A stretch of 64,000 nt of DNA from contig JADZEI010000018.1 of the NCBI GenBank assembly GCA_020850615.1, positions 124,001-188,000 on the forward strand, in the 5' to 3' direction. The stretch is from Dehalococcoidia bacterium (GTDB taxonomy: Bacteria; Chloroflexota; Dehalococcoidia; Tepidiformales; Tepidiformaceae). Shown here in pieces: positions 1 through 64,000 of this stretch. Every line of letters begins with the position of its first letter. Position 1 is the stretch's first letter. The notes beneath the pieces were generated by a model. That model made no database searches. It was not told where the DNA came from and saw only the letters and a list, made by a program, of their open reading frames with translations. The translations under genes and the position numbers were made by a program.

Positions 1-896
1 GCCCGATCCAGTTCCTGGTCGTCGGCATCGACCGGCGCGAAGGCCAGGACTACGCCGCGGCCTACAACACCGACACGATCATGGTGGCGAGCGTGCACCC
101 CGTGACCAAGGAGATCCGCGTCCTCAGCATCCCCCGCGACCTCTACGTGACCATCCACGCGCCGAGCGGCGAGGAGTACCAGGACCGCATCAATGCGTCC
201 TTTGGGGTGGGCGTCGGCAGCACGAACGACTGGGAAGCCGGGCTCGAACAGCTGGCGAAAGATGTCGAACTCAACTTCGAGATCGAGATCGACCACTATG
301 TGGCGGTCGACATCGTCTCGGCCGAGCGGCTCTTCGATGCGATGGGCGGGATCGATGTCTCCATCCCCTACGAGATCGCCGTCCCGGACGGCCTCTGGTA
401 CAGCAACGACGACAAGACGCCGGAGTACCTCTACTTCCCGGCCGGGCCGCAGCACCTGGACGGCTATCACGCGGTCGCCTTCAGCCGGGTGCGCGAACCA
501 GACGACGACCTCCACCGCATCCGCCGCCAGCAGGTCGTCATGCAGGCGTTCGTGTCGAAGGCGTTCGCGGGCGGCTTCCTGAAGGACCCGCTGGCGATGT
601 GGGACGCCTACGGCGACGCCGTCCACAACAACGTCCCCACGGGCAAGATGGCCGGCTACGGACTCCTGTTGAAGCAGACGCGCGGCAACATGTCCGTCTT
701 CTCGCTCGCCGACCCGGTAGCGGGCATCCCGACGATCAGCGACTTCCGTTCGCCCTACGGCGCCGCGGTGTTGCGTTGGAACGAGGAGAACGCGCGGTAC
801 TGGTTCGACCGGATCATCAACCCGCTGGGCGCGGAGCCCACGCCCGAGCCAACCGTCGAGGCGGAAGGCGGGGCAGGGAGCCGCGCCGGCCCCTGA
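1..896 (+). CDS. LytR-CpsA-Psr (LCP) family protein, 3' part
   Basis: The frame is open from base 3, so the 5' end lies outside the window. LCP proteins transfer undecaprenyl-linked glycopolymers to peptidoglycan on the outer face of the membrane. Visible family motifs are a GIDRRE strand near the edge, NTDTIMVASVHP, the arginine motif RVLSIPRDLYV, HYVAVD, and the second arginine cluster FSRVREPDDD followed by HRIRRQQ, which binds the pyrophosphate of the lipid donor. The end is a short Pro/Glu/Gly tail. The N-terminal membrane anchor is missing because of the window edge. It ends 55 nt before the ArsR gene. Family assignment is firm; the exact substrate is unknown. Confidence 0.88.
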   Translation, partial: PIQFLVVGIDRREGQDYAAAYNTDTIMVASVHPVTKEIRVLSIPRDLYVTIHAPSGEEYQDRINASFGVGVGSTNDWEAGLEQLAKDVELNFEIEIDHYVAVDIVSAERLFDAMGGIDVSIPYEIAVPDGLWYSNDDKTPEYLYFPAGPQHLDGYHAVAFSRVREPDDDLHRIRRQQVVMQAFVSKAFAGGFLKDPLAMWDAYGDAVHNNVPTGKMAGYGLLLKQTRGNMSVFSLADPVAGIPTISDFRSPYGAAVLRWNEENARYWFDRIINPLGAEPTPEPTVEAEGGAGSRAGP

Positions 897-915
897 GTCC
901 CGGGCCTACGCCTGC

Positions 916-944
916 TTGCATTCATCGTTGTTTATCGATAGAGT
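916..944 (+). promoter_or_regulatory. Promoter and probable autoregulatory operator of the ArsR gene
   Basis: A -35-like TTGCAT (916-921) is followed after 17 nt by TAGAGT (939-944), 7 nt before the ATG at 952, which implies a leaderless transcript. The perfect palindrome TATCGATA (933-940) overlaps the -10 and is a natural repressor site. TTCATCG just upstream (920-926) recurs before the MMPL gene. Operator function is inferred. Confidence 0.5.
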
Positions 945-951
945 AGCCAAC

Positions 952-1284
952 ATGCCAGGTTCCCTCTCCCCGCAGCTTCTCGAACACGTAGCCGAGCGCT
1001 TCCGCGTCCTGGGCGATCCGACGCGGCTGCGCATCCTCCAGGTCCTCCTCGCGGACGGCGAGCTCAACGTCGGCGAGCTCGTCGAGCGGCTCCAGCTGAG
1101 CCAGGCGAACGTGAGCAAGCATCTCCGTCTGCTCCACGAAGCGGGCATGGTGAGCCGCCGCCCCCAGGGCACCGCGGCCTACTACGATGTCGCCGACCCC
1201 ACCATCACCCAGCTCTGCGACGTCGTCTGCGACCGCCTCCGCGAGCAACAGGCCGAGGAGGCGCGGATCTTCACGACCGCCTGA
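952..1284 (+). CDS. ArsR-family winged-helix transcriptional regulator
   Basis: A 110-residue protein of typical ArsR/SmtB size. It has the dimerisation helix, the phrase VLGDPTRLRILQVL, and the recognition helix QLSQANVSKHLRLLHEAGMV, then the wing. The alpha-3 metal motif ELCVCEL of ArsR/CadC is absent (here ELNVGEL). Two cysteines lie in the last helix (QLCDVVCDRL), so the signal could be a metal, a thiol reaction or something else. ATG 952 is chosen over an in-frame TTG at 916 because the latter lies inside the promoter. It is followed by an MMPL exporter on the same strand, so it is probably that gene's repressor. Confidence 0.87.
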   Translation: MPGSLSPQLLEHVAERFRVLGDPTRLRILQVLLADGELNVGELVERLQLSQANVSKHLRLLHEAGMVSRRPQGTAAYYDVADPTITQLCDVVCDRLREQQAEEARIFTTA

Positions 1285-1323
1285 CACCTCCGGCGCGCCC
1301 CGCCCGGCAATCCACCACCCACG

Positions 1324-1342
1324 TTTCATCGCTCTATCGTTC
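1324..1342 (+). promoter_or_regulatory. Possible second ArsR operator before the MMPL gene
   Basis: TTCATCG followed by CTCTATCGTT lies just upstream of the Shine-Dalgarno AGGAG (1343-1347). CTCTATCG is the reverse complement of CGATAGAG in the ArsR promoter, and TTCATCG is shared between the two sites. This is consistent with one regulator binding both leaders; it rests on sequence similarity alone. Confidence 0.35.
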
Positions 1343-1355
1343 AGGAGTTTAGTAG

Positions 1356-3440
1356 ATGTCAAACGCCCCCCTTGCCGCCCTTGGCCGCTGGTCCCACGCC
1401 AACCGGCTCGCCGTCATCGCCGTCTGGGCCGTGCTCACCGTCGGGCTCGGCGTGTTCGCCCCGAAGCTCGAGCACGCGCTCTCCGGCGCGATGTGGGAAG
1501 TCAACAACAGTGACTCGCTCGAGGCGCGCCAGGTGCTGGAGCGCGAATTCGGTGGGTTCTCGTCCCAGTCCGCGGTCGCGGTCTTCCATAGCGAGACACT
1601 GACGTACGACCAGCCCGCCTACCAGGAGCTCATCGCCGAGGCGACCGCGATCCTGGCCGCCGAAGAGGCGCTCAGCCCGGCCGCGCCGCCCCAGCCCAGC
1701 CCCGACGGCCGCACGGTCATGCTCCAGGCGGGCTCGCTCGTGAACCCGACGGAGTCGGTCCGGGCCGCCGAGCGCGTCGCCGACGAGATCGGTGAGCTCG
1801 GTACCAGCGAGGTCCAGGTCGCGCTCACGGGGTCGCCCGCCTTCTGGGCCGACTTCAACGCGGTCAACCGCGAGGGCATGCTGAAGGCCGAGTTGCTTAC
1901 CTGGCCGGTGACGGCGGTCATCCTCGTCGTCGCCTTCGGTACGCTCGCCGCGGCCGGGCTGCCGCTCATCCTCACCGCCGCCGGGCTGCTCAGCTCGATG
2001 GGCATCCTCTTCGGCATCACCCAGTTCACGGACCTCTCTATCTGGTCGCTGAACTTCGCGATGATGTTCGCGCTGGCCCTCGGCATCGACTACGCGCTGT
2101 TCATCGTCACCCGCTTCCGCGGCGCCATGCACACCACGCCGGACAACATCAACAAAGCCGTGGGCGTCACGATGGACACGGCGGGCAAGGCCGTGCTCTT
2201 CAGCGGGCTCACGGTCCTGATCAGCCTCTCCGCCATCCTCCTCGTGCCCATCCCGGCATTCCGGTCCATCGCCGCGGGCATGATGCTCTCGGTCGGCCTG
2301 GTCCTGCTCGCGGGCCTGACGCTGCTGCCGGCGGTCCTCGGCACCTGGATCAACCGCATCGCGCTGCCCTGGCACTCCGTCGGCGACCATCGCTCGGCGT
2401 GGTGGGCCAACTTCGCCGCGAAGATCCAGCGGCGTGCCGGCATCCTCGCCATCGCCTCGGCCGCCGTCCTCATCCTCCTCGCGACGCCGCTCCTCAAGCT
2501 CGAAACGGGCATGCCCGGCATCAACGTCCTCCCCGAAGACCGGCAGGCCCGCGAGGGCTACGACATGCTCGCCTCGGCCTTCGGCCCCGGCGGCCCCGGC
2601 CCGGTCCAGGTCATCGTCGGCCCCTCGGGTGACGTCGCCGCCGCCACCGCGGCAATCGGCGAGACCCCTGGCGTGGCCATGGCCTTCCCCGCCCAAACCG
2701 GCGCCAACGGCTACACGATGATCAACGTCATCGCCACCACCGACCCGTCGAGCAGCGAATCGAAGCAGCTCATCAGCGACCTGCGCGACCGCCTGCCTGC
2801 GAACGTCCTCGTCGGCGGCCCCGTCGCCGAGAACTACGACCTCGACCACACGCTCAGCACCTACGCACCGATCGTCATGGGTGTTGTCCTCGTGCTCGGC
2901 TTCCTGTTGCTGCTCTTCGCGCTGCAGGCCATCTTCATCGCCATCGCCGGCGTCATCTTCAACCTGCTCTCAGTCGGTGCCGCCTTCGGCGTCGGGGCGC
3001 TCGCCTTCCAGCACGGCTGGGCGGCCGGGCCGATGGGCTTCGACAGCCAGGGCTACCTCACCTCGTGGGCGCCGCTCTTCTTCTTCGCCCTCGTGTTCGC
3101 CATCTCGATGGACTACACGGTCTTCCTGCTCGCCTCCGCTCGCGAACACTTCGAACGGTCGCGTGACGCCGCGGAGGCGGTCCAGGGCTCGCTGGCGCAC
3201 ACCGCCCGGCCGATCGTCGCCGCCGCGGGCGTCATGGTCGCGGTGTTCTTCACCTTCGCCATCGCCGGCACGCTGCCAATGAAGGAGATGGGCCTCATCC
3301 TCGGCTTCGCGGTCCTGTTCGATGCCTTCCTGGTCCGCCTCGTGCTCGTGCCGGCCGTCCTCTACCTCGTCGGCGACAAGGCCTGGTGGCTGCCCAGCTG
3401 GGCCGACCGGCTCCTGCCCGACGTCCGCTTCGCCCACTAA
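1356..3440 (+). CDS. MMPL/RND-family membrane transporter
   Basis: A 694-residue RND-superfamily protein of the MmpL/YdfJ type, driven by proton motive force and exporting lipids or hydrophobic compounds. The layout is TM1, a periplasmic-type domain, a block of about five TMs, a second extracellular domain, and a second TM block. Asp-Tyr pairs of the proton relay are visible in both TM blocks: ALGIDYALF (D245) and SMDYTVFLL (D586). The ATG has a good SD (AGGAG). It follows the ArsR regulator by 71 nt and precedes a small DUF2892 protein, so efflux under ArsR control is the simple reading. The substrate cannot be told. Confidence 0.9.
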   Translation: MSNAPLAALGRWSHANRLAVIAVWAVLTVGLGVFAPKLEHALSGAMWEVNNSDSLEARQVLEREFGGFSSQSAVAVFHSETLTYDQPAYQELIAEATAILAAEEALSPAAPPQPSPDGRTVMLQAGSLVNPTESVRAAERVADEIGELGTSEVQVALTGSPAFWADFNAVNREGMLKAELLTWPVTAVILVVAFGTLAAAGLPLILTAAGLLSSMGILFGITQFTDLSIWSLNFAMMFALALGIDYALFIVTRFRGAMHTTPDNINKAVGVTMDTAGKAVLFSGLTVLISLSAILLVPIPAFRSIAAGMMLSVGLVLLAGLTLLPAVLGTWINRIALPWHSVGDHRSAWWANFAAKIQRRAGILAIASAAVLILLATPLLKLETGMPGINVLPEDRQAREGYDMLASAFGPGGPGPVQVIVGPSGDVAAATAAIGETPGVAMAFPAQTGANGYTMINVIATTDPSSSESKQLISDLRDRLPANVLVGGPVAENYDLDHTLSTYAPIVMGVVLVLGFLLLLFALQAIFIAIAGVIFNLLSVGAAFGVGALAFQHGWAAGPMGFDSQGYLTSWAPLFFFALVFAISMDYTVFLLASAREHFERSRDAAEAVQGSLAHTARPIVAAAGVMVAVFFTFAIAGTLPMKEMGLILGFAVLFDAFLVRLVLVPAVLYLVGDKAWWLPSWADRLLPDVRFAH

Positions 3441-3467
3441 GCCACGCAACCAACACAGGGGGAGATC

Positions 3468-3749
3468 ATGACCACGACCACGACCACACAGCCGGAAGGG
3501 AGCGCGTTCTCCCGGTTCATGGCATCGAACTGGGGCCGGGCCGCTCGGGTGGCGCTCGGCAGCACGCTCATCGGGCTCGGGCTGACGGCCATCCCCGCGC
3601 CCGCCGGCTACGGTGTCGCCGCCTTCGGCCTGGTGCCCATCGCGACCGGCGTGTTCAACCTCTGCCCGGTCGCACCCATGTGGGGCGGGCACTTCATCGG
3701 CGCGAAGTACTGTGGGACGCGCCCGCCGAAACAGACCAGCCGCGACTGA
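3468..3749 (+). CDS. DUF2892 (YgaP-type) small membrane protein
   Basis: A 93-residue protein with a polar Thr-rich N terminus, then two hydrophobic helices around a GRAARVALGSTLIGLGL core and the motif GVFNLCPVAPMWG. The N..R..R..G and CP features match the DUF2892 inner-membrane family, often found next to rhodanese, efflux or redox genes. The SD GGGGGAG is well placed. It lies 27 nt after the MMPL gene, so it is probably in the same transcript. Molecular function unknown. Confidence 0.75.
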   Translation: MTTTTTTQPEGSAFSRFMASNWGRAARVALGSTLIGLGLTAIPAPAGYGVAAFGLVPIATGVFNLCPVAPMWGGHFIGAKYCGTRPPKQTSRD

Positions 3750-3773
3750 GCGGCCCAGCCGGAAGTCCGAACG

Positions 3774-6476
3774 CTATGCGGCGTCCTGGTCCTGCACCAG
3801 GCGCCGCAGCGTCGTGTGCAGCTCGGCGCGGTCGACCGGCTTGGAAATGAACGCATCCATCCCGGCCGCGATGCACGCGTCGCGGTCCTCGCTCAGCGCC
3901 GAGGCCGTCATCGCCACGATCGGGACGTGTCCGCCCGAGCGGGCCTCCTGGGCGCGGATAGCCTCCGTGGCCTCGATCCCGCCGAGCTCCGGCATGTGCA
4001 TGTCCATCAGCACGAGGTCGTAGCGGCCGCGCTCAACCGCATCGACCGCCGCGAGCCCGGAGTCGACCGCGTCGACTTCGCAGCCCCAGCGTTCGAGCAT
4101 CCGGCGCGCCACCTTCTGGTTGGTCACGTTGTCCTCGGCCAGGAGAATCCGGAGCCCGAGGTCCGGGGCTGGTGCCGCCGCTGCCGGCGTGGGCTGCGTG
4201 GAGGCGTCGCCATCGGCCAGGGGCAGCTCGAGCGCCACCGTGAACGTGCTGCCTTCGCCCAGCTGACTCTGCACCGCGATCGTGCCGCCCATGAGCGCGA
4301 CGAGCCCCTCGCAGATGGCCAGCCCCAGTCCCGTCCCGCCGAAGACGCGAGTGTCGCTCGGGTCGACCTGGGTGAAGCTCTCGAAAATGGAGTCGATCTT
4401 GTCGGGCGGGATGCCGATCCCGGTGTCCCGCACTTCGAACTCCAGGCGAAGCCCGCCGCCCTCTTCGACGCCCCGAATGGCGCAGACGACCGAGCCCCGT
4501 TCGGTGAACTTCACCGCGTTCCCGGCCAGGTTCAGGAGCACCTGCCGTACCTTGCCGGGGTCGCCGATGACCAGCGGGAGCGGTTCGGGGGCTTCGTGGC
4601 TGAGCTGGATGCCCTTGCTTTGCGCCTGGGAGGCGAGGACCCCGACCGCCGACTGGACCAGCTCCACCGGGTCGAACGGCGTTGTCGCCACGTCCATCTT
4701 CCCGGCTTCCACCTTCGAGAGGTCGAGGATGTCGTTGATGATGGCGAGGAGGCCGCGCCCGCTGTCGCGCAGCGTCTCGGCGAACTCGCGCTGGTCGGGC
4801 GAGAGGTCCGAATCGAGGAGCAGCTCGGTCATCCCGATCACCGCGTTCATCGGCGTCCGGATCTCGTGGCTCATGTTCGCGAGGAACCGCGATTTCGCGA
4901 CAGTCGCCGCCTCGGCCGCCTCCTTCGCGAGCCGGAGCTGCTCTTCGCCTTTGACGCGCTCGGTGACGTCCATGAGCGTGCCCGTCGTGCCCACTACCTC
5001 GCCGGCTTCGTTGAAGACGACGCGCGCGTAGACCTCGATCCAGCGGAAGCCGCCGTCAACGTGGTTGTACCGGACTTCGTGGCGGCAGTATGGCTTCTCC
5101 AGGCGGAGCAGCGGCCCGAAGTACGCCAGGTTCCGCTCGCGGTCGTCTTCGTGCACGTAGCCCAGGAACGACTTGCCGATGGTGTCTTCGACCGGGAAGC
5201 CGGTGACCTCGGTCCACGCGGGGTTGAGGAACGTCCAGAGCCCTTCGGCGTCCGTCCGGAAGATGACTTCCTTGATGCTCTCCACGACCTCGCGGTAGCG
5301 GGACTCCTGTGCGAGCCGTTCCTCCTCGGCCGCTCGCGCGCTGGAGATGTCGCGAGCGATGACCGAGAAACAGGTCGGGATGCCGTCGTCGTCGCGCTGG
5401 AGGAAGGCGACCAGGGACGCGGGGACGCGCTGATCCTCGGGGCCGAGCTCGACCTCCATCGTCACCGTCTCGCCGGCCCAGAGCCGCGCGAGCAGGTCCT
5501 GCCCCTCGATGCAGCCCCGCTGCGAGCCGAAGAAGATGCACATCTCGTAGCGGTCGAACGGCTCCGACGGCCCGAGCCCCAGCGCTGCCCGGCCGGCCCG
5601 GTTGATGTACAGCCCGCGGCCCGCGACATCGAAGCTCGCGACGATGTCGGTCGTTGCCTCGACCAGCCCGGCGAGGTGGCGGAGCTCCTCTTCGATCCGC
5701 CAGCGGTCGGAAACGTCACGGATCAGCAGCATGCGCGTGCCACCGACGCCTTCGGCCAGCACGGTCTCGAACTTCAGCTCGCCCGCGAAGCAGCTCCCGT
5801 CGGCCCGCATGACCTGCACGAGGCGGACCTCTGAGGGCTGCGGCACCCACTCGGTCATGACGCGTTCCAGCGCCGCATCGGTCTCGAACAGGTCGCGGGC
5901 ACTCATCCCCGCGAGCTCCGCGTCGTCGTAGCCGAAAAGGCCTGCGGCGGTGGCGTTCCATGCCAGGATGTTCCAGGCGTCGTCCGAGATGACGACGGCA
6001 TCGGTCAGGGAGTCGATGAGCTCCGTGTACTGGCGCTCGATGGTTTGTGCGCGGGCCTCCGCCCGGGTCGTCCCGGTGATGTCGGTGAGGAGGAGGACCA
6101 GCTCATCCTGCCAGGGGAACGCCGTGAACATGAAATGGCGGCCGGTGCCGTCCTGCGACTCGTACCTTCTCGGGTACTCGCCTTCACCGGTATAGGCGCG
6201 CAGCAGCCTGCGGAACATGGACACCCGCTGGGCGTGAAGGAGGTGCTCGGAGAACAGGCCGCCAAGAAGGCCTTCCGCTTCCTGGCCCAGCATCTTTCCG
6301 GCGGCGCGGTTCATGTAGGCAAGCTGGAAGTCGACCAGCTGGCCGCCGTTCGCGTAGACAGGACGCAACGCCATGACGCCGTTCGGCGACTTCTCCATGA
6401 GCGCGGCGAAGAACCCCTCCGGCCGCGGGGTATCGCCAGCCCCGGGGGGTTGGCCGGGGAGCGACCAGGCGCTCAC
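3774..6476 (-). CDS. Multi-PAS hybrid sensor histidine kinase with C-terminal receiver
   Basis: A 900-residue protein that appears soluble. About four PAS/PAC domains (roughly residues 20-515) precede HisKA with SHEIRTPMNAVIG (phospho-acceptor His537), a HATPase_c domain with GDPGKVRQVLLNLAGNAVKF and FGGTGLGLAI, and a REC domain with acceptor Asp825 (LVLMDMHMPE). The start is GTG at 6476, overlapping the stop of the upstream gene as GTGA; a longer in-frame extension would lie wholly inside that gene. Its REC domain can pass phosphate to the HPt protein encoded first in the operon and then to the REC-HD-GYP protein. The PAS domains show no obvious cofactor signature. No TM is seen, so the signal is probably cytoplasmic. 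Confidence 0.9.
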   Translation of the reverse strand: MSAWSLPGQPPGAGDTPRPEGFFAALMEKSPNGVMALRPVYANGGQLVDFQLAYMNRAAGKMLGQEAEGLLGGLFSEHLLHAQRVSMFRRLLRAYTGEGEYPRRYESQDGTGRHFMFTAFPWQDELVLLLTDITGTTRAEARAQTIERQYTELIDSLTDAVVISDDAWNILAWNATAAGLFGYDDAELAGMSARDLFETDAALERVMTEWVPQPSEVRLVQVMRADGSCFAGELKFETVLAEGVGGTRMLLIRDVSDRWRIEEELRHLAGLVEATTDIVASFDVAGRGLYINRAGRAALGLGPSEPFDRYEMCIFFGSQRGCIEGQDLLARLWAGETVTMEVELGPEDQRVPASLVAFLQRDDDGIPTCFSVIARDISSARAAEEERLAQESRYREVVESIKEVIFRTDAEGLWTFLNPAWTEVTGFPVEDTIGKSFLGYVHEDDRERNLAYFGPLLRLEKPYCRHEVRYNHVDGGFRWIEVYARVVFNEAGEVVGTTGTLMDVTERVKGEEQLRLAKEAAEAATVAKSRFLANMSHEIRTPMNAVIGMTELLLDSDLSPDQREFAETLRDSGRGLLAIINDILDLSKVEAGKMDVATTPFDPVELVQSAVGVLASQAQSKGIQLSHEAPEPLPLVIGDPGKVRQVLLNLAGNAVKFTERGSVVCAIRGVEEGGGLRLEFEVRDTGIGIPPDKIDSIFESFTQVDPSDTRVFGGTGLGLAICEGLVALMGGTIAVQSQLGEGSTFTVALELPLADGDASTQPTPAAAAPAPDLGLRILLAEDNVTNQKVARRMLERWGCEVDAVDSGLAAVDAVERGRYDLVLMDMHMPELGGIEATEAIRAQEARSGGHVPIVAMTASALSEDRDACIAAGMDAFISKPVDRAELHTTLRRLVQDQDAA

Positions 6477-7615
6477 GCTGCCGCTCCCGCATCGCGCCGG
6501 GCGAGGAGCGCGCTCTCGGTCCGCTCCGCGAAGGCCGGGATGGTCACCGCCGCGGGCGTCACCGGCGCGAATTCGTCGATCTCGCCCGCAGCGACGGCAG
6601 CCTGGAAAGCGCGCATGACGTCGGGGTCGAACTGCGTGCCTGCCGCGCCCGCCATGTGGGCGAGGGCGCGGTCCACCGGCCAGGCCTCCTTGTAGGGCCG
6701 CGCGTGGATCAACGCATCGTAGACGTCGGCCACGGAGACGATCCGTGAGCCGAGGGGGATGGCCTCGCCGGCGAGGCCGGTGTAGCCGTTGCCGTCCCAC
6801 CACTCGTGGTGCGTCCGCGCCACCTGCTCGGCCAGCTGGAGCACGGGGAAGTCACTCCCCGCGAGCATCTCGCCGCCGATGCGGGTGTGCTCCTTCATCA
6901 CCTCGAACTCTTCGGGCGTGAGGCGGCCCGGCTTGAGCAGCACGTGGTCGCGCACGCCGATCTTGCCGATATCGTGCAGCGGCGCGGCGAGCCGAAGCAG
7001 CTCGACATCGCGCGCGGGCAGGCCCAGGCGTTTGGCGATCGAAGCGGAATAATCGCCGACGCGGCGGGTGTGGCTCCCGGTGTCGTCGTCGCGGAAGTCC
7101 GCCAGGAGGGCGAACCGGTGGAGCACCTCGGCCTGCGCCAGGGCGAGGTGGCGCGTACGCATGGCGACGCGCTCTTCGAGCGCGTCGCGCTCCCGCTCCA
7201 CGGCACGGTGGGCCGCCCGGCTGGCGAGCAGGTTCTTCGCCCGGAGGACGACCTCGACGCGGTCGAACGGCTTTGTCAGGAAGTCGGTGGCGCCAAGCGA
7301 CAAGGCCCGGCGGCGCGCCTCCTCCGTGATGTCCGCGGTGAGGACCACGATCGGGAGGAACTCGCCGGGCGCCTGTGCGGCGCGCACTTCGGCGAGGAAG
7401 GTGAACCCATCGACGCCCGGCATGTGCAGGTCGAGGAAGACCAGGTCGGGCTGGACGAGCTCCATCGCATCGAGGCCGTCTTCAGCCGACTCCGCCGCGG
7501 TGATGTCGTCGTATCCTTCGCGGCGCAGGGCGTGTTCGAGGACGAGCCGGTTCACGCGGTTGTCTTCGACCACGAGGATGCGCGCGCTGACAACAGGGCC
7601 GTCGAGCTCGCTCAC
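6473..7615 (-). CDS. Response regulator with HD-GYP domain (RpfG-like)
   Basis: A 380-residue protein: REC domain with acceptor Asp62 (LVFLDLHMPG), a short helical linker, then an HD-GYP domain with LHDIGKIGVRDHVLLKPG and RTHHEWWDGNGYTG. HD-GYP enzymes hydrolyse c-di-GMP using metal-bound HD residues. The GYP motif here reads GYT, a conservative departure that may or may not matter for activity. The start is GTG 7615, overlapping the HPt stop (GTGA), and its own stop overlaps the kinase start in the same way. This indicates tight translational coupling and a fixed ratio of the three relay proteins. Confidence 0.9.
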   Translation of the reverse strand: MSELDGPVVSARILVVEDNRVNRLVLEHALRREGYDDITAAESAEDGLDAMELVQPDLVFLDLHMPGVDGFTFLAEVRAAQAPGEFLPIVVLTADITEEARRRALSLGATDFLTKPFDRVEVVLRAKNLLASRAAHRAVERERDALEERVAMRTRHLALAQAEVLHRFALLADFRDDDTGSHTRRVGDYSASIAKRLGLPARDVELLRLAAPLHDIGKIGVRDHVLLKPGRLTPEEFEVMKEHTRIGGEMLAGSDFPVLQLAEQVARTHHEWWDGNGYTGLAGEAIPLGSRIVSVADVYDALIHARPYKEAWPVDRALAHMAGAAGTQFDPDVMRAFQAAVAAGEIDEFAPVTPAAVTIPAFAERTESALLARRDAGAAA

Positions 7616-7965
7616 GTCGCCTCCGAGATCAGCTGCGCCGCATGCGACCGGACGGCGCTGAACGCCTCCTCGACCTTCGCGACGAGGGATGCCGGCGGGC
7701 GGCCCACGCGGGCCGTCTGTTCGAACGACTGGAGGGTGTCACCGAGGGCGAACGCGCCGATCGCGCGGGAGCTGCCTTTGAGCTGGTGGGCTCCTTCGAG
7801 CACGGCCGTGGCGTCGCCGGCCGCGAGCCCGGCGCGAATGGCTTCGAGCGTGCGCTGCGAGCAGGCGATGTACTCGGTCAGCAGCTCGACCATGAACTCC
7901 GGGTCGCTGCCCGTCGCCTCATCCAGCGCCTGGACGTCGATTCCCCCGCGATCCCCACCTGGCAT
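7612..7965 (-). CDS. HPt phosphotransfer protein
   Basis: A 117-residue Hpt domain with the phospho-accepting His60 in AHQLKGSSRAIGA, followed by the second helix of the four-helix bundle. It is the first gene of a three-gene relay operon (HPt, REC-HD-GYP, hybrid kinase). ATG 7965 starts just before the fold; the upstream in-frame extension is Arg/Cys-rich and unlike the family. The expected order is kinase His537, kinase Asp825, HPt His60, HD-GYP Asp62. Confidence 0.85.
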   Translation of the reverse strand: MPGGDRGGIDVQALDEATGSDPEFMVELLTEYIACSQRTLEAIRAGLAAGDATAVLEGAHQLKGSSRAIGAFALGDTLQSFEQTARVGRPPASLVAKVEEAFSAVRSHAAQLISEAT

Positions 7966-8156
7966 GAAGCAGCCTCGTGCCCGGCGAAGGTTCTCGGTGC
8001 GGCAACGGGCATGGCAAACCTGTCGCCTCACCGTGCGCCGGGCTCAGGATGATCATCGGCGCTGGCCCGCCATTCCGTATGGATGTGGTTTTCCTGTTTC
8101 CGAGCGCGTCGGTGCGAACGCCCCCGGGCTCCCGGCCGCGCTGCCCGGAGGTGCGC

Positions 8157-8185
8157 CTGACAGCACGCAGCCGCGCACGTAGAAT
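8157..8185 (+). promoter_or_regulatory. Promoter of the acyl-CoA synthetase operon
   Basis: CTGACA (8157-8162), 17 nt, TAGAAT (8180-8185). Transcription would start near 8192, leaving a leader of about 50 nt with SD GGAAGGGG before ATG 8243. The rest of the 277-nt region between the divergent HPt and synthetase genes shows nothing else I can name. Confidence 0.5.
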
Positions 8186-8242
8186 GCGCCGGGCGGCAGC
8201 GCCGCTGCGCCGCACCACGAGATGAACCGGAAGGGGCACCAG

Positions 8243-8941
8243 ATGTCGTTCGAAGCTGTCGTCGCGAAGGCGCGTTCAGAAGGCCGCACCCTGCTGAGCG
8301 AGGTCGAAGCGAAGGATGTCCTGCGCGAAGCGGGGGTGCCCGTGACGAAGACCACGCTCGCCACCAGCGCCGATGAGGCAGTCAGTCAGGCCGAGGCCGC
8401 CGGCTACCCGGTCGTGCTCAAGGTGGTGTCGCCCGACATCTCCCACAAGAGCGATGCCGGCGGCGTGAAGCTGAACCTCAAGTCCGCCGACGATGTCCGC
8501 AGCGCCTACACGGCCATCATCGAGAGCTGCCAGAAGCACGTCCCCGGCGCGAAGATCGTCGGCGTCGCGGTCCAGCACATGGCGCCACAGGGCACCGAGG
8601 TAATCGTCGGCATGACGACGGACCCGCAGTTCGGCCCGGTGATGATGTTCGGCCTCGGCGGCATCATGGTCGAAGTGCTGAAGGACGTCTCCTTCCGGCT
8701 CGTGCCGCTCGAAGCGAAGGACGCCCGCCAGATGATCGGCGAGATCAAGGGGAAGCCGATCCTCGACGGCGTTCGCGGCCAGCCTGCGGCCGACACGAGC
8801 GCGCTCGAAGATGCGCTGCTCAAGGTCTCGGCCTTCGTCGAATCGCACCCGGACGTGGCCGAGCTCGACCTGAACCCGATGTTCGCCTACCCCGACGGCG
8901 CGATCGCCGTCGACGCCCGCATCCTGATCAGGGAGAGCTGA
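8243..8941 (+). CDS. NDP-forming acyl-CoA synthetase, ATP-grasp (beta) subunit
   Basis: A 232-residue ATP-grasp_5 protein matching the beta subunit of ADP-forming acetyl-CoA synthetase. Visible elements are GYPVVLKVVSPDISHKSDAGGV (nucleotide-binding strand; shown in part as VVLKVVSPDISHKSD), MTTDPQFGPVMMFGLGG and the metal-binding ELDLNPM. With the downstream alpha subunit it would interconvert acyl-CoA plus ADP plus phosphate with acid plus CoA plus ATP. ATG 8243 is preferred to ATG 8222 because GGAAGGGG is spaced for it. It ends 1 nt before the alpha gene. Confidence 0.85.
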   Translation: MSFEAVVAKARSEGRTLLSEVEAKDVLREAGVPVTKTTLATSADEAVSQAEAAGYPVVLKVVSPDISHKSDAGGVKLNLKSADDVRSAYTAIIESCQKHVPGAKIVGVAVQHMAPQGTEVIVGMTTDPQFGPVMMFGLGGIMVEVLKDVSFRLVPLEAKDARQMIGEIKGKPILDGVRGQPAADTSALEDALLKVSAFVESHPDVAELDLNPMFAYPDGAIAVDARILIRES

Positions 8942-8942
8942 G

Positions 8943-10361
8943 ATGAGCGTGCCGGGACACCGCCTCGACCGCATGTTCAACCCCGAAGTGGTCGCCGTGA
9001 TCGGGGACAAGGGCCCCGGCTACATGTGGCTCCACAACAACATGCCCTTCAAGGAGAAGGGCGGCCGGCTCTACTCCGTCCAGCTCGACGAGAAGGAGAT
9101 CCCGGGGATCGAAGCGCTCGGCGTCCAGAACTTCAAGTCGCTCGCCGACATCCCCGAGAAGATCGACTACGCGCTGGTCGCGGTGCCGCGCCAGGTCTCG
9201 CCGTACGTCCTCAAGGACCTGATCGCCGCGGGCGCGCACGGCGCCGGCTTCTTCACGAGCGGCTTCGCCGAAACGGGCGAAGAGCTCGGCGTGAAGCTGC
9301 AGGCCCAGCTCAAAGAGATGGCGAGCGCGGCGGACTTCAACCTCGTCGGCCCGAACTGCATGGGCCTCTACATGCCCAAGGTGGGCGTCCGCTTCAGCGG
9401 CGACGTCCCGGTCGCCGCCGATGGCCGGGTCGGGTTCCTCTCGCAGTCCGGCACCCACGGGATCATGTTCTCGCTCGTGGCCGCCGCGAACGGCATCCAC
9501 CTCAGCCGCTGCGCCAGCTTCGGCAACGCCATCGTCCTCGACGTCAGCGACTACCTGGACTACCTGGCCCAGGACGACGAGACCGAGGTCATCGGTATGT
9601 ACGTCGAAGGCGTGCGCGACGGCCGCCGCTTCTTCGAGACCCTGAAGGAAGCCACGAAGCGGAAGCCTGTCGTGGTCTGGAAGGGCGGGCAGACGGAGGC
9701 CGGCGCCCGCGCGACGATGTCGCACACGGGTTCGCTGGCGGCGCCCCAGGCCGTCTGGGAAGGGATGATGCGCCAGTGCGGCGCCATCACGACGAACAAC
9801 CTTGACGAGACCGTCGACGTGATGAAGGCGCTCCTCCGGGCGAAGCGGCCGAAGGGCCGGGGCATGGCCCTGCTCGCCCAGACGGGCGGACAGTCGGTCT
9901 CGATTACGGACGCGTTCGCGAAGGGCGGCTTCCAGGTGCCGCGCCTCAGCGAGGCGTCCTACGCCACGCTCGGCGAGTTCTTCAACATCGTCGGCGGGAG
10001 CTTCCAGAACCCGCTCGACATGGCCGGCACGATCCAGGGCAACGTCGAGACGCTCGACCGCATCCTCAAGATCGTCGATGCCGACCCGAACGTCGACGGC
10101 ATGGCGATGGAGCTGTCGGCGATGTTCGCGGCGCGCCAGTGGAAGAAGGACCCGGCATCGCTCGACCAGACGCTGGACCTGATGAAGGCCCACGCCGAAC
10201 GGTCACAGAAGCCGTTTGTCGCGGTGTTGCACCCGGCGCACGAGGCCGAGTACGTCGCCCAGGTACAGCCGAAGTTCTCGGACAGGGGCCTCGCGGTGTA
10301 CCAGAGCTTCGAGCGCGCAGCTGCCGCGCTGGCGCGCGTGGCCGCCTACGAAGGGGTGTAA
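8943..10361 (+). CDS. NDP-forming acyl-CoA synthetase, CoA-binding (alpha) subunit
   Basis: A 472-residue protein with an N-terminal CoA-binding Rossmann domain (FNPEVVAVIGDKGPG) followed by two succinyl-CoA-ligase-like domains. SQSGTHGIMF and the phosphohistidine region MSHTGSLAAPQAVWEG are visible; His in SHTGS is the expected phospho-intermediate. Some family members are fused to the ATP-grasp part; here the two are split and adjacent. The substrate could be acetate or a larger acid. The aldehyde oxidoreductase and alcohol dehydrogenase near 34-36 kb would make acids for such an enzyme, but that link is only inference. Confidence 0.87.
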   Translation: MSVPGHRLDRMFNPEVVAVIGDKGPGYMWLHNNMPFKEKGGRLYSVQLDEKEIPGIEALGVQNFKSLADIPEKIDYALVAVPRQVSPYVLKDLIAAGAHGAGFFTSGFAETGEELGVKLQAQLKEMASAADFNLVGPNCMGLYMPKVGVRFSGDVPVAADGRVGFLSQSGTHGIMFSLVAAANGIHLSRCASFGNAIVLDVSDYLDYLAQDDETEVIGMYVEGVRDGRRFFETLKEATKRKPVVVWKGGQTEAGARATMSHTGSLAAPQAVWEGMMRQCGAITTNNLDETVDVMKALLRAKRPKGRGMALLAQTGGQSVSITDAFAKGGFQVPRLSEASYATLGEFFNIVGGSFQNPLDMAGTIQGNVETLDRILKIVDADPNVDGMAMELSAMFAARQWKKDPASLDQTLDLMKAHAERSQKPFVAVLHPAHEAEYVAQVQPKFSDRGLAVYQSFERAAAALARVAAYEGV

Positions 10362-10368
10362 GGCGCCG

Positions 10369-10590
10369 TTACTTGAACCGGAACGTCAGGCGGCCGCGCG
10401 TCAGGTCGTAGGGCGAAAGCTCGACGAGGACCCGGTCGCCGGGCAGCACCTTGATGTAGTGCTTGCGCATCTTCCCGCTAATGTGGGCGAGGACTTCGTG
10501 CCCGTTGCCCAGCTCGACCTTGAACTGTGCGCTCGGGAGGGCCTGGGTGACGATGCCCTCAACTTCGAGGGCGTCTTTGTTCGCTGGCAT
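10369..10590 (-). CDS. infA: Translation initiation factor IF-1
   Basis: A 73-residue single OB-fold protein with the family core [41 protein letters not shown] and the end [11 protein letters not shown]. It binds the 30S A site during initiation. The start is fixed by a strong SD (AGGAGGTGGT) before ATG 10590. It stands alone, away from the usual ribosomal protein or secY/map cluster, and converges on the acyl-CoA synthetase operon 7 nt away. Confidence 0.96.
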
Positions 10591-10721
10591 ACCACCTCCT
10601 GTGGTTGGAACGCTGTCGGTTGCCATGTGCGCCCGGCTTCCCCATCGATGGGGCGCGAGCGCCAGCCGCTCAGTCCTGCCGGGCATCGGGCGACGGGACG
10701 CGGGTGTGTACGAATAGTGTA
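10591..10721 (-). promoter_or_regulatory. infA leader with -10 box and self-complementary hairpin
   Basis: On the minus strand, TACACT (forward 10716-10721) is a good -10; no clear -35 is seen. The leader of about 115 nt contains the perfect 14-nt palindrome CCCCATCGATGGGG (10640-10653). I recognise no riboswitch family here. Confidence 0.4.
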
Positions 10722-10775
10722 GCACGGTGGTTACCCGGTCCGGTGCGCGAATTCGCGGTCAGGCGCGGGCGACGC

Positions 10776-10812
10776 GAGCCGCCCGCGCCCCGCGTCGAGG
10801 GACGGGCGGCTC
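10776..10812. other. 10-bp perfect stem-loop downstream of the methyltransferase
   Basis: GAGCCGCCCG (10776-10785) pairs with CGGGCGGCTC (10803-10812) across an 17-nt loop, 22 nt past the stop of the minus-strand methyltransferase. It lacks a U-tract, so it may protect a 3' end or stop transcription only with Rho. Confidence 0.4.
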
Positions 10813-10834
10813 AACGGTATCGGGTGGACCGGGC

Positions 10835-11923
10835 TCAGCGTTCCAGGAGGTAGAACCGGAAGAACCCGTTCTCGATCGGCAGGATTTCGACCGACCGGAA
10901 GCCCGCCGCCGCGGCGTACTCACGGATCGTGCCGGGCCGGATGACCGTGCCGGTCGCGGCCGAGGGCTGGTCGGCCATGCTCGCGGGCAGGCAGTGGAGC
11001 ACGCTGCAGACGTACATGAACCGCTCGGTGTCGTCGCCGGGGGCCGCGAACGTCTCCGCGACGCGCTCGTCCATGATCAGCACGCGGCCGCCCTCGGCGA
11101 GGAGCTGCCGCGCCGTCGCCAGCACCTCCACGGGCCGGGAGATGTCGTGCAGCGCCTCGAAGATCGTCACGAGGTCGTACTGGCCGTGCGCGTCCGGGTG
11201 GCCGGCGTCGCGGCAATGGAACGTCACGCGGTCCTCGACGCCCGAGCCCTGGAGGTTCCGGTCGGCTTCGCGCACGGAGGCCGCGTCCATGTCGTAGCCG
11301 TCGACCTGTACGCGCGGGTAGTGCCGCGCGATGGAGATGCTCGACCAGCCGGCGCCCATGCCGATGTCGGCGACCCGCGCCGGTGGGTCCGCTTCGAGCC
11401 GTTCGACCAGCCCCGGCACCTGCGGGAACCACTCCGCCGGCAGCGCCTGCTCGAACTGGGGGCGGTTCGCCCCGGCCTGGCCGAGCAACATGTCCCGCCC
11501 GAACTGCTCGTAGGCGACGCCGGAGCCATCGCGGCTGGCCTGGATGACGCGCGGCAGCGTGTTCGCCCAACTCATCACGAAGCGCGCCGTCCAGCCCATG
11601 TAGGCCATGCTCGCCTCATCCAGGAGCACCTCCGCGTGCGCCGGGTCGATGGCGAACCGGTCCGGCGTGCCGGGAAGGTGCTCGATGAGCTCGCAGGATG
11701 CCTGCTGTTCGAGCCACTCGCGTGCATAGCGCTCGTCGGTGCCGGCGATGCGCGCCAGGCCGGCGGCGTCGAGCGGACCATGGTCCCGTAGTGCCCGGTA
11801 GTAGCCGAGTTCGATGCCCATGTAGATGGTGAGCGACTCGAGCGCGCCCTGGGTCGCGGCGAAGAGGCGCTCGGCGAGCGCGTCGGCGGAACGGACGGGC
11901 GCCTCGATGACGGGGGAAGTCAT
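10835..11923 (-). CDS. SAM-dependent methyltransferase with N-terminal winged helix
   Basis: A 362-residue protein. Residues 1-100 form a winged-helix dimerisation domain (ALRDHGPLDAAGLARIAGTD), as in Rv2258c-like and O-methyltransferase families. Then comes a class I methyltransferase: motif I ARVADIGMGAGWSSISIA, acidic motif II VDGYDMD, and motif IV DLVTIFEALHDI. Substrate unknown. The SD AGGAG is spaced for ATG 11923. It lies downstream of the zinc importer operon on the same strand but 88 nt away, behind its own inverted repeat. Confidence 0.8.
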   Translation of the reverse strand: MTSPVIEAPVRSADALAERLFAATQGALESLTIYMGIELGYYRALRDHGPLDAAGLARIAGTDERYAREWLEQQASCELIEHLPGTPDRFAIDPAHAEVLLDEASMAYMGWTARFVMSWANTLPRVIQASRDGSGVAYEQFGRDMLLGQAGANRPQFEQALPAEWFPQVPGLVERLEADPPARVADIGMGAGWSSISIARHYPRVQVDGYDMDAASVREADRNLQGSGVEDRVTFHCRDAGHPDAHGQYDLVTIFEALHDISRPVEVLATARQLLAEGGRVLIMDERVAETFAAPGDDTERFMYVCSVLHCLPASMADQPSAATGTVIRPGTIREYAAAAGFRSVEILPIENGFFRFYLLER

Positions 11924-11936
11924 GGGGTGGTCTCCT

Positions 11937-11950
11937 GTAACGCGTGTTAC
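11937..11950. promoter_or_regulatory. GTAAC-N4-GTTAC inverted repeat upstream of the methyltransferase
   Basis: Perfect 5-bp arms GTAAC (11937-11941) and GTTAC (11946-11950) lie 14 nt before the methyltransferase start, next to its SD. It looks like a small repressor operator of TetR/MarR type; the regulator is unknown. Confidence 0.35.
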
Positions 11951-12011
11951 GAGGATGGTGCGTGCTTCACACCGCCGCTGGATATGAACGACGTCTCGTT
12001 GCCATGCCGGC

Positions 12012-12911
12012 TCAGTGCGGGTCGGCGTCTTCGCCCATGGGGTGGTAGTGGTGGACGTGGTGGTAGCCGCGCCGCCGCTGGATGGCCGAACTCAGCAGGC
12101 CGTGGTTCGGCGCGAACACGAGCGCCACCAGGAAGCACGCGGTCGCCGTCAGCACGATTGTCGCGCCGGCCGCGGTATCGAGGTGGTACGAGAGGAAGAG
12201 CCCCGCCGCGCCGCTCCCGGCCGCGATGGCTACGCTCGCGGCCATCATCCGCCCGAGCCGGTCCGTCAGCAGCCGCGCCGCCGCCGGTGGAGTGACAATC
12301 AGCGCGAGGATGAGGATGTTCCCCACCGACTGCAGGCTCACCACGATTGTCCCCGAGACGAGCAGGAGCAGGACGACATCGAGCGCGAACACAGGGTAGC
12401 CAGCCGCCCGCGCCATCGTCGTATCGAAGGCCACTAGCGTGAACTCCTTCAGCAGCGCGAACAGCACGACAACGATCACGAGCCCGATCAGGAACGTCGC
12501 CAGCACGTCCTGGTTCGATACCCCGAGCACGTTGCCGAAGAGCAGCGACCCGAGGTCGCGGCGGAACCCGGCTTCGCGGCTGATCAGCACCACGCCCAGC
12601 GCGAAGAACGACGCGAAGATGACACCAATCGCGGAGTCCTCGCTGACGCGGCGGCTGCGCGAAAGGAACCCCACGCCGAGCGCCGTGAGCAGGCCGAACA
12701 CGAACGCGCCGATGAGGATGCTCTTGCCCGCCATGTAGGAGAGGACGACGCCCGGGAAGACCGCGTGCGCCAGGGCATCGCCGATGAACGCCAGCCCCCG
12801 CAGGACGACGAAGCACCCGACCAGCCCGCAGAGCACGCCCACGATCACGATTTCGAGCAGCGCCCGCTGCATGAACTCGTAGCGCCAGGGGTCGATCAGC
12901 GCGTCGAACAT
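12012..12911 (-). CDS. znuB: Zinc/manganese ABC transporter permease (ZnuB type)
   Basis: A 299-residue ABC-3 family permease with about eight to nine TMs. Family features include an opening FMQRALLEIVIVGVLCG, the GLAFIGDALAHAVFPGV loop, and late helices SVGNILILALIVTPPAAARL. The C terminus is His-rich (HHVHHYHPMGEDADPH), a possible cytosolic metal-binding tail. Its ATG overlaps the ATPase stop by 1 nt (TGATG), so the two are coupled. It is the last gene of the importer operon. Confidence 0.92.
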   Translation of the reverse strand: MFDALIDPWRYEFMQRALLEIVIVGVLCGLVGCFVVLRGLAFIGDALAHAVFPGVVLSYMAGKSILIGAFVFGLLTALGVGFLSRSRRVSEDSAIGVIFASFFALGVVLISREAGFRRDLGSLLFGNVLGVSNQDVLATFLIGLVIVVVLFALLKEFTLVAFDTTMARAAGYPVFALDVVLLLLVSGTIVVSLQSVGNILILALIVTPPAAARLLTDRLGRMMAASVAIAAGSGAAGLFLSYHLDTAAGATIVLTATACFLVALVFAPNHGLLSSAIQRRRGYHHVHHYHPMGEDADPH

Positions 12912-13645
12912 CAGGCGAACACCGCCACGCGGCCGCCGAACGTCGCCCGCAGGATCTCCGGGGTCCACGTCTCCGCGGTCGGGCCGTAGGCGACGAGCCG
13001 GCCGCTCACGCAGGCGATCTTGCTCGTCGTCACCTGGACCTCGTCGAGGTCGTGGGTCGCCATCAGGACGACCGCCCCGGATGCGGCGAAGTCGCGGATG
13101 GCTTCGTGGAAGACCTCCCGGTTCGCCGCGTCGATGCCGGTGAAGGGCTCGTCGAGCAGGACGACGAGCGGGTCCTGGACAAGCGCGCGGGCGAGGAAGA
13201 TGCGCTGCTGCTGCCCGCCCGAGAAGGAGCTGATGTGCCGGTGACCGAGGCCCGCGAGCCCGAGCCGGGCGAGGGCCTGCTCCGCGTGGTCGCGGTCGGC
13301 GCGCCCCGGCCGGCGGAGCCACCCGGCCGAGCGGTACCGCCCCATGAGCACGACGTCGCGCGCCGTGACCGGGAAGTCCCAGTTCACCTCCTCGCGCTGT
13401 GGGACGAACGCCACCCGGGCGGCGAGGCGCCGCAGGGGCACGCCGCCGAGCTCGATCGTGCCCGCCCGCGGCGTCAGCACGCCCGCGATGGTCTTGAGCA
13501 GCGTGCTCTTGCCGCCGCCGTTCGGCCCGATGAGCCCAACCACGTCCCCGGGCTCGGCACGGAAGGCGACGTTCGCCAGGTGGAACGTGGTCCCGTAGCC
13601 CGTCGAGAGTCCCGTGACCTGGAGCGCGCCCGGCGAAGGGTCCAT
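12911..13645 (-). CDS. znuC: Zinc ABC transporter ATP-binding protein (ZnuC type)
   Basis: A 244-residue ABC ATPase with Walker A GPNGGGKST, Q-loop region FVPQREEVNWDFP, signature FSGGQQQRIFLARAL, Walker B PLVVLLDEPF and switch His in ATHDLDE. The VPQ..VNWDFP phrase is typical of zinc/manganese importers. It starts 2 nt after the binding-protein stop and overlaps the permease. Confidence 0.93.
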   Translation of the reverse strand: MDPSPGALQVTGLSTGYGTTFHLANVAFRAEPGDVVGLIGPNGGGKSTLLKTIAGVLTPRAGTIELGGVPLRRLAARVAFVPQREEVNWDFPVTARDVVLMGRYRSAGWLRRPGRADRDHAEQALARLGLAGLGHRHISSFSGGQQQRIFLARALVQDPLVVLLDEPFTGIDAANREVFHEAIRDFAASGAVVLMATHDLDEVQVTTSKIACVSGRLVAYGPTAETWTPEILRATFGGRVAVFA

Positions 13646-13647
13646 GG

Positions 13648-14598
13648 CTATTGAAGCGCCTCCGCGATTGTGCGGGCGTTGGCCAGCAGCATGCCGTGCA
13701 CCGTATCGGCGCCCGAGCCCGGCTCGCCGAGCGAGTCGCCGTACAGGTCGTCGACGATCTTCACGCCGGTGTCCTGGGCGATCTGCTCGGCGACCTTCGG
13801 GTCGATCGAGCTCTCCGCGAAGATCGCCTTCACCCCTTCGGACTCGATCAGGTCCGTGAGCTCGGCGATGTCCTTCACCGACGGCTCCGCGCTCGTCGTG
13901 AGGCTCGGGATGACTGCGCCGACGAACTCGAGCCCGTAGTACTCGATGAAGTACCCGAAGGCGTCGTGATTCGTGACCATCTTGCGGTTCGCCTCGGGGA
14001 TGCCGTCGATCAGCGCCCGGATCTCGCGGTCAGCTGCTTCGAGCGTGGCCCGGTAGGCGGCCGCGTTCGCCCGGTACTGCTCCGCGTTCGCGCTGTCGGC
14101 CTCTGCCAGGGCAGCGGCGATGTTGTCGACCATGCGGGCCGCGAACTGGGGGTTGTGCCAGGCGTGGGGGTCCTCGTCGCCGTGGTCGTGCCCGTCCTCT
14201 TCTCCGGCATCGTGCCCGGCGTGCCGCGGTTCGATGCCCTCGGTCACGGTGACTGCCTTGTCGTCGTCAATCGCGTCCGAGAGGAAGTCGTCCAGCCCGA
14301 GCCCGTTCCGGAGGACGACGTCCGCGCCATCCAGGCGCTTGCGGTCGTCCGACTTCAGCTCGTAGTCGTGGGGGTCCACGCCGGGGCCGACCAGCGTGTG
14401 GAGCTCGATGAGGTCGCCGCCAACCTCCCGCGCTAGCGCCGCGACCGGTGCGACCGTCGCCACAACGCGGGTCTTGCCGCTGCCGCCATCGTCATCGCCG
14501 TCGTCGTCGTCGTCACCGCCGCAGGCCGCGAGCGCGAGTCCCAGTGCCCCCGCGACCAGGGCGAGGAATAGCAGGCGGAGGACCGCAGCGCGGCTCAT
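13648..14598 (-). CDS. znuA: Zinc-binding lipoprotein of the ABC importer (ZnuA type)
   Basis: A 316-residue cluster A-I solute-binding protein. A signal peptide ends at a lipobox (LALAAC), then an Asp/Gly-rich linker. Metal ligands: DPHDYE, PHAWHNP and the third histidine in VTNHDAFGYF; manganese-specific PsaA-type proteins have Glu at this third place, so zinc is favoured. A His/Asp-rich loop (HAGHDAGEEDGHDHGDED) matches the mobile metal-capture loop of ZnuA. First gene of the operon, behind a paired inverted repeat that probably binds a metal-sensing repressor. Confidence 0.93.
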   Translation of the reverse strand: MSRAAVLRLLFLALVAGALGLALAACGGDDDDDGDDDGGSGKTRVVATVAPVAALAREVGGDLIELHTLVGPGVDPHDYELKSDDRKRLDGADVVLRNGLGLDDFLSDAIDDDKAVTVTEGIEPRHAGHDAGEEDGHDHGDEDPHAWHNPQFAARMVDNIAAALAEADSANAEQYRANAAAYRATLEAADREIRALIDGIPEANRKMVTNHDAFGYFIEYYGLEFVGAVIPSLTTSAEPSVKDIAELTDLIESEGVKAIFAESSIDPKVAEQIAQDTGVKIVDDLYGDSLGEPGSGADTVHGMLLANARTIAEALQ

Positions 14599-14601
14599 TG
14601 T

Positions 14602-14641
14602 TGAGACTCCATATCGTGTGCGCTCATGATATCAAGTCTCA
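14602..14641. promoter_or_regulatory. Long inverted repeat at the znu operon start, probable metalloregulator operator
   Basis: TGAGACTccATATC (14602-14615) and GATATCaAGTCTCA (14628-14641) are reverse complements except for two positions, with a 12-nt spacer. An inner perfect palindrome TGATATCA spans 14627-14634. The element starts 4 nt before the znuA ATG and covers where the SD and promoter should be, so binding would block expression. A Zur/Fur or DtxR-type zinc sensor is the likely ligand; none is encoded in the window. Confidence 0.55.
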
Positions 14642-14745
14642 GGAGCGCTGCAACTGCGATTCCCTCGAAACGCCGCTGCGAGGTGCGTGAGGGCCGCCCC
14701 GCGGTCCGTCCCTCACGATTGGGGTGTCCACGCAAGGAGGGCCCA

Positions 14746-14835
14746 ATGCTCAAACTCATCGGCTTCGTCCTGGCGGCCTGGCCGCTCGTGAGCTGGCTGC
14801 GCGACCGGCGGCGGAACTCGAGGGCCGCGGCATGA
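14746..14835 (+). CDS. 29-residue hydrophobic peptide
   Basis: Small ORF with a strong SD (AAGGAGGG) before ATG 14746. The product is one hydrophobic segment (LIGFVLAAWPLVSWL) followed by a basic Arg-rich end, like a single-span membrane microprotein. Its stop overlaps the next ATG as ATGA. An 8-bp stem (14686-14693 with 14710-14717) lies upstream. No family recognised. Confidence 0.5.
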   Translation: MLKLIGFVLAAWPLVSWLRDRRRNSRAAA

Positions 14836-15041
14836 CGCGATACGACCTCAACGTCTCCACGCTCCCGCCGCGCGAGCCCGAACCGCTGCCGCCAACGACG
14901 CAGCCCCCCGTACAGCCGACCCCGGGCCCGGCGCTGCCACCGACGCAGACACCGCCCCTACCGCCAACCGTCCCAGACCCCGGCGCGCCCGTGACGGACG
15001 TGCCCCGCCCGCCCACCACCCGCACGCTCCCGGAGGAATAG
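14832..15041 (+). CDS. Proline-rich 69-residue hypothetical protein
   Basis: Starts at ATG 14832 inside the stop of the 29-residue ORF (ATGA). After MTRYDLNVSTLPP nearly every third residue is proline, with Thr and Pro-Pro-Thr groups. Low complexity makes it hard to tell from chance reading in GC-rich DNA, but the coupling and the upstream SD support translation. No function known. Confidence 0.4.
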   Translation: MTRYDLNVSTLPPREPEPLPPTTQPPVQPTPGPALPPTQTPPLPPTVPDPGAPVTDVPRPPTTRTLPEE

Positions 15042-15133
15042 CGCGCGGGTGAACCTCCGCTTCACCACGCCTGTCTCCGTTGCGCGCCGCGTCCCATACT
15101 TTCAGTGCGACAGGCGGTGTACCGGGGGAGGCG

Positions 15134-16123
15134 ATGGCTGATGTGGGGCGCGAGCTCCAGGTGGAGCGCGAATCGCGGGGGTTGACGGTCGCGGACGTCG
15201 CCGCCGGGACGGGGATCCCGGCCCATTTCGTCACGGCGATCGAGGCGGGCCAGTTCGATCTGCTCCCCGCCGCTGTCTACGTGCGCGGGTTCATCCGCAC
15301 CTACGGCGGCTTCCTCGAGCTCGACGGCGAAGAGCTCGTCGCCGCGCTCGGGCCTGCCTGGTCGGGCAACGGCCAGGCCGCCGAACCGCCGCCCGCGCCG
15401 CGCACCGTGCCTCCAGCCCTGGCCGCCGAGCCGGCGCCGTTCTCCGAAAGCGAGGAGCCGCTGCCGGTCCCCGCGGAGGTGATCGAAGCGCTCCCGCCGG
15501 TCGCGACGCCCGCGCCCGTCGCGCTGATTGACGATTTCGCCCCCGCCCGTGGCGCTAACGACGAAAGTCTGGTCCTCGAAGCGAAGCCCGGGCGCCGCAT
15601 CCCCACCCGCCTGGTCGCGATCGCCGCGGGTGCGGTCGGGATCCTGGGGGTCATCTTCGCCTTCACCGTCCTGGGCGGCGGCGGCGGCGACGGGGACAGC
15701 GCGCCGGCATCGCCCGGCGATGCCACGCAATCACCGGCCGCCGCGGGGGACGACGCGACGCCCACAGCCACCGCCACGGCCTCAACCGAAGCCACCCCGA
15801 CCGCCACGGCCACGCCCACGAGCACGCCAACGCCCACCCCGACGGCAACTCCGACCCCCTCGCCCACGCCCACGCCCAGCCCGACGCCGGCCGCGGTGCC
15901 AAGCCCGGCCGTGCCCGCAAACGCGTTCGCCTACTGCCAGCTGCTGGGCGGCGATGTGTACGACTGCGGCGGCGCCGGCCCCTGGCGGGTGATCTGCACG
16001 CCCGTGGGGCCGTTCTTCGACCCGAAGTGGACCGTCCCGAGCCCCATCCCGGAGGCCTGGACCGGCTGGCGCGAGACCTCGGTGAACGGCCGGCTGGAGC
16101 AGATCTTCACAGCCTGCGGCTGA
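15134..16123 (+). CDS. RodZ-like helix-turn-helix membrane protein
   Basis: A 329-residue protein. Residues 1-70 are the HTH_25 domain of RodZ (GRELQVERESRGLTVADVAA, then YVRGFIRTYG). An acidic/proline linker leads to one TM (LVAIAAGAVGILGVIFAF, about residue 160), then a long Thr/Pro/Ala repeat linker and a small Cys-containing C-terminal domain that I do not recognise. RodZ links MreB to the wall machinery, but the C-terminal part differs from classical RodZ. ATG 15134 follows SD GGGGGAGG. Its stop and the stop of the convergent YbaK gene share the hexamer TGATCA (16121-16126). Confidence 0.8.
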   Translation: MADVGRELQVERESRGLTVADVAAGTGIPAHFVTAIEAGQFDLLPAAVYVRGFIRTYGGFLELDGEELVAALGPAWSGNGQAAEPPPAPRTVPPALAAEPAPFSESEEPLPVPAEVIEALPPVATPAPVALIDDFAPARGANDESLVLEAKPGRRIPTRLVAIAAGAVGILGVIFAFTVLGGGGGDGDSAPASPGDATQSPAAAGDDATPTATATASTEATPTATATPTSTPTPTPTATPTPSPTPTPSPTPAAVPSPAVPANAFAYCQLLGGDVYDCGGAGPWRVICTPVGPFFDPKWTVPSPIPEAWTGWRETSVNGRLEQIFTACG

Positions 16124-16612
16124 TCACCGCGCAGCAGCGATCCCGGCAAGCGGGGCCGCCTTCGTCAGGACGAGGAGGTCGCGCACGGCGAGCCGCACGT
16201 CCGCACCACGCTGGCCCGCGCTGACCAGGACCTGGTCGAGCTCCAGCGCGCGGGCATCGATGTGCACCGGGAAGCCCTTCTGCAGCAGCGCCAGCGCGCT
16301 GATTCCGCCGACCTGGAGCCCCGTGTAGCGCTCGGCGTCGGCGTGGCTGGCCATGCGCAGCTTCTTCGCGCCGAGCGCCGCAGCGAGCGCCTTCAGGTCC
16401 AGCTCGCTATCCGCGGGCATCATCACGAGGAGCGGCTTCCCCCGCGGCGGGTCGTGCTCCACCACGAGCGTCTTGTACACCTCGTGGGGCGCCATGCCCG
16501 TGGAGCGCGCGACCTCCTCCGCCGAGCGGATCGCCGCGTCGAATTCGAACAACTCGAACGGGACGCGGCGCTGCTCGAGCATCCGCGCGACGATGGGGCG
16601 GTTCGCCACCAC
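16124..16612 (-). CDS. ybaK: YbaK/EbsC-family aminoacyl-tRNA deacylase
   Basis: A 162-residue protein of the YbaK type, which removes mis-attached Cys from tRNA-Pro. Family features are VPFELFEFD, EVYKTLVVE with the catalytic-region Lys, LLVMMPADSELDLKALA, GLQVGGISALAL and the closing VSAGQRGADVRLAVRDLL. The start is GTG (two in a row, 16612 or 16609), 7 nt after the SDR stop. Close to the family's length of about 160. Confidence 0.88.
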   Translation of the reverse strand: MVANRPIVARMLEQRRVPFELFEFDAAIRSAEEVARSTGMAPHEVYKTLVVEHDPPRGKPLLVMMPADSELDLKALAAALGAKKLRMASHADAERYTGLQVGGISALALLQKGFPVHIDARALELDQVLVSAGQRGADVRLAVRDLLVLTKAAPLAGIAAAR

Positions 16613-16618
16613 CGCCGC

Positions 16619-17407
16619 CTACAGGTGCTGCGAAACGCCGCCGTCGACGTGGAAGATCTGCCCGTTCAGGTAGCCGCCGCCATCCGAGGCGAGGAGCACG
16701 GCGAGCGGGGCAATGTCCTCGGCCGTCCCGAAGCGGCGCATCGGGATGAAGCGGAGCAACTTGTTCTCGCCGATGTCGTCCGAGCCGCGCCCGGGCGTCC
16801 AGTCCATCCACCCGGTCGAGATCGCCGTCACGGTGACGCCGCGCGGGGCGAGCTCCTGGCTCAGCCCTGCGACCAGCCCGGTGACCCCGGCTTTCGACGC
16901 CGCGTAGGCGGAGTTCCAGCCGATCCCGCGCTCCGAGAGCACGCTGGTTATGTAGATAATCCGGCCGGGCGTCCCCTCCGGGAGCTGCTTCGCGAACGAC
17001 CGCGCGGCGTAGAACCCGCCCGCGGTGTTCACCTGCTGCAGGCGCCCAAGCTCGGTGTCGGTGACGCCTTCGAGCGGCTTCGCGAGGACCGCGTCGGCGT
17101 TGTAGACGAGGATGCTCGGGTTCCCGAACTCCTTGGCCACCTGGCGCAGCCCCACCTGGACGTTCGTCGGCAGCGTCACATCCCAGCCCTGGGAGAATGT
17201 CTCCCGGCCGAGCCCGGCGACGGCCTTGCTCGCGCGCTTCGCCGCCATCACTTCGTCGCCGTCGAGCGTCGCCGATGCGGTCGCGACCGCGGCGCCGGCT
17301 TCCGCCAGCGCGAGGGCAATGGCGTGCCCGCCGGGGTTGCCGAACCCGACGACGAGCGCCTTCTTCCCGGTCAGGTCGAACCCGGGCTTGCGGTTCCAAT
17401 CAGGCAT
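16619..17407 (-). CDS. Short-chain dehydrogenase/reductase
   Basis: A 262-residue classical-length SDR. The NAD(P) loop is VVGFGNPGGHAIALALAEAG instead of the usual TGxxxGxG, a departure in the first glycines. The active site shows Ser (ITSVLSERG), Tyr and Lys (SAYAASKAG), and the C-terminal GGGYLNGQIFHVDGG is standard. ATG 17407 has SD GGAGG and overlaps the preceding SDR by 8 nt. With that gene it forms a two-SDR operon, maybe sequential steps of one pathway; substrate unknown. Confidence 0.85.
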   Translation of the reverse strand: MPDWNRKPGFDLTGKKALVVGFGNPGGHAIALALAEAGAAVATASATLDGDEVMAAKRASKAVAGLGRETFSQGWDVTLPTNVQVGLRQVAKEFGNPSILVYNADAVLAKPLEGVTDTELGRLQQVNTAGGFYAARSFAKQLPEGTPGRIIYITSVLSERGIGWNSAYAASKAGVTGLVAGLSQELAPRGVTVTAISTGWMDWTPGRGSDDIGENKLLRFIPMRRFGTAEDIAPLAVLLASDGGGYLNGQIFHVDGGVSQHL

Positions 17408-18233
17408 AGGAAGCCTCCGGGGCGGGCCAATCGATCGGCGCGATGCCGCCGGCCAGGCCGCCGCCATCGATGACGAACGTCTCGGCCGTGATGTACGACG
17501 ATGCATCGGAACAGAGGAAGACTGCGAGCGGCCCGAGCTCCCAGGCTTCGCCCACCCGGCGCGTCGGGTTGAACCGGCCGCGCTGGTCCCAGCCCGCCTG
17601 CTCCTGCGGGCTCGAAGCGGCCGACTGCTGCACGTAGCCGGGCACGATGCAGTTCACGCGGATGCCTTCGCCAATCACCTGGCCCGCGAGGCTCTTCGTG
17701 AACGAGAGGACGCCGCCTTTCGCCGTGGAGTAGCCGAGCCCCTGCGGGAAGCTGCGCATCGCCGACCCGCTGGCCACGTTGACGATGACGCCACCGCCGC
17801 CCTGGGCCCGGAACTGCCGCACAGCCGCGCGCGCGCAGTAGAACGCGCTGTCCAGGTTCACGCCCATCGCGTCCCGCCAGTCGGCGTCCGTGAGGTCGGT
17901 GACGCTCGCACCTGCGCCCTTCGAGTCGCCGATGCCGGCGTTGCTGAGCATGATGTCGAGCCGGCCGAAGTGGGCGACGACCTGCTCGACGAGCTGGTCG
18001 CACGAGGCGGGGTCCTGCACGTTCATCGCGATGGGCAGCGGGCGGCGCCCGGTCCTGCTTCCGATGAAGTCGGCCGTTTCTTCGAGCTGCGCGAGCGTGC
18101 GGCTGGCGATGCAGACATCTGCGCCCGCATCCGAAAGGGACAGCGCCATTTCGCGACCAAGGCTGCGGCCGCCACCGGTGACGATCGCCACCCGTCGGGG
18201 CGGCCCATCGAGGCGGAGTCGTTCAAGCACCAT
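17400..18233 (-). CDS. Short-chain dehydrogenase/reductase
   Basis: A 277-residue SDR with cofactor loop VTGGGRSLGREMAL, NAG motif MLSNAGIG, catalytic Ser (NVASGSAM), Tyr and Lys (GYSTAKGG), and C-terminal VIDGGGLAGG. An Arg after the second strand (CIASRT) favours NADP(H). ATG 18233 is chosen since the SD GGAGG sits 7 nt before it; the GTG nine bases upstream overlaps that SD. It is the first gene of a two-SDR operon. Confidence 0.88.
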   Translation of the reverse strand: MVLERLRLDGPPRRVAIVTGGGRSLGREMALSLSDAGADVCIASRTLAQLEETADFIGSRTGRRPLPIAMNVQDPASCDQLVEQVVAHFGRLDIMLSNAGIGDSKGAGASVTDLTDADWRDAMGVNLDSAFYCARAAVRQFRAQGGGGVIVNVASGSAMRSFPQGLGYSTAKGGVLSFTKSLAGQVIGEGIRVNCIVPGYVQQSAASSPQEQAGWDQRGRFNPTRRVGEAWELGPLAVFLCSDASSYITAETFVIDGGGLAGGIAPIDWPAPEASYA

Positions 18234-18275
18234 TACGGGCACCTCCGGGAGTGGGATTCTACGGGTGGTGGCGGC

Positions 18276-19097
18276 TCACGCTACCCGGATCGCGCCGATG
18301 ACCAGCGTCAGCGCCGCCACGCCGAAGCGGTAGAGCACGAACGGCATCAGCGTCCGCGTCCGCAGGAACTGGAGGAGGAAGTGGATGACCGCGAAGCCGA
18401 CGAGCGCCGAGCACGCGAACCCGAAGGCGAGGTCGAACACCTCGCCGCTGGACTCCCCGGCGAGGTCGCGCGCTTTGAGCAGCGCCGCGCCCACGAACGC
18501 CGGCGTGCCGAGCAGAAACGCGAACCGGGCCGCGTCGTTCCGGGTGAAGTGACGAAACAGCCCCAGCGTCATGGTCGCGCCCGAGCGGGACACCCCGGGG
18601 AAGAGTGCGCAGGCCTGGGCGCAGCCGATGAGCACCGCGTCGGCCACGCCGAGCTGCGCGATGGTGCGCTCCTGGCGTGTCCGGCGGTCCGCGACCAGCA
18701 TGATTGCGCCGACGCCGGCGAGCGTGAGCGCCACGAGCCAGGGCTGGCGCAGCTTCTCCTCGATCATGTCTTCGAACAGCAGGCCCACGATGGCCGTGGG
18801 TATCGACCCGAGCGCGATGAGCGCGAACAGGCGCGTCGGATCGGACCAGGCGCGCGGCGCATAGCGGCCCGCGCCCAGGTCCCCCAGCGACGAGCGCGCC
18901 ATCAGGTACCAGTCGCGCCAGAAGTACACCAGCAGCGCCGTGAGCGTCCCCAGGTGCAGCCCGACATCGAACGCGAGCCCCTGGTCGTCCCACCCGAACA
19001 GGGCGGGGACGAGGATGAGGTGGCCGGAGGACGAAACGGGGAGGAATTCGGTGAGGCCCTGGACGATCCCGAGGATCGCGGCGCGGAGAAGGTCCAT
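18276..19097 (-). CDS. uppP: Undecaprenyl-diphosphatase (UppP/BacA)
   Basis: A 273-residue membrane enzyme that dephosphorylates C55-PP to recycle the wall carrier lipid. Motif 1 is GIVQGLTEFLPVSSSGHLI and motif 2 is FPGVSRSGATMTLG, with the catalytic Glu, Ser and Arg. It has about eight TMs and the usual length. ATG 19097 starts right at the first helix. Related wall genes nearby are the LCP protein, the RodZ-like protein and the L,D-transpeptidase. Confidence 0.95.
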   Translation of the reverse strand: MDLLRAAILGIVQGLTEFLPVSSSGHLILVPALFGWDDQGLAFDVGLHLGTLTALLVYFWRDWYLMARSSLGDLGAGRYAPRAWSDPTRLFALIALGSIPTAIVGLLFEDMIEEKLRQPWLVALTLAGVGAIMLVADRRTRQERTIAQLGVADAVLIGCAQACALFPGVSRSGATMTLGLFRHFTRNDAARFAFLLGTPAFVGAALLKARDLAGESSGEVFDLAFGFACSALVGFAVIHFLLQFLRTRTLMPFVLYRFGVAALTLVIGAIRVA

Positions 19098-19238
19098 CGC
19101 TGCGAGCGTCGGATTCGCAGCGGATACGAGCAACCGCGGGCGAACGGGCCGGCATCTTTCGTCAAGCTTCGAACCGGGGAGTAGCGGAGGAGCTGCGATT
19201 CGTTAAGCTTGGTGGCTGGCGGGAGAAGCACTACGAAG

Positions 19239-19895
19239 ATGAACCGATCGCCCCTCGTGTTCCTGGCAGCGCTGCTGCTTGCCCTGGTCATTGCCGGCTG
19301 CGACGGCGGCGGCACCACCGACGCGGCCACCGTAACGACGCCCGACGCCACCGCCGAGGCAACCAGCACCCCGGCCGAGCTGCCGCCCACGGCAACGCCA
19401 ACGCCCGTACCTCCAATGCCAACCCCGACCGCGACGCCGCAGCCGACCCGCGCGACGCCCCCGCCGCCCACGCCAATCCCCCCGACGCCGACGCCCGCGC
19501 GTCCGCCGGAGACCGGCCGCTGGATCGACGTCAACGTCTCGAACTACACGGTGCGGCTCATGGACGGCAAGACCGCGGTCGATTCGATCGGGCCGGTCGG
19601 CGTGGGCCGCGAAATCGACACCGGCGTTTGGGAATCGACCGCAACCGGGCTGTTCCACGTCTACAGCATGGACGAGACGCTCGTGTACGACGCGCCCTAC
19701 GACACCTACATCAGCCACTGGGTGGGCTTCGACCCGAGCCTCGCGAACGGCTTCCACTCCTTCCTGAAGGACCAGGGCGGCAAGGTGGTCGACAGCTCGA
19801 CCGGGAACGTCTCGAACGGCTGCATCCGCGTGGGCCGGGCGGACGCGCTCTACGCCTTCGCCGACATCGGCATGCCCGTCTGGGTGCACCGCTGA
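19239..19895 (+). CDS. L,D-transpeptidase (YkuD) lipoprotein
   Basis: A 218-residue protein: signal peptide ending in a lipobox (LVIAGC), a Thr/Pro-rich linker of about 65 residues, then a YkuD catalytic domain with WIDVNVSNYTVRLMDG, the His region NGFHSF and the active-site SNGCIRVG (nucleophile Cys). It would make 3-3 crosslinks or attach proteins to peptidoglycan, anchored in the membrane by lipid. It ends at a strong bidirectional terminator. Confidence 0.92.
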   Translation: MNRSPLVFLAALLLALVIAGCDGGGTTDAATVTTPDATAEATSTPAELPPTATPTPVPPMPTPTATPQPTRATPPPPTPIPPTPTPARPPETGRWIDVNVSNYTVRLMDGKTAVDSIGPVGVGREIDTGVWESTATGLFHVYSMDETLVYDAPYDTYISHWVGFDPSLANGFHSFLKDQGGKVVDSSTGNVSNGCIRVGRADALYAFADIGMPVWVHR

Positions 19896-19914
19896 CACGT
19901 CCTGCGCCACGAAC

Positions 19915-19946
19915 ACGAAGAGGCCCCCGGTTGGGGGCCTCTTCGT
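19915..19946. terminator. Perfect bidirectional terminator hairpin
   Basis: A 14-bp perfect stem (19915-19928 with 19933-19946) around a GGTT loop lies between the convergent L,D-transpeptidase and the secreted-protein operon. Its outer AAGA/TCTT pairs give U-containing ends on both strands. Confidence 0.85.
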
Positions 19947-19969
19947 ATGTGCCAACAGGGGAGCTGCGG

Positions 19970-20542
19970 CTAGCGCTGCTTCTCCTGGGCCCGGCGGCGG
20001 ATGGCCAGGCCCGCGCCCGCCGCGATCGCGGCGGCACCAAGCCCGAGGACGACGGTGCTCGCGTCGCCGCTGCCATCGGCGGCCTGCCCCGAGCCCGTCT
20101 GCGGGGCGCGCGGCGTGCTCGTCGCGGTGGCGGTGGTCGTCGCCGTGGTGGTCGCCGTCGGCGTCGCGGTCGCCTGCGAGCCGACGGACAGGTTCACCTG
20201 GTTGAGCTGGTAGTTCAGCCAGCTGCCGGTACCGGCGGTGGCGCCGTTCACGAGCAGCGTCACCGTCGAGCCGACGGCGCCGCAGCCCGGGTTTTCCGTG
20301 TTGTTCGGCGCCACGTCGACGACGTAGTTCATCGCACCGCCCTGCGAGAACACGGTCGTAACGCCGCACGTGGCCGAACCTACCTGGGCTGTGACGGTGG
20401 TCCCGGCGGGCGCCGGCGCACCGTCGATGGTGACGGTCCCCGCGAACCGCGCCGGCGGGTCGTTCGGGGCCTGGGCGAATGCCGTGCCCGCGCCGAGCGC
20501 GAGCGCACCGGCGAGGGCGAGGGCGGACGTAAGAACCTTCAT
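19970..20542 (-). CDS. Secreted protein with LPXTG-like C-terminal sorting signal
   Basis: A 190-residue protein. It has a signal peptide (cleavage after GTAFA), a small beta-type domain with two cysteines (ATCGVTT, NPGCGAVG), a Thr/Ala repeat linker, and then APQTG, a hydrophobic span and a basic tail (AIRRRAQEKQR). That order is the layout of a sortase substrate, with APQTG in place of LPXTG. No sortase is in the window, so it may simply be a C-terminal membrane anchor. It lies 20 nt after the TIG-repeat gene, so they are likely co-transcribed. ATG 20542 has SD GGGAG. Confidence 0.65.
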   Translation of the reverse strand: MKVLTSALALAGALALGAGTAFAQAPNDPPARFAGTVTIDGAPAPAGTTVTAQVGSATCGVTTVFSQGGAMNYVVDVAPNNTENPGCGAVGSTVTLLVNGATAGTGSWLNYQLNQVNLSVGSQATATPTATTTATTTATATSTPRAPQTGSGQAADGSGDASTVVLGLGAAAIAAGAGLAIRRRAQEKQR

Positions 20543-20562
20543 GCGCAGAATCACTCCCGTGG

Positions 20563-22545
20563 TCAGCTGGTTGTCGGTGCCGCCGGGACCGTCCAGGCGA
20601 TCTGGCCGGTGGCGCTGATGGCGACGAAGTACGCTTCGCCGTAGTCGAGCGTGGTGAAGTCGTTGGCGCCGGGGACGTCTTCGTTGCCCGGGAAGTTCGC
20701 CTCCCAGGACTGCGACGCGCGGTCCCAGCGGTAGATGGCCGTCACCTGGCCGGAGATGTCGTTGCCGACACCCTCTTCGAGGTCGCCCGAGAGCGCATCT
20801 TCGATGTTCGCGTTGTCCGGGCCGAGCCAGGCGATGAGCGTCCAGCGCGGGCTGAGGGCGTAGGTCACGGTCTCGGCCGCTTCGTACGTGAACTCGGCGA
20901 CGCTGGTCACCGCGCTCGTCCCGGCCGCGTTGGTGACGCGGATGTCGACGTCGCCAGCGGCGTGCGCGGGCGCGACGGCGGTGATGCTCGTGGCGCTGTT
21001 GACCGTGAAGCTGGTGGCCGCCACGCCGCCGAAGGTGACGCCCGTGATGCCGGTGAAGCCCGTGCCCGTGATGGTCACGGTCGTCCCGCCCGCGGTGGAG
21101 CCGCTGGTGGGCGTGATCCCGGTGATGACCGGCGCGTTGCTGTACGTGTACTGGGTCGCCGAGCCGGTGGCGCTCGTGCCGCCATTTGCCTCGACCGTGA
21201 TGTTCACCGTCCCGGCTGTGCCCGCGGGCGCGACGGCCGTGATTGTGTCCGCGTCGACGACGGCGAAGCTGGTCGCTTCAACGGTGCCGAAGAAGACCTC
21301 GGCGACGCCAACGAAGCCGGTGCCGGTGATGGTCACGTTGTTCCCGCCCGCGAGCGGGCCGCCCGCCGGGTCGACGCTGGTGACCGTCGGGACCGCCGTG
21401 TAGGTGAACGTGGAGGCTGCGCCGGTGGCGCTGGCGCCAGCGGGCGTCGTCACCTGGACGAGTGCCGCACCGGCCGAACGCGCCGGGGTCACGGCGGTGA
21501 TGGTGGTCGGGCTGACGACCGTGTACGAGGCAGCCGCGGTGCCGCCGAACGTCACCGACGTCGCGCCCGTGAAGTTGGTCCCGGTGATGGTGACCGTCGT
21601 CCCGCCCGCGATGGGCCCGCTCGTCGGCGAGAGGCTCGTCACGGTCGGCACTACCGAACCAAAGGTGAACTTGCTGGCCGCGCTCGTGGCGCTGGTCCCG
21701 GCCGGCGTCGTCACGGTCACATCGACAATGCCGGCCGCGTGCGCCGGGGTGGTGGCCGTGATTGTGTCGGCGTCGACGACGGTGAAGCTGGCTGCGTCGA
21801 TGGTCCCGAAGTTGACGTCAGTGGCGCCGGTGAACCCCGTGCCCGTGATGGTCACGACAGTGCCGCCCGCGATGCCGCCGGTCGTCGGCGAGAGCGACGT
21901 CACCGTCGGCGCCACGGCCGTGTAGGTGAACTCGGAGCCCGCGCCGGTGGCGCTCGCCCCGCCGGGCGTGGTGACCACAACCTGGACGTCGCCCGCTGCG
22001 TGCGCCGGGGCCGTCGCGGAGATGGTCGTCGCATTGACCACGGTCACGCCGGTCGCTGCAGTGCCACCGAAGGTCACCGTCGGCGCACCGGTGAACCCGG
22101 TGAAGTTCGTACCTGTGATGGTGACCACGGTCCCGCCGGTCACCGGCCCGTTATCGGGGCTGAGTGCGGTCACGGTGGGCGCGCCAACGTACGTGTAGCC
22201 GTCCGCCACGATCACCGAGTCGGGGTCGCTATTGGTGACTTCAACGTCCACGGCGCCCGCTCCGATCCCGGAGGGGACAACGACCGAGAGGCTGGTCGTG
22301 CCGCTGACGGTGACCGATGTCGCCACGACGCCGCCGAAGTCAACCGTCGTCCCGGCATCGAAGTTCGTCCCGGTGATGGTGATGGTGTTGCCACCCCCGA
22401 TAGGACCCTCGTCCGGGTCGATGCTGGTAATGGTGGGCGTAGCCGCTCGCGCGACTGCCGCCGGCAGGATGGCCAGCGCGATGAGCGCGAGGACCACTGC
22501 CACGGCCAACGGCCGGGGCGCACTTCGCCTGTTGGCAGATTGCAT
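20563..22545 (-). CDS. Secreted IPT/TIG-repeat protein
   Basis: A 660-residue protein: signal peptide (1-34), six IPT/TIG immunoglobulin-like repeats of about 87 residues each (36-556), each opening with a form of PTVTSLSPTSGPIAGGTTV and TITGTNF, then a 104-residue C-terminal module (YALSPRWTLIAWLG, later LDYGEAYFVAISATGQIAW). TIG arrays form extracellular rods in adhesins and surface proteins. No TM or anchor is seen at the end, so it is exported free or held by the APQTG partner encoded 20 nt downstream. SD GAAGGAGG precedes ATG 22545. Confidence 0.85.
   Translation of the reverse strand: MQSANRRSAPRPLAVAVVLALIALAILPAAVARAATPTITSIDPDEGPIGGGNTITITGTNFDAGTTVDFGGVVATSVTVSGTTSLSVVVPSGIGAGAVDVEVTNSDPDSVIVADGYTYVGAPTVTALSPDNGPVTGGTVVTITGTNFTGFTGAPTVTFGGTAATGVTVVNATTISATAPAHAAGDVQVVVTTPGGASATGAGSEFTYTAVAPTVTSLSPTTGGIAGGTVVTITGTGFTGATDVNFGTIDAASFTVVDADTITATTPAHAAGIVDVTVTTPAGTSATSAASKFTFGSVVPTVTSLSPTSGPIAGGTTVTITGTNFTGATSVTFGGTAAASYTVVSPTTITAVTPARSAGAALVQVTTPAGASATGAASTFTYTAVPTVTSVDPAGGPLAGGNNVTITGTGFVGVAEVFFGTVEATSFAVVDADTITAVAPAGTAGTVNITVEANGGTSATGSATQYTYSNAPVITGITPTSGSTAGGTTVTITGTGFTGITGVTFGGVAATSFTVNSATSITAVAPAHAAGDVDIRVTNAAGTSAVTSVAEFTYEAAETVTYALSPRWTLIAWLGPDNANIEDALSGDLEEGVGNDISGQVTAIYRWDRASQSWEANFPGNEDVPGANDFTTLDYGEAYFVAISATGQIAWTVPAAPTTS
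20877..22440 (-). repeat. Six tandem TIG-domain coding repeats, about 260 bp each
   Basis: The DNA for the six IPT/TIG domains shows recurring blocks such as GTGACCGTCG and GGTGATGGTCAC-like segments at about 260-bp steps. Repeats 3, 4 and 6 look most alike. This is prone to recombination and copy-number change. Boundaries are taken from the protein. Confidence 0.6.
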
Positions 22546-22754
22546 GCATGTACCTCCTTCGAGCGGCAGTGTCTTGCGGCCCGGAGTGGCAATCTGTTGC
22601 CAGCAGGCGGAGGCGCGCAAAAAACATGTAACGTTCGAGCATTCCTTTACCCGGCCTATCGCATGTCAGGTTCACAGGACCGGCCACGCGGGCAGCGAAT
22701 GCCACGTCCACGCCGCGATTGGAGCGAGCGCCCGGGGCCGAGTAGCCTGCACCC

Positions 22755-23075
22755 ATGACTGATCCCGGCCCGGTCCTTTCGGGGCGCCTCCAGGGCGCGT
22801 TGTTCGATGAGTGCGCGGAGTGGGTCTGGCAGCAGCTCCAGGAAGACGGCGTCATGCTCGCCGGCGAGCTCGTGGACCTCATCCTCAAGACGGAGCGGGA
22901 GCTCGCCGTCCAGGCGCGGCCGCTCCCGGAGATTGCCCGCGTCCTCGAAGACGAGTTCCGCATGCGCGGCATCGCGGGCAACCCGGCGCCGCTCGACAGC
23001 CGCCTCATCGAAGCCGTGCTCCAGTGGGAAGACGACTTCCTCGGGTTCGCCGGCATCCCGCGCGCCGAAAGCTGA
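22755..23075 (+). CDS. Hypothetical 106-residue acidic protein
   Basis: A helical, soluble protein without cysteines or recognisable motifs; Trp-rich near the start (AEWVWQQLQEDG) and end (LQWEDDFLGFAG). The start is supported by a -10 box TAGCCT (22743-22748) six nt before the ATG and by the lack of an SD, the leaderless pattern seen elsewhere in this window. It is divergent from the TIG operon. Function unknown. Confidence 0.6.
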   Translation: MTDPGPVLSGRLQGALFDECAEWVWQQLQEDGVMLAGELVDLILKTERELAVQARPLPEIARVLEDEFRMRGIAGNPAPLDSRLIEAVLQWEDDFLGFAGIPRAES

Positions 23076-23090
23076 CGCGCCCGCCCCGGG

Positions 23091-23119
23091 TTGACCGCCG
23101 CGAAATCCGACGCAAGACT
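23091..23119 (+). promoter_or_regulatory. Probable promoter of the glmS transcript
   Basis: TTGACC (23091-23096), 17 nt, AAGACT (23114-23119). Transcription from about 23126 would put roughly 60 nt before the ribozyme cleavage site. Confidence 0.45.
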
Positions 23120-23188
23120 GGCGGACAGGCCCATCACGGAGGTGCGCGCGCAACAGCATCCGGTTTCAGCGAGGGCAGTGACTTCGTA

Positions 23189-23318
23189 GCGCCAGGTCCG
23201 CTCCGGCGGATGACGAGGCGGGGGCAGTATCGAAAGACTCGGCGGATGGCCCCCCGGCAGGCACAGCCGTAAGGCGTCACACAAACCAGCTTGGGCAACC
23301 GGCTGACAACGGTGCGCC
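23189..23318 (+). ncRNA. glmS glucosamine-6-phosphate riboswitch-ribozyme
   Basis: The leader holds the glmS ribozyme core in order. AGCGCC has the expected cleavage point between A23188 and G23189. P1 hairpin GTCCGC/GCGGAT is followed by GACGAGG. P2 is GGGGGC with GCCCCC enclosing TATCGAAAG and CTCGGCGGATG. P2.1 is CCGGC with GCCGTAAGG. P3 is GGCG-CAC with GTGCGCC, enclosing ACAAACCAGC and GCTGACAAC of P4. This matches the Bacillus-type consensus nearly base for base at conserved sites. GlcN6P would act as cofactor for self-cleavage, destabilising the mRNA and lowering glmS expression. It ends 126 nt before the glmS ATG. Confidence 0.93.
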
Positions 23319-23444
23319 AGGTGCCAGGGCTCGCGCAGCCCTCTTCCCCACTCCCTCACACGCATCTTCCGAACCTGCCGCCGGGGCCACGGACCCCGCC
23401 GGCGCAGGCTGCCGCGGTGTATCCGCGGCGTGGGAGTGAACTGT

Positions 23445-25301
<1,857 letters not shown>

Positions 25302-25354
25302 CGGCCGGGGCGAGACTCCGGGCGGGCGCCGTCAGTCGCGCCCGCCCCTCGGCA

Positions 25355-25678
25355 TCACGCGGCCACCGGCAGCGCGACGATGTTCGCGAAGGTGCCCGCG
25401 GCGCCGCGGTCGAGCTCGAAGTCGCGGTCGTTCCCGTCTTCGAGCCACGGGTTCAGCATCAGCCGCGCATAGAACTCCGAGTGCCGGAACGTCGCGAGGC
25501 TCTGTTCGTCTTCCCAGATGATGATGCCGCCGGCGATGTGCTTGTCTTCGCCGACGATGTAGCGAGCTGAGACGGCGCCGGGGAACTCCTCGACGGCGAG
25601 CTCGACGATGGCACCGTAGCGGTCGAGCCGCCCGGCCGGGACGTCACAGGTGCGGAAGGTCAGGACCTGGATCTGCAT
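25355..25678 (-). CDS. Antibiotic-biosynthesis-monooxygenase-like small protein
   Basis: A 107-residue alpha/beta-barrel type protein beginning MQIQVLTFRT, with GGIIIWEDEQSL and the FRHSEFYA helix. The order of strands and the F+HS motif resemble ABM/DUF families, which form dimeric ferredoxin-like barrels. It is a paralogue of the gene just upstream (same VLTFRT and FRHS phrases). SD AAGGAGA. No catalytic residues can be assigned, so it may be a binding protein or a cofactor-free oxygenase. Confidence 0.65.
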   Translation of the reverse strand: MQIQVLTFRTCDVPAGRLDRYGAIVELAVEEFPGAVSARYIVGEDKHIAGGIIIWEDEQSLATFRHSEFYARLMLNPWLEDGNDRDFELDRGAAGTFANIVALPVAA

Positions 25679-25708
25679 GGTCGTTCTCCTTGTCGTCGTT
25701 GGGCGGTG

Positions 25709-26026
25709 TCAGGCGGCGATGCCGATGATCTCGGCGAGCGAACGCGGCGCCGGGGCTTCGAACGCGAACGACTTCTCGTCCACGTCGTCCCAGCGGGGGT
25801 CCATCGACACCCAGGCGAACAGGTCGCTGTGGCGGAAGCGCTCCATCGACAGGCGGTCGTGCCAGACGATGAGCAACTCGACCCGGTTCTCCGCGCTGTC
25901 TTCGAGGAAGCGGTGCGTCGCGAGCCCGGGGTAGGTCGGGATCGCGGCGTCGAGGACGCCGGCGATGGAACCGGCGGCGGGTGCCGCCGATTCGGATGTG
26001 CGGAACGTGAGCACCTGGATGTACAT
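25709..26026 (-). CDS. Antibiotic-biosynthesis-monooxygenase-like small protein
   Basis: A 105-residue paralogue of the next gene, with MYIQVLTFRTSE, LLIVWHDRLSMERFRHSDLF and a conserved hydrophobic end (AEIIGIAA). The two genes lie 30 nt apart on one strand, probably a tandem duplication giving a heteromeric or redundant pair. ATG 26026 is chosen for SD GAGGAGAGG. Function unknown. Confidence 0.65.
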   Translation of the reverse strand: MYIQVLTFRTSESAAPAAGSIAGVLDAAIPTYPGLATHRFLEDSAENRVELLIVWHDRLSMERFRHSDLFAWVSMDPRWDDVDEKSFAFEAPAPRSLAEIIGIAA

Positions 26027-26184
26027 CTGCCTCTCCTCTGGCGCCGCGAGGCGGCGTGGTCTCATCCTTGGCGTTCGCGGGCGCGGCCTCCATGGGCCGC
26101 CTCACAGAGGGCATGGGACGAAAGGCGGAGTGGCGCCGCCCCGCGTGAGCCACTGCACAGTGCGGCCGTTGCCGGGCGCCGCCC

Positions 26185-26190
26185 TATAAT
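26185..26190 (+). promoter_or_regulatory. -10 box of dgt, leaderless
   Basis: A perfect TATAAT six nt before GTG 26197. No SD and no good -35 are present. The transcript should begin at or next to the start codon. Confidence 0.6.
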
Positions 26191-26196
26191 CCCGGC

Positions 26197-27255
26197 GTGG
26201 ATCCGTGGGATGTGCGACGGCGGCTGGAAGCGAGCGAGGAGCTGCTCAGCCCGTTCGCTGCGCGCGGCCGCACCTCGAAGGGACGCCGCGAGCCGGAGGA
26301 GCCTTCGCCCCTGCGCCTCGAGTACCAGCGCGACCGCGACCGCATCCTCCACACGAAGGCGTTCCGGCGGCTGAAGCACAAGACGCAGGTGTTCATCGCG
26401 CCCGCGCTCGACCACTACGTCACGCGGCTCACGCACACGCTCGAAGTCGCGCAGGTGGCGCGCACGATCACCCGCGCGCTCAACCTCAACGAGGACCTGG
26501 CCGAGGCAGCTGCCCTCGGGCACGACATCGGCCACGGCCCGTTCGGGCACGCCGGTGAGGAGGCGCTCGCGGAGTGCCTGCCCGAGGGGTTCCGCCACAA
26601 CTACCAGTCCGTCCGCGTGCTCAATGTGCTCGAGAACGGCGGCCAGGGACTGAACCTGATGTACGAAACGCTCGACGCGATCGAGAAGTCCAGCAAGGCC
26701 CGCGAGGACATCTTCGCCGTGGGCTGGGGCGTCCCGGCCACGCTCGAAGGCCAGGTCGTGAAGGTCGCCGATGCCGTCGCCTATGTGAACCACGACATCG
26801 GCGACGCCGTGCGCGCGGGGCTGATCCGCGAGAGCGACCTCCCTGACGCCGCCCGGCGCGTGCTGGGCACGTCGAAGGGCGCGCGGCTCAACGCACTCGT
26901 GACCGACATCGTCGCGGCGAGCTGGCCGGCCACGGGCGCGGGCGGCGTAGCCCTGCCGGTCATCGCCTTCAGCCCGGAGGTCGCCGCTGCCGTGAACGAG
27001 CTCCGCGAGTTCATGTTCCAGCGCGTGTACCTCTACGACAGCACCCGGAAGGAGGCCGAGCGTGGCAAGCGCGTCGTCATCTTCCTCTTCGAGCACTTCG
27101 CCCGGCACCCGGAGCTCATCTCGCCGGACTACTCGCTGGCGGGCGACCCGGTGGAACGCCGCGCGGCCGACTACGTCAGCGGGATGACCGACCGCTACGC
27201 GCTGCGGCTGGCGCGCGAACTGGGCTGCAGCGAGGCGCTCGATTGGGTTACGTAA
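26197..27255 (+). CDS. dgt: Deoxyguanosinetriphosphate triphosphohydrolase
   Basis: A 352-residue HD-domain dNTPase that splits dNTPs into nucleoside and triphosphate. Opening SPLRLEYQRDRDRILHTKAF and FRRLKHKTQVF are family hallmarks; metal ligands lie in RLTHTLEVAQ, LGHDIGHGPFGHAGE and VKVADAVAYVNHD. Length fits type II dGTPases, which in many bacteria precede dnaG. Here a surface-protein gene separates the two. The start is GTG, leaderless. Confidence 0.95.
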   Translation: MDPWDVRRRLEASEELLSPFAARGRTSKGRREPEEPSPLRLEYQRDRDRILHTKAFRRLKHKTQVFIAPALDHYVTRLTHTLEVAQVARTITRALNLNEDLAEAAALGHDIGHGPFGHAGEEALAECLPEGFRHNYQSVRVLNVLENGGQGLNLMYETLDAIEKSSKAREDIFAVGWGVPATLEGQVVKVADAVAYVNHDIGDAVRAGLIRESDLPDAARRVLGTSKGARLNALVTDIVAASWPATGAGGVALPVIAFSPEVAAAVNELREFMFQRVYLYDSTRKEAERGKRVVIFLFEHFARHPELISPDYSLAGDPVERRAADYVSGMTDRYALRLARELGCSEALDWVT

Positions 27256-27351
27256 ACCAACGTGAACCGGACGAACAAATCCGTCCAATTGCAACCTTGC
27301 GGGTACTCAGGAGCGTCCAGATAATCGTTCATGGTGGCGAACAAATAGCCC

Positions 27352-28920
27352 ATGACTGAACGGCACGGCTCCTACCCGCCGGACGAGCCTGTAATTGGCG
27401 GCTCGACTCCCCCAGCACCACCCCGCCAGCCCGGCTACAACGCCGGATATGCCCCGGCGCCGGGTGCGCCACGCTATGACGAAGACTGGGACGAATACGC
27501 CGACGAGTACGACGAATACGACGACGGCTATGACGATGACCCGTACTACGACGACGAGTACTACGGAGAAGCCCCCGCGCGCCAGCCGGTCTTCTACCTG
27601 TTCGTGGCCATCGCCATCCTCGTGGGCGCAGCTGCGGTCGTCGCCCTCTTCACGCTCGTCCGCGACGACGGCGGCACCGAGGAGGCCGGCACGCCAGGCC
27701 CGGTCCAGTTCCGCGTCTCCGTCGAATCCCCGCGCAACGGCGACCGCGTCCACATCGACGAAGACATCGAGGTCAACGTCCGCGCCACGTCGACCGATCC
27801 CATCGCCAGGTTCGAGCTGCTCGTCAACGGCCAGGTCGAAGACGAGGTTGCGGCGACACCGCCGACCTCCGGCAGCCTCTACATCCAGGTCCTCAAGACC
27901 CGTTTCGACCGCAAGGGCGACTACACGCTCGAAGTCCGCGTGAGCGCCGAGACCGGCGAGCAGACCACCTCCGACGCGATCAAGGTCTCCGCCGTCGAGG
28001 ACATCGGCGACCGGCCGGTCAGCATCCGCGGCGAAGTGGTGGCCGCGGCGACGCTCCGCACCGGCCCCGGCGAGCAGTTCGAAAGCGCCGGCACGCTCAA
28101 CGCCGGCCAGGAAGTGACCATCACCGGCAAGACGCGCAACGGCGAGTGGCTCCTGCTCGATATCCAGGGCGGCCGCTGGGCCCCCGCAGCTGCGATCGAC
28201 CCGCTGGACTCGCTCGACCTCGTGCCCGTGCGCGAACCCACGCCCACGCCGGCGCCGACCAATACGCCCACCCGCGAACCCTCGCCGACCGCGACGCCAT
28301 CGGTGACGCCGACGCCCACGGCGAACGCCAACGCGCCGGACTTCGTGCCCCAGAACGCCGTCCTCATCGACGACGGCAACGGCGTCCGGGTGACCATCGC
28401 GAACATCAGCCCGAACAACTACAGCGGCACGCTCGTCGTGCGGGCGGAAGGCATCGATGCAGTCTCCGCGAGCCAGGCGTTTAACGTGACGCTCGACGCG
28501 AACGGCGCGACGACCGTCGAGTTCGAGCTGGCCACCCGGATCACCGAGCAGAAGACAGTCACCGTGCGCGTGGACCCCGAGAACGCCGTGAAGGAAGCGA
28601 ACGAGGACAACAACACCGCCTCGATCCCGCTCACTCCGCTGGCCGAAGCGCCGAAGATCGTGATCACCGACCCCGTGGTCGGCGCAAACACCATCAGCGT
28701 GACCGTCCAGAACAGCGGTGGCGACATGCCGAGCTCCGAAGTCGTCGTCCGGCTCACCCTGGGCGAGGCCGAGACGTCGCAGAGCAAGACCATCTCGCTT
28801 TCGAAGAACCAGACATCGCAGTTCACGGTGGCGCGCCCGCAGGGGAACGGCACCGCCCGCGTCGTGGTCCTGGTCAACGGGCAGCAGATGGCCGCACTCG
28901 ACGTGCCTATCGCACCGTAA
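27352..28920 (+). CDS. Single-span surface protein with Ig-like, SH3b and CARDB-like domains
   Basis: A 522-residue protein. The N terminus is cytosolic, Pro-rich then very Asp/Glu/Tyr-rich (DEYADEYDEYDDGYDDDPYY), followed by one TM (VFYLFVAIAILVGAAAVVAL, about 80-100). Outside are a Big-like domain (VESPRNGDRVHIDEDIEVN), an SH3b domain (ATLRTGPGEQFESAGTLNAG), a Thr/Pro linker and two CARDB-like beta domains (VRVDPENAVKEANEDNNTAS is diagnostic). It probably binds wall polymers. It sits between dgt and dnaG with a 96-nt gap before it. No strong SD is seen. Confidence 0.8.
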   Translation: MTERHGSYPPDEPVIGGSTPPAPPRQPGYNAGYAPAPGAPRYDEDWDEYADEYDEYDDGYDDDPYYDDEYYGEAPARQPVFYLFVAIAILVGAAAVVALFTLVRDDGGTEEAGTPGPVQFRVSVESPRNGDRVHIDEDIEVNVRATSTDPIARFELLVNGQVEDEVAATPPTSGSLYIQVLKTRFDRKGDYTLEVRVSAETGEQTTSDAIKVSAVEDIGDRPVSIRGEVVAAATLRTGPGEQFESAGTLNAGQEVTITGKTRNGEWLLLDIQGGRWAPAAAIDPLDSLDLVPVREPTPTPAPTNTPTREPSPTATPSVTPTPTANANAPDFVPQNAVLIDDGNGVRVTIANISPNNYSGTLVVRAEGIDAVSASQAFNVTLDANGATTVEFELATRITEQKTVTVRVDPENAVKEANEDNNTASIPLTPLAEAPKIVITDPVVGANTISVTVQNSGGDMPSSEVVVRLTLGEAETSQSKTISLSKNQTSQFTVARPQGNGTARVVVLVNGQQMAALDVPIAP

Positions 28921-29109
28921 GCCGAGGGAGGAGCGCCTCGTCTTTCCTTGGCGGAAGGCATGCTCCCCCGGCCAACGCCGGAATCGGAAATCGAAACCAA
29001 CGGTCCTCGCGGGGCCAGACCGCGACGTAATCCCATCCCCAACGCGAACCTTCGCCCGGGTGACATCGCCCGGGCCGTTCCGGCGCACCCGAGGACCTAG
29101 AATCAGGAC

Positions 29110-30954
29110 ATGGACGCCACCGAGGAGATCAAGCAGAAGGTCGACCTCGTGGAGTACGTGGGGCGCTTCGTCGCGCTCCAGAAGGCCGGGCGCAACTTCC
29201 GCGGCCTCTGCCCATTCCACACCGAGAAGACGCCGTCGTTCTACGTCTTCCCGGACCGGGGCTCGTGGCGCTGCTTCGGCAGCTGCGGCGAAGGCGGCGA
29301 CCTCTTCAGCTTCGTCCAGAAGCGGGAGAACCTCGACTTCCGCGGCGCCCTGCGCGAGCTCGCGACCGAAGCCGGCGTCCAGCTCAGCGCCGAGTCCTCG
29401 CAACGCCGGAGCCGGCTTGAGAAGCTCTCGGCCGTCCTCTCCGCAGCCGTCGACTACTACCAGCGCCGGTTCGAAGGCGAAGAGGGCCGCGATGCCCGCG
29501 CCTACATCTTCGAAAAGCGCGGCATCACGCTCGATGCCGCCGCTGCCTTCCACATCGGCTGGGCACCCGACGACTGGCGCGCGCTCCGCAACCACCTGAA
29601 CGCCCGCGGCTATGACGATGCCGACATCGTTGCGGCGGGCCTCCTGGTCGAAAACGAGAGCGGCGGCCAGCCGTATGACCGCTTCCGCGGCCGGGTCATC
29701 ATCCCGATCGCGGACGAGCGCGGACAGTTCGTCGGCATGGGCGGCCGCGGCCTCCACGGCGAAGAGCCGAAGTACCTGAACTCGCCCCAGTCCGAGCTCT
29801 TCGACAAGGGCCGCACGCTCTACGGGCTCCACCTTGCCGCCGCGGCCATCCGCGAAAGCGGCACCGTGGTCGTCGTCGAGGGCTACATGGACGTGATCGG
29901 CCCGTGGCAGGCGGGGTTCAAGAACGTCGTCGCCACCATGGGCACCTCGCTCACGGAGCACCACGCCGCGCTCCTGCGCCGTTTCGCCAAGCGCGTCGTC
30001 CTCGCGATGGACCCCGACGCCGCCGGCATGAACGCAGCCGAGCGCGCGGGCGGGCTGTTCTTGGGGCTCGATTCGCCGGAGCACGCCGCACGATCCGCCC
30101 GGCAGGCGGACGACATGGCCTCGACGCACCAGCTCGAGCTGCGCGTCGCGCCGCTCCCGCCCGGGCGCGACCCCGACGAGATCGCCCGCGACGACCCGGA
30201 GGGCTGGGCCCGCGCCATCGACCAGGCCGTGCCCTATGCGGAGTTCTTGCTCCGCAGACTGATGGGCCCGCAGCCTCCCGACTCGCCGGTGGAAGCGCGC
30301 CGCATTGTCGATCGGATCCGCCCGGTGCTGCTCGCGGTCCAGGACCCGGTCGAACGGGCAATGTACGTCCAGCGGGTCGCGCGCCACCTTGGCATCGTCG
30401 AGGCGGCCGTCTTCGAACGGCTGCGCGCGGGCGGCGGCGGCCGGCGGGCAGTTCGTCCGCCCGACCAGGAAGCGCCGCCCGAGGAGGAGTACCTCCTCTC
30501 GTTCCTGCTGCGCTACCCGGAGCTCCGGCTCCAGTTCAAGAGCATCCCCGAGACGCTGTTCACCCGGGCGGTGGACCGCGAGGTGTTCCGCCGCTGGGCG
30601 GGGGGCGAAGGCTTCGAAGACCTGCCCACGGACGACCCGCTCGCCCGGCACGTGAAGGCCCTCGGTGCCCGCCGCCTGCCACCGCTGACCCCGGCCGAGG
30701 CCGTGCTCGCCGTGCGCGAGAAGATCGGACGGATCACCCGCGACCGGCTGATCCAGCACCAGGCCGCGATGAGCGAGCACCTTGCGGAAGCCGAGAAGTC
30801 GGTCGGCGCGACGCGGCTGGCCACACTCGCGGCCGAGGCGTGGCGCGGCGTACTCCCCGCACCGGAGGACCGGCCATTCGCCGAAACCGTGATCGAGGAC
30901 CTGGAGCTCGGCCTGAGCATCCATCGCCGGGAAGAGCCGGGCGCGACCGTATAG
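29110..30954 (+). CDS. dnaG: DNA primase
   Basis: A 614-residue primase. The N-terminal zinc finger has GLCPFHTEKTPSF and CFGSCGEGGD. The core contains the TOPRIM motifs VVVVEGYMDV and VVLAMDPDAAG, and a helical C-terminal part fits the DnaB-binding domain. A -10 box TAGAAT (29098-29103) six nt before the ATG suggests a leaderless message. rpoD, the usual downstream partner, is absent; a tiny ORF and a TetR gene follow. The 189-nt gap before it holds a direct repeat of GCCCGGG but no gene. Confidence 0.97.
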   Translation: MDATEEIKQKVDLVEYVGRFVALQKAGRNFRGLCPFHTEKTPSFYVFPDRGSWRCFGSCGEGGDLFSFVQKRENLDFRGALRELATEAGVQLSAESSQRRSRLEKLSAVLSAAVDYYQRRFEGEEGRDARAYIFEKRGITLDAAAAFHIGWAPDDWRALRNHLNARGYDDADIVAAGLLVENESGGQPYDRFRGRVIIPIADERGQFVGMGGRGLHGEEPKYLNSPQSELFDKGRTLYGLHLAAAAIRESGTVVVVEGYMDVIGPWQAGFKNVVATMGTSLTEHHAALLRRFAKRVVLAMDPDAAGMNAAERAGGLFLGLDSPEHAARSARQADDMASTHQLELRVAPLPPGRDPDEIARDDPEGWARAIDQAVPYAEFLLRRLMGPQPPDSPVEARRIVDRIRPVLLAVQDPVERAMYVQRVARHLGIVEAAVFERLRAGGGGRRAVRPPDQEAPPEEEYLLSFLLRYPELRLQFKSIPETLFTRAVDREVFRRWAGGEGFEDLPTDDPLARHVKALGARRLPPLTPAEAVLAVREKIGRITRDRLIQHQAAMSEHLAEAEKSVGATRLATLAAEAWRGVLPAPEDRPFAETVIEDLELGLSIHRREEPGATV

Positions 30955-31009
30955 CGGACGGCAATCACGCCATCGACAAGGATTCATCGTTTATAGGGTA
31001 GTTACCGGA

Positions 31010-31038
31010 TTGACACCTTTTCGTTACAGGCGTATCAC
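31010..31038 (+). promoter_or_regulatory. Strong consensus promoter of a 30-residue ORF
   Basis: TTGACA (31010-31015), 17 nt, TATCAC (31033-31038); the best -35 in the window. Transcription would start near 31045. Just upstream, ATTCATCGTTTATAG (30981-30995) resembles the ArsR-promoter sequence near 920. Confidence 0.65.
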
Positions 31039-31087
31039 GTAATTGCCACCCGGGACACCCGGGATGGTGCACACGGGAGGTGCCATC

Positions 31088-31180
31088 ATGGCAAAGGTTC
31101 GAACGCTCCTGGTCCTCGGTGCGCTCGCCGCGGTCGCCGTCGTCTCGTCGGCGGTCCCGGCCCTCGTCATCAGCTGGTAA
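31088..31180 (+). CDS. 30-residue hydrophobic peptide
   Basis: ATG 31088 follows SD GGGAGG by 7 nt and ends at TAA 31178-31180. The product starts MAKVRTLLVLGALAAVAVV and ends ALVISW: two basic residues, then a long hydrophobic run, like a membrane microprotein or a bare signal peptide. It has its own promoter and terminator, so it is an independent and probably well-expressed unit. Function unknown; the transcript could also act as an RNA. Confidence 0.65.
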   Translation: MAKVRTLLVLGALAAVAVVSSAVPALVISW

Positions 31181-31204
31181 CAGCTGGCGGCGCCACCAAA
31201 CGGG

Positions 31205-31230
31205 AAGCGGGCCAGATGGCCCGCTTTCTT
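31205..31230 (+). terminator. Intrinsic terminator of the 30-residue ORF
   Basis: Stem AAGCGGGCC (31205-31213) and GGCCCGCTT (31218-31226) with an AGAT loop, running into TTTCTT. It also lies 28 nt past the stop of the convergent TetR gene. Confidence 0.85.
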
Positions 31231-31257
31231 CATGCCCGCAAATCCGGCCCACTTGTG

Positions 31258-31779
31258 CTACCCGGCAGCTTCGAACCCGAGCCGCCGGTCCAGGATCCCG
31301 GCATCCATCAGCGCGGCAGCGGTGCCTGCCTCGCGCAGCGCCTCGGGTGGCGTGACGCCAGCCCGGATCGCCGAAGCCGCGAGCCGGTCGAGCCGCTCCC
31401 GGCGATGCGCTTCCAGCAGCCCTCTCGTCGTTCCGTCAATCGCGGCCACCTGCCAGAGGTCGGCCACGAGGGCAGCGTGCTGGTCGTCGTCGTCCCGTCC
31501 GAAGGCGGCTCGTGCGGCGATGTGCGCGGGTTCTCCGCACGCCAACCCCTGTTCGACCTGCGCGACGCGGGACGTCGCCTCGGCGAGCACGCACTCCGCG
31601 ACCATGTGATAGAGCTCGGCCTTGCTGGTGAGGTGCGCGTAGACGGCGCCCTTCGACAGCCCCGCCCCGGCCGCGATCGCATCCAGCGACGTGCCCGCGT
31701 AGCCGTTGCGCGCGAGCAGGGGGCGCGCCGCCCGGACCAGTGACGCGAGCGTCTTAGCTCGCCGCTCGGCCTGGCGCAT
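31258..31779 (-). CDS. TetR-family transcriptional regulator
   Basis: A 173-residue TetR protein: N-terminal HTH with LLARNGYAGTSLDAIAAGAG and LSKGAVYAHLTSKAELYHMV, then a divergent ligand-binding helical domain. ATG 31779 is chosen because longer frames run back into the HD-GYP gene. It overlaps that gene's 3' end by 26 nt, so the two are translationally linked. The target could be its own operon or another locus. Confidence 0.87.
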   Translation of the reverse strand: MRQAERRAKTLASLVRAARPLLARNGYAGTSLDAIAAGAGLSKGAVYAHLTSKAELYHMVAECVLAEATSRVAQVEQGLACGEPAHIAARAAFGRDDDDQHAALVADLWQVAAIDGTTRGLLEAHRRERLDRLAASAIRAGVTPPEALREAGTAAALMDAGILDRRLGFEAAG

Positions 31780-33172
31780 CCTTGTCCTTCTTCCTCCAGG
31801 CTGGGAGGTACAGCGGCCGCACGTTGGCGCCGTGGTCTTCTTCGCGCCATCGCGGGAACGCGGCTTCGAACGCCTCCACGACCCTGGGGTCGAACTGGGA
31901 ACCGGCGCAGCGCAGGATCTCCGCCAGCGCCGCGTCCGGGGTCTGCCCCTTCCGGTAGGGACGGTCCGAGATGATGGCGTCATAGGTGTCGGCCAGCGCG
32001 AAGATGCGGGCGCCGAGGGGGATGTCCTCCGCCTTCAGCCGCCGCGGGTAGCCATCGCCGTCCCAGCGTTCGTGGTGCGCGAGGACGATCTTCGCCGTGG
32101 GGCGCAGGTACGGGACGGCCGCGAGGATCTTGTAGCCCATGGCCGAGTGCCGCTTCATGAACTCCCACTCTTCTTCGGTGAGCTTCGCCGGCTTGAGCAG
32201 GATGGCATCGGGCACGCCGATCTTGCCGACGTCGTGCATCAGGGCGCCGCGGTAGATCGTCGCGAGCTCCTGCTCGTCCTTGATCCCCAGCATCTGCGCG
32301 ATGTCGAGCGAGTGGACCGCCACGCGTACCGAGTGGCCCTTCGTCTCCTGGTCGCGCACGTCGAGCGCGGCCACGAGGGACTCGAGCGTGCCCGTGTAGG
32401 CGCTGGACAGCTCCTCCGACATGCTCCGGATCTCGATGTAGGCGCCCTGCAGCTGCTGGTTCGATTTCTCCAGCCGCAGGACGTTCTCGCGCGTCTGGTC
32501 GAGCACCTGCTTCATCGAATAGCGGCTGAGGAGTAGCGGCAGCGAGAGGATGACCACTCCCGGGACGCCGAAGATGTCGTACGCGGCGGCAAGGCCACCG
32601 CCGAGGGCGCCGAGTCCTGCGTAGTGCGGGATCAGCCAGGGGAAGTTCTCGCGGTACACCGCCACGTAGGAGTTCCCGCTCGCGAGGGCCATGACGAGCG
32701 CCACCGCGTTGCTCGTCATGAGGAAGATCACGAGGCCCACGCAGGCGCCCACCGCCAGCATCGCAACCGGGCTGTCCAGCAGTTCGATGGGGCGTATTTG
32801 CACCAGGGCCACGCCCGCGATGAACGCAGCCAGGTTGTGCTGCCCGAAATTGAACGCGAGCTTTGGCACTTCGCGGCTCGAAAACGAGAACCAGCCCGTG
32901 ACCGTAATCACCGCCGAGACGAGTGCTACGCCGGGAAGGCCCCACACCATCGCCGAGAGCACAAGGCTCACAACGCTCACCGACGCGCGCCCGTCGTGGT
33001 GCAGCCGCACCGCCAGGATCTCCGCGAGCGCTGCCAGCGCAACGGTCACGGCGAGCCCGACCGGGTCGTGGAGGGGCTCGGCAAAGAACGCAAGCGTAAA
33101 CGTCGCCGAACCGAGCACAAACACGGTGACGATAAACCACTCGGCACTTCTGCGGAGCGCGTGCGCGGACAT
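31754..33172 (-). CDS. Membrane-bound HD-GYP domain protein
   Basis: A 472-residue protein. The first 270 residues hold about eight TMs of an unnamed sensor type (VTVFVLGSATFTLAFF and others), then a coiled-coil linker (VLRLEKSNQQLQGAYIEI) and an HD-GYP phosphodiesterase domain: HSVRVAVHSLDIAQ, LMHDVGKIGVPDAILLKP, HHERWDGDGYPRRL. All HD and GYP residues are kept. ATG 33172 is chosen because the TM domain begins there and TATAGC lies 7 nt before it; longer frames are low complexity. It overlaps the TetR gene. Confidence 0.87.
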   Translation of the reverse strand: MSAHALRRSAEWFIVTVFVLGSATFTLAFFAEPLHDPVGLAVTVALAALAEILAVRLHHDGRASVSVVSLVLSAMVWGLPGVALVSAVITVTGWFSFSSREVPKLAFNFGQHNLAAFIAGVALVQIRPIELLDSPVAMLAVGACVGLVIFLMTSNAVALVMALASGNSYVAVYRENFPWLIPHYAGLGALGGGLAAAYDIFGVPGVVILSLPLLLSRYSMKQVLDQTRENVLRLEKSNQQLQGAYIEIRSMSEELSSAYTGTLESLVAALDVRDQETKGHSVRVAVHSLDIAQMLGIKDEQELATIYRGALMHDVGKIGVPDAILLKPAKLTEEEWEFMKRHSAMGYKILAAVPYLRPTAKIVLAHHERWDGDGYPRRLKAEDIPLGARIFALADTYDAIISDRPYRKGQTPDAALAEILRCAGSQFDPRVVEAFEAAFPRWREEDHGANVRPLYLPAWRKKDKDAPGRAAS

Positions 33173-33294
33173 CTCAACTGCTATATCGGCGGCGACGCGA
33201 ATACCTGAAAGGGGAAGCCGATTCCCGCGCATTATGTTGCACGGCGCATGCACCCCCGTCGTATGCATGCCGCGCTCCCGCGATGGCGGCGGGG

Positions 33295-34983
33295 CTACTC
33301 CCAGACGCGGTCCAGCTCGCTGTCCGCGATATCGAACGCCGACGGCCCGTCCGGGAGGGGGAGCGCCTCGTCGCGCATCCAGGCCGGCAGGCGGTCGTCG
33401 TCCTTCGTGAACCCGGCGCGCCGGTTGAACTCGCGCTCGGCGTCGATCCCATCGCGCGCCATCGCCAGCACCGACTCGTCGTTCCACTCGACATCGAAGC
33501 GGTTGTTCACGAAGGTGGCGATGTCGCCGGGCAGCGCGTTCGAAAACTGGCAGACGCCCGCGGAATCGATCGCCATCATCACGAGCTGCTCGTGGCGGCT
33601 CTGCTTCACCAGCGTGTCCACCGTCGCCCCGCGGGCCGTCACCATCCCGGCCGTGTGGTCGGCGCCCTGCGGGCTTGTGCTGTAGGTGATGCCCATGCCC
33701 TTCAGGGTGCGCGGCTCCCAGGCCGGCAGGCCCTGGCCCTTCACCGCCGGCACGCGGTCGATGCCATACGTCTTCGCGACGTGCACGGTGCCGTTGCCAA
33801 TGATCCGCCCCAGCGGGCTGCCGTCACGGATGGCCTCGAGCAGCTTCTTCGTGCCCTCCCAGTCGCCCCAGGGCAGGACACCCGCCTCCATGGCCACGCC
33901 GACCGCGTTCCCGACCTCGATCGTGTCGAGCCCGATGTCGTCGCAGAGCCGGTCGAGCTCCGCGACGAGGTCCGCCGGTCCGATTTCGAGGTTCGAACCC
34001 AGCAGGGCGATGGTCTCGAACTCGAACGCCGTCGTGACGTGGTTGCCCTGCGCGTCGTTGAAGAGGATCGCGCACTTCACCACGCAGCCCGCCATGCAGG
34101 GCAGCATCTTGCCGCCCCGTTCCTGCGAGAGTGCGTCGATCTGCTGCCCGGAGATCGTGTCGGCCTGGTCCCAGGTGCCGAGGCGATGGTTCCGCGTCGG
34201 CATGCTCTGGATGTTCTCCCGGTTCACGAATTTCACGACGCCGGCCGTGCCGGTCTTGCTCAGGTTCGCCGTGCGGGGGTCTTCGATAACCATTTTCGAG
34301 AACTTCGTGACTTCCTTGCGGAATTCCTCCTTGCGGGCGCCCGCCAGGACCGCCGGCGCGCCCGCATCGTCCACGACGATCGCCTTCAGCCCCTTCGCGC
34401 CCATGACGGCGCCGGGGCCGCCCCGGGCCGCGTGCCGCGTCGGCCGCCCCTCCGGGTCGGTCACCGCGACCGAGGCCGAGGCGAGGCGGTATTCGCCCGC
34501 CGGGCCGATCGTCGCGGCGCAGCGGTTCCGGGTGGCGTCGCCGACGAGCTCGCGGTGCAGGTCGTAGTTCGAACGCCCGGCCAGGCTCGCCGCGCTATCG
34601 AGGCGCACGCCGCTCACGTCGATGTCGAGGCGCTTCCAGCCGTCGTCGCTGGCGCCGGCGATGACGAGGGCCTTGATCCCGAGCCGCGCCAGCTTGCTGC
34701 CCAGCAGGCCGCCGACGTTCGCTTCCTTCGTGCCGCCCGTGAGCGGGCTCTTGAAGCCGAAGCTGGTGCGCCCGCTGGTCGTGATGGCCGTGCCGCCGAG
34801 CAGCCCCGGCGCGATGAACAGCTTCGCCTCGCGCGAGAGGGGGTGCACCCGCGCGTCGGTCTCGTCGAGAAGCATCCGGGAGGTCAGCGCGCGGCCGCCG
34901 AGGAAGCGGTAGGGGGCGGGGGCCGTTTCCTCGGTGATGGCGCCGGTGGTCATGTCGACCCGGACGATGCGGTCAATTTCCAT
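33295..34983 (-). CDS. Aldehyde ferredoxin oxidoreductase family protein
   Basis: A 562-residue AOR-family protein, slightly shorter than archaeal AOR (about 605). The N-terminal pterin-binding domain starts IDRIVRVDMTTGAITEE and RFLGGRALTSRMLLDE. The iron-sulfur ligands are present as LPCMAGCVVKC and a fourth Cys in SAGVCQFSN. Family enzymes carry tungsten bis-pterin plus a 4Fe-4S cluster and oxidise aldehydes to acids with ferredoxin. It is divergent from a zinc alcohol dehydrogenase across 101 bp. No tungsten transport or pterin genes are in the window. ATG 34983 was chosen at the start of homology. Confidence 0.9.
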   Translation of the reverse strand: MEIDRIVRVDMTTGAITEETAPAPYRFLGGRALTSRMLLDETDARVHPLSREAKLFIAPGLLGGTAITTSGRTSFGFKSPLTGGTKEANVGGLLGSKLARLGIKALVIAGASDDGWKRLDIDVSGVRLDSAASLAGRSNYDLHRELVGDATRNRCAATIGPAGEYRLASASVAVTDPEGRPTRHAARGGPGAVMGAKGLKAIVVDDAGAPAVLAGARKEEFRKEVTKFSKMVIEDPRTANLSKTGTAGVVKFVNRENIQSMPTRNHRLGTWDQADTISGQQIDALSQERGGKMLPCMAGCVVKCAILFNDAQGNHVTTAFEFETIALLGSNLEIGPADLVAELDRLCDDIGLDTIEVGNAVGVAMEAGVLPWGDWEGTKKLLEAIRDGSPLGRIIGNGTVHVAKTYGIDRVPAVKGQGLPAWEPRTLKGMGITYSTSPQGADHTAGMVTARGATVDTLVKQSRHEQLVMMAIDSAGVCQFSNALPGDIATFVNNRFDVEWNDESVLAMARDGIDAEREFNRRAGFTKDDDRLPAWMRDEALPLPDGPSAFDIADSELDRVWE

Positions 34984-35084
34984 GCGGTGGCAGTCCTTGG
35001 AAAACGCCATAACGGCGGGGGTAACGTAACCCTGCATCCTACAGGAACGGCCCCGTGCGCGCGGCCGAAGGTATAGTTGGCCCG

Positions 35085-36098
35085 ATGGCCCACCCTGCGC
35101 TGCGCGCGGCTGTGCTCCGATCGCCGGGCCCGGTTGGTGGGTCGCCGCTCGCGATCGAGGAGCGCGCGGTCCCGGCACCGGCGGCCGGCGAGCTGCTCCT
35201 CCGCGTCCGCGCCTGTGGCGTCTGCCGGACGGACCTCCAGCTCACCGAGGGCGACCTGCCCGCGAAGCACCTCCCGATCGTCCCGGGGCACCAGGCCGTG
35301 GGCGTCGTAGAGGCGATTGGCCCGGGCGTCGCGGGCTGGGCGCCGGGCGACCGCGCCGGTGTCGCCTGGCTCGCGGGGGCCTGCGGGAGCTGCCGCCACT
35401 GCCTCGCCGGCCACGAAAACCTCTGCATCGAGGCGCAGTTCACCGGCTGGGACCGCGACGGCGGGTTCGCCACGCACATGACCGTGCGCGCGGACTTCGC
35501 GCACCGCCTGCCCGCGGGGTTCGACGACCTCGCCGCGGCGCCGCTCCTCTGCGGCGGCGTCATCGGCTACCGGTCGCTGCGCGTCAGCGGGATTCAGCCG
35601 GGCGGGCGGCTCGGGCTGTATGGCTTCGGCGCCTCGGCCCTGCTGGCGATCCAGGTCGCCGTCCACTGGGGCTGCGAGGTGTTCGTCTGCACGCGTTCGG
35701 CGGCCGAACAAGAACGTGCGCGGAAGCTCGGGGCCGCCTGGGCCGGCGGTTATGACGAGCGTCCGCCCGCACTGCTCGACAGCGCGGTCACGTTCGCGCC
35801 CTCCGGCGACGTCGTCGTTGCGGCGCTGAAGGCGCTGGACCGCGGCGGCACGGTCGCGATAAACGCGATCCACCTCGACCGCGTGCCCGAGCTGTCGTAC
35901 GACGACCTCTGGTGGGAGCGGCAGCTCCGGAGCGTCGCGAACTTCACGCGCCAGGACGCGCGCGAGTTCCTCGAGCTTGCGGCGGCGATACCGGTGCGCA
36001 CCGCGTGCGAGGTGCACCCGCTCCGAGACGCGAACCTCGCGCTCCAGCGCCTCGCCGATGGCCGCGTCAGCGGCGCAGCCGTGCTCGCGATGGAGTGA
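35085..36098 (+). CDS. Zinc-dependent alcohol dehydrogenase
   Basis: A 337-residue medium-chain dehydrogenase. Catalytic zinc region: CGVCRTDLQL and PGHQAVGVVEAIG; structural zinc: CGSCRHCLAGHENLC; NAD site: GLYGFGASALLAIQVA. It resembles the AdhP-like 'propanol-preferring' branch. A -10 box TATAGT (35072-35077) seven nt before the ATG gives a leaderless start. Divergence from the AOR gene suggests shared control and an alcohol-aldehyde-acid route. It ends at a terminator shared with the P450 operon. Confidence 0.9.
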   Translation: MAHPALRAAVLRSPGPVGGSPLAIEERAVPAPAAGELLLRVRACGVCRTDLQLTEGDLPAKHLPIVPGHQAVGVVEAIGPGVAGWAPGDRAGVAWLAGACGSCRHCLAGHENLCIEAQFTGWDRDGGFATHMTVRADFAHRLPAGFDDLAAAPLLCGGVIGYRSLRVSGIQPGGRLGLYGFGASALLAIQVAVHWGCEVFVCTRSAAEQERARKLGAAWAGGYDERPPALLDSAVTFAPSGDVVVAALKALDRGGTVAINAIHLDRVPELSYDDLWWERQLRSVANFTRQDAREFLELAAAIPVRTACEVHPLRDANLALQRLADGRVSGAAVLAME

Positions 36099-36136
36099 CC
36101 GCGCGCCGCGTCCGAAAGGAGCATGACGCACACAAA

Positions 36137-36162
36137 CGAAGGGCCCCTCTCGGGGCCCCTCG
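36137..36162. terminator. Bidirectional terminator hairpin
   Basis: GGGCCCC (36141-36147) and GGGGCCC (36152-36158) around TCTC, extended by weak outer pairs, between the convergent alcohol dehydrogenase and P450 genes. Confidence 0.65.
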
Positions 36163-36186
36163 AACGTTCGTCGCCGGTTCGCCCGC

Positions 36187-37464
36187 TCAGGCGGGGGTGA
36201 ACTTGACCGGCAGGTGCTTGATGCCCCCGATGAAGTTCGAACGCAGACGCTCCTCCGGGCCGGCCTGCTGGATGTCCGGCAGCTTCGCGAGCAGCTCTTC
36301 GAAGAGGCACTTCAGCTCCAGCCGCGCGAACCCGGCGCCCAGGCAGAAGTGCTCGCCGATGCCGAAGGCGATGTGGTCGTTCGGCGTGCGTGTGATGTCG
36401 AAGGTGTCGGCGTCCGGGAAGACGCTTTCGTCGCGGTTCGCCGAGGGATACCACATCACGATCCGCTCGCCCTTCTTCATCGGCTGGCCGGCGATCTCCG
36501 TGTCCTCCATCGCGACGCGCGCCATGTGCGTCACCGGCGACACGTAGCGGATGATCTCTTCGACGGCGCCGGGCAGCAGCGACATGTCGGCCTGGAGCCG
36601 CTCCCGCTCGCCGGGATTCTTGAACAGCGCCAGCAGCCCGCCCGACATCGCGTTCCGCGTCGTCTCGTTCCCGGCGAGGATGAGCAGGAAGCAGAACCAG
36701 AGGATGTCCTCGTCGCTCAGCTTCTCCCCGTCGAGCTCGGACTCGCAGAGCAGGCTGATCATGTCCTCCCTGCGCTCGGCGCGGTGCGCCTGGAGCTGCT
36801 GGGCGAAGTACCCGAACATCTGCATCGTGCCCATATTGCCGGTGATGCGGGCCGCCTCGACGGTGCCGCGCTGCTCTTCGGGCACGTCCGTCTGGTACTC
36901 CGGGTCGCCGGAACCGAGCACCTTGTTCGTCAGCGTGAACATCAACTGCCACTCGGACTTCGGGATGCCCATCATCTCGCAGATGACCGCGAGCGGGATG
37001 AGCGCCGCCACCTCGGTCACGAAGTCGCACTCCCCCTTCGGCGCGATGTCATCGATCACCTGGCGCGTGATCTCGCGGATATGGCCTTCCATGGCGTTGA
37101 CGGCGCGCGGCGTGAACCCCTTGTTCACCAGCCGGCGCAGCTTCACGTGCCGCGGCGGGTCCATCGTGATGAGCATCTTCCCGTTGCCGTTGGCAGCGAG
37201 CGTCGCCTCCGCTTCGTCCCGCGGCTCGGCGAAGACGATGCCGCGCTCGGAGCTCCAGATCTCCGGGTGGCGCGATACCGCAACGATGTCTTCGAAGCGC
37301 ACCACGGACCAGAAGCCCTTGAGCTCGTCCGTGCCCTGGTTCCAGTGGATCGGCTTCTCCCTGCGGAGGATCTTGAACGCTTCGTGCGCGCGCCCCTGCT
37401 CGAAAAGGTCCGGAAACGCGAGGTTGATCTGGTCGAGCGCGAGGCCCGGCTCCATCGTTGTCAT
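36187..37464 (-). CDS. Cytochrome P450
   Basis: A 425-residue bacterial P450. I-helix oxygen motif LILAGNETTRNAMSGG, K-helix EEIIR, and heme-binding loop FGIGEHFCLGAGFARLE with the Cys thiolate ligand. The I-helix phrase resembles CYP125/CYP142-type steroid hydroxylases, so a sterol or long-chain lipid substrate is possible but unproven. A ferredoxin gene lies 68 nt upstream in the same operon. SD GGGAG before ATG 37464. Confidence 0.95.
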   Translation of the reverse strand: MTTMEPGLALDQINLAFPDLFEQGRAHEAFKILRREKPIHWNQGTDELKGFWSVVRFEDIVAVSRHPEIWSSERGIVFAEPRDEAEATLAANGNGKMLITMDPPRHVKLRRLVNKGFTPRAVNAMEGHIREITRQVIDDIAPKGECDFVTEVAALIPLAVICEMMGIPKSEWQLMFTLTNKVLGSGDPEYQTDVPEEQRGTVEAARITGNMGTMQMFGYFAQQLQAHRAERREDMISLLCESELDGEKLSDEDILWFCFLLILAGNETTRNAMSGGLLALFKNPGERERLQADMSLLPGAVEEIIRYVSPVTHMARVAMEDTEIAGQPMKKGERIVMWYPSANRDESVFPDADTFDITRTPNDHIAFGIGEHFCLGAGFARLELKCLFEELLAKLPDIQQAGPEERLRSNFIGGIKHLPVKFTPA

Positions 37465-37532
37465 TCAGTTGGCTCCCTGCTTCTTACCGTTGGTCGACGG
37501 ACGTTGCGCCGCTGGACGGCGCCCTGCGTTCG

Positions 37533-37724
37533 CTACTGGGCCCAGGCGATGGCCTGCCGGGGGCAGAGGCGGATGGCGCGCTCCACCTTCGGCGCCAGCT
37601 CCTCCGTGACCTCATCCACGGTCACCCGGCTGATGTCATCGTCGCCCACCTCGAAGACCTCCGGCGCGGCCGCTTCGCACTTGCGGTGGCCTTCGCACAT
37701 GTCTTCATTGACCACGACCTTCAT
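37533..37724 (-). CDS. Ferredoxin, 3Fe-4S type, partner of the P450
   Basis: A 63-residue protein with DMCEGHRKCEAAAPEVFEV and LCPRQAI. Ligands are Cys10, Cys16 and Cys54, with His13 at the place of the second cysteine (CxxHxxC...CP), which is typical of P450-associated single-cluster ferredoxins such as mycobacterial ones. It would pass electrons to the P450 encoded downstream. No reductase gene is nearby. SD GGAGGGG before ATG 37724. Confidence 0.92.
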   Translation of the reverse strand: MKVVVNEDMCEGHRKCEAAAPEVFEVGDDDISRVTVDEVTEELAPKVERAIRLCPRQAIAWAQ

Positions 37725-37771
37725 GCATTCCCCTCCACGGTAGCCGAACAGCATTCGGCCTGCTGCAGGGC

Positions 37772-37800
37772 AGTATACGTTCAGTCCGACCGCGCGGTAA
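37772..37800 (-). promoter_or_regulatory. Promoter of the ferredoxin-P450 operon
   Basis: On the minus strand, TTACCG (forward 37795-37800), 17 nt, TATACT (forward 37772-37777), giving a leader of about 40 nt. Confidence 0.55.
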
Positions 37801-37937
37801 GTACGTGGCCTCGCCGGTGGCCCGGCATCCGTGTTAGGCAATTGTCCGTATCGCGGCATAGGAGCGCCGCCGTGCCGTGGCGATACTGCGGCCACCGTCG
37901 CGCGACCCGATCCCGCGCACGGGAAAGGACGAGCTCC

Positions 37938-38777
37938 ATGTACATGCCCAACGGCCGGCTCCAGCGTGAGGGGTGGCACCCCGCGACCATCGGCATGCTC
38001 GTCTGCGGCATCGTCGCAATCCTGTTCTGCATCGTCTCGCTAGTCGGCATCTACTTCTCGCTCTGGGCGTTCGAAGCGACGATCCTGTCACTCCTCGTAG
38101 GCCTCATCCGGCACCGCGTGTGGCGGGCGATCTGCGCCGGCTTCGCCATCCCGTCGTTCCTTTTCCTGGGCTTCTTCTCGTTCTTCGTCGGGCTGCTCAC
38201 GACCTTTGTCTTCGGACTCGGCCTGCTCCTGCTCGTCGGCTCGATCGCCGCGATCGCAGGCACCGTCTTCGCCATCGTCGAGTTGGTGAACACGATCAAC
38301 GGAGACGATCCGGCCGGCGCGCGGGGCGGCTACGGTGCCGCGGGCGCCTGGGGTCAGCCAGCGCAGCAGATCATCATCAACAACAACAACAGCGCACAGA
38401 ACAGCGCCCAGGTTGGGAACAACGACAACCGCCGCGTCACCTACCCGGCGGGCAGCCAGGGTAGCGGCGCGCGCGTCGGCGTTATCGACTGCGGCCGGCC
38501 GCTTCCCGACCTGCCGATCCGCGCCGGGCAGGCGCTGCTGGCCGGGCGTGATGCCGCCGCGTCGGTCCGCCTGTCGGATCCGCGCGCGAGCCGCCGTCAC
38601 GTCGAGATCATGCTCGACGGCAACGGCTGGATCGTGCGGGACCTGGGCTCGGTGAACCCGACCCGGATCCTTTCCCCCTACGGCGAGCAGGAAGTCGCCG
38701 GGACCGTCCGACGTGTGTCGCACGGGCAGCTCGCCATCGGCAATTCGATCATCACGCTCTATCCGCCCGGTTCGTAG
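37938..38777 (+). CDS. Membrane protein with C-terminal FHA domain
   Basis: A 279-residue protein: three to four TMs in residues 15-115 (GMLVCGIVAILFCIVSLVGI and following), a Gly/Asn-rich linker with IIINNNNSAQNSAQVGNNDN, and an FHA domain (LLAGRDAAASVRLSDPRASR, then RHVEI and VRDLGSVNPTRI). FHA domains bind phosphothreonine, which suggests Ser/Thr kinase signalling, though no such kinase is in the window. SD AAAGGA before ATG 37938. Confidence 0.83.
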   Translation: MYMPNGRLQREGWHPATIGMLVCGIVAILFCIVSLVGIYFSLWAFEATILSLLVGLIRHRVWRAICAGFAIPSFLFLGFFSFFVGLLTTFVFGLGLLLLVGSIAAIAGTVFAIVELVNTINGDDPAGARGGYGAAGAWGQPAQQIIINNNNSAQNSAQVGNNDNRRVTYPAGSQGSGARVGVIDCGRPLPDLPIRAGQALLAGRDAAASVRLSDPRASRRHVEIMLDGNGWIVRDLGSVNPTRILSPYGEQEVAGTVRRVSHGQLAIGNSIITLYPPGS

Positions 38778-38910
38778 CCGCGTACCGGCGCACCGCTGTG
38801 TCGCGACGGCCTGTGATACCGCGCTCTTCCTCGCCAAATCAGGACTGGCGCCGCCGAACGTCTTAAGGACGCGCCGGTAGTGCCGACACTGTGCTTGGGA
38901 GGGAAACCCG

Positions 38911-40314
38911 ATGCGCAATTCGTGGGTGGTGAGTTGTGCCCTGCTCGTCTTCCCGATGATCGCGTTCGCGGCGGTGTCGTCGGTCGACGCCTGGAACCCA
39001 TCGGTCATGGCGCCTACCGGGCACTTTTATGTCGTCTCGGCAGCGGCGATCCTGGCCGCGGGCATCGGCGTGGCGCTCCTCCTCTGCGTCCGCAGCGTGC
39101 GGGAGACGCGGACGCTCTTCCTCGGCCTGGGCTTCGTGGGGCTGGGGCTCATCTTCGGCGCACACGGGCTCTCCACGCCCGGGTTCATCGTCGAACGGGG
39201 CGGCTACCCGTACGGCGTCATCGTTTCCGCCGGGATCAGCCAGATCGTCGCGGCGAGCCTGATCTTCGCGAGCGTGCTGCCGGATCCCTGGCTCCCGGCC
39301 CGACGGCTCGCGCGCTGGTCGCCGGCCATCATCAGCGCTTCGCTCAGCCTCTTCGTCGGCTACGTCGTGGTGACGCTCGCCCGGCCGGAAACGTGGGAGA
39401 TCGTCCCGCGCGGCGAGACGTGGGATGCGTTCCTCGCGGGCGCGGCCATCGCGCTGCTCGCCGGGGCGGCACGGCGGTATTGGCAGGCGTGGCAGCTCAC
39501 GCGCTTCCCCGCCCAGTTCGCGATGGTCGCCTCTCTCATCCTGCTCGCGGAATCGCAGGTCTCGATGTACTTCGGCGAGCCGTGGTATGTCGACTGGTGG
39601 ATCTACCACGGCCTGCTCCTCGCGTCGTTCGGCACGCTGGTGGGCGGCTGGGCGGTCGAGGCCCGGCGCGCGCGGTCGCTGCTCCTCTTCTCGCGGTCCA
39701 TCGCACTCCGTGACCGGCTGGACCACGTCGACCTGGCGCAACCCGAGACGCTCGAAGCGATCGAAGAGGCCATGACCGGGAAGGACCCGTACACACGGGA
39801 TCACATGAGCCGGGTAGCCGAGTTCGCCGAGGCGATTGCGAACGAACTGGGGGTGGACGAACGCACCCGCCAGCTCGCCACCGTCGCGGGCCGCATCCAC
39901 GACGTCGGCAAGATCGCCGTGCCGGACGACATTCTCCTCAAGCCGGGGAAGCTCACCGCCGGGGAGTTCGAGCAGATGAAGCACCACGCGGCCCGCGGCG
40001 CCCTCATCGTCCAGAAGTCGAAGGTGTTGAGCGACGTGGCCGAGGTTGTACGAGCGCACCACGAGCGGTTCGCCGGCGGCGGCTACCCGGATGGGGTGGC
40101 CGGCGAGGCGATCCCGTTCGCCGCCCGCATCGTCGCGGTCGCCGATACCTTCGACGCGCTTACCTCGACCCGCGTGTACCGCGCGGCGCGCCCGGTGGGC
40201 GAAGCGATCGCGGAGCTGCGCCGCGTCGCCGGCACGCAGCTCGACCCGCGCTGCGTGGCCGCGTTCCTCGCCTGGCTCGAACGGCAGGATGCGGAGCTCG
40301 CCCACGCCGCCTGA
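38911..40314 (+). CDS. Membrane-bound HD-GYP domain protein
   Basis: A 467-residue protein with an N-terminal seven- to eight-TM region (residues 5-255) and a C-terminal HD-GYP domain: YTRDHMSRVAEFAEAIA, RIHDVGKIAVPDDILLKPG, HHERFAGGGYPDG and VADTFDALTS. All metal and GYP residues are kept, so c-di-GMP hydrolysis is likely. The TM part differs from that of the 31754-33172 protein. SD GGGAGGG before ATG 38911. It is the third HD-GYP protein of the window. Confidence 0.9.
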   Translation: MRNSWVVSCALLVFPMIAFAAVSSVDAWNPSVMAPTGHFYVVSAAAILAAGIGVALLLCVRSVRETRTLFLGLGFVGLGLIFGAHGLSTPGFIVERGGYPYGVIVSAGISQIVAASLIFASVLPDPWLPARRLARWSPAIISASLSLFVGYVVVTLARPETWEIVPRGETWDAFLAGAAIALLAGAARRYWQAWQLTRFPAQFAMVASLILLAESQVSMYFGEPWYVDWWIYHGLLLASFGTLVGGWAVEARRARSLLLFSRSIALRDRLDHVDLAQPETLEAIEEAMTGKDPYTRDHMSRVAEFAEAIANELGVDERTRQLATVAGRIHDVGKIAVPDDILLKPGKLTAGEFEQMKHHAARGALIVQKSKVLSDVAEVVRAHHERFAGGGYPDGVAGEAIPFAARIVAVADTFDALTSTRVYRAARPVGEAIAELRRVAGTQLDPRCVAAFLAWLERQDAELAHAA

Positions 40315-40322
40315 GCCCGCCG

Positions 40323-41132
40323 CTACACGGGCTTGACCAGCACCGCCTGGAGCCACCGCACGCTCCCCGCCCGGGCCGACCGCGCGAGGTTCGCGAGCTT
40401 ACCGGGCATGCCGGCGCCCATGACGATCTCCAGGTTCAGCGGCCCCGGCGGTGGCCCCGCGGAGAGCGACTTCATCCAGCCCAGCGCATCGTCCGTCAGG
40501 TCCTGCCACGCTTGCACTTCGAAACCCGCGCTCTTCACGAATCCCAGCGTCTCTGCCGGTGTGAAGAGGTGGCTGATCGCGGCGTCGCTGGCCCACGGCA
40601 CGGGAAACTCGAGCTCCGGGCCATCCCCGCGGACAATGTCGAAGAACGCGAACCGCCCACCGGGCCGCAGCACCCGGAACACCTCCCGGTAGAGCGCAGT
40701 CCGGTCGGCGATGTTCATCACCACATGCTGGGTCCAGGCGACATCGAATGCGCCGCCATCGAACGGCATCGCGAGCGCGTCGCCCTGGTGGAAGCGCACA
40801 CGGTCGCTCAGCGCGCACGCCTCCGTGAGCACCTGCGCCGAGCGCACGAACTCGGGCGTGAGGTCGATGCCCGTAACGTCGGCGCCGAACGCGCTCGCGA
40901 GGATGCGCGCAGGACCACCGAGCCCCGAACCGACGTCGATGACGCGCTCGCCCGGCCGGATCCCGGCGAGCTGCGCGAGCGCCTGCGTCGCAGCGAGGCC
41001 ACGGGTGTGGAACTCGTCGGCGGGCGCCAGCGCGACCGGGGTGATGGGGTCGAGGCCGGCGGCCGCCGCGGCCTCCAGGACGCGCTCGGCGAGCCGATCG
41101 CCCGTGTAATGCTGTTCGACCGTTTCCGGCAT
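40323..41132 (-). CDS. SAM-dependent methyltransferase (UbiE/sterol-methyltransferase-like)
   Basis: A 269-residue class I methyltransferase with motif I ERVIDVGSGLGGPARILA, motif II DVTGIDLTPEFVRSA, motif post-II GDALAMPFDGGAFDVAWTQH and FRVLRPGGRFAFFDIVRG. It resembles sterol or glycine/sarcosine methyltransferases (GTGDRL-like N terminus QHYTGDRLAERVLEA). ATG 41132 has SD GGGAGG at 9 nt; GTG 41138 is too near the SD. Confidence 0.83.
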   Translation of the reverse strand: MPETVEQHYTGDRLAERVLEAAAAAGLDPITPVALAPADEFHTRGLAATQALAQLAGIRPGERVIDVGSGLGGPARILASAFGADVTGIDLTPEFVRSAQVLTEACALSDRVRFHQGDALAMPFDGGAFDVAWTQHVVMNIADRTALYREVFRVLRPGGRFAFFDIVRGDGPELEFPVPWASDAAISHLFTPAETLGFVKSAGFEVQAWQDLTDDALGWMKSLSAGPPPGPLNLEIVMGAGMPGKLANLARSARAGSVRWLQAVLVKPV

Positions 41133-41191
41133 GGCCACGTACCTCCCTGCAATCGCGGCATTGTATGCACGTCCGGTGATTTCGCGAATTG

Positions 41192-41223
41192 AAAAGGGGA
41201 CGCCAGCCAGTGCCGGCGCCCCC
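41192..41223 (-). terminator. Terminator after the Lrp/AsnC-like gene
   Basis: On the minus strand a stem of GGGGGCGCC against GGCGTCCCC (one mismatch) is followed by TTTT, 28 nt past the stop of the RAM-domain gene. Confidence 0.65.
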
Positions 41224-41250
41224 GTATCGGTGCGGTCGCCATGGAGACGG

Positions 41251-41502
41251 CTAGCCGCCGCCGTTCGCTTCCGGGAAGGTGACGCAGGTGGTCGTGCTCT
41301 CGATGCCCTCCACCGCGCGGATATGGCGGCTGATGACGGACGGCACGTCCGTCAGGGTCGGTACTTCGACGACCGCGACGATGTCGTAAGGCCCCATGAC
41401 CTGGTAGACCTCACTGATGCCGTCCACGGCGTTCAGGCGGTTGTACACGTCGATGGTCTTTGCCGGGTCGACGACGATGAGGACAAAAGCCTTGATGGTC
41501 AT
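41251..41502 (-). CDS. Stand-alone Lrp/AsnC ligand-binding (RAM) domain protein
   Basis: An 83-residue protein with only the AsnC_trans_reg fold: KAFVLIVVDPAKTIDVYNRL, VYQVMGPYDIVAVVEV and a conserved IESTTTCVTF end. It has no DNA-binding domain. Such proteins form octameric or dimeric sensors and occur widely in Archaea and some bacteria; the partner is unknown. SD AAGGAG lies 15 nt upstream, at the long end of the usual range. Confidence 0.85.
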   Translation of the reverse strand: MTIKAFVLIVVDPAKTIDVYNRLNAVDGISEVYQVMGPYDIVAVVEVPTLTDVPSVISRHIRAVEGIESTTTCVTFPEANGGG

Positions 41503-41625
41503 GGGTTGCGTAACACTCCTTGCGGGCAGGCGCGCCGGCGCCCGTTGGGACGGTAAGACGCGAGGAATGTAGCAGCGGGAGATTTCGGGCAGGTTTCGTG
41601 GCGGCCCGCGGCGCCGCGCCGAAAC

Positions 41626-43452
41626 CTACTCTTCTCGAAGCCGGAGGACCGCCATGAACGCTTCCTGCGGGATTTCGACGTTCCCGACGCGCTTCATGCG
41701 CTTCTTGCCTTCGGCCTGCTTCTCGAGGAGCTTGCGCTTCCGCGTGATGTCGCCGCCGTAGCACTTCGCGAGCACGTTCTTCCGCATCGCGCGGATGGTC
41801 TCGCGCGAGATGATCCGCCCGCCGACGGCGGCCTGGATCGGCACGTCGAACATCTGCCGCGGGATCAGGTCCTTCAGCTTCGAAACGAGCACCCGGCCTT
41901 CGCGCTGGGCGTTCGCGGTGTGCGTGATCAGCGAGAGCGCGTCGACCGCGATGCTGTTCACGAGCACGTCCACCTTCACCAGGTTCGCCGCGCGGTATCC
42001 GGTGATGTGGTAGTCGAGGCTCGCATAGCCGCTCGTCGAGCCTTTCAGCTGGTCGTAGAAGTCGACCAGGATCTCGGCCATCGGCACGTCGTATTCGAGC
42101 AGGACGCGCGCTTCGCCCTGGGCCATCTCCGATTCCGGCTCCAGGTATTCCATCCGCAGGAACTGGCCGCGGCGCGTCGTCACCAGCTCCATCACCTGGC
42201 CGATGTACCGGCTCGGCGTGATCACGTCGATCTTCGCCCAGGGCTCCTCGATCAGCTCGATGCGCGACGGGTCCGGGAGGTCGGCGGGGTTGTCGACGAG
42301 CACGTCTTCGCCGCGGGTCGTCTTCACGTGGTACTCCACGCTGGGCGCCGTGGTGAGCAGGCTCAGGCCGTACTCGCGCTCCAGCCGCTCGCCCACGATC
42401 TCCAGGTGCAGCAGCCCCAGGAACCCGCAGCGGAAGCCGAACCCGAGCGCCGCCGACGATTCCGGCTCGTACACAAGCGAGGCATCGTTCAGGGCGAGCT
42501 TCGCGAGGGCCTCGCGCAGGTCCTGGTATTCGTCCGAATCGGTCGGGTAGATGCCTGCGAAAACCATCGGCTTCGCCTGGCGGTAGCCCGGCAGCGGCTC
42601 CGGCGCGGGGTGCGCCTTGAGCGTGATCGTGTCGCCGACGCGGCAGTCGGCCACGTCCTTGAGCCCCGTCGCCACGTAGCCCACTTCGCCGCAACCGAGC
42701 TCCCCCAGCGGCCGCATCTGCGGGTTGAACGTGCCGTATTCGAGCGGCTCGAACTCGACTTCGGTGGCCATCAGGCGGAGCTGCTCGCGCCGGCCGAGGT
42801 GCCCATCGAACACGCGCACGTGGGCGACCACGCCCTTATACGCGTCGTACTTCGAATCGAAGATAAGCGCCTTGACCGGAGCTTTCGGGTCGCCCTTCGG
42901 CGGCGGGATCCGCGCCGCGATCGCGGCCAGGATCTCGTCGACGCCGATGCCTTCCTTCGCACTCGCAACGATGATCTCGTCGCGCGCGAAGCCGATGACG
43001 CGTTCCAACTCGGCGGCCACGCGCTCGGGCTCGGCGTGGGGCAGGTCGATCTTGTTCAGCACCGGGATCAGCGTGAGGTCCTGGTTCATGGCGAGATACA
43101 CGTTCGCCAGCGTCTGCGCCTCGATGCCCTGCGAGGCATCGACCACGAGCAGTGCGCCTTCGCACGCGGCCAGGCTGCGCGACACTTCGTACGCGAAGTC
43201 CACGTGTCCGGGCGTGTCGATGAGGTTGAGCTCGTACTCTTCGCCGTCCGGGCCGCGGTACATCATCCGCGCGGCCGCCGCCTTGATGGTGATGCCCTTC
43301 TCGCGCTCCAGGTCCATGGAGTCGAGCAGCTGCGCGGCCATGTCACGCTGCGAGACCGTCCCCGTCCGTTCGAGGAGCCGGTCGGCAAGGGTCGACTTTC
43401 CGTGGTCGATATGTGCGATGATGCAGAAGTTGCGGATGCGGGACTGGTCCAC
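41626..43452 (-). CDS. lepA: Elongation factor 4 (LepA)
   Basis: A 608-residue translational GTPase. G1 is [17 protein letters not shown]3 [13 protein letters not shown]4 LNKIDLP; the LepA-specific C terminus ends [27 protein letters not shown]. It acts on stalled or mistranslocated ribosomes. The start is GTG 43452: a -10 box TACACT (forward 43460-43465) sits seven nt before it, and homology begins [16 protein letters not shown] longer frame would include the promoter. Confidence 0.97.
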
Positions 43453-43510
43453 GCATTCCAGTGTAGGGTGGACATGGCTTAGGCGTGCTGGCGCCGCCGA
43501 GGGAACGCCG

Positions 43511-44086
43511 ATGTGGAACGACGAACCCAACAGAGGCTTCGACCGGGAGACATTCATCCGGGAGCGTCACGAGCCCGGCCTGCCCGACGAGTGCATCGAG
43601 CTCATGGGGATCCTCGCCTGCGGGTGCTCCGATTGGGAGATCGCCGCCGCCCTCGGCATCCCGGTTCCGCGCGTGACCTACTGGACCTCGTACGCCATCA
43701 ACGTGCTCTTCGGCGGGTGGGGTGATACGAAACCCACCGATATGGCACTCCTCGTCTGGTTCATGGAGCACAGCGACTGCTGCGTCCAGGGCTGGGCCGA
43801 ACGGATCCACGACACCACCTATGCCCGGCTCGCGTACCTGAAGCGCGAACAGCCCGGCGCGCGGCTCGACCGCCTCGCGGCCATGCACATCGACTTCTCC
43901 CGCCTCGAAGCGGGGCTGGACCACTGGGAGTCGCTGCCGCCGTCGCGCCAGCGCCGCGTACCGCGGCGGTGCCACGGGCCCACACGGCAGCTCCTCGGCT
44001 TCGACCCCGCGGACCCCGAGCAGATGGCCGAATTCGTGAAGCGGGTCGATAGCGAACGCGCCGAAGAAACCAGCGACGGCGCCTGA
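43511..44086 (+). CDS. LuxR-type helix-turn-helix protein
   Basis: A 191-residue protein. Residues 15-75 look like a GerE/Lux[24 protein letters not shown], then [18 protein letters not shown]. The rest is helical, Trp/Arg-rich and not recognised; no receiver domain is present. ATG 43511 has a GAGGGA SD. Divergent from lepA. It could be a DNA-binding regulator or a degenerate relative. Confidence 0.55.
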
Positions 44087-44090
44087 CTCT

Positions 44091-44150
44091 GGCGGAGCCG
44101 GATCTCCCCTCTCTCTCCGGGAGAGGCGTCGGGGGTGAGGGCGCTCCGCC
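44091..44150. repeat. REP-like palindromic element
   Basis: Outer arms GGCGGAGC (44091-44098) and GCTCCGCC (44143-44150) are perfect complements; an inner stem CCTCTC/GAGAGG (44108-44113 with 44121-44126) and a GGGGGTGAGGG segment lie between. From memory this resembles a CCTCTC...GAGAGG...GGGGTGAGGG repeat scattered in many GC-rich genomes. One copy is seen here, 5 nt after the LuxR-type gene, where it may act as a terminator. Confidence 0.5.
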
Positions 44151-44209
44151 CCATGCGGACCCAGCCGACCGCACTGCCGCCCTGGGCCGCCGGGTTGTAC
44201 CCTGTCGTT

Positions 44210-44899
44210 ATGGTTGAAGCGCAACTCCCCGGCCACGTCGTCAGCGCGCGGCGAGACGGGCGGAACGAGGTGCTCCTGCACCGCTCCATGGCGGTCATGA
44301 GCAAGGACAAAGTCGAGATCAAGGCCGCTCGCGGGCTCGTGATCCTGCCGCTCATCGGCCTCGCCATCTCGGCCGTCGCCGGGACGTGGCTCGTGATGCA
44401 GGAAGGACAGGCGCCGTTCTGGGGTCTGGTCGTCACGCTCCTGATGCTCCTGATCGTCGTCCCTGTGTGCATTATGTCGCTGATTGGCTCCGTGGCCGGC
44501 GCCGATGTCGTCGTCGACGCGAAGAAGGGCTCCGCCACGTGGCAGCAGGGCTACCTGGGCATGGGCATCGGCACGAAAGAGCTCGTGCCCTTCGCCAAGA
44601 TCGACCACCTCCAGATCACCGTGGAAGGCGACGACACCGACCGCTGGCAGGACGAGAGCGACGACCTCCGCCAGTTCGCCCTCCTTCTGGTCAAGAAGAA
44701 CGGGAAGCGCCTCAAGCTCGCGCAGGTTCCCGTCCCGGCCTACGGCCAGGCCGACGGCATGGACCGCACGCTCGCGGTCGCGAACGCCGTCTCGGCGCTC
44801 ACCGGCGCGCCCGTCCGAATCCCGGAAGGCTGGGAACTGGTCGAAATCGACACGGACAGCGGCGAGGTCGTGACGGCGCCGGGCGACCCCGACGCGTAG
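44210..44899 (+). CDS. Two-TM membrane protein of unknown function
   Basis: A 229-residue protein: polar N terminus, two adjacent TMs (GLVILPLIGLAISAVAGTW and VVTLLMLLIVVPVCIMSLIG), then a cytosolic-type beta domain (DVVVDAKKGSATWQQGYLG, FAKIDHLQITVEG) like a PH/bPH2 fold, and an acidic end. A -10 box TACCCT (44198-44203) lies six nt before the ATG; no SD. It may share a transcript with the CoA-binding gene 33 nt downstream. Confidence 0.65.
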   Translation: MVEAQLPGHVVSARRDGRNEVLLHRSMAVMSKDKVEIKAARGLVILPLIGLAISAVAGTWLVMQEGQAPFWGLVVTLLMLLIVVPVCIMSLIGSVAGADVVVDAKKGSATWQQGYLGMGIGTKELVPFAKIDHLQITVEGDDTDRWQDESDDLRQFALLLVKKNGKRLKLAQVPVPAYGQADGMDRTLAVANAVSALTGAPVRIPEGWELVEIDTDSGEVVTAPGDPDA

Positions 44900-44932
44900 G
44901 CTACGCCCGAAAGCACTGCCAGGGAGTTCGCA

Positions 44933-45340
44933 ATGGACGATGCGCTGCGCGCGCTCAAGGACGCGAAGACGATTGCCGTCGCCGGGCTCGATAGCCGGAC
45001 GAACCGCACGGCCTACCGCATCGCGCAGTACCTCAAGATGCAGGGGTACCGCGTGATCCCCGTCCACCTCGGCGCCTTCCCGGCCGACGAGGTGCTCGGC
45101 GAACGCGCCTACGAACGCATCCAGGACATCCCCGAGCACGTGGACCTGGTCGACGTGTTCGTCCGCTCGGAGAACACCGGCCCGGTGATCGACGACGCGA
45201 TCGCCGCGGGCGCGGGTGCGGTCTGGCTGCAGTCGGGAATCACGAACTCCGCGGGGATCGAACGCGCACGCGCAGCCGGCCTGGCCGCGACCCAGGACCG
45301 CTGCACGATGGTCGAGCTCGAGCGGCTCGCCTGGGTGTAG
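44933..45340 (+). CDS. CoA-binding domain protein (YccU-like)
   Basis: A 135-residue Rossmann-fold CoA_binding_2 protein: KTIAVAGLDSRTNRTAYRIA, YRVIPVHLG, VDLVDVFVRSENTGPVIDDA, AVWLQSGITN. The fold resembles the CoA-binding part of succinyl-CoA synthetase alpha; the role of this small family is unknown. SD GGGAG before ATG 44933. Confidence 0.88.
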   Translation: MDDALRALKDAKTIAVAGLDSRTNRTAYRIAQYLKMQGYRVIPVHLGAFPADEVLGERAYERIQDIPEHVDLVDVFVRSENTGPVIDDAIAAGAGAVWLQSGITNSAGIERARAAGLAATQDRCTMVELERLAWV

Positions 45341-45349
45341 CCCGCCGCC

Positions 45350-45634
45350 TCAGGCCACCGGCGAACCGCACCGCCCGCAGAACTTCGCCGTCAGCGGCAC
45401 CACGGTGCTGCACCGCGGGCAGCGCATCTCCTCGCCGGCCGACGGCAGGAGCTTGCCACACTCCTGGCAGAACCGCTGGGAGCCCTCGTTGCGGGCGCCA
45501 CAGTCCATGCAGAACACGGGCGGCGCCGGTGGCGCTTTCGCTTCCACCGGAGCTTCTGCCCGGTCCTTGTTCTTCTTCTTCTTGCCACGGCGCTCGAACA
45601 GGTCTTCGAACACCTCGAACAGTTCATCTACCAT
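45350..45634 (-). CDS. Double zinc-ribbon small protein of the PspA operon
   Basis: A 94-residue protein. The N terminus MVDELFEVFEDLFERRG and a Lys-rich stretch are followed by two CxxC...CxxC ribbons (FCMDCGARNE and FCQECGKLL; RCPRCSTVV and FCGRCGSPV), so two zinc sites. Last gene of the PspA operon, 4 nt after pspAA. Its first residues resemble those of the 69-residue protein that opens the operon (M-x-DELF). Likely a regulator or adaptor of the PspA complex. Confidence 0.75.
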   Translation of the reverse strand: MVDELFEVFEDLFERRGKKKKNKDRAEAPVEAKAPPAPPVFCMDCGARNEGSQRFCQECGKLLPSAGEEMRCPRCSTVVPLTAKFCGRCGSPVA

Positions 45635-45638
45635 CGTC

Positions 45639-45923
45639 TTACCCTGGTACGAGCCCGGATTCCCCGAGCATCTCACGCAGTTCCGCAATCGAAACGTCAG
45701 CCGGCGGGATGATGCAGTCCGACGGCACGAGGCGGTCCGCCTCCACCGGCTGCCCGGTGCTCCGCACGAGCTCGACCATCTGCGCCAGGTGGTGCCGGAA
45801 GCCGTCGTCGTCCCCATCGTCCTGCAGGTCGGCGTCGAGCGCGCCGTCGAGCTCGTTCAGGCGGTCCACCACGTCGTCGCCGACTTCGAACTGGCCTTCG
45901 CCCATGATCCGGACAATCATCAC
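45639..45923 (-). CDS. pspAA: PspA-associated protein PspAA
   Basis: A 94-residue protein with the PspAA signature: MIVRIMGEGQFEV, the DRLNELDGALDADL helix, and the end DCIIPPADVSIAELREML with GLVPG. PspAA is known next to PspA in actinobacteria, Chloroflexota and archaea. It overlaps the 67-residue ORF upstream by ATGA and directly precedes the zinc-ribbon gene. Confidence 0.85.
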   Translation of the reverse strand: MMIVRIMGEGQFEVGDDVVDRLNELDGALDADLQDDGDDDGFRHHLAQMVELVRSTGQPVEADRLVPSDCIIPPADVSIAELREMLGESGLVPG

Positions 45924-46123
45924 TCCACCTCCCGGCGAATCGGCACGGCCGCCCGCCGCCCGTGTTCACCCAGCACCCTGCTCAGCAGGTAGCGAATGAC
46001 CTCGGCGCGGTCGGCGCTGCCCTTGCGCTGCGCGACCGCCAGGTCCCGCTGGAGCGCGGTCGCGAGCCGGGCGGGGCGCCCTTCGATCGCGTACTCCCCG
46101 AACTCCGTCGATACGTACGTCAC
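45920..46123 (-). CDS. 67-residue hypothetical protein between pspA and pspAA
   Basis: It starts inside the pspA stop (ATGA at 46120-46123) and ends inside the pspAA start (ATGA), so it is almost surely translated. Mixed alpha/beta composition (YAIEGRPARLATALQRDLAV, EVIRYLLSRVLGEHGRR). It recalls ribbon-helix-helix or small adaptor proteins, but I recognise no family. Confidence 0.6.
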   Translation of the reverse strand: MTYVSTEFGEYAIEGRPARLATALQRDLAVAQRKGSADRAEVIRYLLSRVLGEHGRRAAVPIRREVE

Positions 46124-46848
46124 CGCGGCGCCTCCAGCTGGGGCGGCGCGGGCGCGGGATCGAGCTGGCGGCGCAGCTCTTCGAGCTCCAGCTCGACCGA
46201 ATACTGCGAGCCGAGCGCATCGAGCTCCCGGTCGAGCGCGGTCCCGCCGCCGAGGTTGTCGTCGAGCACGCCGCTGGCGATGAGCTCGCTGATCGCGTCG
46301 CCCTTGGCCCGGAGCTGGGCAGTCTTGTCCTCGGCGCGCTGGATCGAAGCGCCGACGTCACTCATCTCCTCCGAGAGGCCGGTGAGCGATTCGTTGATCC
46401 GTACGGTCGCCTTCGCGGCGCTGTACTGGGCCTTCACCACCTCCTTGCGGGTGCGGAAGGCGTCGACCTTCGCCTGGAGGCGCTGCTCGGCCTGGACAAG
46501 GCGGTCCTGCTCGCCCTGGAGCTGAGCCACCTGCGCATCGAAGTCGGCCACCTGGGTGACGGCAGACTGCTTCCGTTCGAGCGCAAGCCGGGCGAGGTCC
46601 TCGCGGCCGGCGACCATCGCCTGGCGGGCCTGGCCGTCGAACTTCGCGAGCTGTGCGCGCTGCTCGTCCGCCTGGAGCTGGAGGCGGCGCTTGGCGGCGG
46701 TCACTTCCACCACGCCGCGCTTCACGTCACGGAGCATGTCGAGCTGCTTCTCGTAGCTGAGGTCGAGCATCTCGCGCGGGTCTTCGGCCGCGTCGAGCGC
46801 CTTGTTGGCTTTCGCCTCGAGGATGGTCTTGAGTCGCTTCAACACCAT
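46120..46848 (-). CDS. pspA: PspA/IM30 family membrane-stress protein
   Basis: A 242-residue coiled-coil protein of the PspA/Vipp1 ESCRT-III superfamily. It begins MVLKRLKTILEAKANKALDA with an amphipathic helix, then LDLSYEKQLDMLRDVKRGV and long Gln/Glu/Arg heptads. It coats damaged membranes. ATG 46848 has a weak SD (AAAGGG). It is translationally coupled to the 67-residue ORF and pspAA, and lies 74 nt after terC in the same direction. Confidence 0.92.
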   Translation of the reverse strand: MVLKRLKTILEAKANKALDAAEDPREMLDLSYEKQLDMLRDVKRGVVEVTAAKRRLQLQADEQRAQLAKFDGQARQAMVAGREDLARLALERKQSAVTQVADFDAQVAQLQGEQDRLVQAEQRLQAKVDAFRTRKEVVKAQYSAAKATVRINESLTGLSEEMSDVGASIQRAEDKTAQLRAKGDAISELIASGVLDDNLGGGTALDRELDALGSQYSVELELEELRRQLDPAPAPPQLEAPR

Positions 46849-46922
46849 GGCTGTCCCTTTCTTGCTGGTCGTTCGGAGGAGGAGCTGGCCGGGCGGCGGG
46901 GGACCGCCCGGCCACAGCGGCG

Positions 46923-47894
46923 CTACTGCCCCCCGGCGGGTTCGGGTTCCGCCGGGCGCGCCTCCACATCGTGGGCCGGGGGTGGGTTCCGCCGGGCCTT
47001 GAGGATGGACGCGAGAATCGCGACCGTAAGGATGACCGTGATGACGCCGAGGCTGAGCAGCGACGGCACCTTGTACACGTCCACCAGGAGCATCTTCGAA
47101 CCGACGAAGACCAGGATGGCCGCCAGCGCCGGCTTCAGGTAGGCCAGCCCGGCCAGGTAGCCCGAGAGCACGAAGTAGAGCGCCCGCAGGCCGAGGATGG
47201 CGAAGACGTTCGAGGTGAAGACGATGAACGGGTCGTCGGTGACTGCGTAGATCGCGGGGATGCTGTCCACCGCGAACACGAGGTCCGTGCTTTCGATGAG
47301 CAGGAGCACCAGGAAGAGCGGCGTCGCGTAGAGGATGCCCTCCTTGCGCGCGAAGAAGCGCTGGCCTTCGTACCCGGAGGTGACGGGCCAGAACCGCCGC
47401 GCCACGCGGACCAGCCGGTTTTTCTCCAGCGACGGCGCCTCTTCGTGGCTGCGCAGGAACTTGAGCCCCGTGAAGATCAGGAACGCGCCGAAGATGTAGA
47501 TGACCCAGTGCAGCGTGCCGAGCAGGAACCCGGCCGCGCCGATGAGCACCGCGCGCATGATCAGCGCGCCGAGGATGCCCCAGAACAGCACCCGGTGCTG
47601 GTACTGCGGCGGCACTGAAAAGGTCGAGAAGATCAGCAGGAAGATGAAGACGTTGTCGACGCTGAGCGACTTCTCGATCAGGTAGCCGGTCGTCCATTCG
47701 ATGCCGCGGTCCGTCCCCTGGATCAGGTAGACGCCGATGTTGAAGACGATAGCCAGGCCGATCCAGACGGCGCTCCAGGCGAGCGCCTCCTTACGGTGCA
47801 CTTCATGGGCGTTGCGGTGGAATACCCCGAGGTCGACGGCGAGCATGGCGAGTACGAACGCCAGGAACGCCGCCCAGGGCAGCAATTCGAGCAT
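46923..47894 (-). CDS. TerC/Alx family membrane protein
   Basis: A 323-residue integral membrane protein with about nine TMs. Family acidic motifs in TMs: EKSLSVDNVFIFLLIF and IESTDLVFAVDSIPA. TerC family members (Alx, MeeF/MeeY) export manganese or supply metal to secreted enzymes. It sits in an operon behind a yybP-ykoY manganese riboswitch, the classical context for this family. SD GGAG, 10 nt before ATG 47894. Confidence 0.93.
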   Translation of the reverse strand: MLELLPWAAFLAFVLAMLAVDLGVFHRNAHEVHRKEALAWSAVWIGLAIVFNIGVYLIQGTDRGIEWTTGYLIEKSLSVDNVFIFLLIFSTFSVPPQYQHRVLFWGILGALIMRAVLIGAAGFLLGTLHWVIYIFGAFLIFTGLKFLRSHEEAPSLEKNRLVRVARRFWPVTSGYEGQRFFARKEGILYATPLFLVLLLIESTDLVFAVDSIPAIYAVTDDPFIVFTSNVFAILGLRALYFVLSGYLAGLAYLKPALAAILVFVGSKMLLVDVYKVPSLLSLGVITVILTVAILASILKARRNPPPAHDVEARPAEPEPAGGQ

Positions 47895-47937
47895 CAGGTG
47901 TTTCTCCGGTGGGCAGTAACAGGAGTTGGATGGTGGT

Positions 47938-47967
47938 GGGGCGCGAGGAAGGAGCTACGCGCGCCCC
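47938..47967 (-). other. Intra-operon 8-bp hairpin before terC
   Basis: GGGGCGCG (47938-47945) and CGCGCCCC (47960-47967) with a 14-nt loop, between the 69-residue ORF and terC. There is no U-tract, so it may be an RNA processing or stability site. Confidence 0.35.
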
Positions 47968-47979
47968 GGCAACGCGCGG

Positions 47980-48189
47980 CTAGTCGAAGGACCAGTCGTC
48001 GTCGCGGTTGCGGCGGCGGTCGCTCTCCTGGCGTCCATCGCGGCGGTCGTCACGCCGGTCATCGTCATCGTCGCCATCCCCAATGGCGCTGACGACGCGG
48101 CTCAGGAGGCCGCGGAGCCCACGCGGGCGTTCGCCCTCGCGGCCCTGGCGGCCGTCGCGGTCGCCGAGATCGAACAACTCGTCGAGCAT
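47980..48189 (-). CDS. 69-residue highly charged protein, first gene of the riboswitch-controlled operon
   Basis: ATG 48189 follows a strong SD (GAGGAGGTG) by 7 nt. It begins MLDELFDLGDRDGRQGRE, has a short amphipathic segment (GLRGLLSRVVSAIG), and ends in alternating Asp/Arg runs and DDDWSFD. Asp clusters could bind divalent metal, but that is conjecture. Its start resembles that of the zinc-ribbon protein ending the operon. It would be the first product released when the riboswitch is on. Confidence 0.65.
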   Translation of the reverse strand: MLDELFDLGDRDGRQGREGERPRGLRGLLSRVVSAIGDGDDDDDRRDDRRDGRQESDRRRNRDDDWSFD

Positions 48190-48252
48190 GAAAAAACACC
48201 TCCTCGCGGACCCGGTCCAAAAGAGACATACCGGCCGCATCCAAACGGATGT

Positions 48253-48363
48253 GCCGAAGTCTCACCGGGCGAGAAGGTGTCTCGCTCCCACTGCCGGCGC
48301 GGAAACGCGCGTATTGACGGCAACGGGCCACCCCGGGGGCGGGGCGTCGGTTACTCCCCCCGA
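48253..48363 (-). promoter_or_regulatory. yybP-ykoY manganese riboswitch
   Basis: On the minus strand the aptamer reads TCGGGG, then GGAGTAA (L1), a GC-rich P2, CCGTCAATACG, a CGCG/CGCG hairpin, CCGGC, a GCGAGA/TCTCGC hairpin, then GGTGAGA (L3) and CTTCGG closing P1 with TCGGGG. These are the conserved L1, CGUCAAU, CCGG and L3 elements in the correct order. CACCTTCTC within it (forward 48271-48279) can pair over 9 positions with the SD GAGGAGGTG (forward 48197-48205) of the first gene. Mn2+-stabilised folding would hold that segment in the aptamer and free the SD, so the switch is probably ON with Mn2+. Confidence 0.87.
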
Positions 48364-48374
48364 ACTGTTACGAA

Positions 48375-48402
48375 CGTATACGAGCCTCCGAACGCCTGTC
48401 AA
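48375..48402 (-). promoter_or_regulatory. Promoter of the riboswitch-TerC-PspA operon
   Basis: On the minus strand, TTGACA (forward 48397-48402), 16 nt, TATACG (forward 48375-48380). Transcription would start near 48368, just before P1 of the riboswitch. CGTATACG at the -10 is an 8-bp palindrome. Confidence 0.7.
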
Positions 48403-48486
48403 TGGGGAGCTCCCCGCCCAGCTCCACCCCTCCGCACGGGCGAAAGCCCAAGGGCGAAGCGCGAACACCGCAGCTATACTCCGCCC

Positions 48487-48792
48487 GTGCCGCTCTGGGT
48501 CGCCTACCTCACCTTCAAGCCCGGGACCAGCGTCCTCCAGGGGCTCGCCGCCTTCGAACGCAGGAAGACCTTCGCGCACCCGCCGCGCGCCACGGTCCTC
48601 GGCGAGTACTGGGTGAACGCGCCGGAGGGCATGCCCCAGGTGGTGGTCGCATGGGAATCGGACGACGAAGCAGCTGGCGACTACTACGAAGCCGCCTGGG
48701 GCGACCTCTTCGATGTGGTCATCGCCCGCGCTACCGAGCCGGTGAGCGAGTTGCCCGCGGGCCTGCCGCCCGGTCTCGCGAACCGGGGGTAG
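48487..48792 (+). CDS. Small alpha/beta-barrel protein, DUF3303-like
   Basis: A 101-residue protein starting with GTG (PLWVAYLTFKPG), with HPPRATVLGEYWVNAPEG and VVVAWESDDEAAGDYYEAAW. The pattern suggests a single ferredoxin-like barrel fold. TATACT (48475-48480) six nt before GTG marks a leaderless start; the region upstream is the divergent riboswitch leader. Function unknown. Confidence 0.6.
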   Translation: MPLWVAYLTFKPGTSVLQGLAAFERRKTFAHPPRATVLGEYWVNAPEGMPQVVVAWESDDEAAGDYYEAAWGDLFDVVIARATEPVSELPAGLPPGLANRG

Positions 48793-48845
48793 CCGCCGCA
48801 CACCGCGTTTTGCGCCCCATGCGGGGCTGCCCTACCATTTCGGCA

Positions 48846-48890
48846 ATGGCGCCTGCCAGCACCCCCGCACGACGGTCGCAACATGAGTGA
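48846..48890 (+). CDS. Possible leaderless 14-residue leader peptide
   Basis: ATG 48846 lies 7 nt after TACCAT (48833-48838). The 14-codon ORF (MAPASTPARRSQHE) ends at TGA 48888-48890, eight nt inside the next gene, whose ATG is at 48883. The downstream gene has no SD, so re-initiation by ribosomes leaving this ORF could start it. Conservation would be needed to prove it. Confidence 0.4.
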   Translation: MAPASTPARRSQHE

Positions 48891-49326
48891 CGAATTCGGC
48901 GTCGACCTCGACGAGGTACGGAAGGTCATCGACGCGGCGGACGTCCTGGTGGTCCGTTTCCACCTGATCAAGGACCGCCTCCTGGTCGACTTCCGCACCC
49001 GCGAAGGCAGCGGCCCGTTCATGGCGCTCGTCCCCCGCGCAGAATCGGTCGAGGAGCGGTTCCGCTCGATCAAGAAGCTCCGGCCGGAGTTCCCCTTCCC
49101 GGAAAAGGTGATGTCCTTCGCGTGGCCGCGCTCGACGCCCGTGCTGCTCGCCAGCGGCATCTGGGAACACCTCGTCACGCGCATGACGGGCGCAGGCGGG
49201 CCCGAAGCGGCCGAGCTCTGCCGCGTGCTCGTCGAGCAGATGATCGCCGAGGAGCGCAAGGAAGTGCTCGGGGCGATCCGCGGCGCCGAGCACTATCAGA
49301 CGCTCTGGGAACGTCAGCGGGCGTGA
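48883..49326 (+). CDS. Hypothetical 147-residue protein
   Basis: A soluble mixed protein: VRKVIDAADVLVVRFHLIKD, LVDFRTREGSGPFMALVPR, FAWPRSTPVLLASGIWEHL. It is found in an apparent operon with threonine aldolase (GTGA overlap at 49323-49326). No SD; expression may depend on the short ORF overlapping its start. I recognise no named family. Confidence 0.7.
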   Translation: MSDEFGVDLDEVRKVIDAADVLVVRFHLIKDRLLVDFRTREGSGPFMALVPRAESVEERFRSIKKLRPEFPFPEKVMSFAWPRSTPVLLASGIWEHLVTRMTGAGGPEAAELCRVLVEQMIAEERKEVLGAIRGAEHYQTLWERQRA

Positions 49327-50360
49327 CCGCCGTGATCGACCTTCGCAGCGACACCGTGAGCAAGCCCACGCCCGCCATGCGCCGCGCCATGGCCGAGGCG
49401 GAGGTCGGCGACGACGTCTTCGGCGACGACCCCACCGTCAACCGCCTCGAACAGATGGCCGCCGAGCGGATGGGCAAGGAAGCCGCGGTGTTCGTGCCCA
49501 GCGGCACCATGGCCAACCTCATCGCCCTGCTCGTGAACACCCGGCCCGGCGACGAAGTCCTGCTCGGCGACCAGTGCCACATCTTCAACTACGAGGGCGC
49601 CGGCAGCGCCCGCATCGCGAACGTGCAGGTCCACGCGCTGGCGAATGGCGCCACGGGCGGGCTGGACCCCGCGGCCGTGGAAAGCGCCGTCCGCGGCCCG
49701 AACATCCATACGCCGGTAGACTCGCTCCTCTGCCTCGAAAACACGCACAACCGCTGCGGCGGCGCAGTTCTGCCCTTGCGCGAAATGGACGCACTCACGG
49801 CGGTCGCGCGGCGGCACGGCATGCGCGTCCACCTCGATGGCGCGCGCATCTTCAACGCCGCCGTCGCGCTCGAAACCGAGCCGGCTCGCATCGCCCGCGA
49901 CTGCGACACCGTCTCGTTTTGCCTTTCGAAGGGACTCGGCTGCCCGGTGGGCTCGCTCATCTGCGGCGACCGCGCGAGCATGGAGTTGGCCCGCCGCCAC
50001 CGGAAGATGCTCGGCGGCGGCATGCGCCAGGTGGGCATCCTCGCGGCCGCCGGCCTGTACGCGCTCGAACATCACGTGGAGCGGCTCGCCGACGACCACG
50101 ACAACGCACGACGGATAGCGGATGGGCTCGCGAAGCTGGGCCCGTTCGCGGTGAACGCACCGCAGACGAACATCATCGTCGCGGACATTGTGGAGGGGAC
50201 CCTCGAGGGGTGGCTGGACGCATTGAAGGAACAGGGCGTGTTGGCGGTGCCATTTGGCCCGCAACGCCTGCGCATGGTGACACACATCAACATCAGCCGG
50301 GCGGACGCGGAGGAGACGGTGCGCCGCGTGCAGCGGGCGGCGGCGGCGCGCGCCGCATGA
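49323..50360 (+). CDS. ltaE: Low-specificity L-threonine aldolase
   Basis: A 345-residue PLP enzyme, fold type I, splitting threonine into glycine and acetaldehyde. It begins IDLRSDTVSKPTPAMRRAM, with GDDVFGDDPTVNRLE and the PLP lysine in VSFCLSKGLGCPVGS; GGGMRQVGILAAAG is also typical. GTG 49323 overlaps the previous stop (GTGA) and is preferred over GTG 49332. Its stop overlaps the next start (ATGA). Confidence 0.95.
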   Translation: MTAVIDLRSDTVSKPTPAMRRAMAEAEVGDDVFGDDPTVNRLEQMAAERMGKEAAVFVPSGTMANLIALLVNTRPGDEVLLGDQCHIFNYEGAGSARIANVQVHALANGATGGLDPAAVESAVRGPNIHTPVDSLLCLENTHNRCGGAVLPLREMDALTAVARRHGMRVHLDGARIFNAAVALETEPARIARDCDTVSFCLSKGLGCPVGSLICGDRASMELARRHRKMLGGGMRQVGILAAAGLYALEHHVERLADDHDNARRIADGLAKLGPFAVNAPQTNIIVADIVEGTLEGWLDALKEQGVLAVPFGPQRLRMVTHINISRADAEETVRRVQRAAAARAA

Positions 50361-51103
50361 TCCGCGCGCGCCTGGCCGTGGCCGGTATCGCCGCGCTCGG
50401 GCTCCTCGCTGCCGCCTGCGGCGACGACTCGCACGGGCCGACCGCCCGCGTCTTCGAAGCGGCGCCGTGGAACGGCCCCGAGACGTACGAGTACCAGCTC
50501 AGCGTGCGCGGCGACGAGGATGCGGGCCGCTGCACCCTGAAGACCGAGCCGGAGGTCGAGCCGGGCCGCACGAAGCTCAGCCGCCTCTGCAGCGAAGACG
50601 AGTACCGCGACGACGGCGAGGTCATCGTCGACAGCACGACGCTCCAGCCGTTCAGCGCGCAGCGCACCTTCATCGACGGCGAGAAGGACCGCACGACGGT
50701 GTACGTCACGACGTACCGGGATACCGACGTCCTCTTCGAGGCCGACGTCAACGGCAAGACGAGCGAGACCACGCGCGAACTGCCCGAACCGACCGAGGAA
50801 TCGCCCGAGCCGGTCTGGCACGACGACGAGTCCCTGCTCTGGCTGGTGCGCGGCGTGCCGCTCCGCGCCGGCTTCACGGGCACCTATGCGCACGTCATCA
50901 ACGCCGGCCAGCCGCGCGTGCTCACCGTCGACATCGAGGTCGATGAGCCCGAGACCGTCGAGTACGAAGGCGGCGAAGCGGAGGCCTGGAAGGTCACGGT
51001 GAAACGGGAGAAATCGACCTACCGCGTGTGGGTGGAGACCGCAGCTCCCCACCGCGTGCTGCGCGCCCAGATCGAGTCTGTGACCTACACCCTCATACCG
51101 TGA
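50357..51103 (+). CDS. Lipoprotein of unknown function
   Basis: A 248-residue protein with signal peptide and lipobox (LGLLAAACGDD), then an all-beta domain (ETYEYQLSVRGDEDAGRC, DTDVLFEADVNGK, YRVWVETAAPHRVLRAQIES). The order of strands recalls DUF3108 lipocalin-like proteins. It overlaps the aldolase gene by ATGA, so it is the third gene of that operon. Function unknown. Confidence 0.75.
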   Translation: MIRARLAVAGIAALGLLAAACGDDSHGPTARVFEAAPWNGPETYEYQLSVRGDEDAGRCTLKTEPEVEPGRTKLSRLCSEDEYRDDGEVIVDSTTLQPFSAQRTFIDGEKDRTTVYVTTYRDTDVLFEADVNGKTSETTRELPEPTEESPEPVWHDDESLLWLVRGVPLRAGFTGTYAHVINAGQPRVLTVDIEVDEPETVEYEGGEAEAWKVTVKREKSTYRVWVETAAPHRVLRAQIESVTYTLIP

Positions 51104-51413
51104 GCCGGCTCCAGTTACCGTGCCCTGCCACAAACCGCAATGCCCCCGCGGCTGTCGGGGCTCGGCCGGCCGCGTGTTCGAAAACACCAGTTTCGACGTC
51201 GGACTCCGGTGTCCGGAATCGCGTTCGATAGCCGCGTATCACGGCCGGGTAGGGCTAAACCAAGCACGAAGTCGACGATAAGTGGCGCGAGCAACACCCG
51301 CGCGAGAAGTTCACATGCTTATGTCAGAGGCGGGCGTTTTTCACTTGACACCACCTTTCCCCATCACGAAGATGCTCCAACGCCCACTCTCCCCTGGAGT
51401 CCAGTAGCCCCCT
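51104..51413 (+). other. 310-nt intergenic region with a probable promoter
   Basis: No gene seen. GCCCCCG/CGGGGC (51142-51161) forms a hairpin after the lipoprotein gene. TTGACA (51345-51350), 17 nt, GAAGAT (51368-51373) is the likely promoter of the downstream regulator. ACATGCTTATGT followed by GCGGGCGTTTTT (to 51340) could end a short RNA. The rest has no recognisable structure. Confidence 0.4.
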
Positions 51414-52088
51414 ATGTCATCTGTTTTCGTCATTAGCCGGGAACCCCGCATGCGAAGCACGGTGACCGAATACCTGCGCGACCGGGGGTATGACACCGCC
51501 ACCGCAGCCAACTACGACGAGGCCATGGAGCTCCTCCCCGACGACCGCTTCGATGCTCTCGTCGTCGATGTCCAGGGCGTCCCCAGGGGCGAAGACGGGG
51601 CTACCTTCACCAACTACAACCAGTGGCTCTCCGCCGCCTACGGCCACCGCGCGCCCGTCCTGGTCTACCTGCTCCACAAGGGCGCCCGCCGGCCGCACTT
51701 CAAGGTCGAAGGCGTCGTCATCAAGAAGCCGTTCCCCATCGAAGCGCTCGGCGAGGCCCTGCGCGAGCGGCTCGGCCACCCCCGCAAGGAAGGCCAGGGC
51801 CCGGGGCTCGACCTCGACCTGACGACCAACACGCTGCGCAGCCAGCTCGGCGAAACGCACCTGACGAACATCGAGGCCACGCTCCTCGCCTACCTCATGG
51901 AGCACGAAGGCGAGATCCTCCATCCCCACAACCTCCTCGTGGACGTCTGGCAGTACCACGATTCGGCCGGCGCCAGCACGCTCGTCCGCGCGCACGTGAG
52001 CAACCTCCGCCGCAAGCTGCGCGAGGTCCACGGCTCCGCCGACCAGATCCAGACAATCCGGGGCAAGGGCTACCGCTTCACCGCCTGA
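51414..52088 (+). CDS. Orphan OmpR-type response regulator
   Basis: A 224-residue protein: a divergent REC domain (VFVISREPRMRSTVTEYLRD, acceptor-like Asp in ALVVDVQG, Lys in VIKKPF) and a C-terminal OmpR/PhoB winged helix (LGETHLTNIEATLLAYLMEH, VRAHVSNLRRKLRE, IQTIRGKGYRF). The usual acidic pair after strand 1 is replaced by SREP, so phosphorylation may be lost. No kinase is next to it. SD GGAG. Confidence 0.85.
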   Translation: MSSVFVISREPRMRSTVTEYLRDRGYDTATAANYDEAMELLPDDRFDALVVDVQGVPRGEDGATFTNYNQWLSAAYGHRAPVLVYLLHKGARRPHFKVEGVVIKKPFPIEALGEALRERLGHPRKEGQGPGLDLDLTTNTLRSQLGETHLTNIEATLLAYLMEHEGEILHPHNLLVDVWQYHDSAGASTLVRAHVSNLRRKLREVHGSADQIQTIRGKGYRFTA

Positions 52089-52108
52089 TTCCTCTGGCAC
52101 CGCGGCGC

Positions 52109-52669
52109 TCAGATGCTGTAGTGGTCCGGCGCACCGCTCGCGAGCATGCCCTCGAGCAGCGGCAGCGCCTCGCGGATGCCTGTGACGCGATGCACGTTCG
52201 GCCCTTCGAGCCACCGGTTTCGCCCCCAGTCCACCAGGAACACCGCCTGCACCAGCTCCGAAAGCCACTGGGCCGTGAATGGGTCATCCTCGAAGTGCGC
52301 GACCGCGCCGAGCTCGAGGATCTTCCGCGCCTTGAACTGGGCGGATGTCTCGCCCCAGTGCGGGCGCAGGTGCACCTCCGGGACGAGGCCGAAGTGGCGC
52401 CGGAACCACGCCTCGGTCATCGGCCGGGCCGCTTCGCCGCGGGCGCTCATCACCTTGCAGTCGAACCGCCCGGCGAACGCGCGAAACCCATCCACAGCGC
52501 CAGGCATCGGCCGCCGGAGGGCGTACCGCCAGCGCTCGCTCACCCAGAGCAGGTTGCGCGTCCCCTGCGCGTCCCGGCGCTTGTGGCGGCCGCTCCCGGG
52601 ATTGATCCCGAACGGCGGCCGGCAGAGCACCCCGTCCATGTCGAAGGTCAGCACCGGCCGGTCGGACAT
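52109..52669 (-). CDS. HAD-superfamily-like hydrolase
   Basis: A 186-residue protein with motif I LTFDMDGVLC, a KVMSARGEAARPM segment at motif II, and VAHFEDDPFTAQWL as motif IV. This resembles small HAD phosphatases. A TACGAT box (forward 52677-52682) seven nt before ATG 52669 marks a leaderless start. It is divergent from the TauE gene by 55 bp. Substrate unknown. Confidence 0.7.
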   Translation of the reverse strand: MSDRPVLTFDMDGVLCRPPFGINPGSGRHKRRDAQGTRNLLWVSERWRYALRRPMPGAVDGFRAFAGRFDCKVMSARGEAARPMTEAWFRRHFGLVPEVHLRPHWGETSAQFKARKILELGAVAHFEDDPFTAQWLSELVQAVFLVDWGRNRWLEGPNVHRVTGIREALPLLEGMLASGAPDHYSI

Positions 52670-52724
52670 GGCGACAATCGTACGTGGTAGCCCGTAGGCA
52701 GGCGAACGGCCACCGTACGCCGGG

Positions 52725-53489
52725 ATGGACGCGATCGAGGCCACCGGGCTGGCGCTGGCTGCGTTCGCCGGCGGCGCCATCAACGCCGTGGCCGGCGGCG
52801 GCTCGCTCGTCAGCTTCCCGGCGCTGATCGCGGCCGGATACCCATCCAAAGCGGCAAATGTCACGAACTCCGTGGCCCTCTGGCCAGGCTACCTCAGCGG
52901 CAACTATGCCTACCGGGCCGAGCTCCGCCCCCAGCGCCGCCGCGTCGCCGTCCTGTCGGTCCCCAGCGTCCTCGGCGCCCTGGCCGGTTCCGTCATCCTC
53001 CTCCGGACGCCGGAAACCGCCTTCGACGCGATCGTGCCGTTCCTGATCCTCTTCGCCTGCGGGCTCATGATCGTGCAGGACCGGCTCTCCCGCTGGGCGC
53101 TCTCGCGCCGCCTGGCCAGCCTCGACCCGGACGCGCGGCCGCCGGTGGTCCTGCTCGCCACCATCTTCGTGCTCGCGGTCTACGGGGCATACTTCGGGGC
53201 CGGCCTGGGCATCCTCACGCTCGCCGTCCTCGGCATCCTCCTCCCGGATGACCTGCAGCGCTCCAACGCGCTCAAGGGCGCCCTCAGCACGGTCATCAAC
53301 GCCGCGGCGGTGCTCTACTTCGTCGCCTTCGGGCCGGTGCAGTGGGCCCCAGCCGCCGTCATGGGTGTGGGCGCGATTGCGGGCGGCTACCTCGGCGTAG
53401 GCGTCGCCCGCCGCCTGGGGAAGCGGTGGCTGCGCGTCGCGGTCGTCACCTACGGCGTCGCCGTCGCGCTCATCCTCCTGGCCCGCTGA
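52725..53489 (+). CDS. TauE/SafE-family membrane transporter
   Basis: A 254-residue permease with eight TMs and the two-repeat pattern of the family: GGAINAVAGGGSLVSFPAL in the first half, YGAYFGAGLGILTLAVLGI in the second. It exports sulfite or sulfonate-type anions in known members. The ATG at 52725 follows TACGCC without an SD. Substrate cannot be told. Confidence 0.9.
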   Translation: MDAIEATGLALAAFAGGAINAVAGGGSLVSFPALIAAGYPSKAANVTNSVALWPGYLSGNYAYRAELRPQRRRVAVLSVPSVLGALAGSVILLRTPETAFDAIVPFLILFACGLMIVQDRLSRWALSRRLASLDPDARPPVVLLATIFVLAVYGAYFGAGLGILTLAVLGILLPDDLQRSNALKGALSTVINAAAVLYFVAFGPVQWAPAAVMGVGAIAGGYLGVGVARRLGKRWLRVAVVTYGVAVALILLAR

Positions 53490-53561
53490 GCGAGCTTTTG
53501 CGCGCGTGTGTAGGCGCCGGATTGTGTACGCTTACGCCACCCCCGCGCACAGGAGATTCGT

Positions 53562-53849
53562 GTGCTTTTCTCAGTCCGGCTCGTTTCGCGGCAGCCCGCG
53601 GACATGACCACCGAGGCCTGGCAGGTCGTCGTGGGCGACCAGCTCCGCGCCACGAAAGCCCAGTACGACCAGGGCAAGATCAAGGCGATCTACCGCGAAA
53701 CCGGCGTGGGGGTGCTCGCGATTTACGACGCCGCCGACCCGCGCGAAATGGACCAGCTCATCGCCAGCCTGCCCATGTCCCGCTACTTCGCCGAAGTCAC
53801 GGTCCACCCGCTCTGGGACATGGCCCCCACCCTCCAAACCCTCGCCTAA
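53562..53849 (+). CDS. Muconolactone-isomerase-like small protein
   Basis: A 95-residue ferredoxin-like barrel: LFSVRLVSRQPADMTTEAWQ, GVLAIYDAADPREMDQLIAS, SRYFAEVTVHPLWD. It matches the muconolactone isomerase family in length and end, but substrate residues cannot be confirmed. GTG start with SD AGGAG. It is 16 nt before the flavin reductase gene, so one operon. Confidence 0.75.
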   Translation: MLFSVRLVSRQPADMTTEAWQVVVGDQLRATKAQYDQGKIKAIYRETGVGVLAIYDAADPREMDQLIASLPMSRYFAEVTVHPLWDMAPTLQTLA

Positions 53850-53864
53850 GGAGCGTCTTCCCCC

Positions 53865-54365
53865 ATGACATCTCCGGAAGTCCACCCCAACGATTTCAAG
53901 GCTGCGCTCGGCGCGTGGGCCGCGGGCGTCACCGTGGTCACCACGAAGTCCGAGAACATGGTCCACGGGATCACGGCCTCGTCGTTCTCGTCGCTCTCGT
54001 TCGACCCGATGCTCGTGCTCGTCTGCGTGGCCAACACGAGCCGGCTCGTGCAGATGATCAACGAATCGAAGCGCTTCGCGGTGAGCATCCTCGCCGAAGG
54101 CCAGGAGGACGTGTCGGCGCACTTCGCCACGTCTGGCCGCGAGCCCGTCGAGAAGTTCGAACAGTTCGGCACGATCGAGTGGCACACGGGCAGCCCCATC
54201 ATCGATGGCTCGCTCGCGCACCTCGATTGTGAGCTCTACTCCGCCGTCCCCGGCGGGGACCACACCATCGTCGTCGGCAAGGTGCTCGGCGCGGCCGCGA
54301 CGCCGGAGCGCAAGCCGCTGCTGTACTATCGCCGCGGCTACCGCAAGCTCATCCTCGACGACTGA
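53865..54365 (+). CDS. Flavin reductase-like FMN-binding protein
   Basis: A 166-residue split-barrel protein: FKAALGAWAAGVTVVTTKSE, HGITASSFSSLSFDPMLVLV, then AHLDCELYSAVPGGDHTIVV. It belongs to the HpaC/flavin reductase family that supplies reduced FMN to oxygenases or oxidises it itself. Oxygenase partner not found; the Rieske and isomerase-like neighbours suggest an oxidative catabolic set. Confidence 0.88.
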   Translation: MTSPEVHPNDFKAALGAWAAGVTVVTTKSENMVHGITASSFSSLSFDPMLVLVCVANTSRLVQMINESKRFAVSILAEGQEDVSAHFATSGREPVEKFEQFGTIEWHTGSPIIDGSLAHLDCELYSAVPGGDHTIVVGKVLGAAATPERKPLLYYRRGYRKLILDD

Positions 54366-54393
54366 CAGGCCGCCGCGAAGGGGCGCGCGAACT

Positions 54394-54423
54394 TTGCGCA
54401 ATTCTTCACAGGCGGGGTAGTAT
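54394..54423 (+). promoter_or_regulatory. Promoter of the Rieske-protein gene
   Basis: TTGCGC (54394-54399), 18 nt, TAGTAT (54418-54423), followed by SD GGAGG before GTG 54446. Confidence 0.45.
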
Positions 54424-54445
54424 TCGGCCGGAGGTTTCGCAACCT

Positions 54446-55123
54446 GTGTCACCTGCACTTGCCTTCCTGGGCGTTTCGATTATTGGGACCTGGGGCCTCG
54501 CGTCGATCGGTCTGATCGCCGCCGGCATCATCATGATCTTCTTCCCCGGCGACGCGACCATCGCGTCCGGTTCGGACCCGACGCTGGCCGGCATCGTCCT
54601 CCTCGTCGTCGGCTTCGTTTCGATGGGCCTCATGGGGATGACGATCCAGCCGCTGCTCGGCCTCGACCCGCCGCTGCCCATCCGCCCCAAGCAGTGGGTC
54701 CCGGCTTCGAAGCTGACCCGCTGGACCAAGGCGGGCACGCTCCGGGACTTCCCGAACAACACGCCGAAGGAAGTGCGTCTCCTCAGCCGCCGCGTCACCC
54801 TCGTCCGTGTCGACGACAACGTCTATGCGATGAACGCGCTCTGCTCGCACGCGCGGCTTCCGCTGGCAGGTCTGCCCGGCTCGCCGGTCAAGCCGATGGC
54901 CATCCGCGATGGCTGCGTGACCTGCCCGTTCCACGGCGCGAAGTTCGAAGTCGAGACCGGCAAGCTCGTCCGCGAGCCCTTCGACAGCCAGTGGAACAAC
55001 GACCACCCGTTCCTCGGCCGCCTGCAGTCGAAGCTCTTCTTCTTCAACAAGTCGGCTTACGACCAGCAGACCTACCCGGTGAAGGTCGAAGGCGGCGAGA
55101 TCTTCGTCGCGCTGCCGAAGTAG
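54446..55123 (+). CDS. Membrane-anchored Rieske 2Fe-2S protein
   Basis: A 225-residue protein. Two N-terminal TMs (residues 3-30 and 48-70) precede a Rieske domain with the cluster ligands CSHARLPLAG and CPFHGAKFEVETG. Unlike cytochrome bc Rieske proteins it lacks a C-terminal disulfide signature that I can see, and a second TM is unusual. The start is GTG with SD GGAGG. It ends at a strong terminator. It may feed electrons to an oxygenase or act in a quinol chain. Confidence 0.85.
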   Translation: MSPALAFLGVSIIGTWGLASIGLIAAGIIMIFFPGDATIASGSDPTLAGIVLLVVGFVSMGLMGMTIQPLLGLDPPLPIRPKQWVPASKLTRWTKAGTLRDFPNNTPKEVRLLSRRVTLVRVDDNVYAMNALCSHARLPLAGLPGSPVKPMAIRDGCVTCPFHGAKFEVETGKLVREPFDSQWNNDHPFLGRLQSKLFFFNKSAYDQQTYPVKVEGGEIFVALPK

Positions 55124-55144
55124 CCTCATTCCAGGAAGCACCCA

Positions 55145-55174
55145 CGGGGCATGCCATGCGGCATGCCCCGTTTT
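55145..55174 (+). terminator. Intrinsic terminator after the Rieske gene
   Basis: CGGGGCATGCC (55145-55155) and GGCATGCCCCG (55160-55170) form an 11-bp stem followed by TTTT. Confidence 0.88.
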
Positions 55175-55259
55175 CGTGTGCCGACCATGCGCTCCGGTGG
55201 TCTGACGGTGCGGGCGCGCGGCGGTAGACTGGCGCGATTCACCTTTCCAGGAGCACTCC

Positions 55260-56120
55260 GTGGCCTACGAGCAGATCAAGTACGAGGTCGCCGACGGCGT
55301 CGCCACCCTCACGATGTCCCGCCCCGACAAGCTCAACGCGTTCACCAATGTCATGCGCGAAGAGATGTGCGCCGCCTTCGATGAGGCCGACGCCGACGAC
55401 AGCGTCCGCGCGGTCATCGTCACCGGCGAAGGGCGCGCCTTTTGCGCCGGCGCCGACCTCTCGGCCGGCACCTCGACCTTCGACAACCGCGAGCGCGGCG
55501 GCTCGCTCGACCCGACCGAGCACCGCGATGGCGGCGGCCTGCTCACCCTGCGCATCTTCGAAAGCAAGAAGCCCGTCATCGCCGCGGTCAACGGCCCGGC
55601 CGTGGGCGTGGGTGCGACGATGACCCTCGCGATGGACATCCGGCTGGCGTCAACCAACGCCCGCATGGGGTTCGTCTTCGCCCGCCGCGGCATCGTCCCG
55701 GAGGCCTGCAGCTCGTGGTTCCTGCCCCGCGCCGTGGGCATGCAGCAGGCGCTGGAGTGGGTGACCACCGGCCGCGTGTTCGATGCCGAGGAAGCGCTTG
55801 CCGGCCGCCTCGTGCGCAGCCTGCACGCTCCCGAGGAGCTCCTGCCCGCCGCTAACGCCCTGGCACGCGAAATCGCGGACAACACGTCTTCCATCTCGGT
55901 CGCGATGTCGCGGCAGATGCTCTGGCGCCTCGCGGCGGCGGATCACCCGATGGAGGCGCACAAGGTCGACTCCCGCGGCATCCTCTTCCTCGGCCAGGGC
56001 GAAGACGTGAAGGAGGGCATCCTCTCCTTCAAGGAGCGGCGCGCGCCGAACTTCCCGGCGAAGGTGAGCAAGGACATGCCGGCGTTCTTCCCCTGGTGGG
56101 AGGAGCGCACCTTCGCGTAA
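55260..56120 (+). CDS. Enoyl-CoA hydratase/isomerase family (crotonase)
   Basis: A 286-residue crotonase: VATLTMSRPDKLNAFTNVM, oxyanion-hole GRAFCAGADLS and NGPAVGVGATMTLAMD, and the catalytic-Glu region RRGIVPEACSSWFLPR. One of the two Glu of true hydratases is at GIVPE; isomerases and hydratases cannot be told apart. GTG start with SD AGGAG; a -10-like TAGACT lies about 30 nt before. Confidence 0.9.
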   Translation: MAYEQIKYEVADGVATLTMSRPDKLNAFTNVMREEMCAAFDEADADDSVRAVIVTGEGRAFCAGADLSAGTSTFDNRERGGSLDPTEHRDGGGLLTLRIFESKKPVIAAVNGPAVGVGATMTLAMDIRLASTNARMGFVFARRGIVPEACSSWFLPRAVGMQQALEWVTTGRVFDAEEALAGRLVRSLHAPEELLPAANALAREIADNTSSISVAMSRQMLWRLAAADHPMEAHKVDSRGILFLGQGEDVKEGILSFKERRAPNFPAKVSKDMPAFFPWWEERTFA

Positions 56121-56172
56121 GACGTCGCGCATGGCGTTGCGGTGGCCTCCTGCGCGGGGCCGCCGCTCAACG

Positions 56173-56502
56173 TCAGCAGAGGAGCTGGTCGTCGTCCGCC
56201 GGTGTTTCCCGTTCGGCCGGCCCACGTGACTCGTAGAGCGCCCCGAGCCGGACCGCTGGCAACGTCTCGGCCTGGGCACCGGCGAGCACGCCGAGGTCCA
56301 GCGAGAAGCGCGCCGCCGATTCGTTGTCCGGCGCATCGAGGATGGCGACCGCATCGATCCGCCCGAGGACGCCGTACAGCCCGAGGAACCGCGTCGTTTC
56401 GCTCTCGAGCGAGTGCGCGATCGACACGAGCGAGTGGGGGTCCGCGGCCAGGCGCTCGCGGCCGTCGGGCGTCAGGGTGAGCAGGATGATGTACTGGGCC
56501 AT
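56173..56502 (-). CDS. GYD-domain small protein
   Basis: A 109-residue protein: [60 protein letters not shown]. The ferredoxin-like GYD family occurs widely; role unknown. TAGCAT (forward 56511-56516) eight nt before the ATG suggests a leaderless start. Divergent from clpP. Confidence 0.75.
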
Positions 56503-56636
56503 CTCTGCCGATGCTAGCGAAGTACGGTGTCGGGCAGGTTGCGAAATGGGAGGCGGCGTGTGACAACATCCCCGCCTTTGCACGCAGCGATACCAAGCTT
56601 GCACACTGGAGACATACCACGGGACAGGAGGGCGTC

Positions 56637-57332
56637 ATGAGCCAGAGCTACGACCTTATCCAGGAGCTCGTCGCCGGAAAGCGGCCCGACGCGGAGATCG
56701 TGCGTCCTTCGAACATCATGCCGTTCGTCATCGAATCCGATGGCCGCCGCGAACGCGCGTACGACATCTACTCGCTCCTCCTCAAGGAGCGGATCATCTT
56801 CATGGGCACGCCCATCGACGCGATGATCGCGAACATCATCATCGCCCAGCTCCTCTACCTCGCCCGCGAGGACGACGAGAAGGACATCATGATGTACATC
56901 AACTGCCCCGGCGGCAGCGTCACCGCGGGGCTCGCAATCTACGACACGATGAACCTCATCCGCCCGAATGTGTCGACGGTTTGCGTCGGCCTCGCCGCGA
57001 GCATGGGCACGGTCCTGCTCACCTCCGGCCAGCCGGGCAAGCGCTTCGCCCTCCCGCACGCGACGGTGCACCTCCACCAGGTGCTTGGCGGCGCCCAGGG
57101 CCAGGCCCGCGACATCGAGATCCAGGCGCGCGAGACGCTCCGCCTCCAGCGCGTGCTGCGGAACATCATCATGACCACGACGAAGCAGCCGATGGAGCGC
57201 ATCGAGCAGGACACCGACCGAGACTTCTGGCTCGACCCGCCCGCGGCGAAGGAATACGGCCTGATCGACGAGATCCTCGACCGGAAGCCCACCGCGGCCG
57301 CCGCCGGCGCGAACGGCGCATCCCCGGCCTGA
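56637..57332 (+). CDS. clpP: ATP-dependent Clp protease proteolytic subunit
   Basis: A 231-residue serine peptidase with [16 protein letters not shown], active Ser in [14 protein letters not shown], His in [11 protein letters not shown] and Asp in the final helix region [10 protein letters not shown]. It forms the tetradecamer that degrades substrates fed by ClpX/ClpA/ClpC. ATG 56637 has SD GGACAGGAGGG. No clpX gene follows; a terminator does. The C-terminal Ala-rich tail is not conserved. Confidence 0.97.
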
Positions 57333-57356
57333 CCGGGACCGCGAACGCTCCCATGC

Positions 57357-57385
57357 CGAAGCCGGGGTGTAACACCCCGGCTTCG
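57357..57385. terminator. Terminator hairpin between clpP and the MFS gene
   Basis: CGAAGCCGGGGTGT (57357-57370) is the reverse complement of ACACCCCGGCTTCG (57372-57385), separated by one base; the tip must open to form a loop. It serves both convergent genes. Confidence 0.8.
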
Positions 57386-57397
57386 TTGCGTTCGGTC

Positions 57398-58681
57398 CTA
57401 TTGCGCCGGCGTCGTCTCGGGCGCCGGGTTCGACGCAGGAGGTGGCGCGAGCATCGCCCGGTGTGCCGCCAGGTAGGCGAGCGCGACCACCAGCCCGGCC
57501 GCGCAGACGGCCGCCATGATCGCGAGGGCCGCCGGCACGCCGATCGACTCCGCGAGCACGCCGGTGATGTACCCGCCCACCGGTGTCGAACCGGCGAACA
57601 GCAGGAAGAAGATGCTCATCACGCGCCCCCGCAGCTCGTCGGGCACCAGGAGCTGGAGCCGCGTGTTCGCGGTCGTGGAGAACGACACGCTCGCGATCCC
57701 AAGCGCGAAGAGCAGGCCCGCGGTGACCGCGTACCAGGGCGATAGCGCGATCGCCGCGAAGAACACCACGAACGCGGTCGAGGACACCAGCAGGAGCCGC
57801 ACGGTGGGCCGTCCCACGCCGGCGAGGACCAGCGCCGCGACCAGCGACCCCGCCCCCATCGCCGAGGTCAGCAGCCCGAACTGCTGCGGCCCCACTTCGA
57901 GCACGAACTCCGCCACCAGCGGGATGACCACCGTGAAGTTGAACCCGAAGGTGCCCAGGAACGCCAGCAGGATGAAGAGGAAGGCCACCTGGGGCGTGCG
58001 GACGGAGTAGCGGATGCCCTCCGCGACCTGGGCGAACACCCCGCCCCCGGCTGACCGGCGGGCGACCACGTGGAACCCGGCCGGCCGCATGGCCGCGTAG
58101 GCCGCGAGCACGGCGACGTAGCTCGCCGCGTTCACGAAGAACGTCGCCGACATCCCGACCACGCCGATCAGCACGCCGCCAACGGCAGGGCCCAGCACGC
58201 GCGCGCTGTTGAAGATGCTCGAGTTCAGGGCCACCGCGTTGGGGAGTTGTTCGCGGCCCACGAGCTCGACCACGAACGACTGGCGCACCGGTGCGTCGAA
58301 CGCGTTGATCGTCCCGAGCATGAGCGCGAGCACGTAGACGTGCCACAGCTCGACCGTGCCGGTGACCACGAGCAGGCCGAGCGCGGCCGCCTGCACGAGC
58401 GATGCCGCCTGCGTGACCATCAGCACGCGCCGCTTCGGCAGCCGGTCCGCGAACACCCCTCCGAACAGCGTGAACACCGTGATCGGCAGGAACTGGAGCG
58501 TCGTCACCGTGCCCAGCGCCAGCGGCGAACCGGTCAGCTGCAGCACCAGCCACGCCTGCCCGGTCGTCTGCATCCACGTCCCGATGAGGGAAACCATCTG
58601 GCCGAGGAAATACACGCGGTAATTGAAGTTCGCGAGGGAGGCGAACTGACGGGCCGCTAGTTGGCGTGGCTCGAACCGCAT
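57398..58681 (-). CDS. MFS transporter (EntS-like)
   Basis: A 427-residue major facilitator with twelve predicted TMs. Signature loop GGVFADRLPKRRVLM after TM2, and FDAPVRQSFVVELVG. It resembles the MFS_3/EntS branch of drug or siderophore exporters. A TATACT box (forward 58689-58694) lies seven nt before ATG 58681, which indicates a leaderless start. Confidence 0.9.
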   Translation of the reverse strand: MRFEPRQLAARQFASLANFNYRVYFLGQMVSLIGTWMQTTGQAWLVLQLTGSPLALGTVTTLQFLPITVFTLFGGVFADRLPKRRVLMVTQAASLVQAAALGLLVVTGTVELWHVYVLALMLGTINAFDAPVRQSFVVELVGREQLPNAVALNSSIFNSARVLGPAVGGVLIGVVGMSATFFVNAASYVAVLAAYAAMRPAGFHVVARRSAGGGVFAQVAEGIRYSVRTPQVAFLFILLAFLGTFGFNFTVVIPLVAEFVLEVGPQQFGLLTSAMGAGSLVAALVLAGVGRPTVRLLLVSSTAFVVFFAAIALSPWYAVTAGLLFALGIASVSFSTTANTRLQLLVPDELRGRVMSIFFLLFAGSTPVGGYITGVLAESIGVPAALAIMAAVCAAGLVVALAYLAAHRAMLAPPPASNPAPETTPAQ

Positions 58682-58830
58682 GCCCGCCAGTATACCCTTA
58701 CGTGAACGTCAGCGTCAGTGGGCAAATTCGCGGCTGGCGCAGGGCTGGCACGGTCGAAGATGCGGGTGAAACGCAGTTGAGAGTCCCGGTTTCGTACAAC
58801 GAAAGGAGCACCAGCTCCCGGAGGGTCCCA

Positions 58831-59322
58831 GTGACGACGTCGCCCACCTGCATCATCGCCTACACCAGCGAGGACGAGCGCTACGACAGCGTCCGCAAAG
58901 CCGCCCTCGACACGGCCCGCGCCTCCGAGGCGCGGCTGATCCTCTACGATATCGATGCCGCCCAGATGTTTGCCGCGCCGCTCCCGACCAGCTGGTCCGG
59001 GGAGGACAGCGGCGAGACCTTTGGTGACCGGCTCACCGCCGACGACCTGGAGCGCGCCGGCCGCCACCAGCTCGCCGAACAGGTGCGCGAGGCCTGCGAG
59101 GCCGGGGTCGAAGCGTTCGGCTGGCTCCCCGAGAAGAAGGGCGCCGACGCCATGGCCGAGTACGCCGACCTCCAGCACGCGGACCTGATCATCATGCCTG
59201 CCGCGATGGAGGAACCCGGGCTGTTCGACCGGCTCCGCGGGAACACCGTCGAGAAGGCGGTGGAAGCGACCGACCGGCCCATCGCCCTCGTCGACGATGA
59301 CGGCGAAGTCCGCTACGCCTGA
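58831..59322 (+). CDS. Universal stress protein-like
   Basis: A 163-residue alpha/beta protein of Usp fold: CIIAYTSEDERYDSVRKAAL, ADLQHADLIIMPAAMEEPG, VEKAVEATDRPIALVDDDG. The usual G-x2-G-x9-GS ATP loop is not clear, so nucleotide binding is doubtful. GTG start with SD GGAGGG. The 3' end overlaps the convergent exonuclease gene by 10 nt. Confidence 0.7.
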   Translation: MTTSPTCIIAYTSEDERYDSVRKAALDTARASEARLILYDIDAAQMFAAPLPTSWSGEDSGETFGDRLTADDLERAGRHQLAEQVREACEAGVEAFGWLPEKKGADAMAEYADLQHADLIIMPAAMEEPGLFDRLRGNTVEKAVEATDRPIALVDDDGEVRYA

Positions 59323-60104
59323 CCCGGCAGCTCCAGCTCGACGCCCACAGGGCAGTGATCCGAGCCCATGATCTCGGGCTGGATGAACGCCCGCTTCACG
59401 GCGGGCAGAAGCCCCCGGCTCACCCAGACGTAGTCGATCCGCCAGCCGATGTTCCGGGCCCGGCGGTCGCGCCAGGCGTCCCAGTAGCTGTAGGCGTCGC
59501 GCTGATCCGGGCGGAACGCCCGGAAGGTGTCGACATAGCCGTGTTGCACCAGCCGGTCGAGCCAGGCGCGCTCGGCCGGGAGGAAGCCGGTGCCCTTGAT
59601 CGCCTCCTCCGGGCGCGCCACGTCCAGCTCCGTGTGGGCGACGTTCAGGTCGCCCATGAAGAGCACCTCGCGCCCGGACGCGACGATCCGGTCGATGTGC
59701 TCGATGAAGGCCGCGTAGAAGGCGTACTTGTAGTCCAGCCGCACGCCCTTGTTGCCGCCGTTGGGGAAATAGGCTGTGAGGACCGTGACGCCGGGGTACT
59801 CCGCCTGGATCACCCGTCCCTCGCGGTCGAACTCGTCGATCCCCAGGCCCGTGACCACGGCGACGGGCGGGACCTTCGTCAGCAGCAGCGCGCCGCTGTA
59901 CCCGGGCCGCTCCGCCGGGTGCCACGTGGCCGTGTAGCCGAGCTCCTCCCAGGCGCTGGCGTCGCACTGGTCCGGCGTGCCCTTCACCTCCTGCATCCCA
60001 ACGACATCGGGCGCCGAGATCTCGAGCCAGCGGTGCAGGTCGCCGGTCTTGAGCGTGGCCCGGAGGCCGTTGATGTTCCACGAGCAGATGGTCAGCGTGG
60101 TCAT
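59313..60104 (-). CDS. xth: Exodeoxyribonuclease III
   Basis: A 263-residue AP endonuclease/exonuclease. Metal and catalytic residues appear in SWNINGLRA, MQEVKG, AYFPNGGNKG, MGDLNVAHTELDVA, and GSDHCPVGVEL. It cuts abasic sites in base-excision repair. ATG 60104 has no clear SD and follows the membrane gene by 16 nt. Confidence 0.95.
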   Translation of the reverse strand: MTTLTICSWNINGLRATLKTGDLHRWLEISAPDVVGMQEVKGTPDQCDASAWEELGYTATWHPAERPGYSGALLLTKVPPVAVVTGLGIDEFDREGRVIQAEYPGVTVLTAYFPNGGNKGVRLDYKYAFYAAFIEHIDRIVASGREVLFMGDLNVAHTELDVARPEEAIKGTGFLPAERAWLDRLVQHGYVDTFRAFRPDQRDAYSYWDAWRDRRARNIGWRIDYVWVSRGLLPAVKRAFIQPEIMGSDHCPVGVELELPGQA

Positions 60105-60120
60105 GGCGCGCGATGCAGGT

Positions 60121-60915
60121 TTACACGAACAGCCGCGTGACGACCACGGCGGCCGTGCCCACGGCGGCGACGAGTACGTACTCGAACGTCGTGCCGAGCT
60201 CCAGGTCGTGGTCGAGGAGGTGGTGGACCAGCCCGGTGGCGAGATAGAACCCGATGATCATCAGCGCACCGGCGAGCAGCCCATCGAGCGGGAAGAAGTA
60301 GAGCGCCAGGCGCAATTCGCCAAGCGAGAGGCCGACGGCGAGGCCCGCGAGCAGCGAGCTCGGGCCAAAGAGGCGGCTCTCCCGGAGCAGCTCCATCGCC
60401 AGCGCCATCGAGGCGCCGGCCGCCGCCACCGCCGCGAGCCAGAGCGGCACGTCGTTCACATACACCACGGCATAGACCGCGAACGCCGTCAGGTAGGTCG
60501 CGATCGCGAGCCAGAGCCGCATCGGCCCGTAGAGCCGCGAGCGCACGTCGACCGTGTGGTACTCGCCGTAGGCCACGGCGCCGGCCGCGATCGCGGGGAT
60601 GAGCGCCGCCGCCGGCCGCGCGTACCCATCGACCGCATGGTCGATGAACAGCGCACCACCGAGCACCGCGAGCGCGGGCAGCGAAAGGTAGACGGCCGAG
60701 GCGAACGGCCCATCGCCGTCCCAGCGCGGGTTCGAACGTACGATGCCATCGACCGAGAGCGCCGCCAGCGCAGCGGTCAGCCAGGCGATCCACGGCTGGG
60801 ACGGGCGGATCCCGAGGTAGGCCACGAGCCCGGCCGCAACGACGACCGCGAGGACCACCGACCGGGCTCCGGCGCCGGTGGCGGGGCCGCGCATGGGGAG
60901 GTTCGCCGCCAGCAC
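60121..60915 (-). CDS. Multi-span membrane protein of unknown function
   Basis: A 264-residue protein with about eight TMs (VVLAVVVAAGLVAYLGI, YLSLPALAVLGGALFIDHAV, FYLATGLVHHLLDHDLELG). GTG 60915 overlaps the amidohydrolase stop (TAGTG); ATG 60894 is an alternative without a good SD. No family recognised. Operon: amidohydrolase, this gene, exonuclease III. Confidence 0.6.
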   Translation of the reverse strand: MLAANLPMRGPATGAGARSVVLAVVVAAGLVAYLGIRPSQPWIAWLTAALAALSVDGIVRSNPRWDGDGPFASAVYLSLPALAVLGGALFIDHAVDGYARPAAALIPAIAAGAVAYGEYHTVDVRSRLYGPMRLWLAIATYLTAFAVYAVVYVNDVPLWLAAVAAAGASMALAMELLRESRLFGPSSLLAGLAVGLSLGELRLALYFFPLDGLLAGALMIIGFYLATGLVHHLLDHDLELGTTFEYVLVAAVGTAAVVVTRLFV

Positions 60916-61796
60916 TACTCTCCCGCGTAGACCGGCGTCTCGAGGCCGTAGATCTCGGCCGCGTTCCGCCACCAGAGGCGTTCCCGCTCATCGTCGGTGA
61001 GCTCGAGGAGGTCGTACATCGCCTCGAACCGGTCGATATGCGTCTTGATCTCGTCCATGCCGCAGTCGCTGCCCCAGACGAGCTTCTCGATCCCGAATTC
61101 GTGGCCGATGAGGCGGCGTTCGATCGCGTGCCGCTCGATCGTCTCGCCGCCGGACATGTCGAACCACACGTTATGACGCCACCGCGCCACCGAGGCCGAG
61201 TACTCGTAGTTGCCCTGGTTGCCCAGGTGCGCGCCGATGACACGCAGGCGCGGGAACCGGTTCGCGATCGTGTCCAGGTGCAGCGGGCTCATCCGCGCCG
61301 CCGAGACGTTGCGCGCCGGGAGCCGGTCCAACATCGCGAGCCAGCGCTGGAACGCCTGCGCCGCCGCTGCGTCGCGCCGCGGGTGGGTGATGGAGTAGTC
61401 GAGCCCGCCGCCGATGACGCCCATGTGGAAGAGGATCGGCATCCCGAGGTGCTCGGCCTTCGCGTACGTGGGCAGGTAGTCCGGCTCGTCGTAGGGCCGG
61501 GCCACGCCGATGAGCTTGAGCCCCCGGTAGCCCATGTCGTACAGCCGCTGCACGCCGTCGCCATCGATCTCCTCCGGGTCGATCACCGCGACCGGGATGA
61601 AGAGCTCGGTGTACTTCTGGAGCACTTCCATGCCACGCTCGTAGGTGGGCCCGAAGCGGCCGCCGGTGAGCATGCACCCTTTCACAATGCCAACGGAGGT
61701 GCAGATCTCCGCCAGCCGGTCGACCATCGGCTCGGTGTCTTCCTCGAAGTTCTCCCAGTTGCGCGGGTAGTGGATGTGGACGTCGAAGATCTTCAT
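60915..61796 (-). CDS. Amidohydrolase-superfamily metal-dependent hydrolase
   Basis: A 293-residue TIM-barrel amidohydrolase: metal motif MKIFDVHIHYP, later His in PILFHMGVIGGG and VIGAHLGNQG, and Asp in VWGSDCGMDEI. It is related to 2-pyrone-4,6-dicarboxylate or ACMSD-like enzymes, so decarboxylation or hydrolysis of an aromatic breakdown product is possible. First gene of its operon. Confidence 0.88.
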   Translation of the reverse strand: MKIFDVHIHYPRNWENFEEDTEPMVDRLAEICTSVGIVKGCMLTGGRFGPTYERGMEVLQKYTELFIPVAVIDPEEIDGDGVQRLYDMGYRGLKLIGVARPYDEPDYLPTYAKAEHLGMPILFHMGVIGGGLDYSITHPRRDAAAAQAFQRWLAMLDRLPARNVSAARMSPLHLDTIANRFPRLRVIGAHLGNQGNYEYSASVARWRHNVWFDMSGGETIERHAIERRLIGHEFGIEKLVWGSDCGMDEIKTHIDRFEAMYDLLELTDDERERLWWRNAAEIYGLETPVYAGE

Positions 61797-61906
61797 GTAT
61801 CGGCCCCGGCGGGGCTGCAGCCCGTTGCGAGTGTAACAACCCCTCGCGGCTAGGCGAAAACGCGCGCCCCGGTCGCGCCCACGCAGCGGTGCGGTACGCT
61901 CGCGGA

Positions 61907-63145
61907 ATGCTCTCCCGGGCCTTCATCGCGCTCTACATCTCGGTGTTCGTCGCCACCATGGGCATCTCGATGGTGAGCCCGCTCCTCCCGGTCTATGCGG
62001 AGGAGCTCGGCGCCGACGGCATCTGGCTCGGGCTCACGTTCTCGGCGTTCGCGGTCGTCCAGGCGATCTTCGGGCCCATCGTCGGCCGCCTCTCCGATCG
62101 GTACCCGCGCAAGCCGTTCATCATGGCAGGGCTGCTCGTCTACATGGTCGCGGCGATCGGCTACCTCACGGCGCAGAGCTTCCCCCAGGTCATCGCCTTC
62201 CGCGCCTTCAGCGGCGTCGGCACCAGCATGATTTTCTCGGTCGCGCGCGCCTACGTCGGCGACATGACGCCCCGCGGCCACGAAGGTCGCTGGTTCGGCG
62301 CCTTCGCCACCGCCGACGTCATCGGCTTCGGCACCGGGCCGCTCGTGGCCGGGCTCATCCGCCAGGGCATCGGGTTCGACGCCGTGTTCGTCGCCATGGC
62401 GAGCATGATGGGCCTCTCGGCGCTCATCGTGCTCCTCGCCCTGCCGCGCGTGCAGCCGGTCCGCGCCGGCCGCCGCGACGAACCGGCCGTCCGCGTGCCG
62501 TTCCGCGCCGCCCTGCGCGACCGGCTCGTCCTGGCGCTAACCATCCACATGGCCGTGACGTCGCTCTCGTTCGGCGCCTCGTTCAGCTTCCTCGGGTTGC
62601 GCCTCGAAGACGACATCGGCGTGAGCCCGACGCTCATCGGCCTGGCGTTCTCGGTGCAGGACCTCATGGCCGGCGTGGCCCAGCCCGTCTTCGGCCGGCT
62701 TGCCGACCGGTACAACCGCCGCATCCTGGTGATGATCGGGATCGTCGCGGTCGGCGTGTCGCTCTTCGCCCTCGGGACCGTGGAGAGCTACGCGCTGATC
62801 GTGGTGTGCCTGCTGGCGATGGGTGCGTTCAACTCGCTCTCCAGCGTCGCCTCCAGCGCGATGCAGGTGGTGGCCGGGCGCCGCGTGGGCATGGGCACCG
62901 TGCTCGGGCTCGGTTCCACCGGGAACGGCATCGGCATCGTCACCGGGTCGGTCGCGGGCGGCGTGCTCGTGAACGCCTCCGGGATCCCGGCGGCCTTCTA
63001 CATGGGCGGGATCGTCATCGCGCTCGGCTCGCTCGTCTTCCTCGGGCTCACGCGCGGGCTCGCCGTCGAGGAGACGGTCGCGCCGGCGGGGCTCCCACCC
63101 GGCCCGCGCGTCGAACCGGAGCTCGCCCGCGATCCAGCGCCCTGA
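61907..63145 (+). CDS. MFS transporter (multidrug type)
   Basis: A 412-residue major facilitator with twelve TMs. Loop 2-3 motif GRLSDRYPRKPFIM, motif C-like GFGTGPLVAGLIRQG in TM5, and a second-half loop GRLADRYNRRILVM. It is like tetracycline/drug antiporters. TACGCT (61895-61900) six nt before ATG 61907; no SD. The start at 61907 is preferred to 61889, which overlaps the -10. Confidence 0.9.
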   Translation: MLSRAFIALYISVFVATMGISMVSPLLPVYAEELGADGIWLGLTFSAFAVVQAIFGPIVGRLSDRYPRKPFIMAGLLVYMVAAIGYLTAQSFPQVIAFRAFSGVGTSMIFSVARAYVGDMTPRGHEGRWFGAFATADVIGFGTGPLVAGLIRQGIGFDAVFVAMASMMGLSALIVLLALPRVQPVRAGRRDEPAVRVPFRAALRDRLVLALTIHMAVTSLSFGASFSFLGLRLEDDIGVSPTLIGLAFSVQDLMAGVAQPVFGRLADRYNRRILVMIGIVAVGVSLFALGTVESYALIVVCLLAMGAFNSLSSVASSAMQVVAGRRVGMGTVLGLGSTGNGIGIVTGSVAGGVLVNASGIPAAFYMGGIVIALGSLVFLGLTRGLAVEETVAPAGLPPGPRVEPELARDPAP

Positions 63146-63224
63146 GGCGCGCCATCGAACCTTCCCCCGCGGGACGGTTAACACCATTCGAACCAAACCG
63201 GGTGACCGTTCGTCCCCGGGGCGA

Positions 63225-63230
63225 TATAGT
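63225..63230 (+). promoter_or_regulatory. -10 box of coaD
   Basis: TATAGT, 11 nt before the ATG; GTGACC (63202-63207) lies 17 nt upstream as a weak -35. The leader would be only about five nt. Confidence 0.5.
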
Positions 63231-63241
63231 CGCCCCCCGGA

Positions 63242-63727
63242 ATGCCTGCAGAGACTGCTGTTTACGCCGGAAGCTTCGACCCTCCGACCTACGGCCATTA
63301 CGACGTGGTTCGCCGCGCCGCCCAGATCTTCCCCCGGGTGATCGTGGCCATGGGCCTCCACCCCACACGCCAGCCGCTGTTCACGTTCGATGAGCGCCTC
63401 GTCCTGCTCCGCAAGGTCTGCGCCGACCTCCCGAACGTCGAGGTGCAGGCGTTCGAAGGGCTGCTCGTCGAGTACTGCTCGAAAGTGGGCGCCCGCGTCA
63501 TCGTGCGCGGCCTGCGCGCCGCGACCGACTTCGAGTACGAGCTCCAGATCGCGCTCGCCAACGCCGACATGCACCCGGAGATCGACACGTTCTTCCTCCC
63601 CACCCGGACGAACTACGGGTTCATCTCCGCCTCGCTCGTGCGGGAGATCGCCAGCCACGGCGGCGATGTCGCGCGCTACGCACCGGAAGCCGTGTGCGAG
63701 GCCCTGCGGGAGAAGTACCCGAGGTAG
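63242..63727 (+). CDS. coaD: Phosphopantetheine adenylyltransferase
   Basis: A 161-residue nucleotidyltransferase, fourth step of coenzyme A synthesis. The signature is YAGSFDPPTYGHYDVVRRA, with TYGH for the usual T/HxGH; RGLRAATDFEYELQIALAN and FISASLVREIASHGG match the family. Its TAG stop runs straight into the heptad array that follows. Confidence 0.97.
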   Translation: MPAETAVYAGSFDPPTYGHYDVVRRAAQIFPRVIVAMGLHPTRQPLFTFDERLVLLRKVCADLPNVEVQAFEGLLVEYCSKVGARVIVRGLRAATDFEYELQIALANADMHPEIDTFFLPTRTNYGFISASLVREIASHGGDVARYAPEAVCEALREKYPR

Positions 63728-63728
63728 C

Positions 63729-63784
63729 TATTGGCTCTTGGCTATTGGCTCTTGGCTGTTAGCTATTGGCTGTTAGCTATTGGC
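63729..63784 (+). repeat. Heptanucleotide array 1 (TATTGGC, eight units)
   Basis: Eight exact 7-nt steps: TATTGGC, TCTTGGC, TATTGGC, TCTTGGC, TGTTAGC, TATTGGC, TGTTAGC, TATTGGC. It starts 1 nt after the coaD stop. The base composition is AT-richer than its surroundings. Confidence 0.9.
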
Positions 63785-63871
63785 CCGGGCGTTTCGGGGG
63801 CGTGTCTGCACGCCGCTCCAATGGGGTCGTCCTGCGTAGCCCAGTCGATGTCGGGCCCGGCGAACCTCGCT

Positions 63872-63920
63872 GCCAACAGCCAGTAGCCAATAGCCAATAG
63901 CCAATAGCCAATAGCCATCA
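63872..63920 (-). repeat. Heptanucleotide array 2, inverted (GCCAATA, seven units)
   Basis: GCCAACA, GCCAGTA, four GCCAATA, GCCATCA. It is the reverse complement of array 1, so the two could form a stem of about 49 bp closing an 87-nt loop (63785-63871). The next gene's -10 box TAGACT (63927-63932) abuts it. Confidence 0.9.
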
Positions 63921-63941
63921 GCCCACTAGACTCCTTCCCCA

Positions 63942-64000
63942 ATGAGCCCCGCATTCGCTGACGTGGCCGTGAATAGCGGTATGCCCGCGCGGAGGCCGTT
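63942..64000 (+). CDS. priA: Probable start of primosomal protein N' (PriA), partial
   Basis: ATG 63942 starts a frame open to the window edge: MSPAFADVAVNSGMPARRP. The FADVAVN...RP(F) pattern is like the N-terminal 3'-end-binding domain of PriA. TAGACT (63927-63932) lies nine nt before the ATG and there is no SD. Only 19 full codons are seen, so the name is tentative. Confidence 0.45.
   Translation, partial: MSPAFADVAVNSGMPARRP

Follow-up and report, generated by a model that had tools for sequence, protein, structure and literature searches.

A yybP-ykoY riboswitch preceding a terC-pspA gene cluster in Chloroflexota

The locus raises the question of whether a manganese riboswitch may command, beyond a metal exporter, genes of membrane repair. 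The window, i.e., the whole 64-kb stretch of DNA that was analysed and to which all coordinates refer, carries on its minus strand a promoter followed by a yybP-ykoY aptamer and six genes, encoding in this order a 69-residue charged protein, an Alx-type TerC, PspA, a 67-residue ORF, PspAA and a double zinc ribbon protein. The initial annotation had proposed a TTGACA/TATACG promoter, this aptamer and six genes, and all of them are found on the minus strand. The riboswitch is of a known class, and what is new is the composition of its regulon. The explanation that we hold to be rather likely is a canonical Mn2+-sensing yybP-ykoY ON switch for a manganese-export operon, to which an envelope module was added in this lineage. 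The aptamer, the layout, the gene families and the linkage were computed; we infer the Mn2+ ligand, the ON direction, the read-through and the roles of the proteins.

48375-48402, minus strand: promoter, TTGACA (48402-48397), 16-nt spacer and TATACG (48380-48375); 10/12 match
48253-48364, minus strand: riboswitch aptamer of the yybP-ykoY class (predicted ligand Mn2+); held-out covariance model R1, 68.4 bits, E=1.6e-14

The promoter score of 10/12 is matched by only ~0.2% of shuffled upstream segments, and the position of the promoter is the same in most relatives.

Class and ligand of the aptamer

The cmsearch with RF00080 that the initial annotation had suggested misses the aptamer in the window, at the gathering score (45 bits) as well as at E<=10, and gives no useful match in the whole genome of the source organism or in its relatives. 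It must be kept in mind that the gathering threshold is a detection rule of the library and no property of the RNA, so that membership was judged on homology and structural features. RF00080 exceeds its cut-off in 2 of 14 control genomes and in 0 of 294 genomes of the taxonomic class, and the missing match is thus a weakness of the model. One locus from a search of the class (L083) lies in a topoisomerase-like gene and is no aptamer.

The R1 covariance model was trained on the leaders of six relatives only, the window sequence being left out. Its best match in the window is the aptamer, and the second-best reaches 15.6 bits; the idea that a silent RF00080 means no riboswitch was rejected on this held-out match. 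The R1 model also recovers two E. coli leaders, that of mntP at 29.9 bits and that of alx at 25.4 bits, and a second covariance model, trained without alx, matched it at 39 bits (E=1.6e-6). The window leader and the proven mntP and alx riboswitches of E. coli all fit one model, i.e., they are homologous. Among 30 leaders, 93.6% of the cells are paired and 23 of the 26 pairs change on both sides; the covariation score is 0.613, vs. 0.164 for the shuffled control and at most 0.091 for the slid control. Of the 38 genomes of the order, 19 have the leader. In Chloroflexota at large, RF00080 sees almost nothing, although a lineage-built model detects this RNA in 74 of the 400 genomes scanned. A chance likeness in GC-rich DNA, to which the silence of RF00080 even at E=10 and the short pattern GGAGTA-N25-55-GTCA (expected by itself about once per window) might point, has a negligible probability and is already refuted by the held-out match and by covariation well beyond both controls, the retention of the leader in half of the order standing against it as well.

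The features of the class, i.e., the four-way junction, L1 (GGAGUA/GAGA) and L3 (UCA with the invariant adenosine), are all present according to sequence, folds and pair counts; these features and the sensing role of the invariant A of L3 are taken from PMC6754395.

48351-48357, minus strand: 5' strand of loop L1, GGAGUAA
48311-48318, minus strand: 5' strand of loop L3, GUCAAUAC; GUCA invariant among relatives
48255-48263, minus strand: 3' strand of L1 (GAGA) and 3' strand of the switch helix (CUUCG, partner CGGGG at 48362-48358); from sequence and MFE

Almost every relative retains the GGGAGUA of L1, and so do the alx and mntP leaders of E. coli. By analogy, the A at 48315 in L3 is expected to be the Mn2+-sensing adenosine. 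It could be argued that the lineage kept the aptamer fold and senses another divalent ion or signal (e.g., Mg2+, Ca2+ or pH), since it is missed by RF00080 and since this RNA also stands before MgtC-like and Na/Ca-exchanger-like genes at other places in the family and in the phylum. However, L1 and L3 are unaltered, the sensing adenosine included, the chief partner gene encodes an Alx-type TerC, and the model that fits this lineage fits proven Mn2+ riboswitches too; another ligand is very improbable. A genuine yybP-ykoY riboswitch, with Mn2+ as its predicted ligand, is well supported.

Layout of the switch

48223-48263, minus strand: anti-aptamer hairpin, GAGAC of L1 pairing with GUCUC (48227-48223); in the MFE from 143 nt onward
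48265-48280, minus strand: anti-Shine-Dalgarno strand, ACACCUUCUCGCCCGG, which overlaps aptamer helix P4; its partner in the full-length MFE is CCGGGUCCGCGAGGAGGUG (48215-48197)
48197-48204, minus strand: Shine-Dalgarno of the first gene, AGGAGGUG, then U6

The unconstrained MFE at 111-127 nt is the aptamer, including the switch helix CGGGG/CUUCG, while in the MFE of longer transcripts the aptamer fold is replaced by the anti-aptamer and the Shine-Dalgarno stem. The unpaired probability of the window Shine-Dalgarno is 0.0 when folding is free vs. 0.27-0.35 when the aptamer is enforced, i.e., the site becomes only partly free. Among relatives without a terminator, the enforced aptamer makes the Shine-Dalgarno more open in most; in a few of the leaders compared, accessibility does not rise or even falls. 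In the four Tepidiforma leaders, a hairpin resembling a terminator is followed by T6-7, and the switch-helix strand is its first strand. The switch helix competes, in thermodynamic folding only, with either the terminator or the Shine-Dalgarno stem.

Folding suggests that this layout is that of an ON switch. With enough Mn2+, the four-way-junction aptamer would dock, the weak switch helix and P4 would stay in place, and the first gene would have an accessible Shine-Dalgarno. Without Mn2+, GAGAC would pair with GUCUC and the P4 strand with the Shine-Dalgarno, turning translation off; transcription would perhaps be off as well because U6 follows the stem.

Genes behind the riboswitch

47980-48189, minus strand: 69-residue Asp/Arg-rich small protein, first gene; 17 family members downstream of the riboswitch
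46923-47894, minus strand: TerC, Alx subfamily, probable Mn2+ exporter; PF03741 179.6 bits; TIGR03718
46887-46913, minus strand: strong GC hairpin in the terC-pspA gap, without U-tract; from sequence, gap MFE -33.9 kcal/mol
46120-46848, minus strand: PspA/IM30 family protein; PF04012 102.9 bits, cut-off 33.9
45920-46123, minus strand: 67-residue ORF between pspA and pspAA; 4-nt overlap with each neighbour
45639-45923, minus strand: PspAA, PspA-associated protein, encoded next to pspA; PF22743 109.3 bits, cut-off 27
45350-45634, minus strand: double zinc ribbon protein; PF12773, PF13240

TerC aside, no partner of the riboswitch is better conserved than the small charged protein, to which the initial annotation gave little weight. 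It has no Pfam or NCBIfam match. For the 17 members, dN < dS; the gene is usually the first after the riboswitch, sometimes without TerC. These Asp/Arg-rich proteins form an undescribed family, riboswitch-controlled to judge from their position. The TerC reaches 407.4 bits against TIGR03718 «R_switched_Alx» (cut-off 246.4), i.e., it belongs to the riboswitch-linked Alx subfamily, and its probable role is Mn2+ export. The arrangement of yybP-ykoY upstream of terC/alx, given as known in the initial annotation, is well supported here by the held-out match, the covariation and TIGR03718. The window PspA matches solved Vipp1/PspA chains. The zinc ribbon protein is found at the same place in seven relatives (57-69% identity), and the 67-residue ORF has no family match and no counterpart among the relatives compared.

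Eight genomes of the order encode PspAA, and in all eight PspA, PspAA and the zinc ribbon stand directly after TerC, in the same order and on the same strand; of the 62 PspA loci examined elsewhere, none lies near a TerC gene or the aptamer. The neighbourhood search of yybP-ykoY with pspA, suggested at the outset, gives a linkage that is conserved within one family only. Weak aptamer matches turned up in PspA loci outside the family; that in L131 lies inside a long acyl-CoA-ligase-like reading frame and is without L1, and it is therefore a false positive. Among the papers searched, none ties a PspA module to TerC or to a manganese riboswitch, and the survey of PSP neighbourhoods (PMC11237479) makes no mention of TerC. 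Two papers contain yybP-ykoY, TerC and PspA as terms, the last of them as «Pspac» in the excerpts concerned.

Control by the riboswitch may extend to the small protein and TerC and no further; the pspA module would then be a separate unit that lies downstream by gene order, with its own promoter or with the transcript stopping at the GC hairpin. This hairpin occurs in the gap of the window and of the g3 relatives, but it is without U-tract, and the 74-nt gap of the window contains no promoter-like site (best 5/12, equalled by 99% of shuffles). The gaps of four Tepidiforma share a conserved TACGATCG and palindromes, which may be a separate pspA promoter; their sigma-70 scores are, however, no higher than those of shuffles. 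Many relatives have the riboswitch and TerC without PspA, whereas the eight loci with PspAA all keep the module right behind terC. A separate unit appears unlikely on balance. Since the gap is without promoter-like site and the four genes that follow it overlap or are almost contiguous, read-through is favoured, and the transcript would most likely continue through the genes of PspA, the 67-residue ORF, PspAA and the zinc ribbon protein.

PspA acts in membrane protection. With read-through, the first gene would yield the small protein and the second the TerC exporting Mn2+, and Mn2+ excess would raise PspA-based membrane repair too, because the transcript would most likely extend through the pspA module. 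One metal signal would probably switch on export and envelope protection together. That, in this family of Chloroflexota, Mn2+ excess elicits from one riboswitch a triple response, i.e., export by TerC, a dedicated small Asp/Arg-rich protein aiding TerC or buffering Mn2+, and repair by PspA-PspAA, is given slightly less than even chances; if true, Mn2+ overload would be sensed as an envelope threat. Metal homeostasis and membrane repair would be joined in one transcription unit, for which earlier hints were only indirect; TerC proteins provide metal to exported enzymes (PMC10550928). The riboswitch has also brought to light a small-protein family not yet described.

Comparison with known systems

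The pspA-then-pspAA dyad is common to the window and to PMC11237479, where zinc ribbons are also reported near some pspA genes; the window differs in that the dyad sits after riboswitch-terC. With the E. coli alx and mntP leaders (RF00080), the window shares L1 (GGGAGUAA/GAGA), L3 (GUCAnnAC), the four-way junction, the competition of the switch helix with a downstream stem and an Alx-type terC downstream. The differences with the RF00080 class are that: (i) the window leader is GC-rich, compact and under RF00080 detection; (ii) a small Asp/Arg-rich protein comes next and, in this lineage, the pspA module. The TerC is shared with the TerC/Alx family (TIGR03718; E. coli Alx, B. subtilis MeeF and MeeY), as seen from the 407 bits to the riboswitch-linked Alx model; its gene differs by the linkage to pspA-pspAA. 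The sigma-W regulon of B. subtilis (pspA-ydjGHI, yceCDEFGHI) places a TerC-family gene and pspA under one envelope-stress programme. There, control is exerted by a sigma factor on separate operons, whereas here a Mn2+ riboswitch would precede one proposed operon.

Leader RNA of the operon and its class

The operon lies in a draft genome of 4.17 Mb in 95 contigs, assigned to the Chloroflexota family that includes Tepidiforma flava and other Tepidiforma. Its features are, 5' to 3':

48402-48375, minus strand: promoter, from which the whole operon runs down to 45350
48364-48253, minus strand: aptamer
47980-48189, minus strand: gene of a 69-residue protein, no family in Pfam or NCBIfam
minus strand: terC, TerC (PF03741; TIGR03718 'R_switched_Alx', 407 bits, cut-off 246)
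minus strand: pspA, PspA (PF04012)
minus strand: gene of a 67-residue protein, no family in Pfam or NCBIfam
minus strand: pspAA, PspAA (PF22743)
minus strand: gene of a double zinc ribbon protein (family assigned by Pfam/NCBIfam search)

The initial annotation proposed a yybP-ykoY (Mn2+) aptamer, to be recognized by the Rfam model RF00080. This model failed: it gives no match at E<=10 in the leader and none of useful score in the genome. At gathering score the sole Rfam match in the window is a glmS ribozyme (23177-23328, plus strand, 58.8 bits), and no yybP-ykoY is found. Inspection by eye nevertheless reveals GGGGAGUAAC, GUCAAUAC and GGUGAGAC in the leader, a motif set much like that of the E. 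coli alx leader. A lineage covariance model was therefore built from leaders of the same operon in six other genomes of the family, the window being left out.

The aptamer is matched by this model with 68.4 bits (E=1.6e-14), the runner-up site in the window having 15.6 bits. Proven Mn2+ riboswitches of E. coli are also matched (mntP, 29.9 bits; alx, 25.4 bits), and a second model, with alx absent from its training, matches alx at 39 bits (E=1.6e-6). Among 30 aligned members, pairing is found in 93.6% of cells, both-sided changes in 23 of the 26 pairs, and the covariation score is 0.613 vs. 0.164 (shuffled) and at most 0.091 (slid controls); the alignment is fitted to the model and the counts lean to it, the gap to slid controls being still large. 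The predicted fold agrees with that published for the Mn2+ riboswitch (PMC6754395): a four-way junction with L1 and L3, a weak switch helix and the invariant adenosine that binds Mn2+. The leader RNA belongs to this known riboswitch class; aptamer, promoter and six-gene order, as initially annotated, are real.

With an improved model, 74 of 400 Chloroflexota genomes contain the aptamer (E<=0.001). RF00080 is above cut-off in none of the 294 genomes of the class and in only 2 of 14 control genomes; it misses most Chloroflexota members of the Mn2+ riboswitch. MgtC-like, Na/Ca-exchanger-like or MacB-like genes follow the same aptamer at eight loci (L069, L070, L073, L071, L156, L159, L160, L173). 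Divergent aptamers at L156 face terC in one direction and an exchanger gene in the other.

Small proteins encoded after the riboswitch

Among the leaders examined, 17 precede a reading frame for 55-116 residues, mostly Asp/Arg-rich and often with MLDELFExFERD at the N-terminus, RGxRGFxxRLF in the middle and acidic residues at the end. The members are window 47980-48189 and loci L030, L031, L034, L064-L070, L072, L074-L076, L078 and L079, the most divergent being L031, L034 and L076. The family has no Pfam or NCBIfam match, and dN is lower than dS in every pair tested (0.21/0.78, 0.23/0.58, 0.15/0.27, 0.22/0.92). The next gene is of the MgtC family in two genomes (G036, G037) and no transporter gene follows in another (G087); the small protein thus follows the riboswitch, not TerC. 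These Asp/Arg-rich proteins directly after the Mn2+ riboswitch are an undescribed family, present also without TerC. They might buffer Mn2+ or act together with TerC, but this is conjecture. By eye, the N-terminus (MLDELFE.FER) resembles that of the zinc ribbon protein of the operon (MVDELFEVFEDLFERR).

Predicted switching and its probable reach to pspA

Growing transcripts were folded without constraints. At lengths of 111-127 nt, the minimum-energy structure is the complete aptamer, switch helix included. In longer transcripts the L1 strand GAGAC pairs with GUCUC, then ACACCUUCUCGCCCGG (part of P4) with CCGGGUCCGCGAGGAGGUG, which closes the Shine-Dalgarno. The unpaired probability of the latter is 0.0 unconstrained vs. 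0.27-0.35 with the aptamer enforced (the range reflects slightly different constraints), and enforcement also makes it more open in most relatives with a window-type leader. The four Tepidiforma leaders differ: CCCTGGC...GCCAGGG or a close variant, then T6-7, forms a terminator-like stem, and the first strand of this stem also serves as the switch-helix strand. Both layouts are of the ON-switch kind; by homology, Mn2+ would be the ligand and ON the direction.

In the riboswitch promoters of loci L030, L064, L065 and L066, just ahead of the aptamer, the -35 and -10 elements flank a palindrome, TACGACA-N4-TGTCGTA (weaker in L068 and L072), likely a repressor operator. L031 has a different one, CCGGAAATACATTTCCGG, and the promoter of the window is without TACGACA-N4-TGTCGTA.

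The 67-residue frame shares 4 nt with each of its neighbours, pspA and pspAA, and a spacer of 4 nt separates pspAA from the zinc ribbon gene; terC and pspA are 74 nt apart. In this gap the best promoter score is only 5/12, attained by 99% of shuffles, thus read-through is favoured. A separate promoter may be marked in the Tepidiforma gaps by a conserved TACGATCG and palindromes (GGTGTCA-N4-TGACACC in L026). For the window, the shuffle-level score speaks against such a promoter, while a hairpin in the gap, GGCCGGGCGG-TCCCCCG-CCGCCCGGCC, without U-tract and with akin hairpins in one group of relatives (g3), stands against simple read-through. From the sequence, read-through from terC to pspA is fairly probable in the genome of the window. 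The initial claim of a Mn2+ switch over TerC and PspA is well supported for the aptamer and the TIGR03718-type TerC, its reach to pspA being only probable; the observation is real and its main interpretation half established.

Linkage of the riboswitch-terC unit to the PspA module

PspAA occurs in 8 of the 38 genomes of the order searched, spread over three genera. The order riboswitch-[small ORF]-TerC-PspA-PspAA-zinc ribbon is read directly in seven (window, G005, G006, G021, G022, G024, G026), the small ORF missing from the four Tepidiforma loci. In G007 the assembly splits the locus over two contigs, (i) riboswitch, small ORF and terC start; (ii) TerC-PspA-PspAA-zinc ribbon. A second, unlinked pspA exists in the genome of the window (G000:C1:32554-33243), with similar copies, likewise unlinked, in G006, G007 and G018. 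In two Tepidiforma genomes a c-di-AMP riboswitch lies 3-4 kb away from the operon (L027, 952-1089; L028, 635-772; both minus strand).

A scan of ~85,000 species gave 67 loci with relatives of the PspA of the window. Five are from its family, all with TerC just upstream; the other 62 come mainly from Actinomycetota and show neither a TerC match nor a credible aptamer in the flanking DNA covered (up to 4.5 kb on either side). The riboswitch-pspA neighbourhood initially proposed is seen in the family and at none of these 62 loci. Elsewhere in the family, riboswitch-TerC occurs in genomes without any PspA; riboswitch-terC is thus the core unit and the PspA module an addition in one lineage. TerC is not mentioned in a survey of PSP neighbourhoods (PMC11237479), and the content of the operon is new as far as the literature searched shows.
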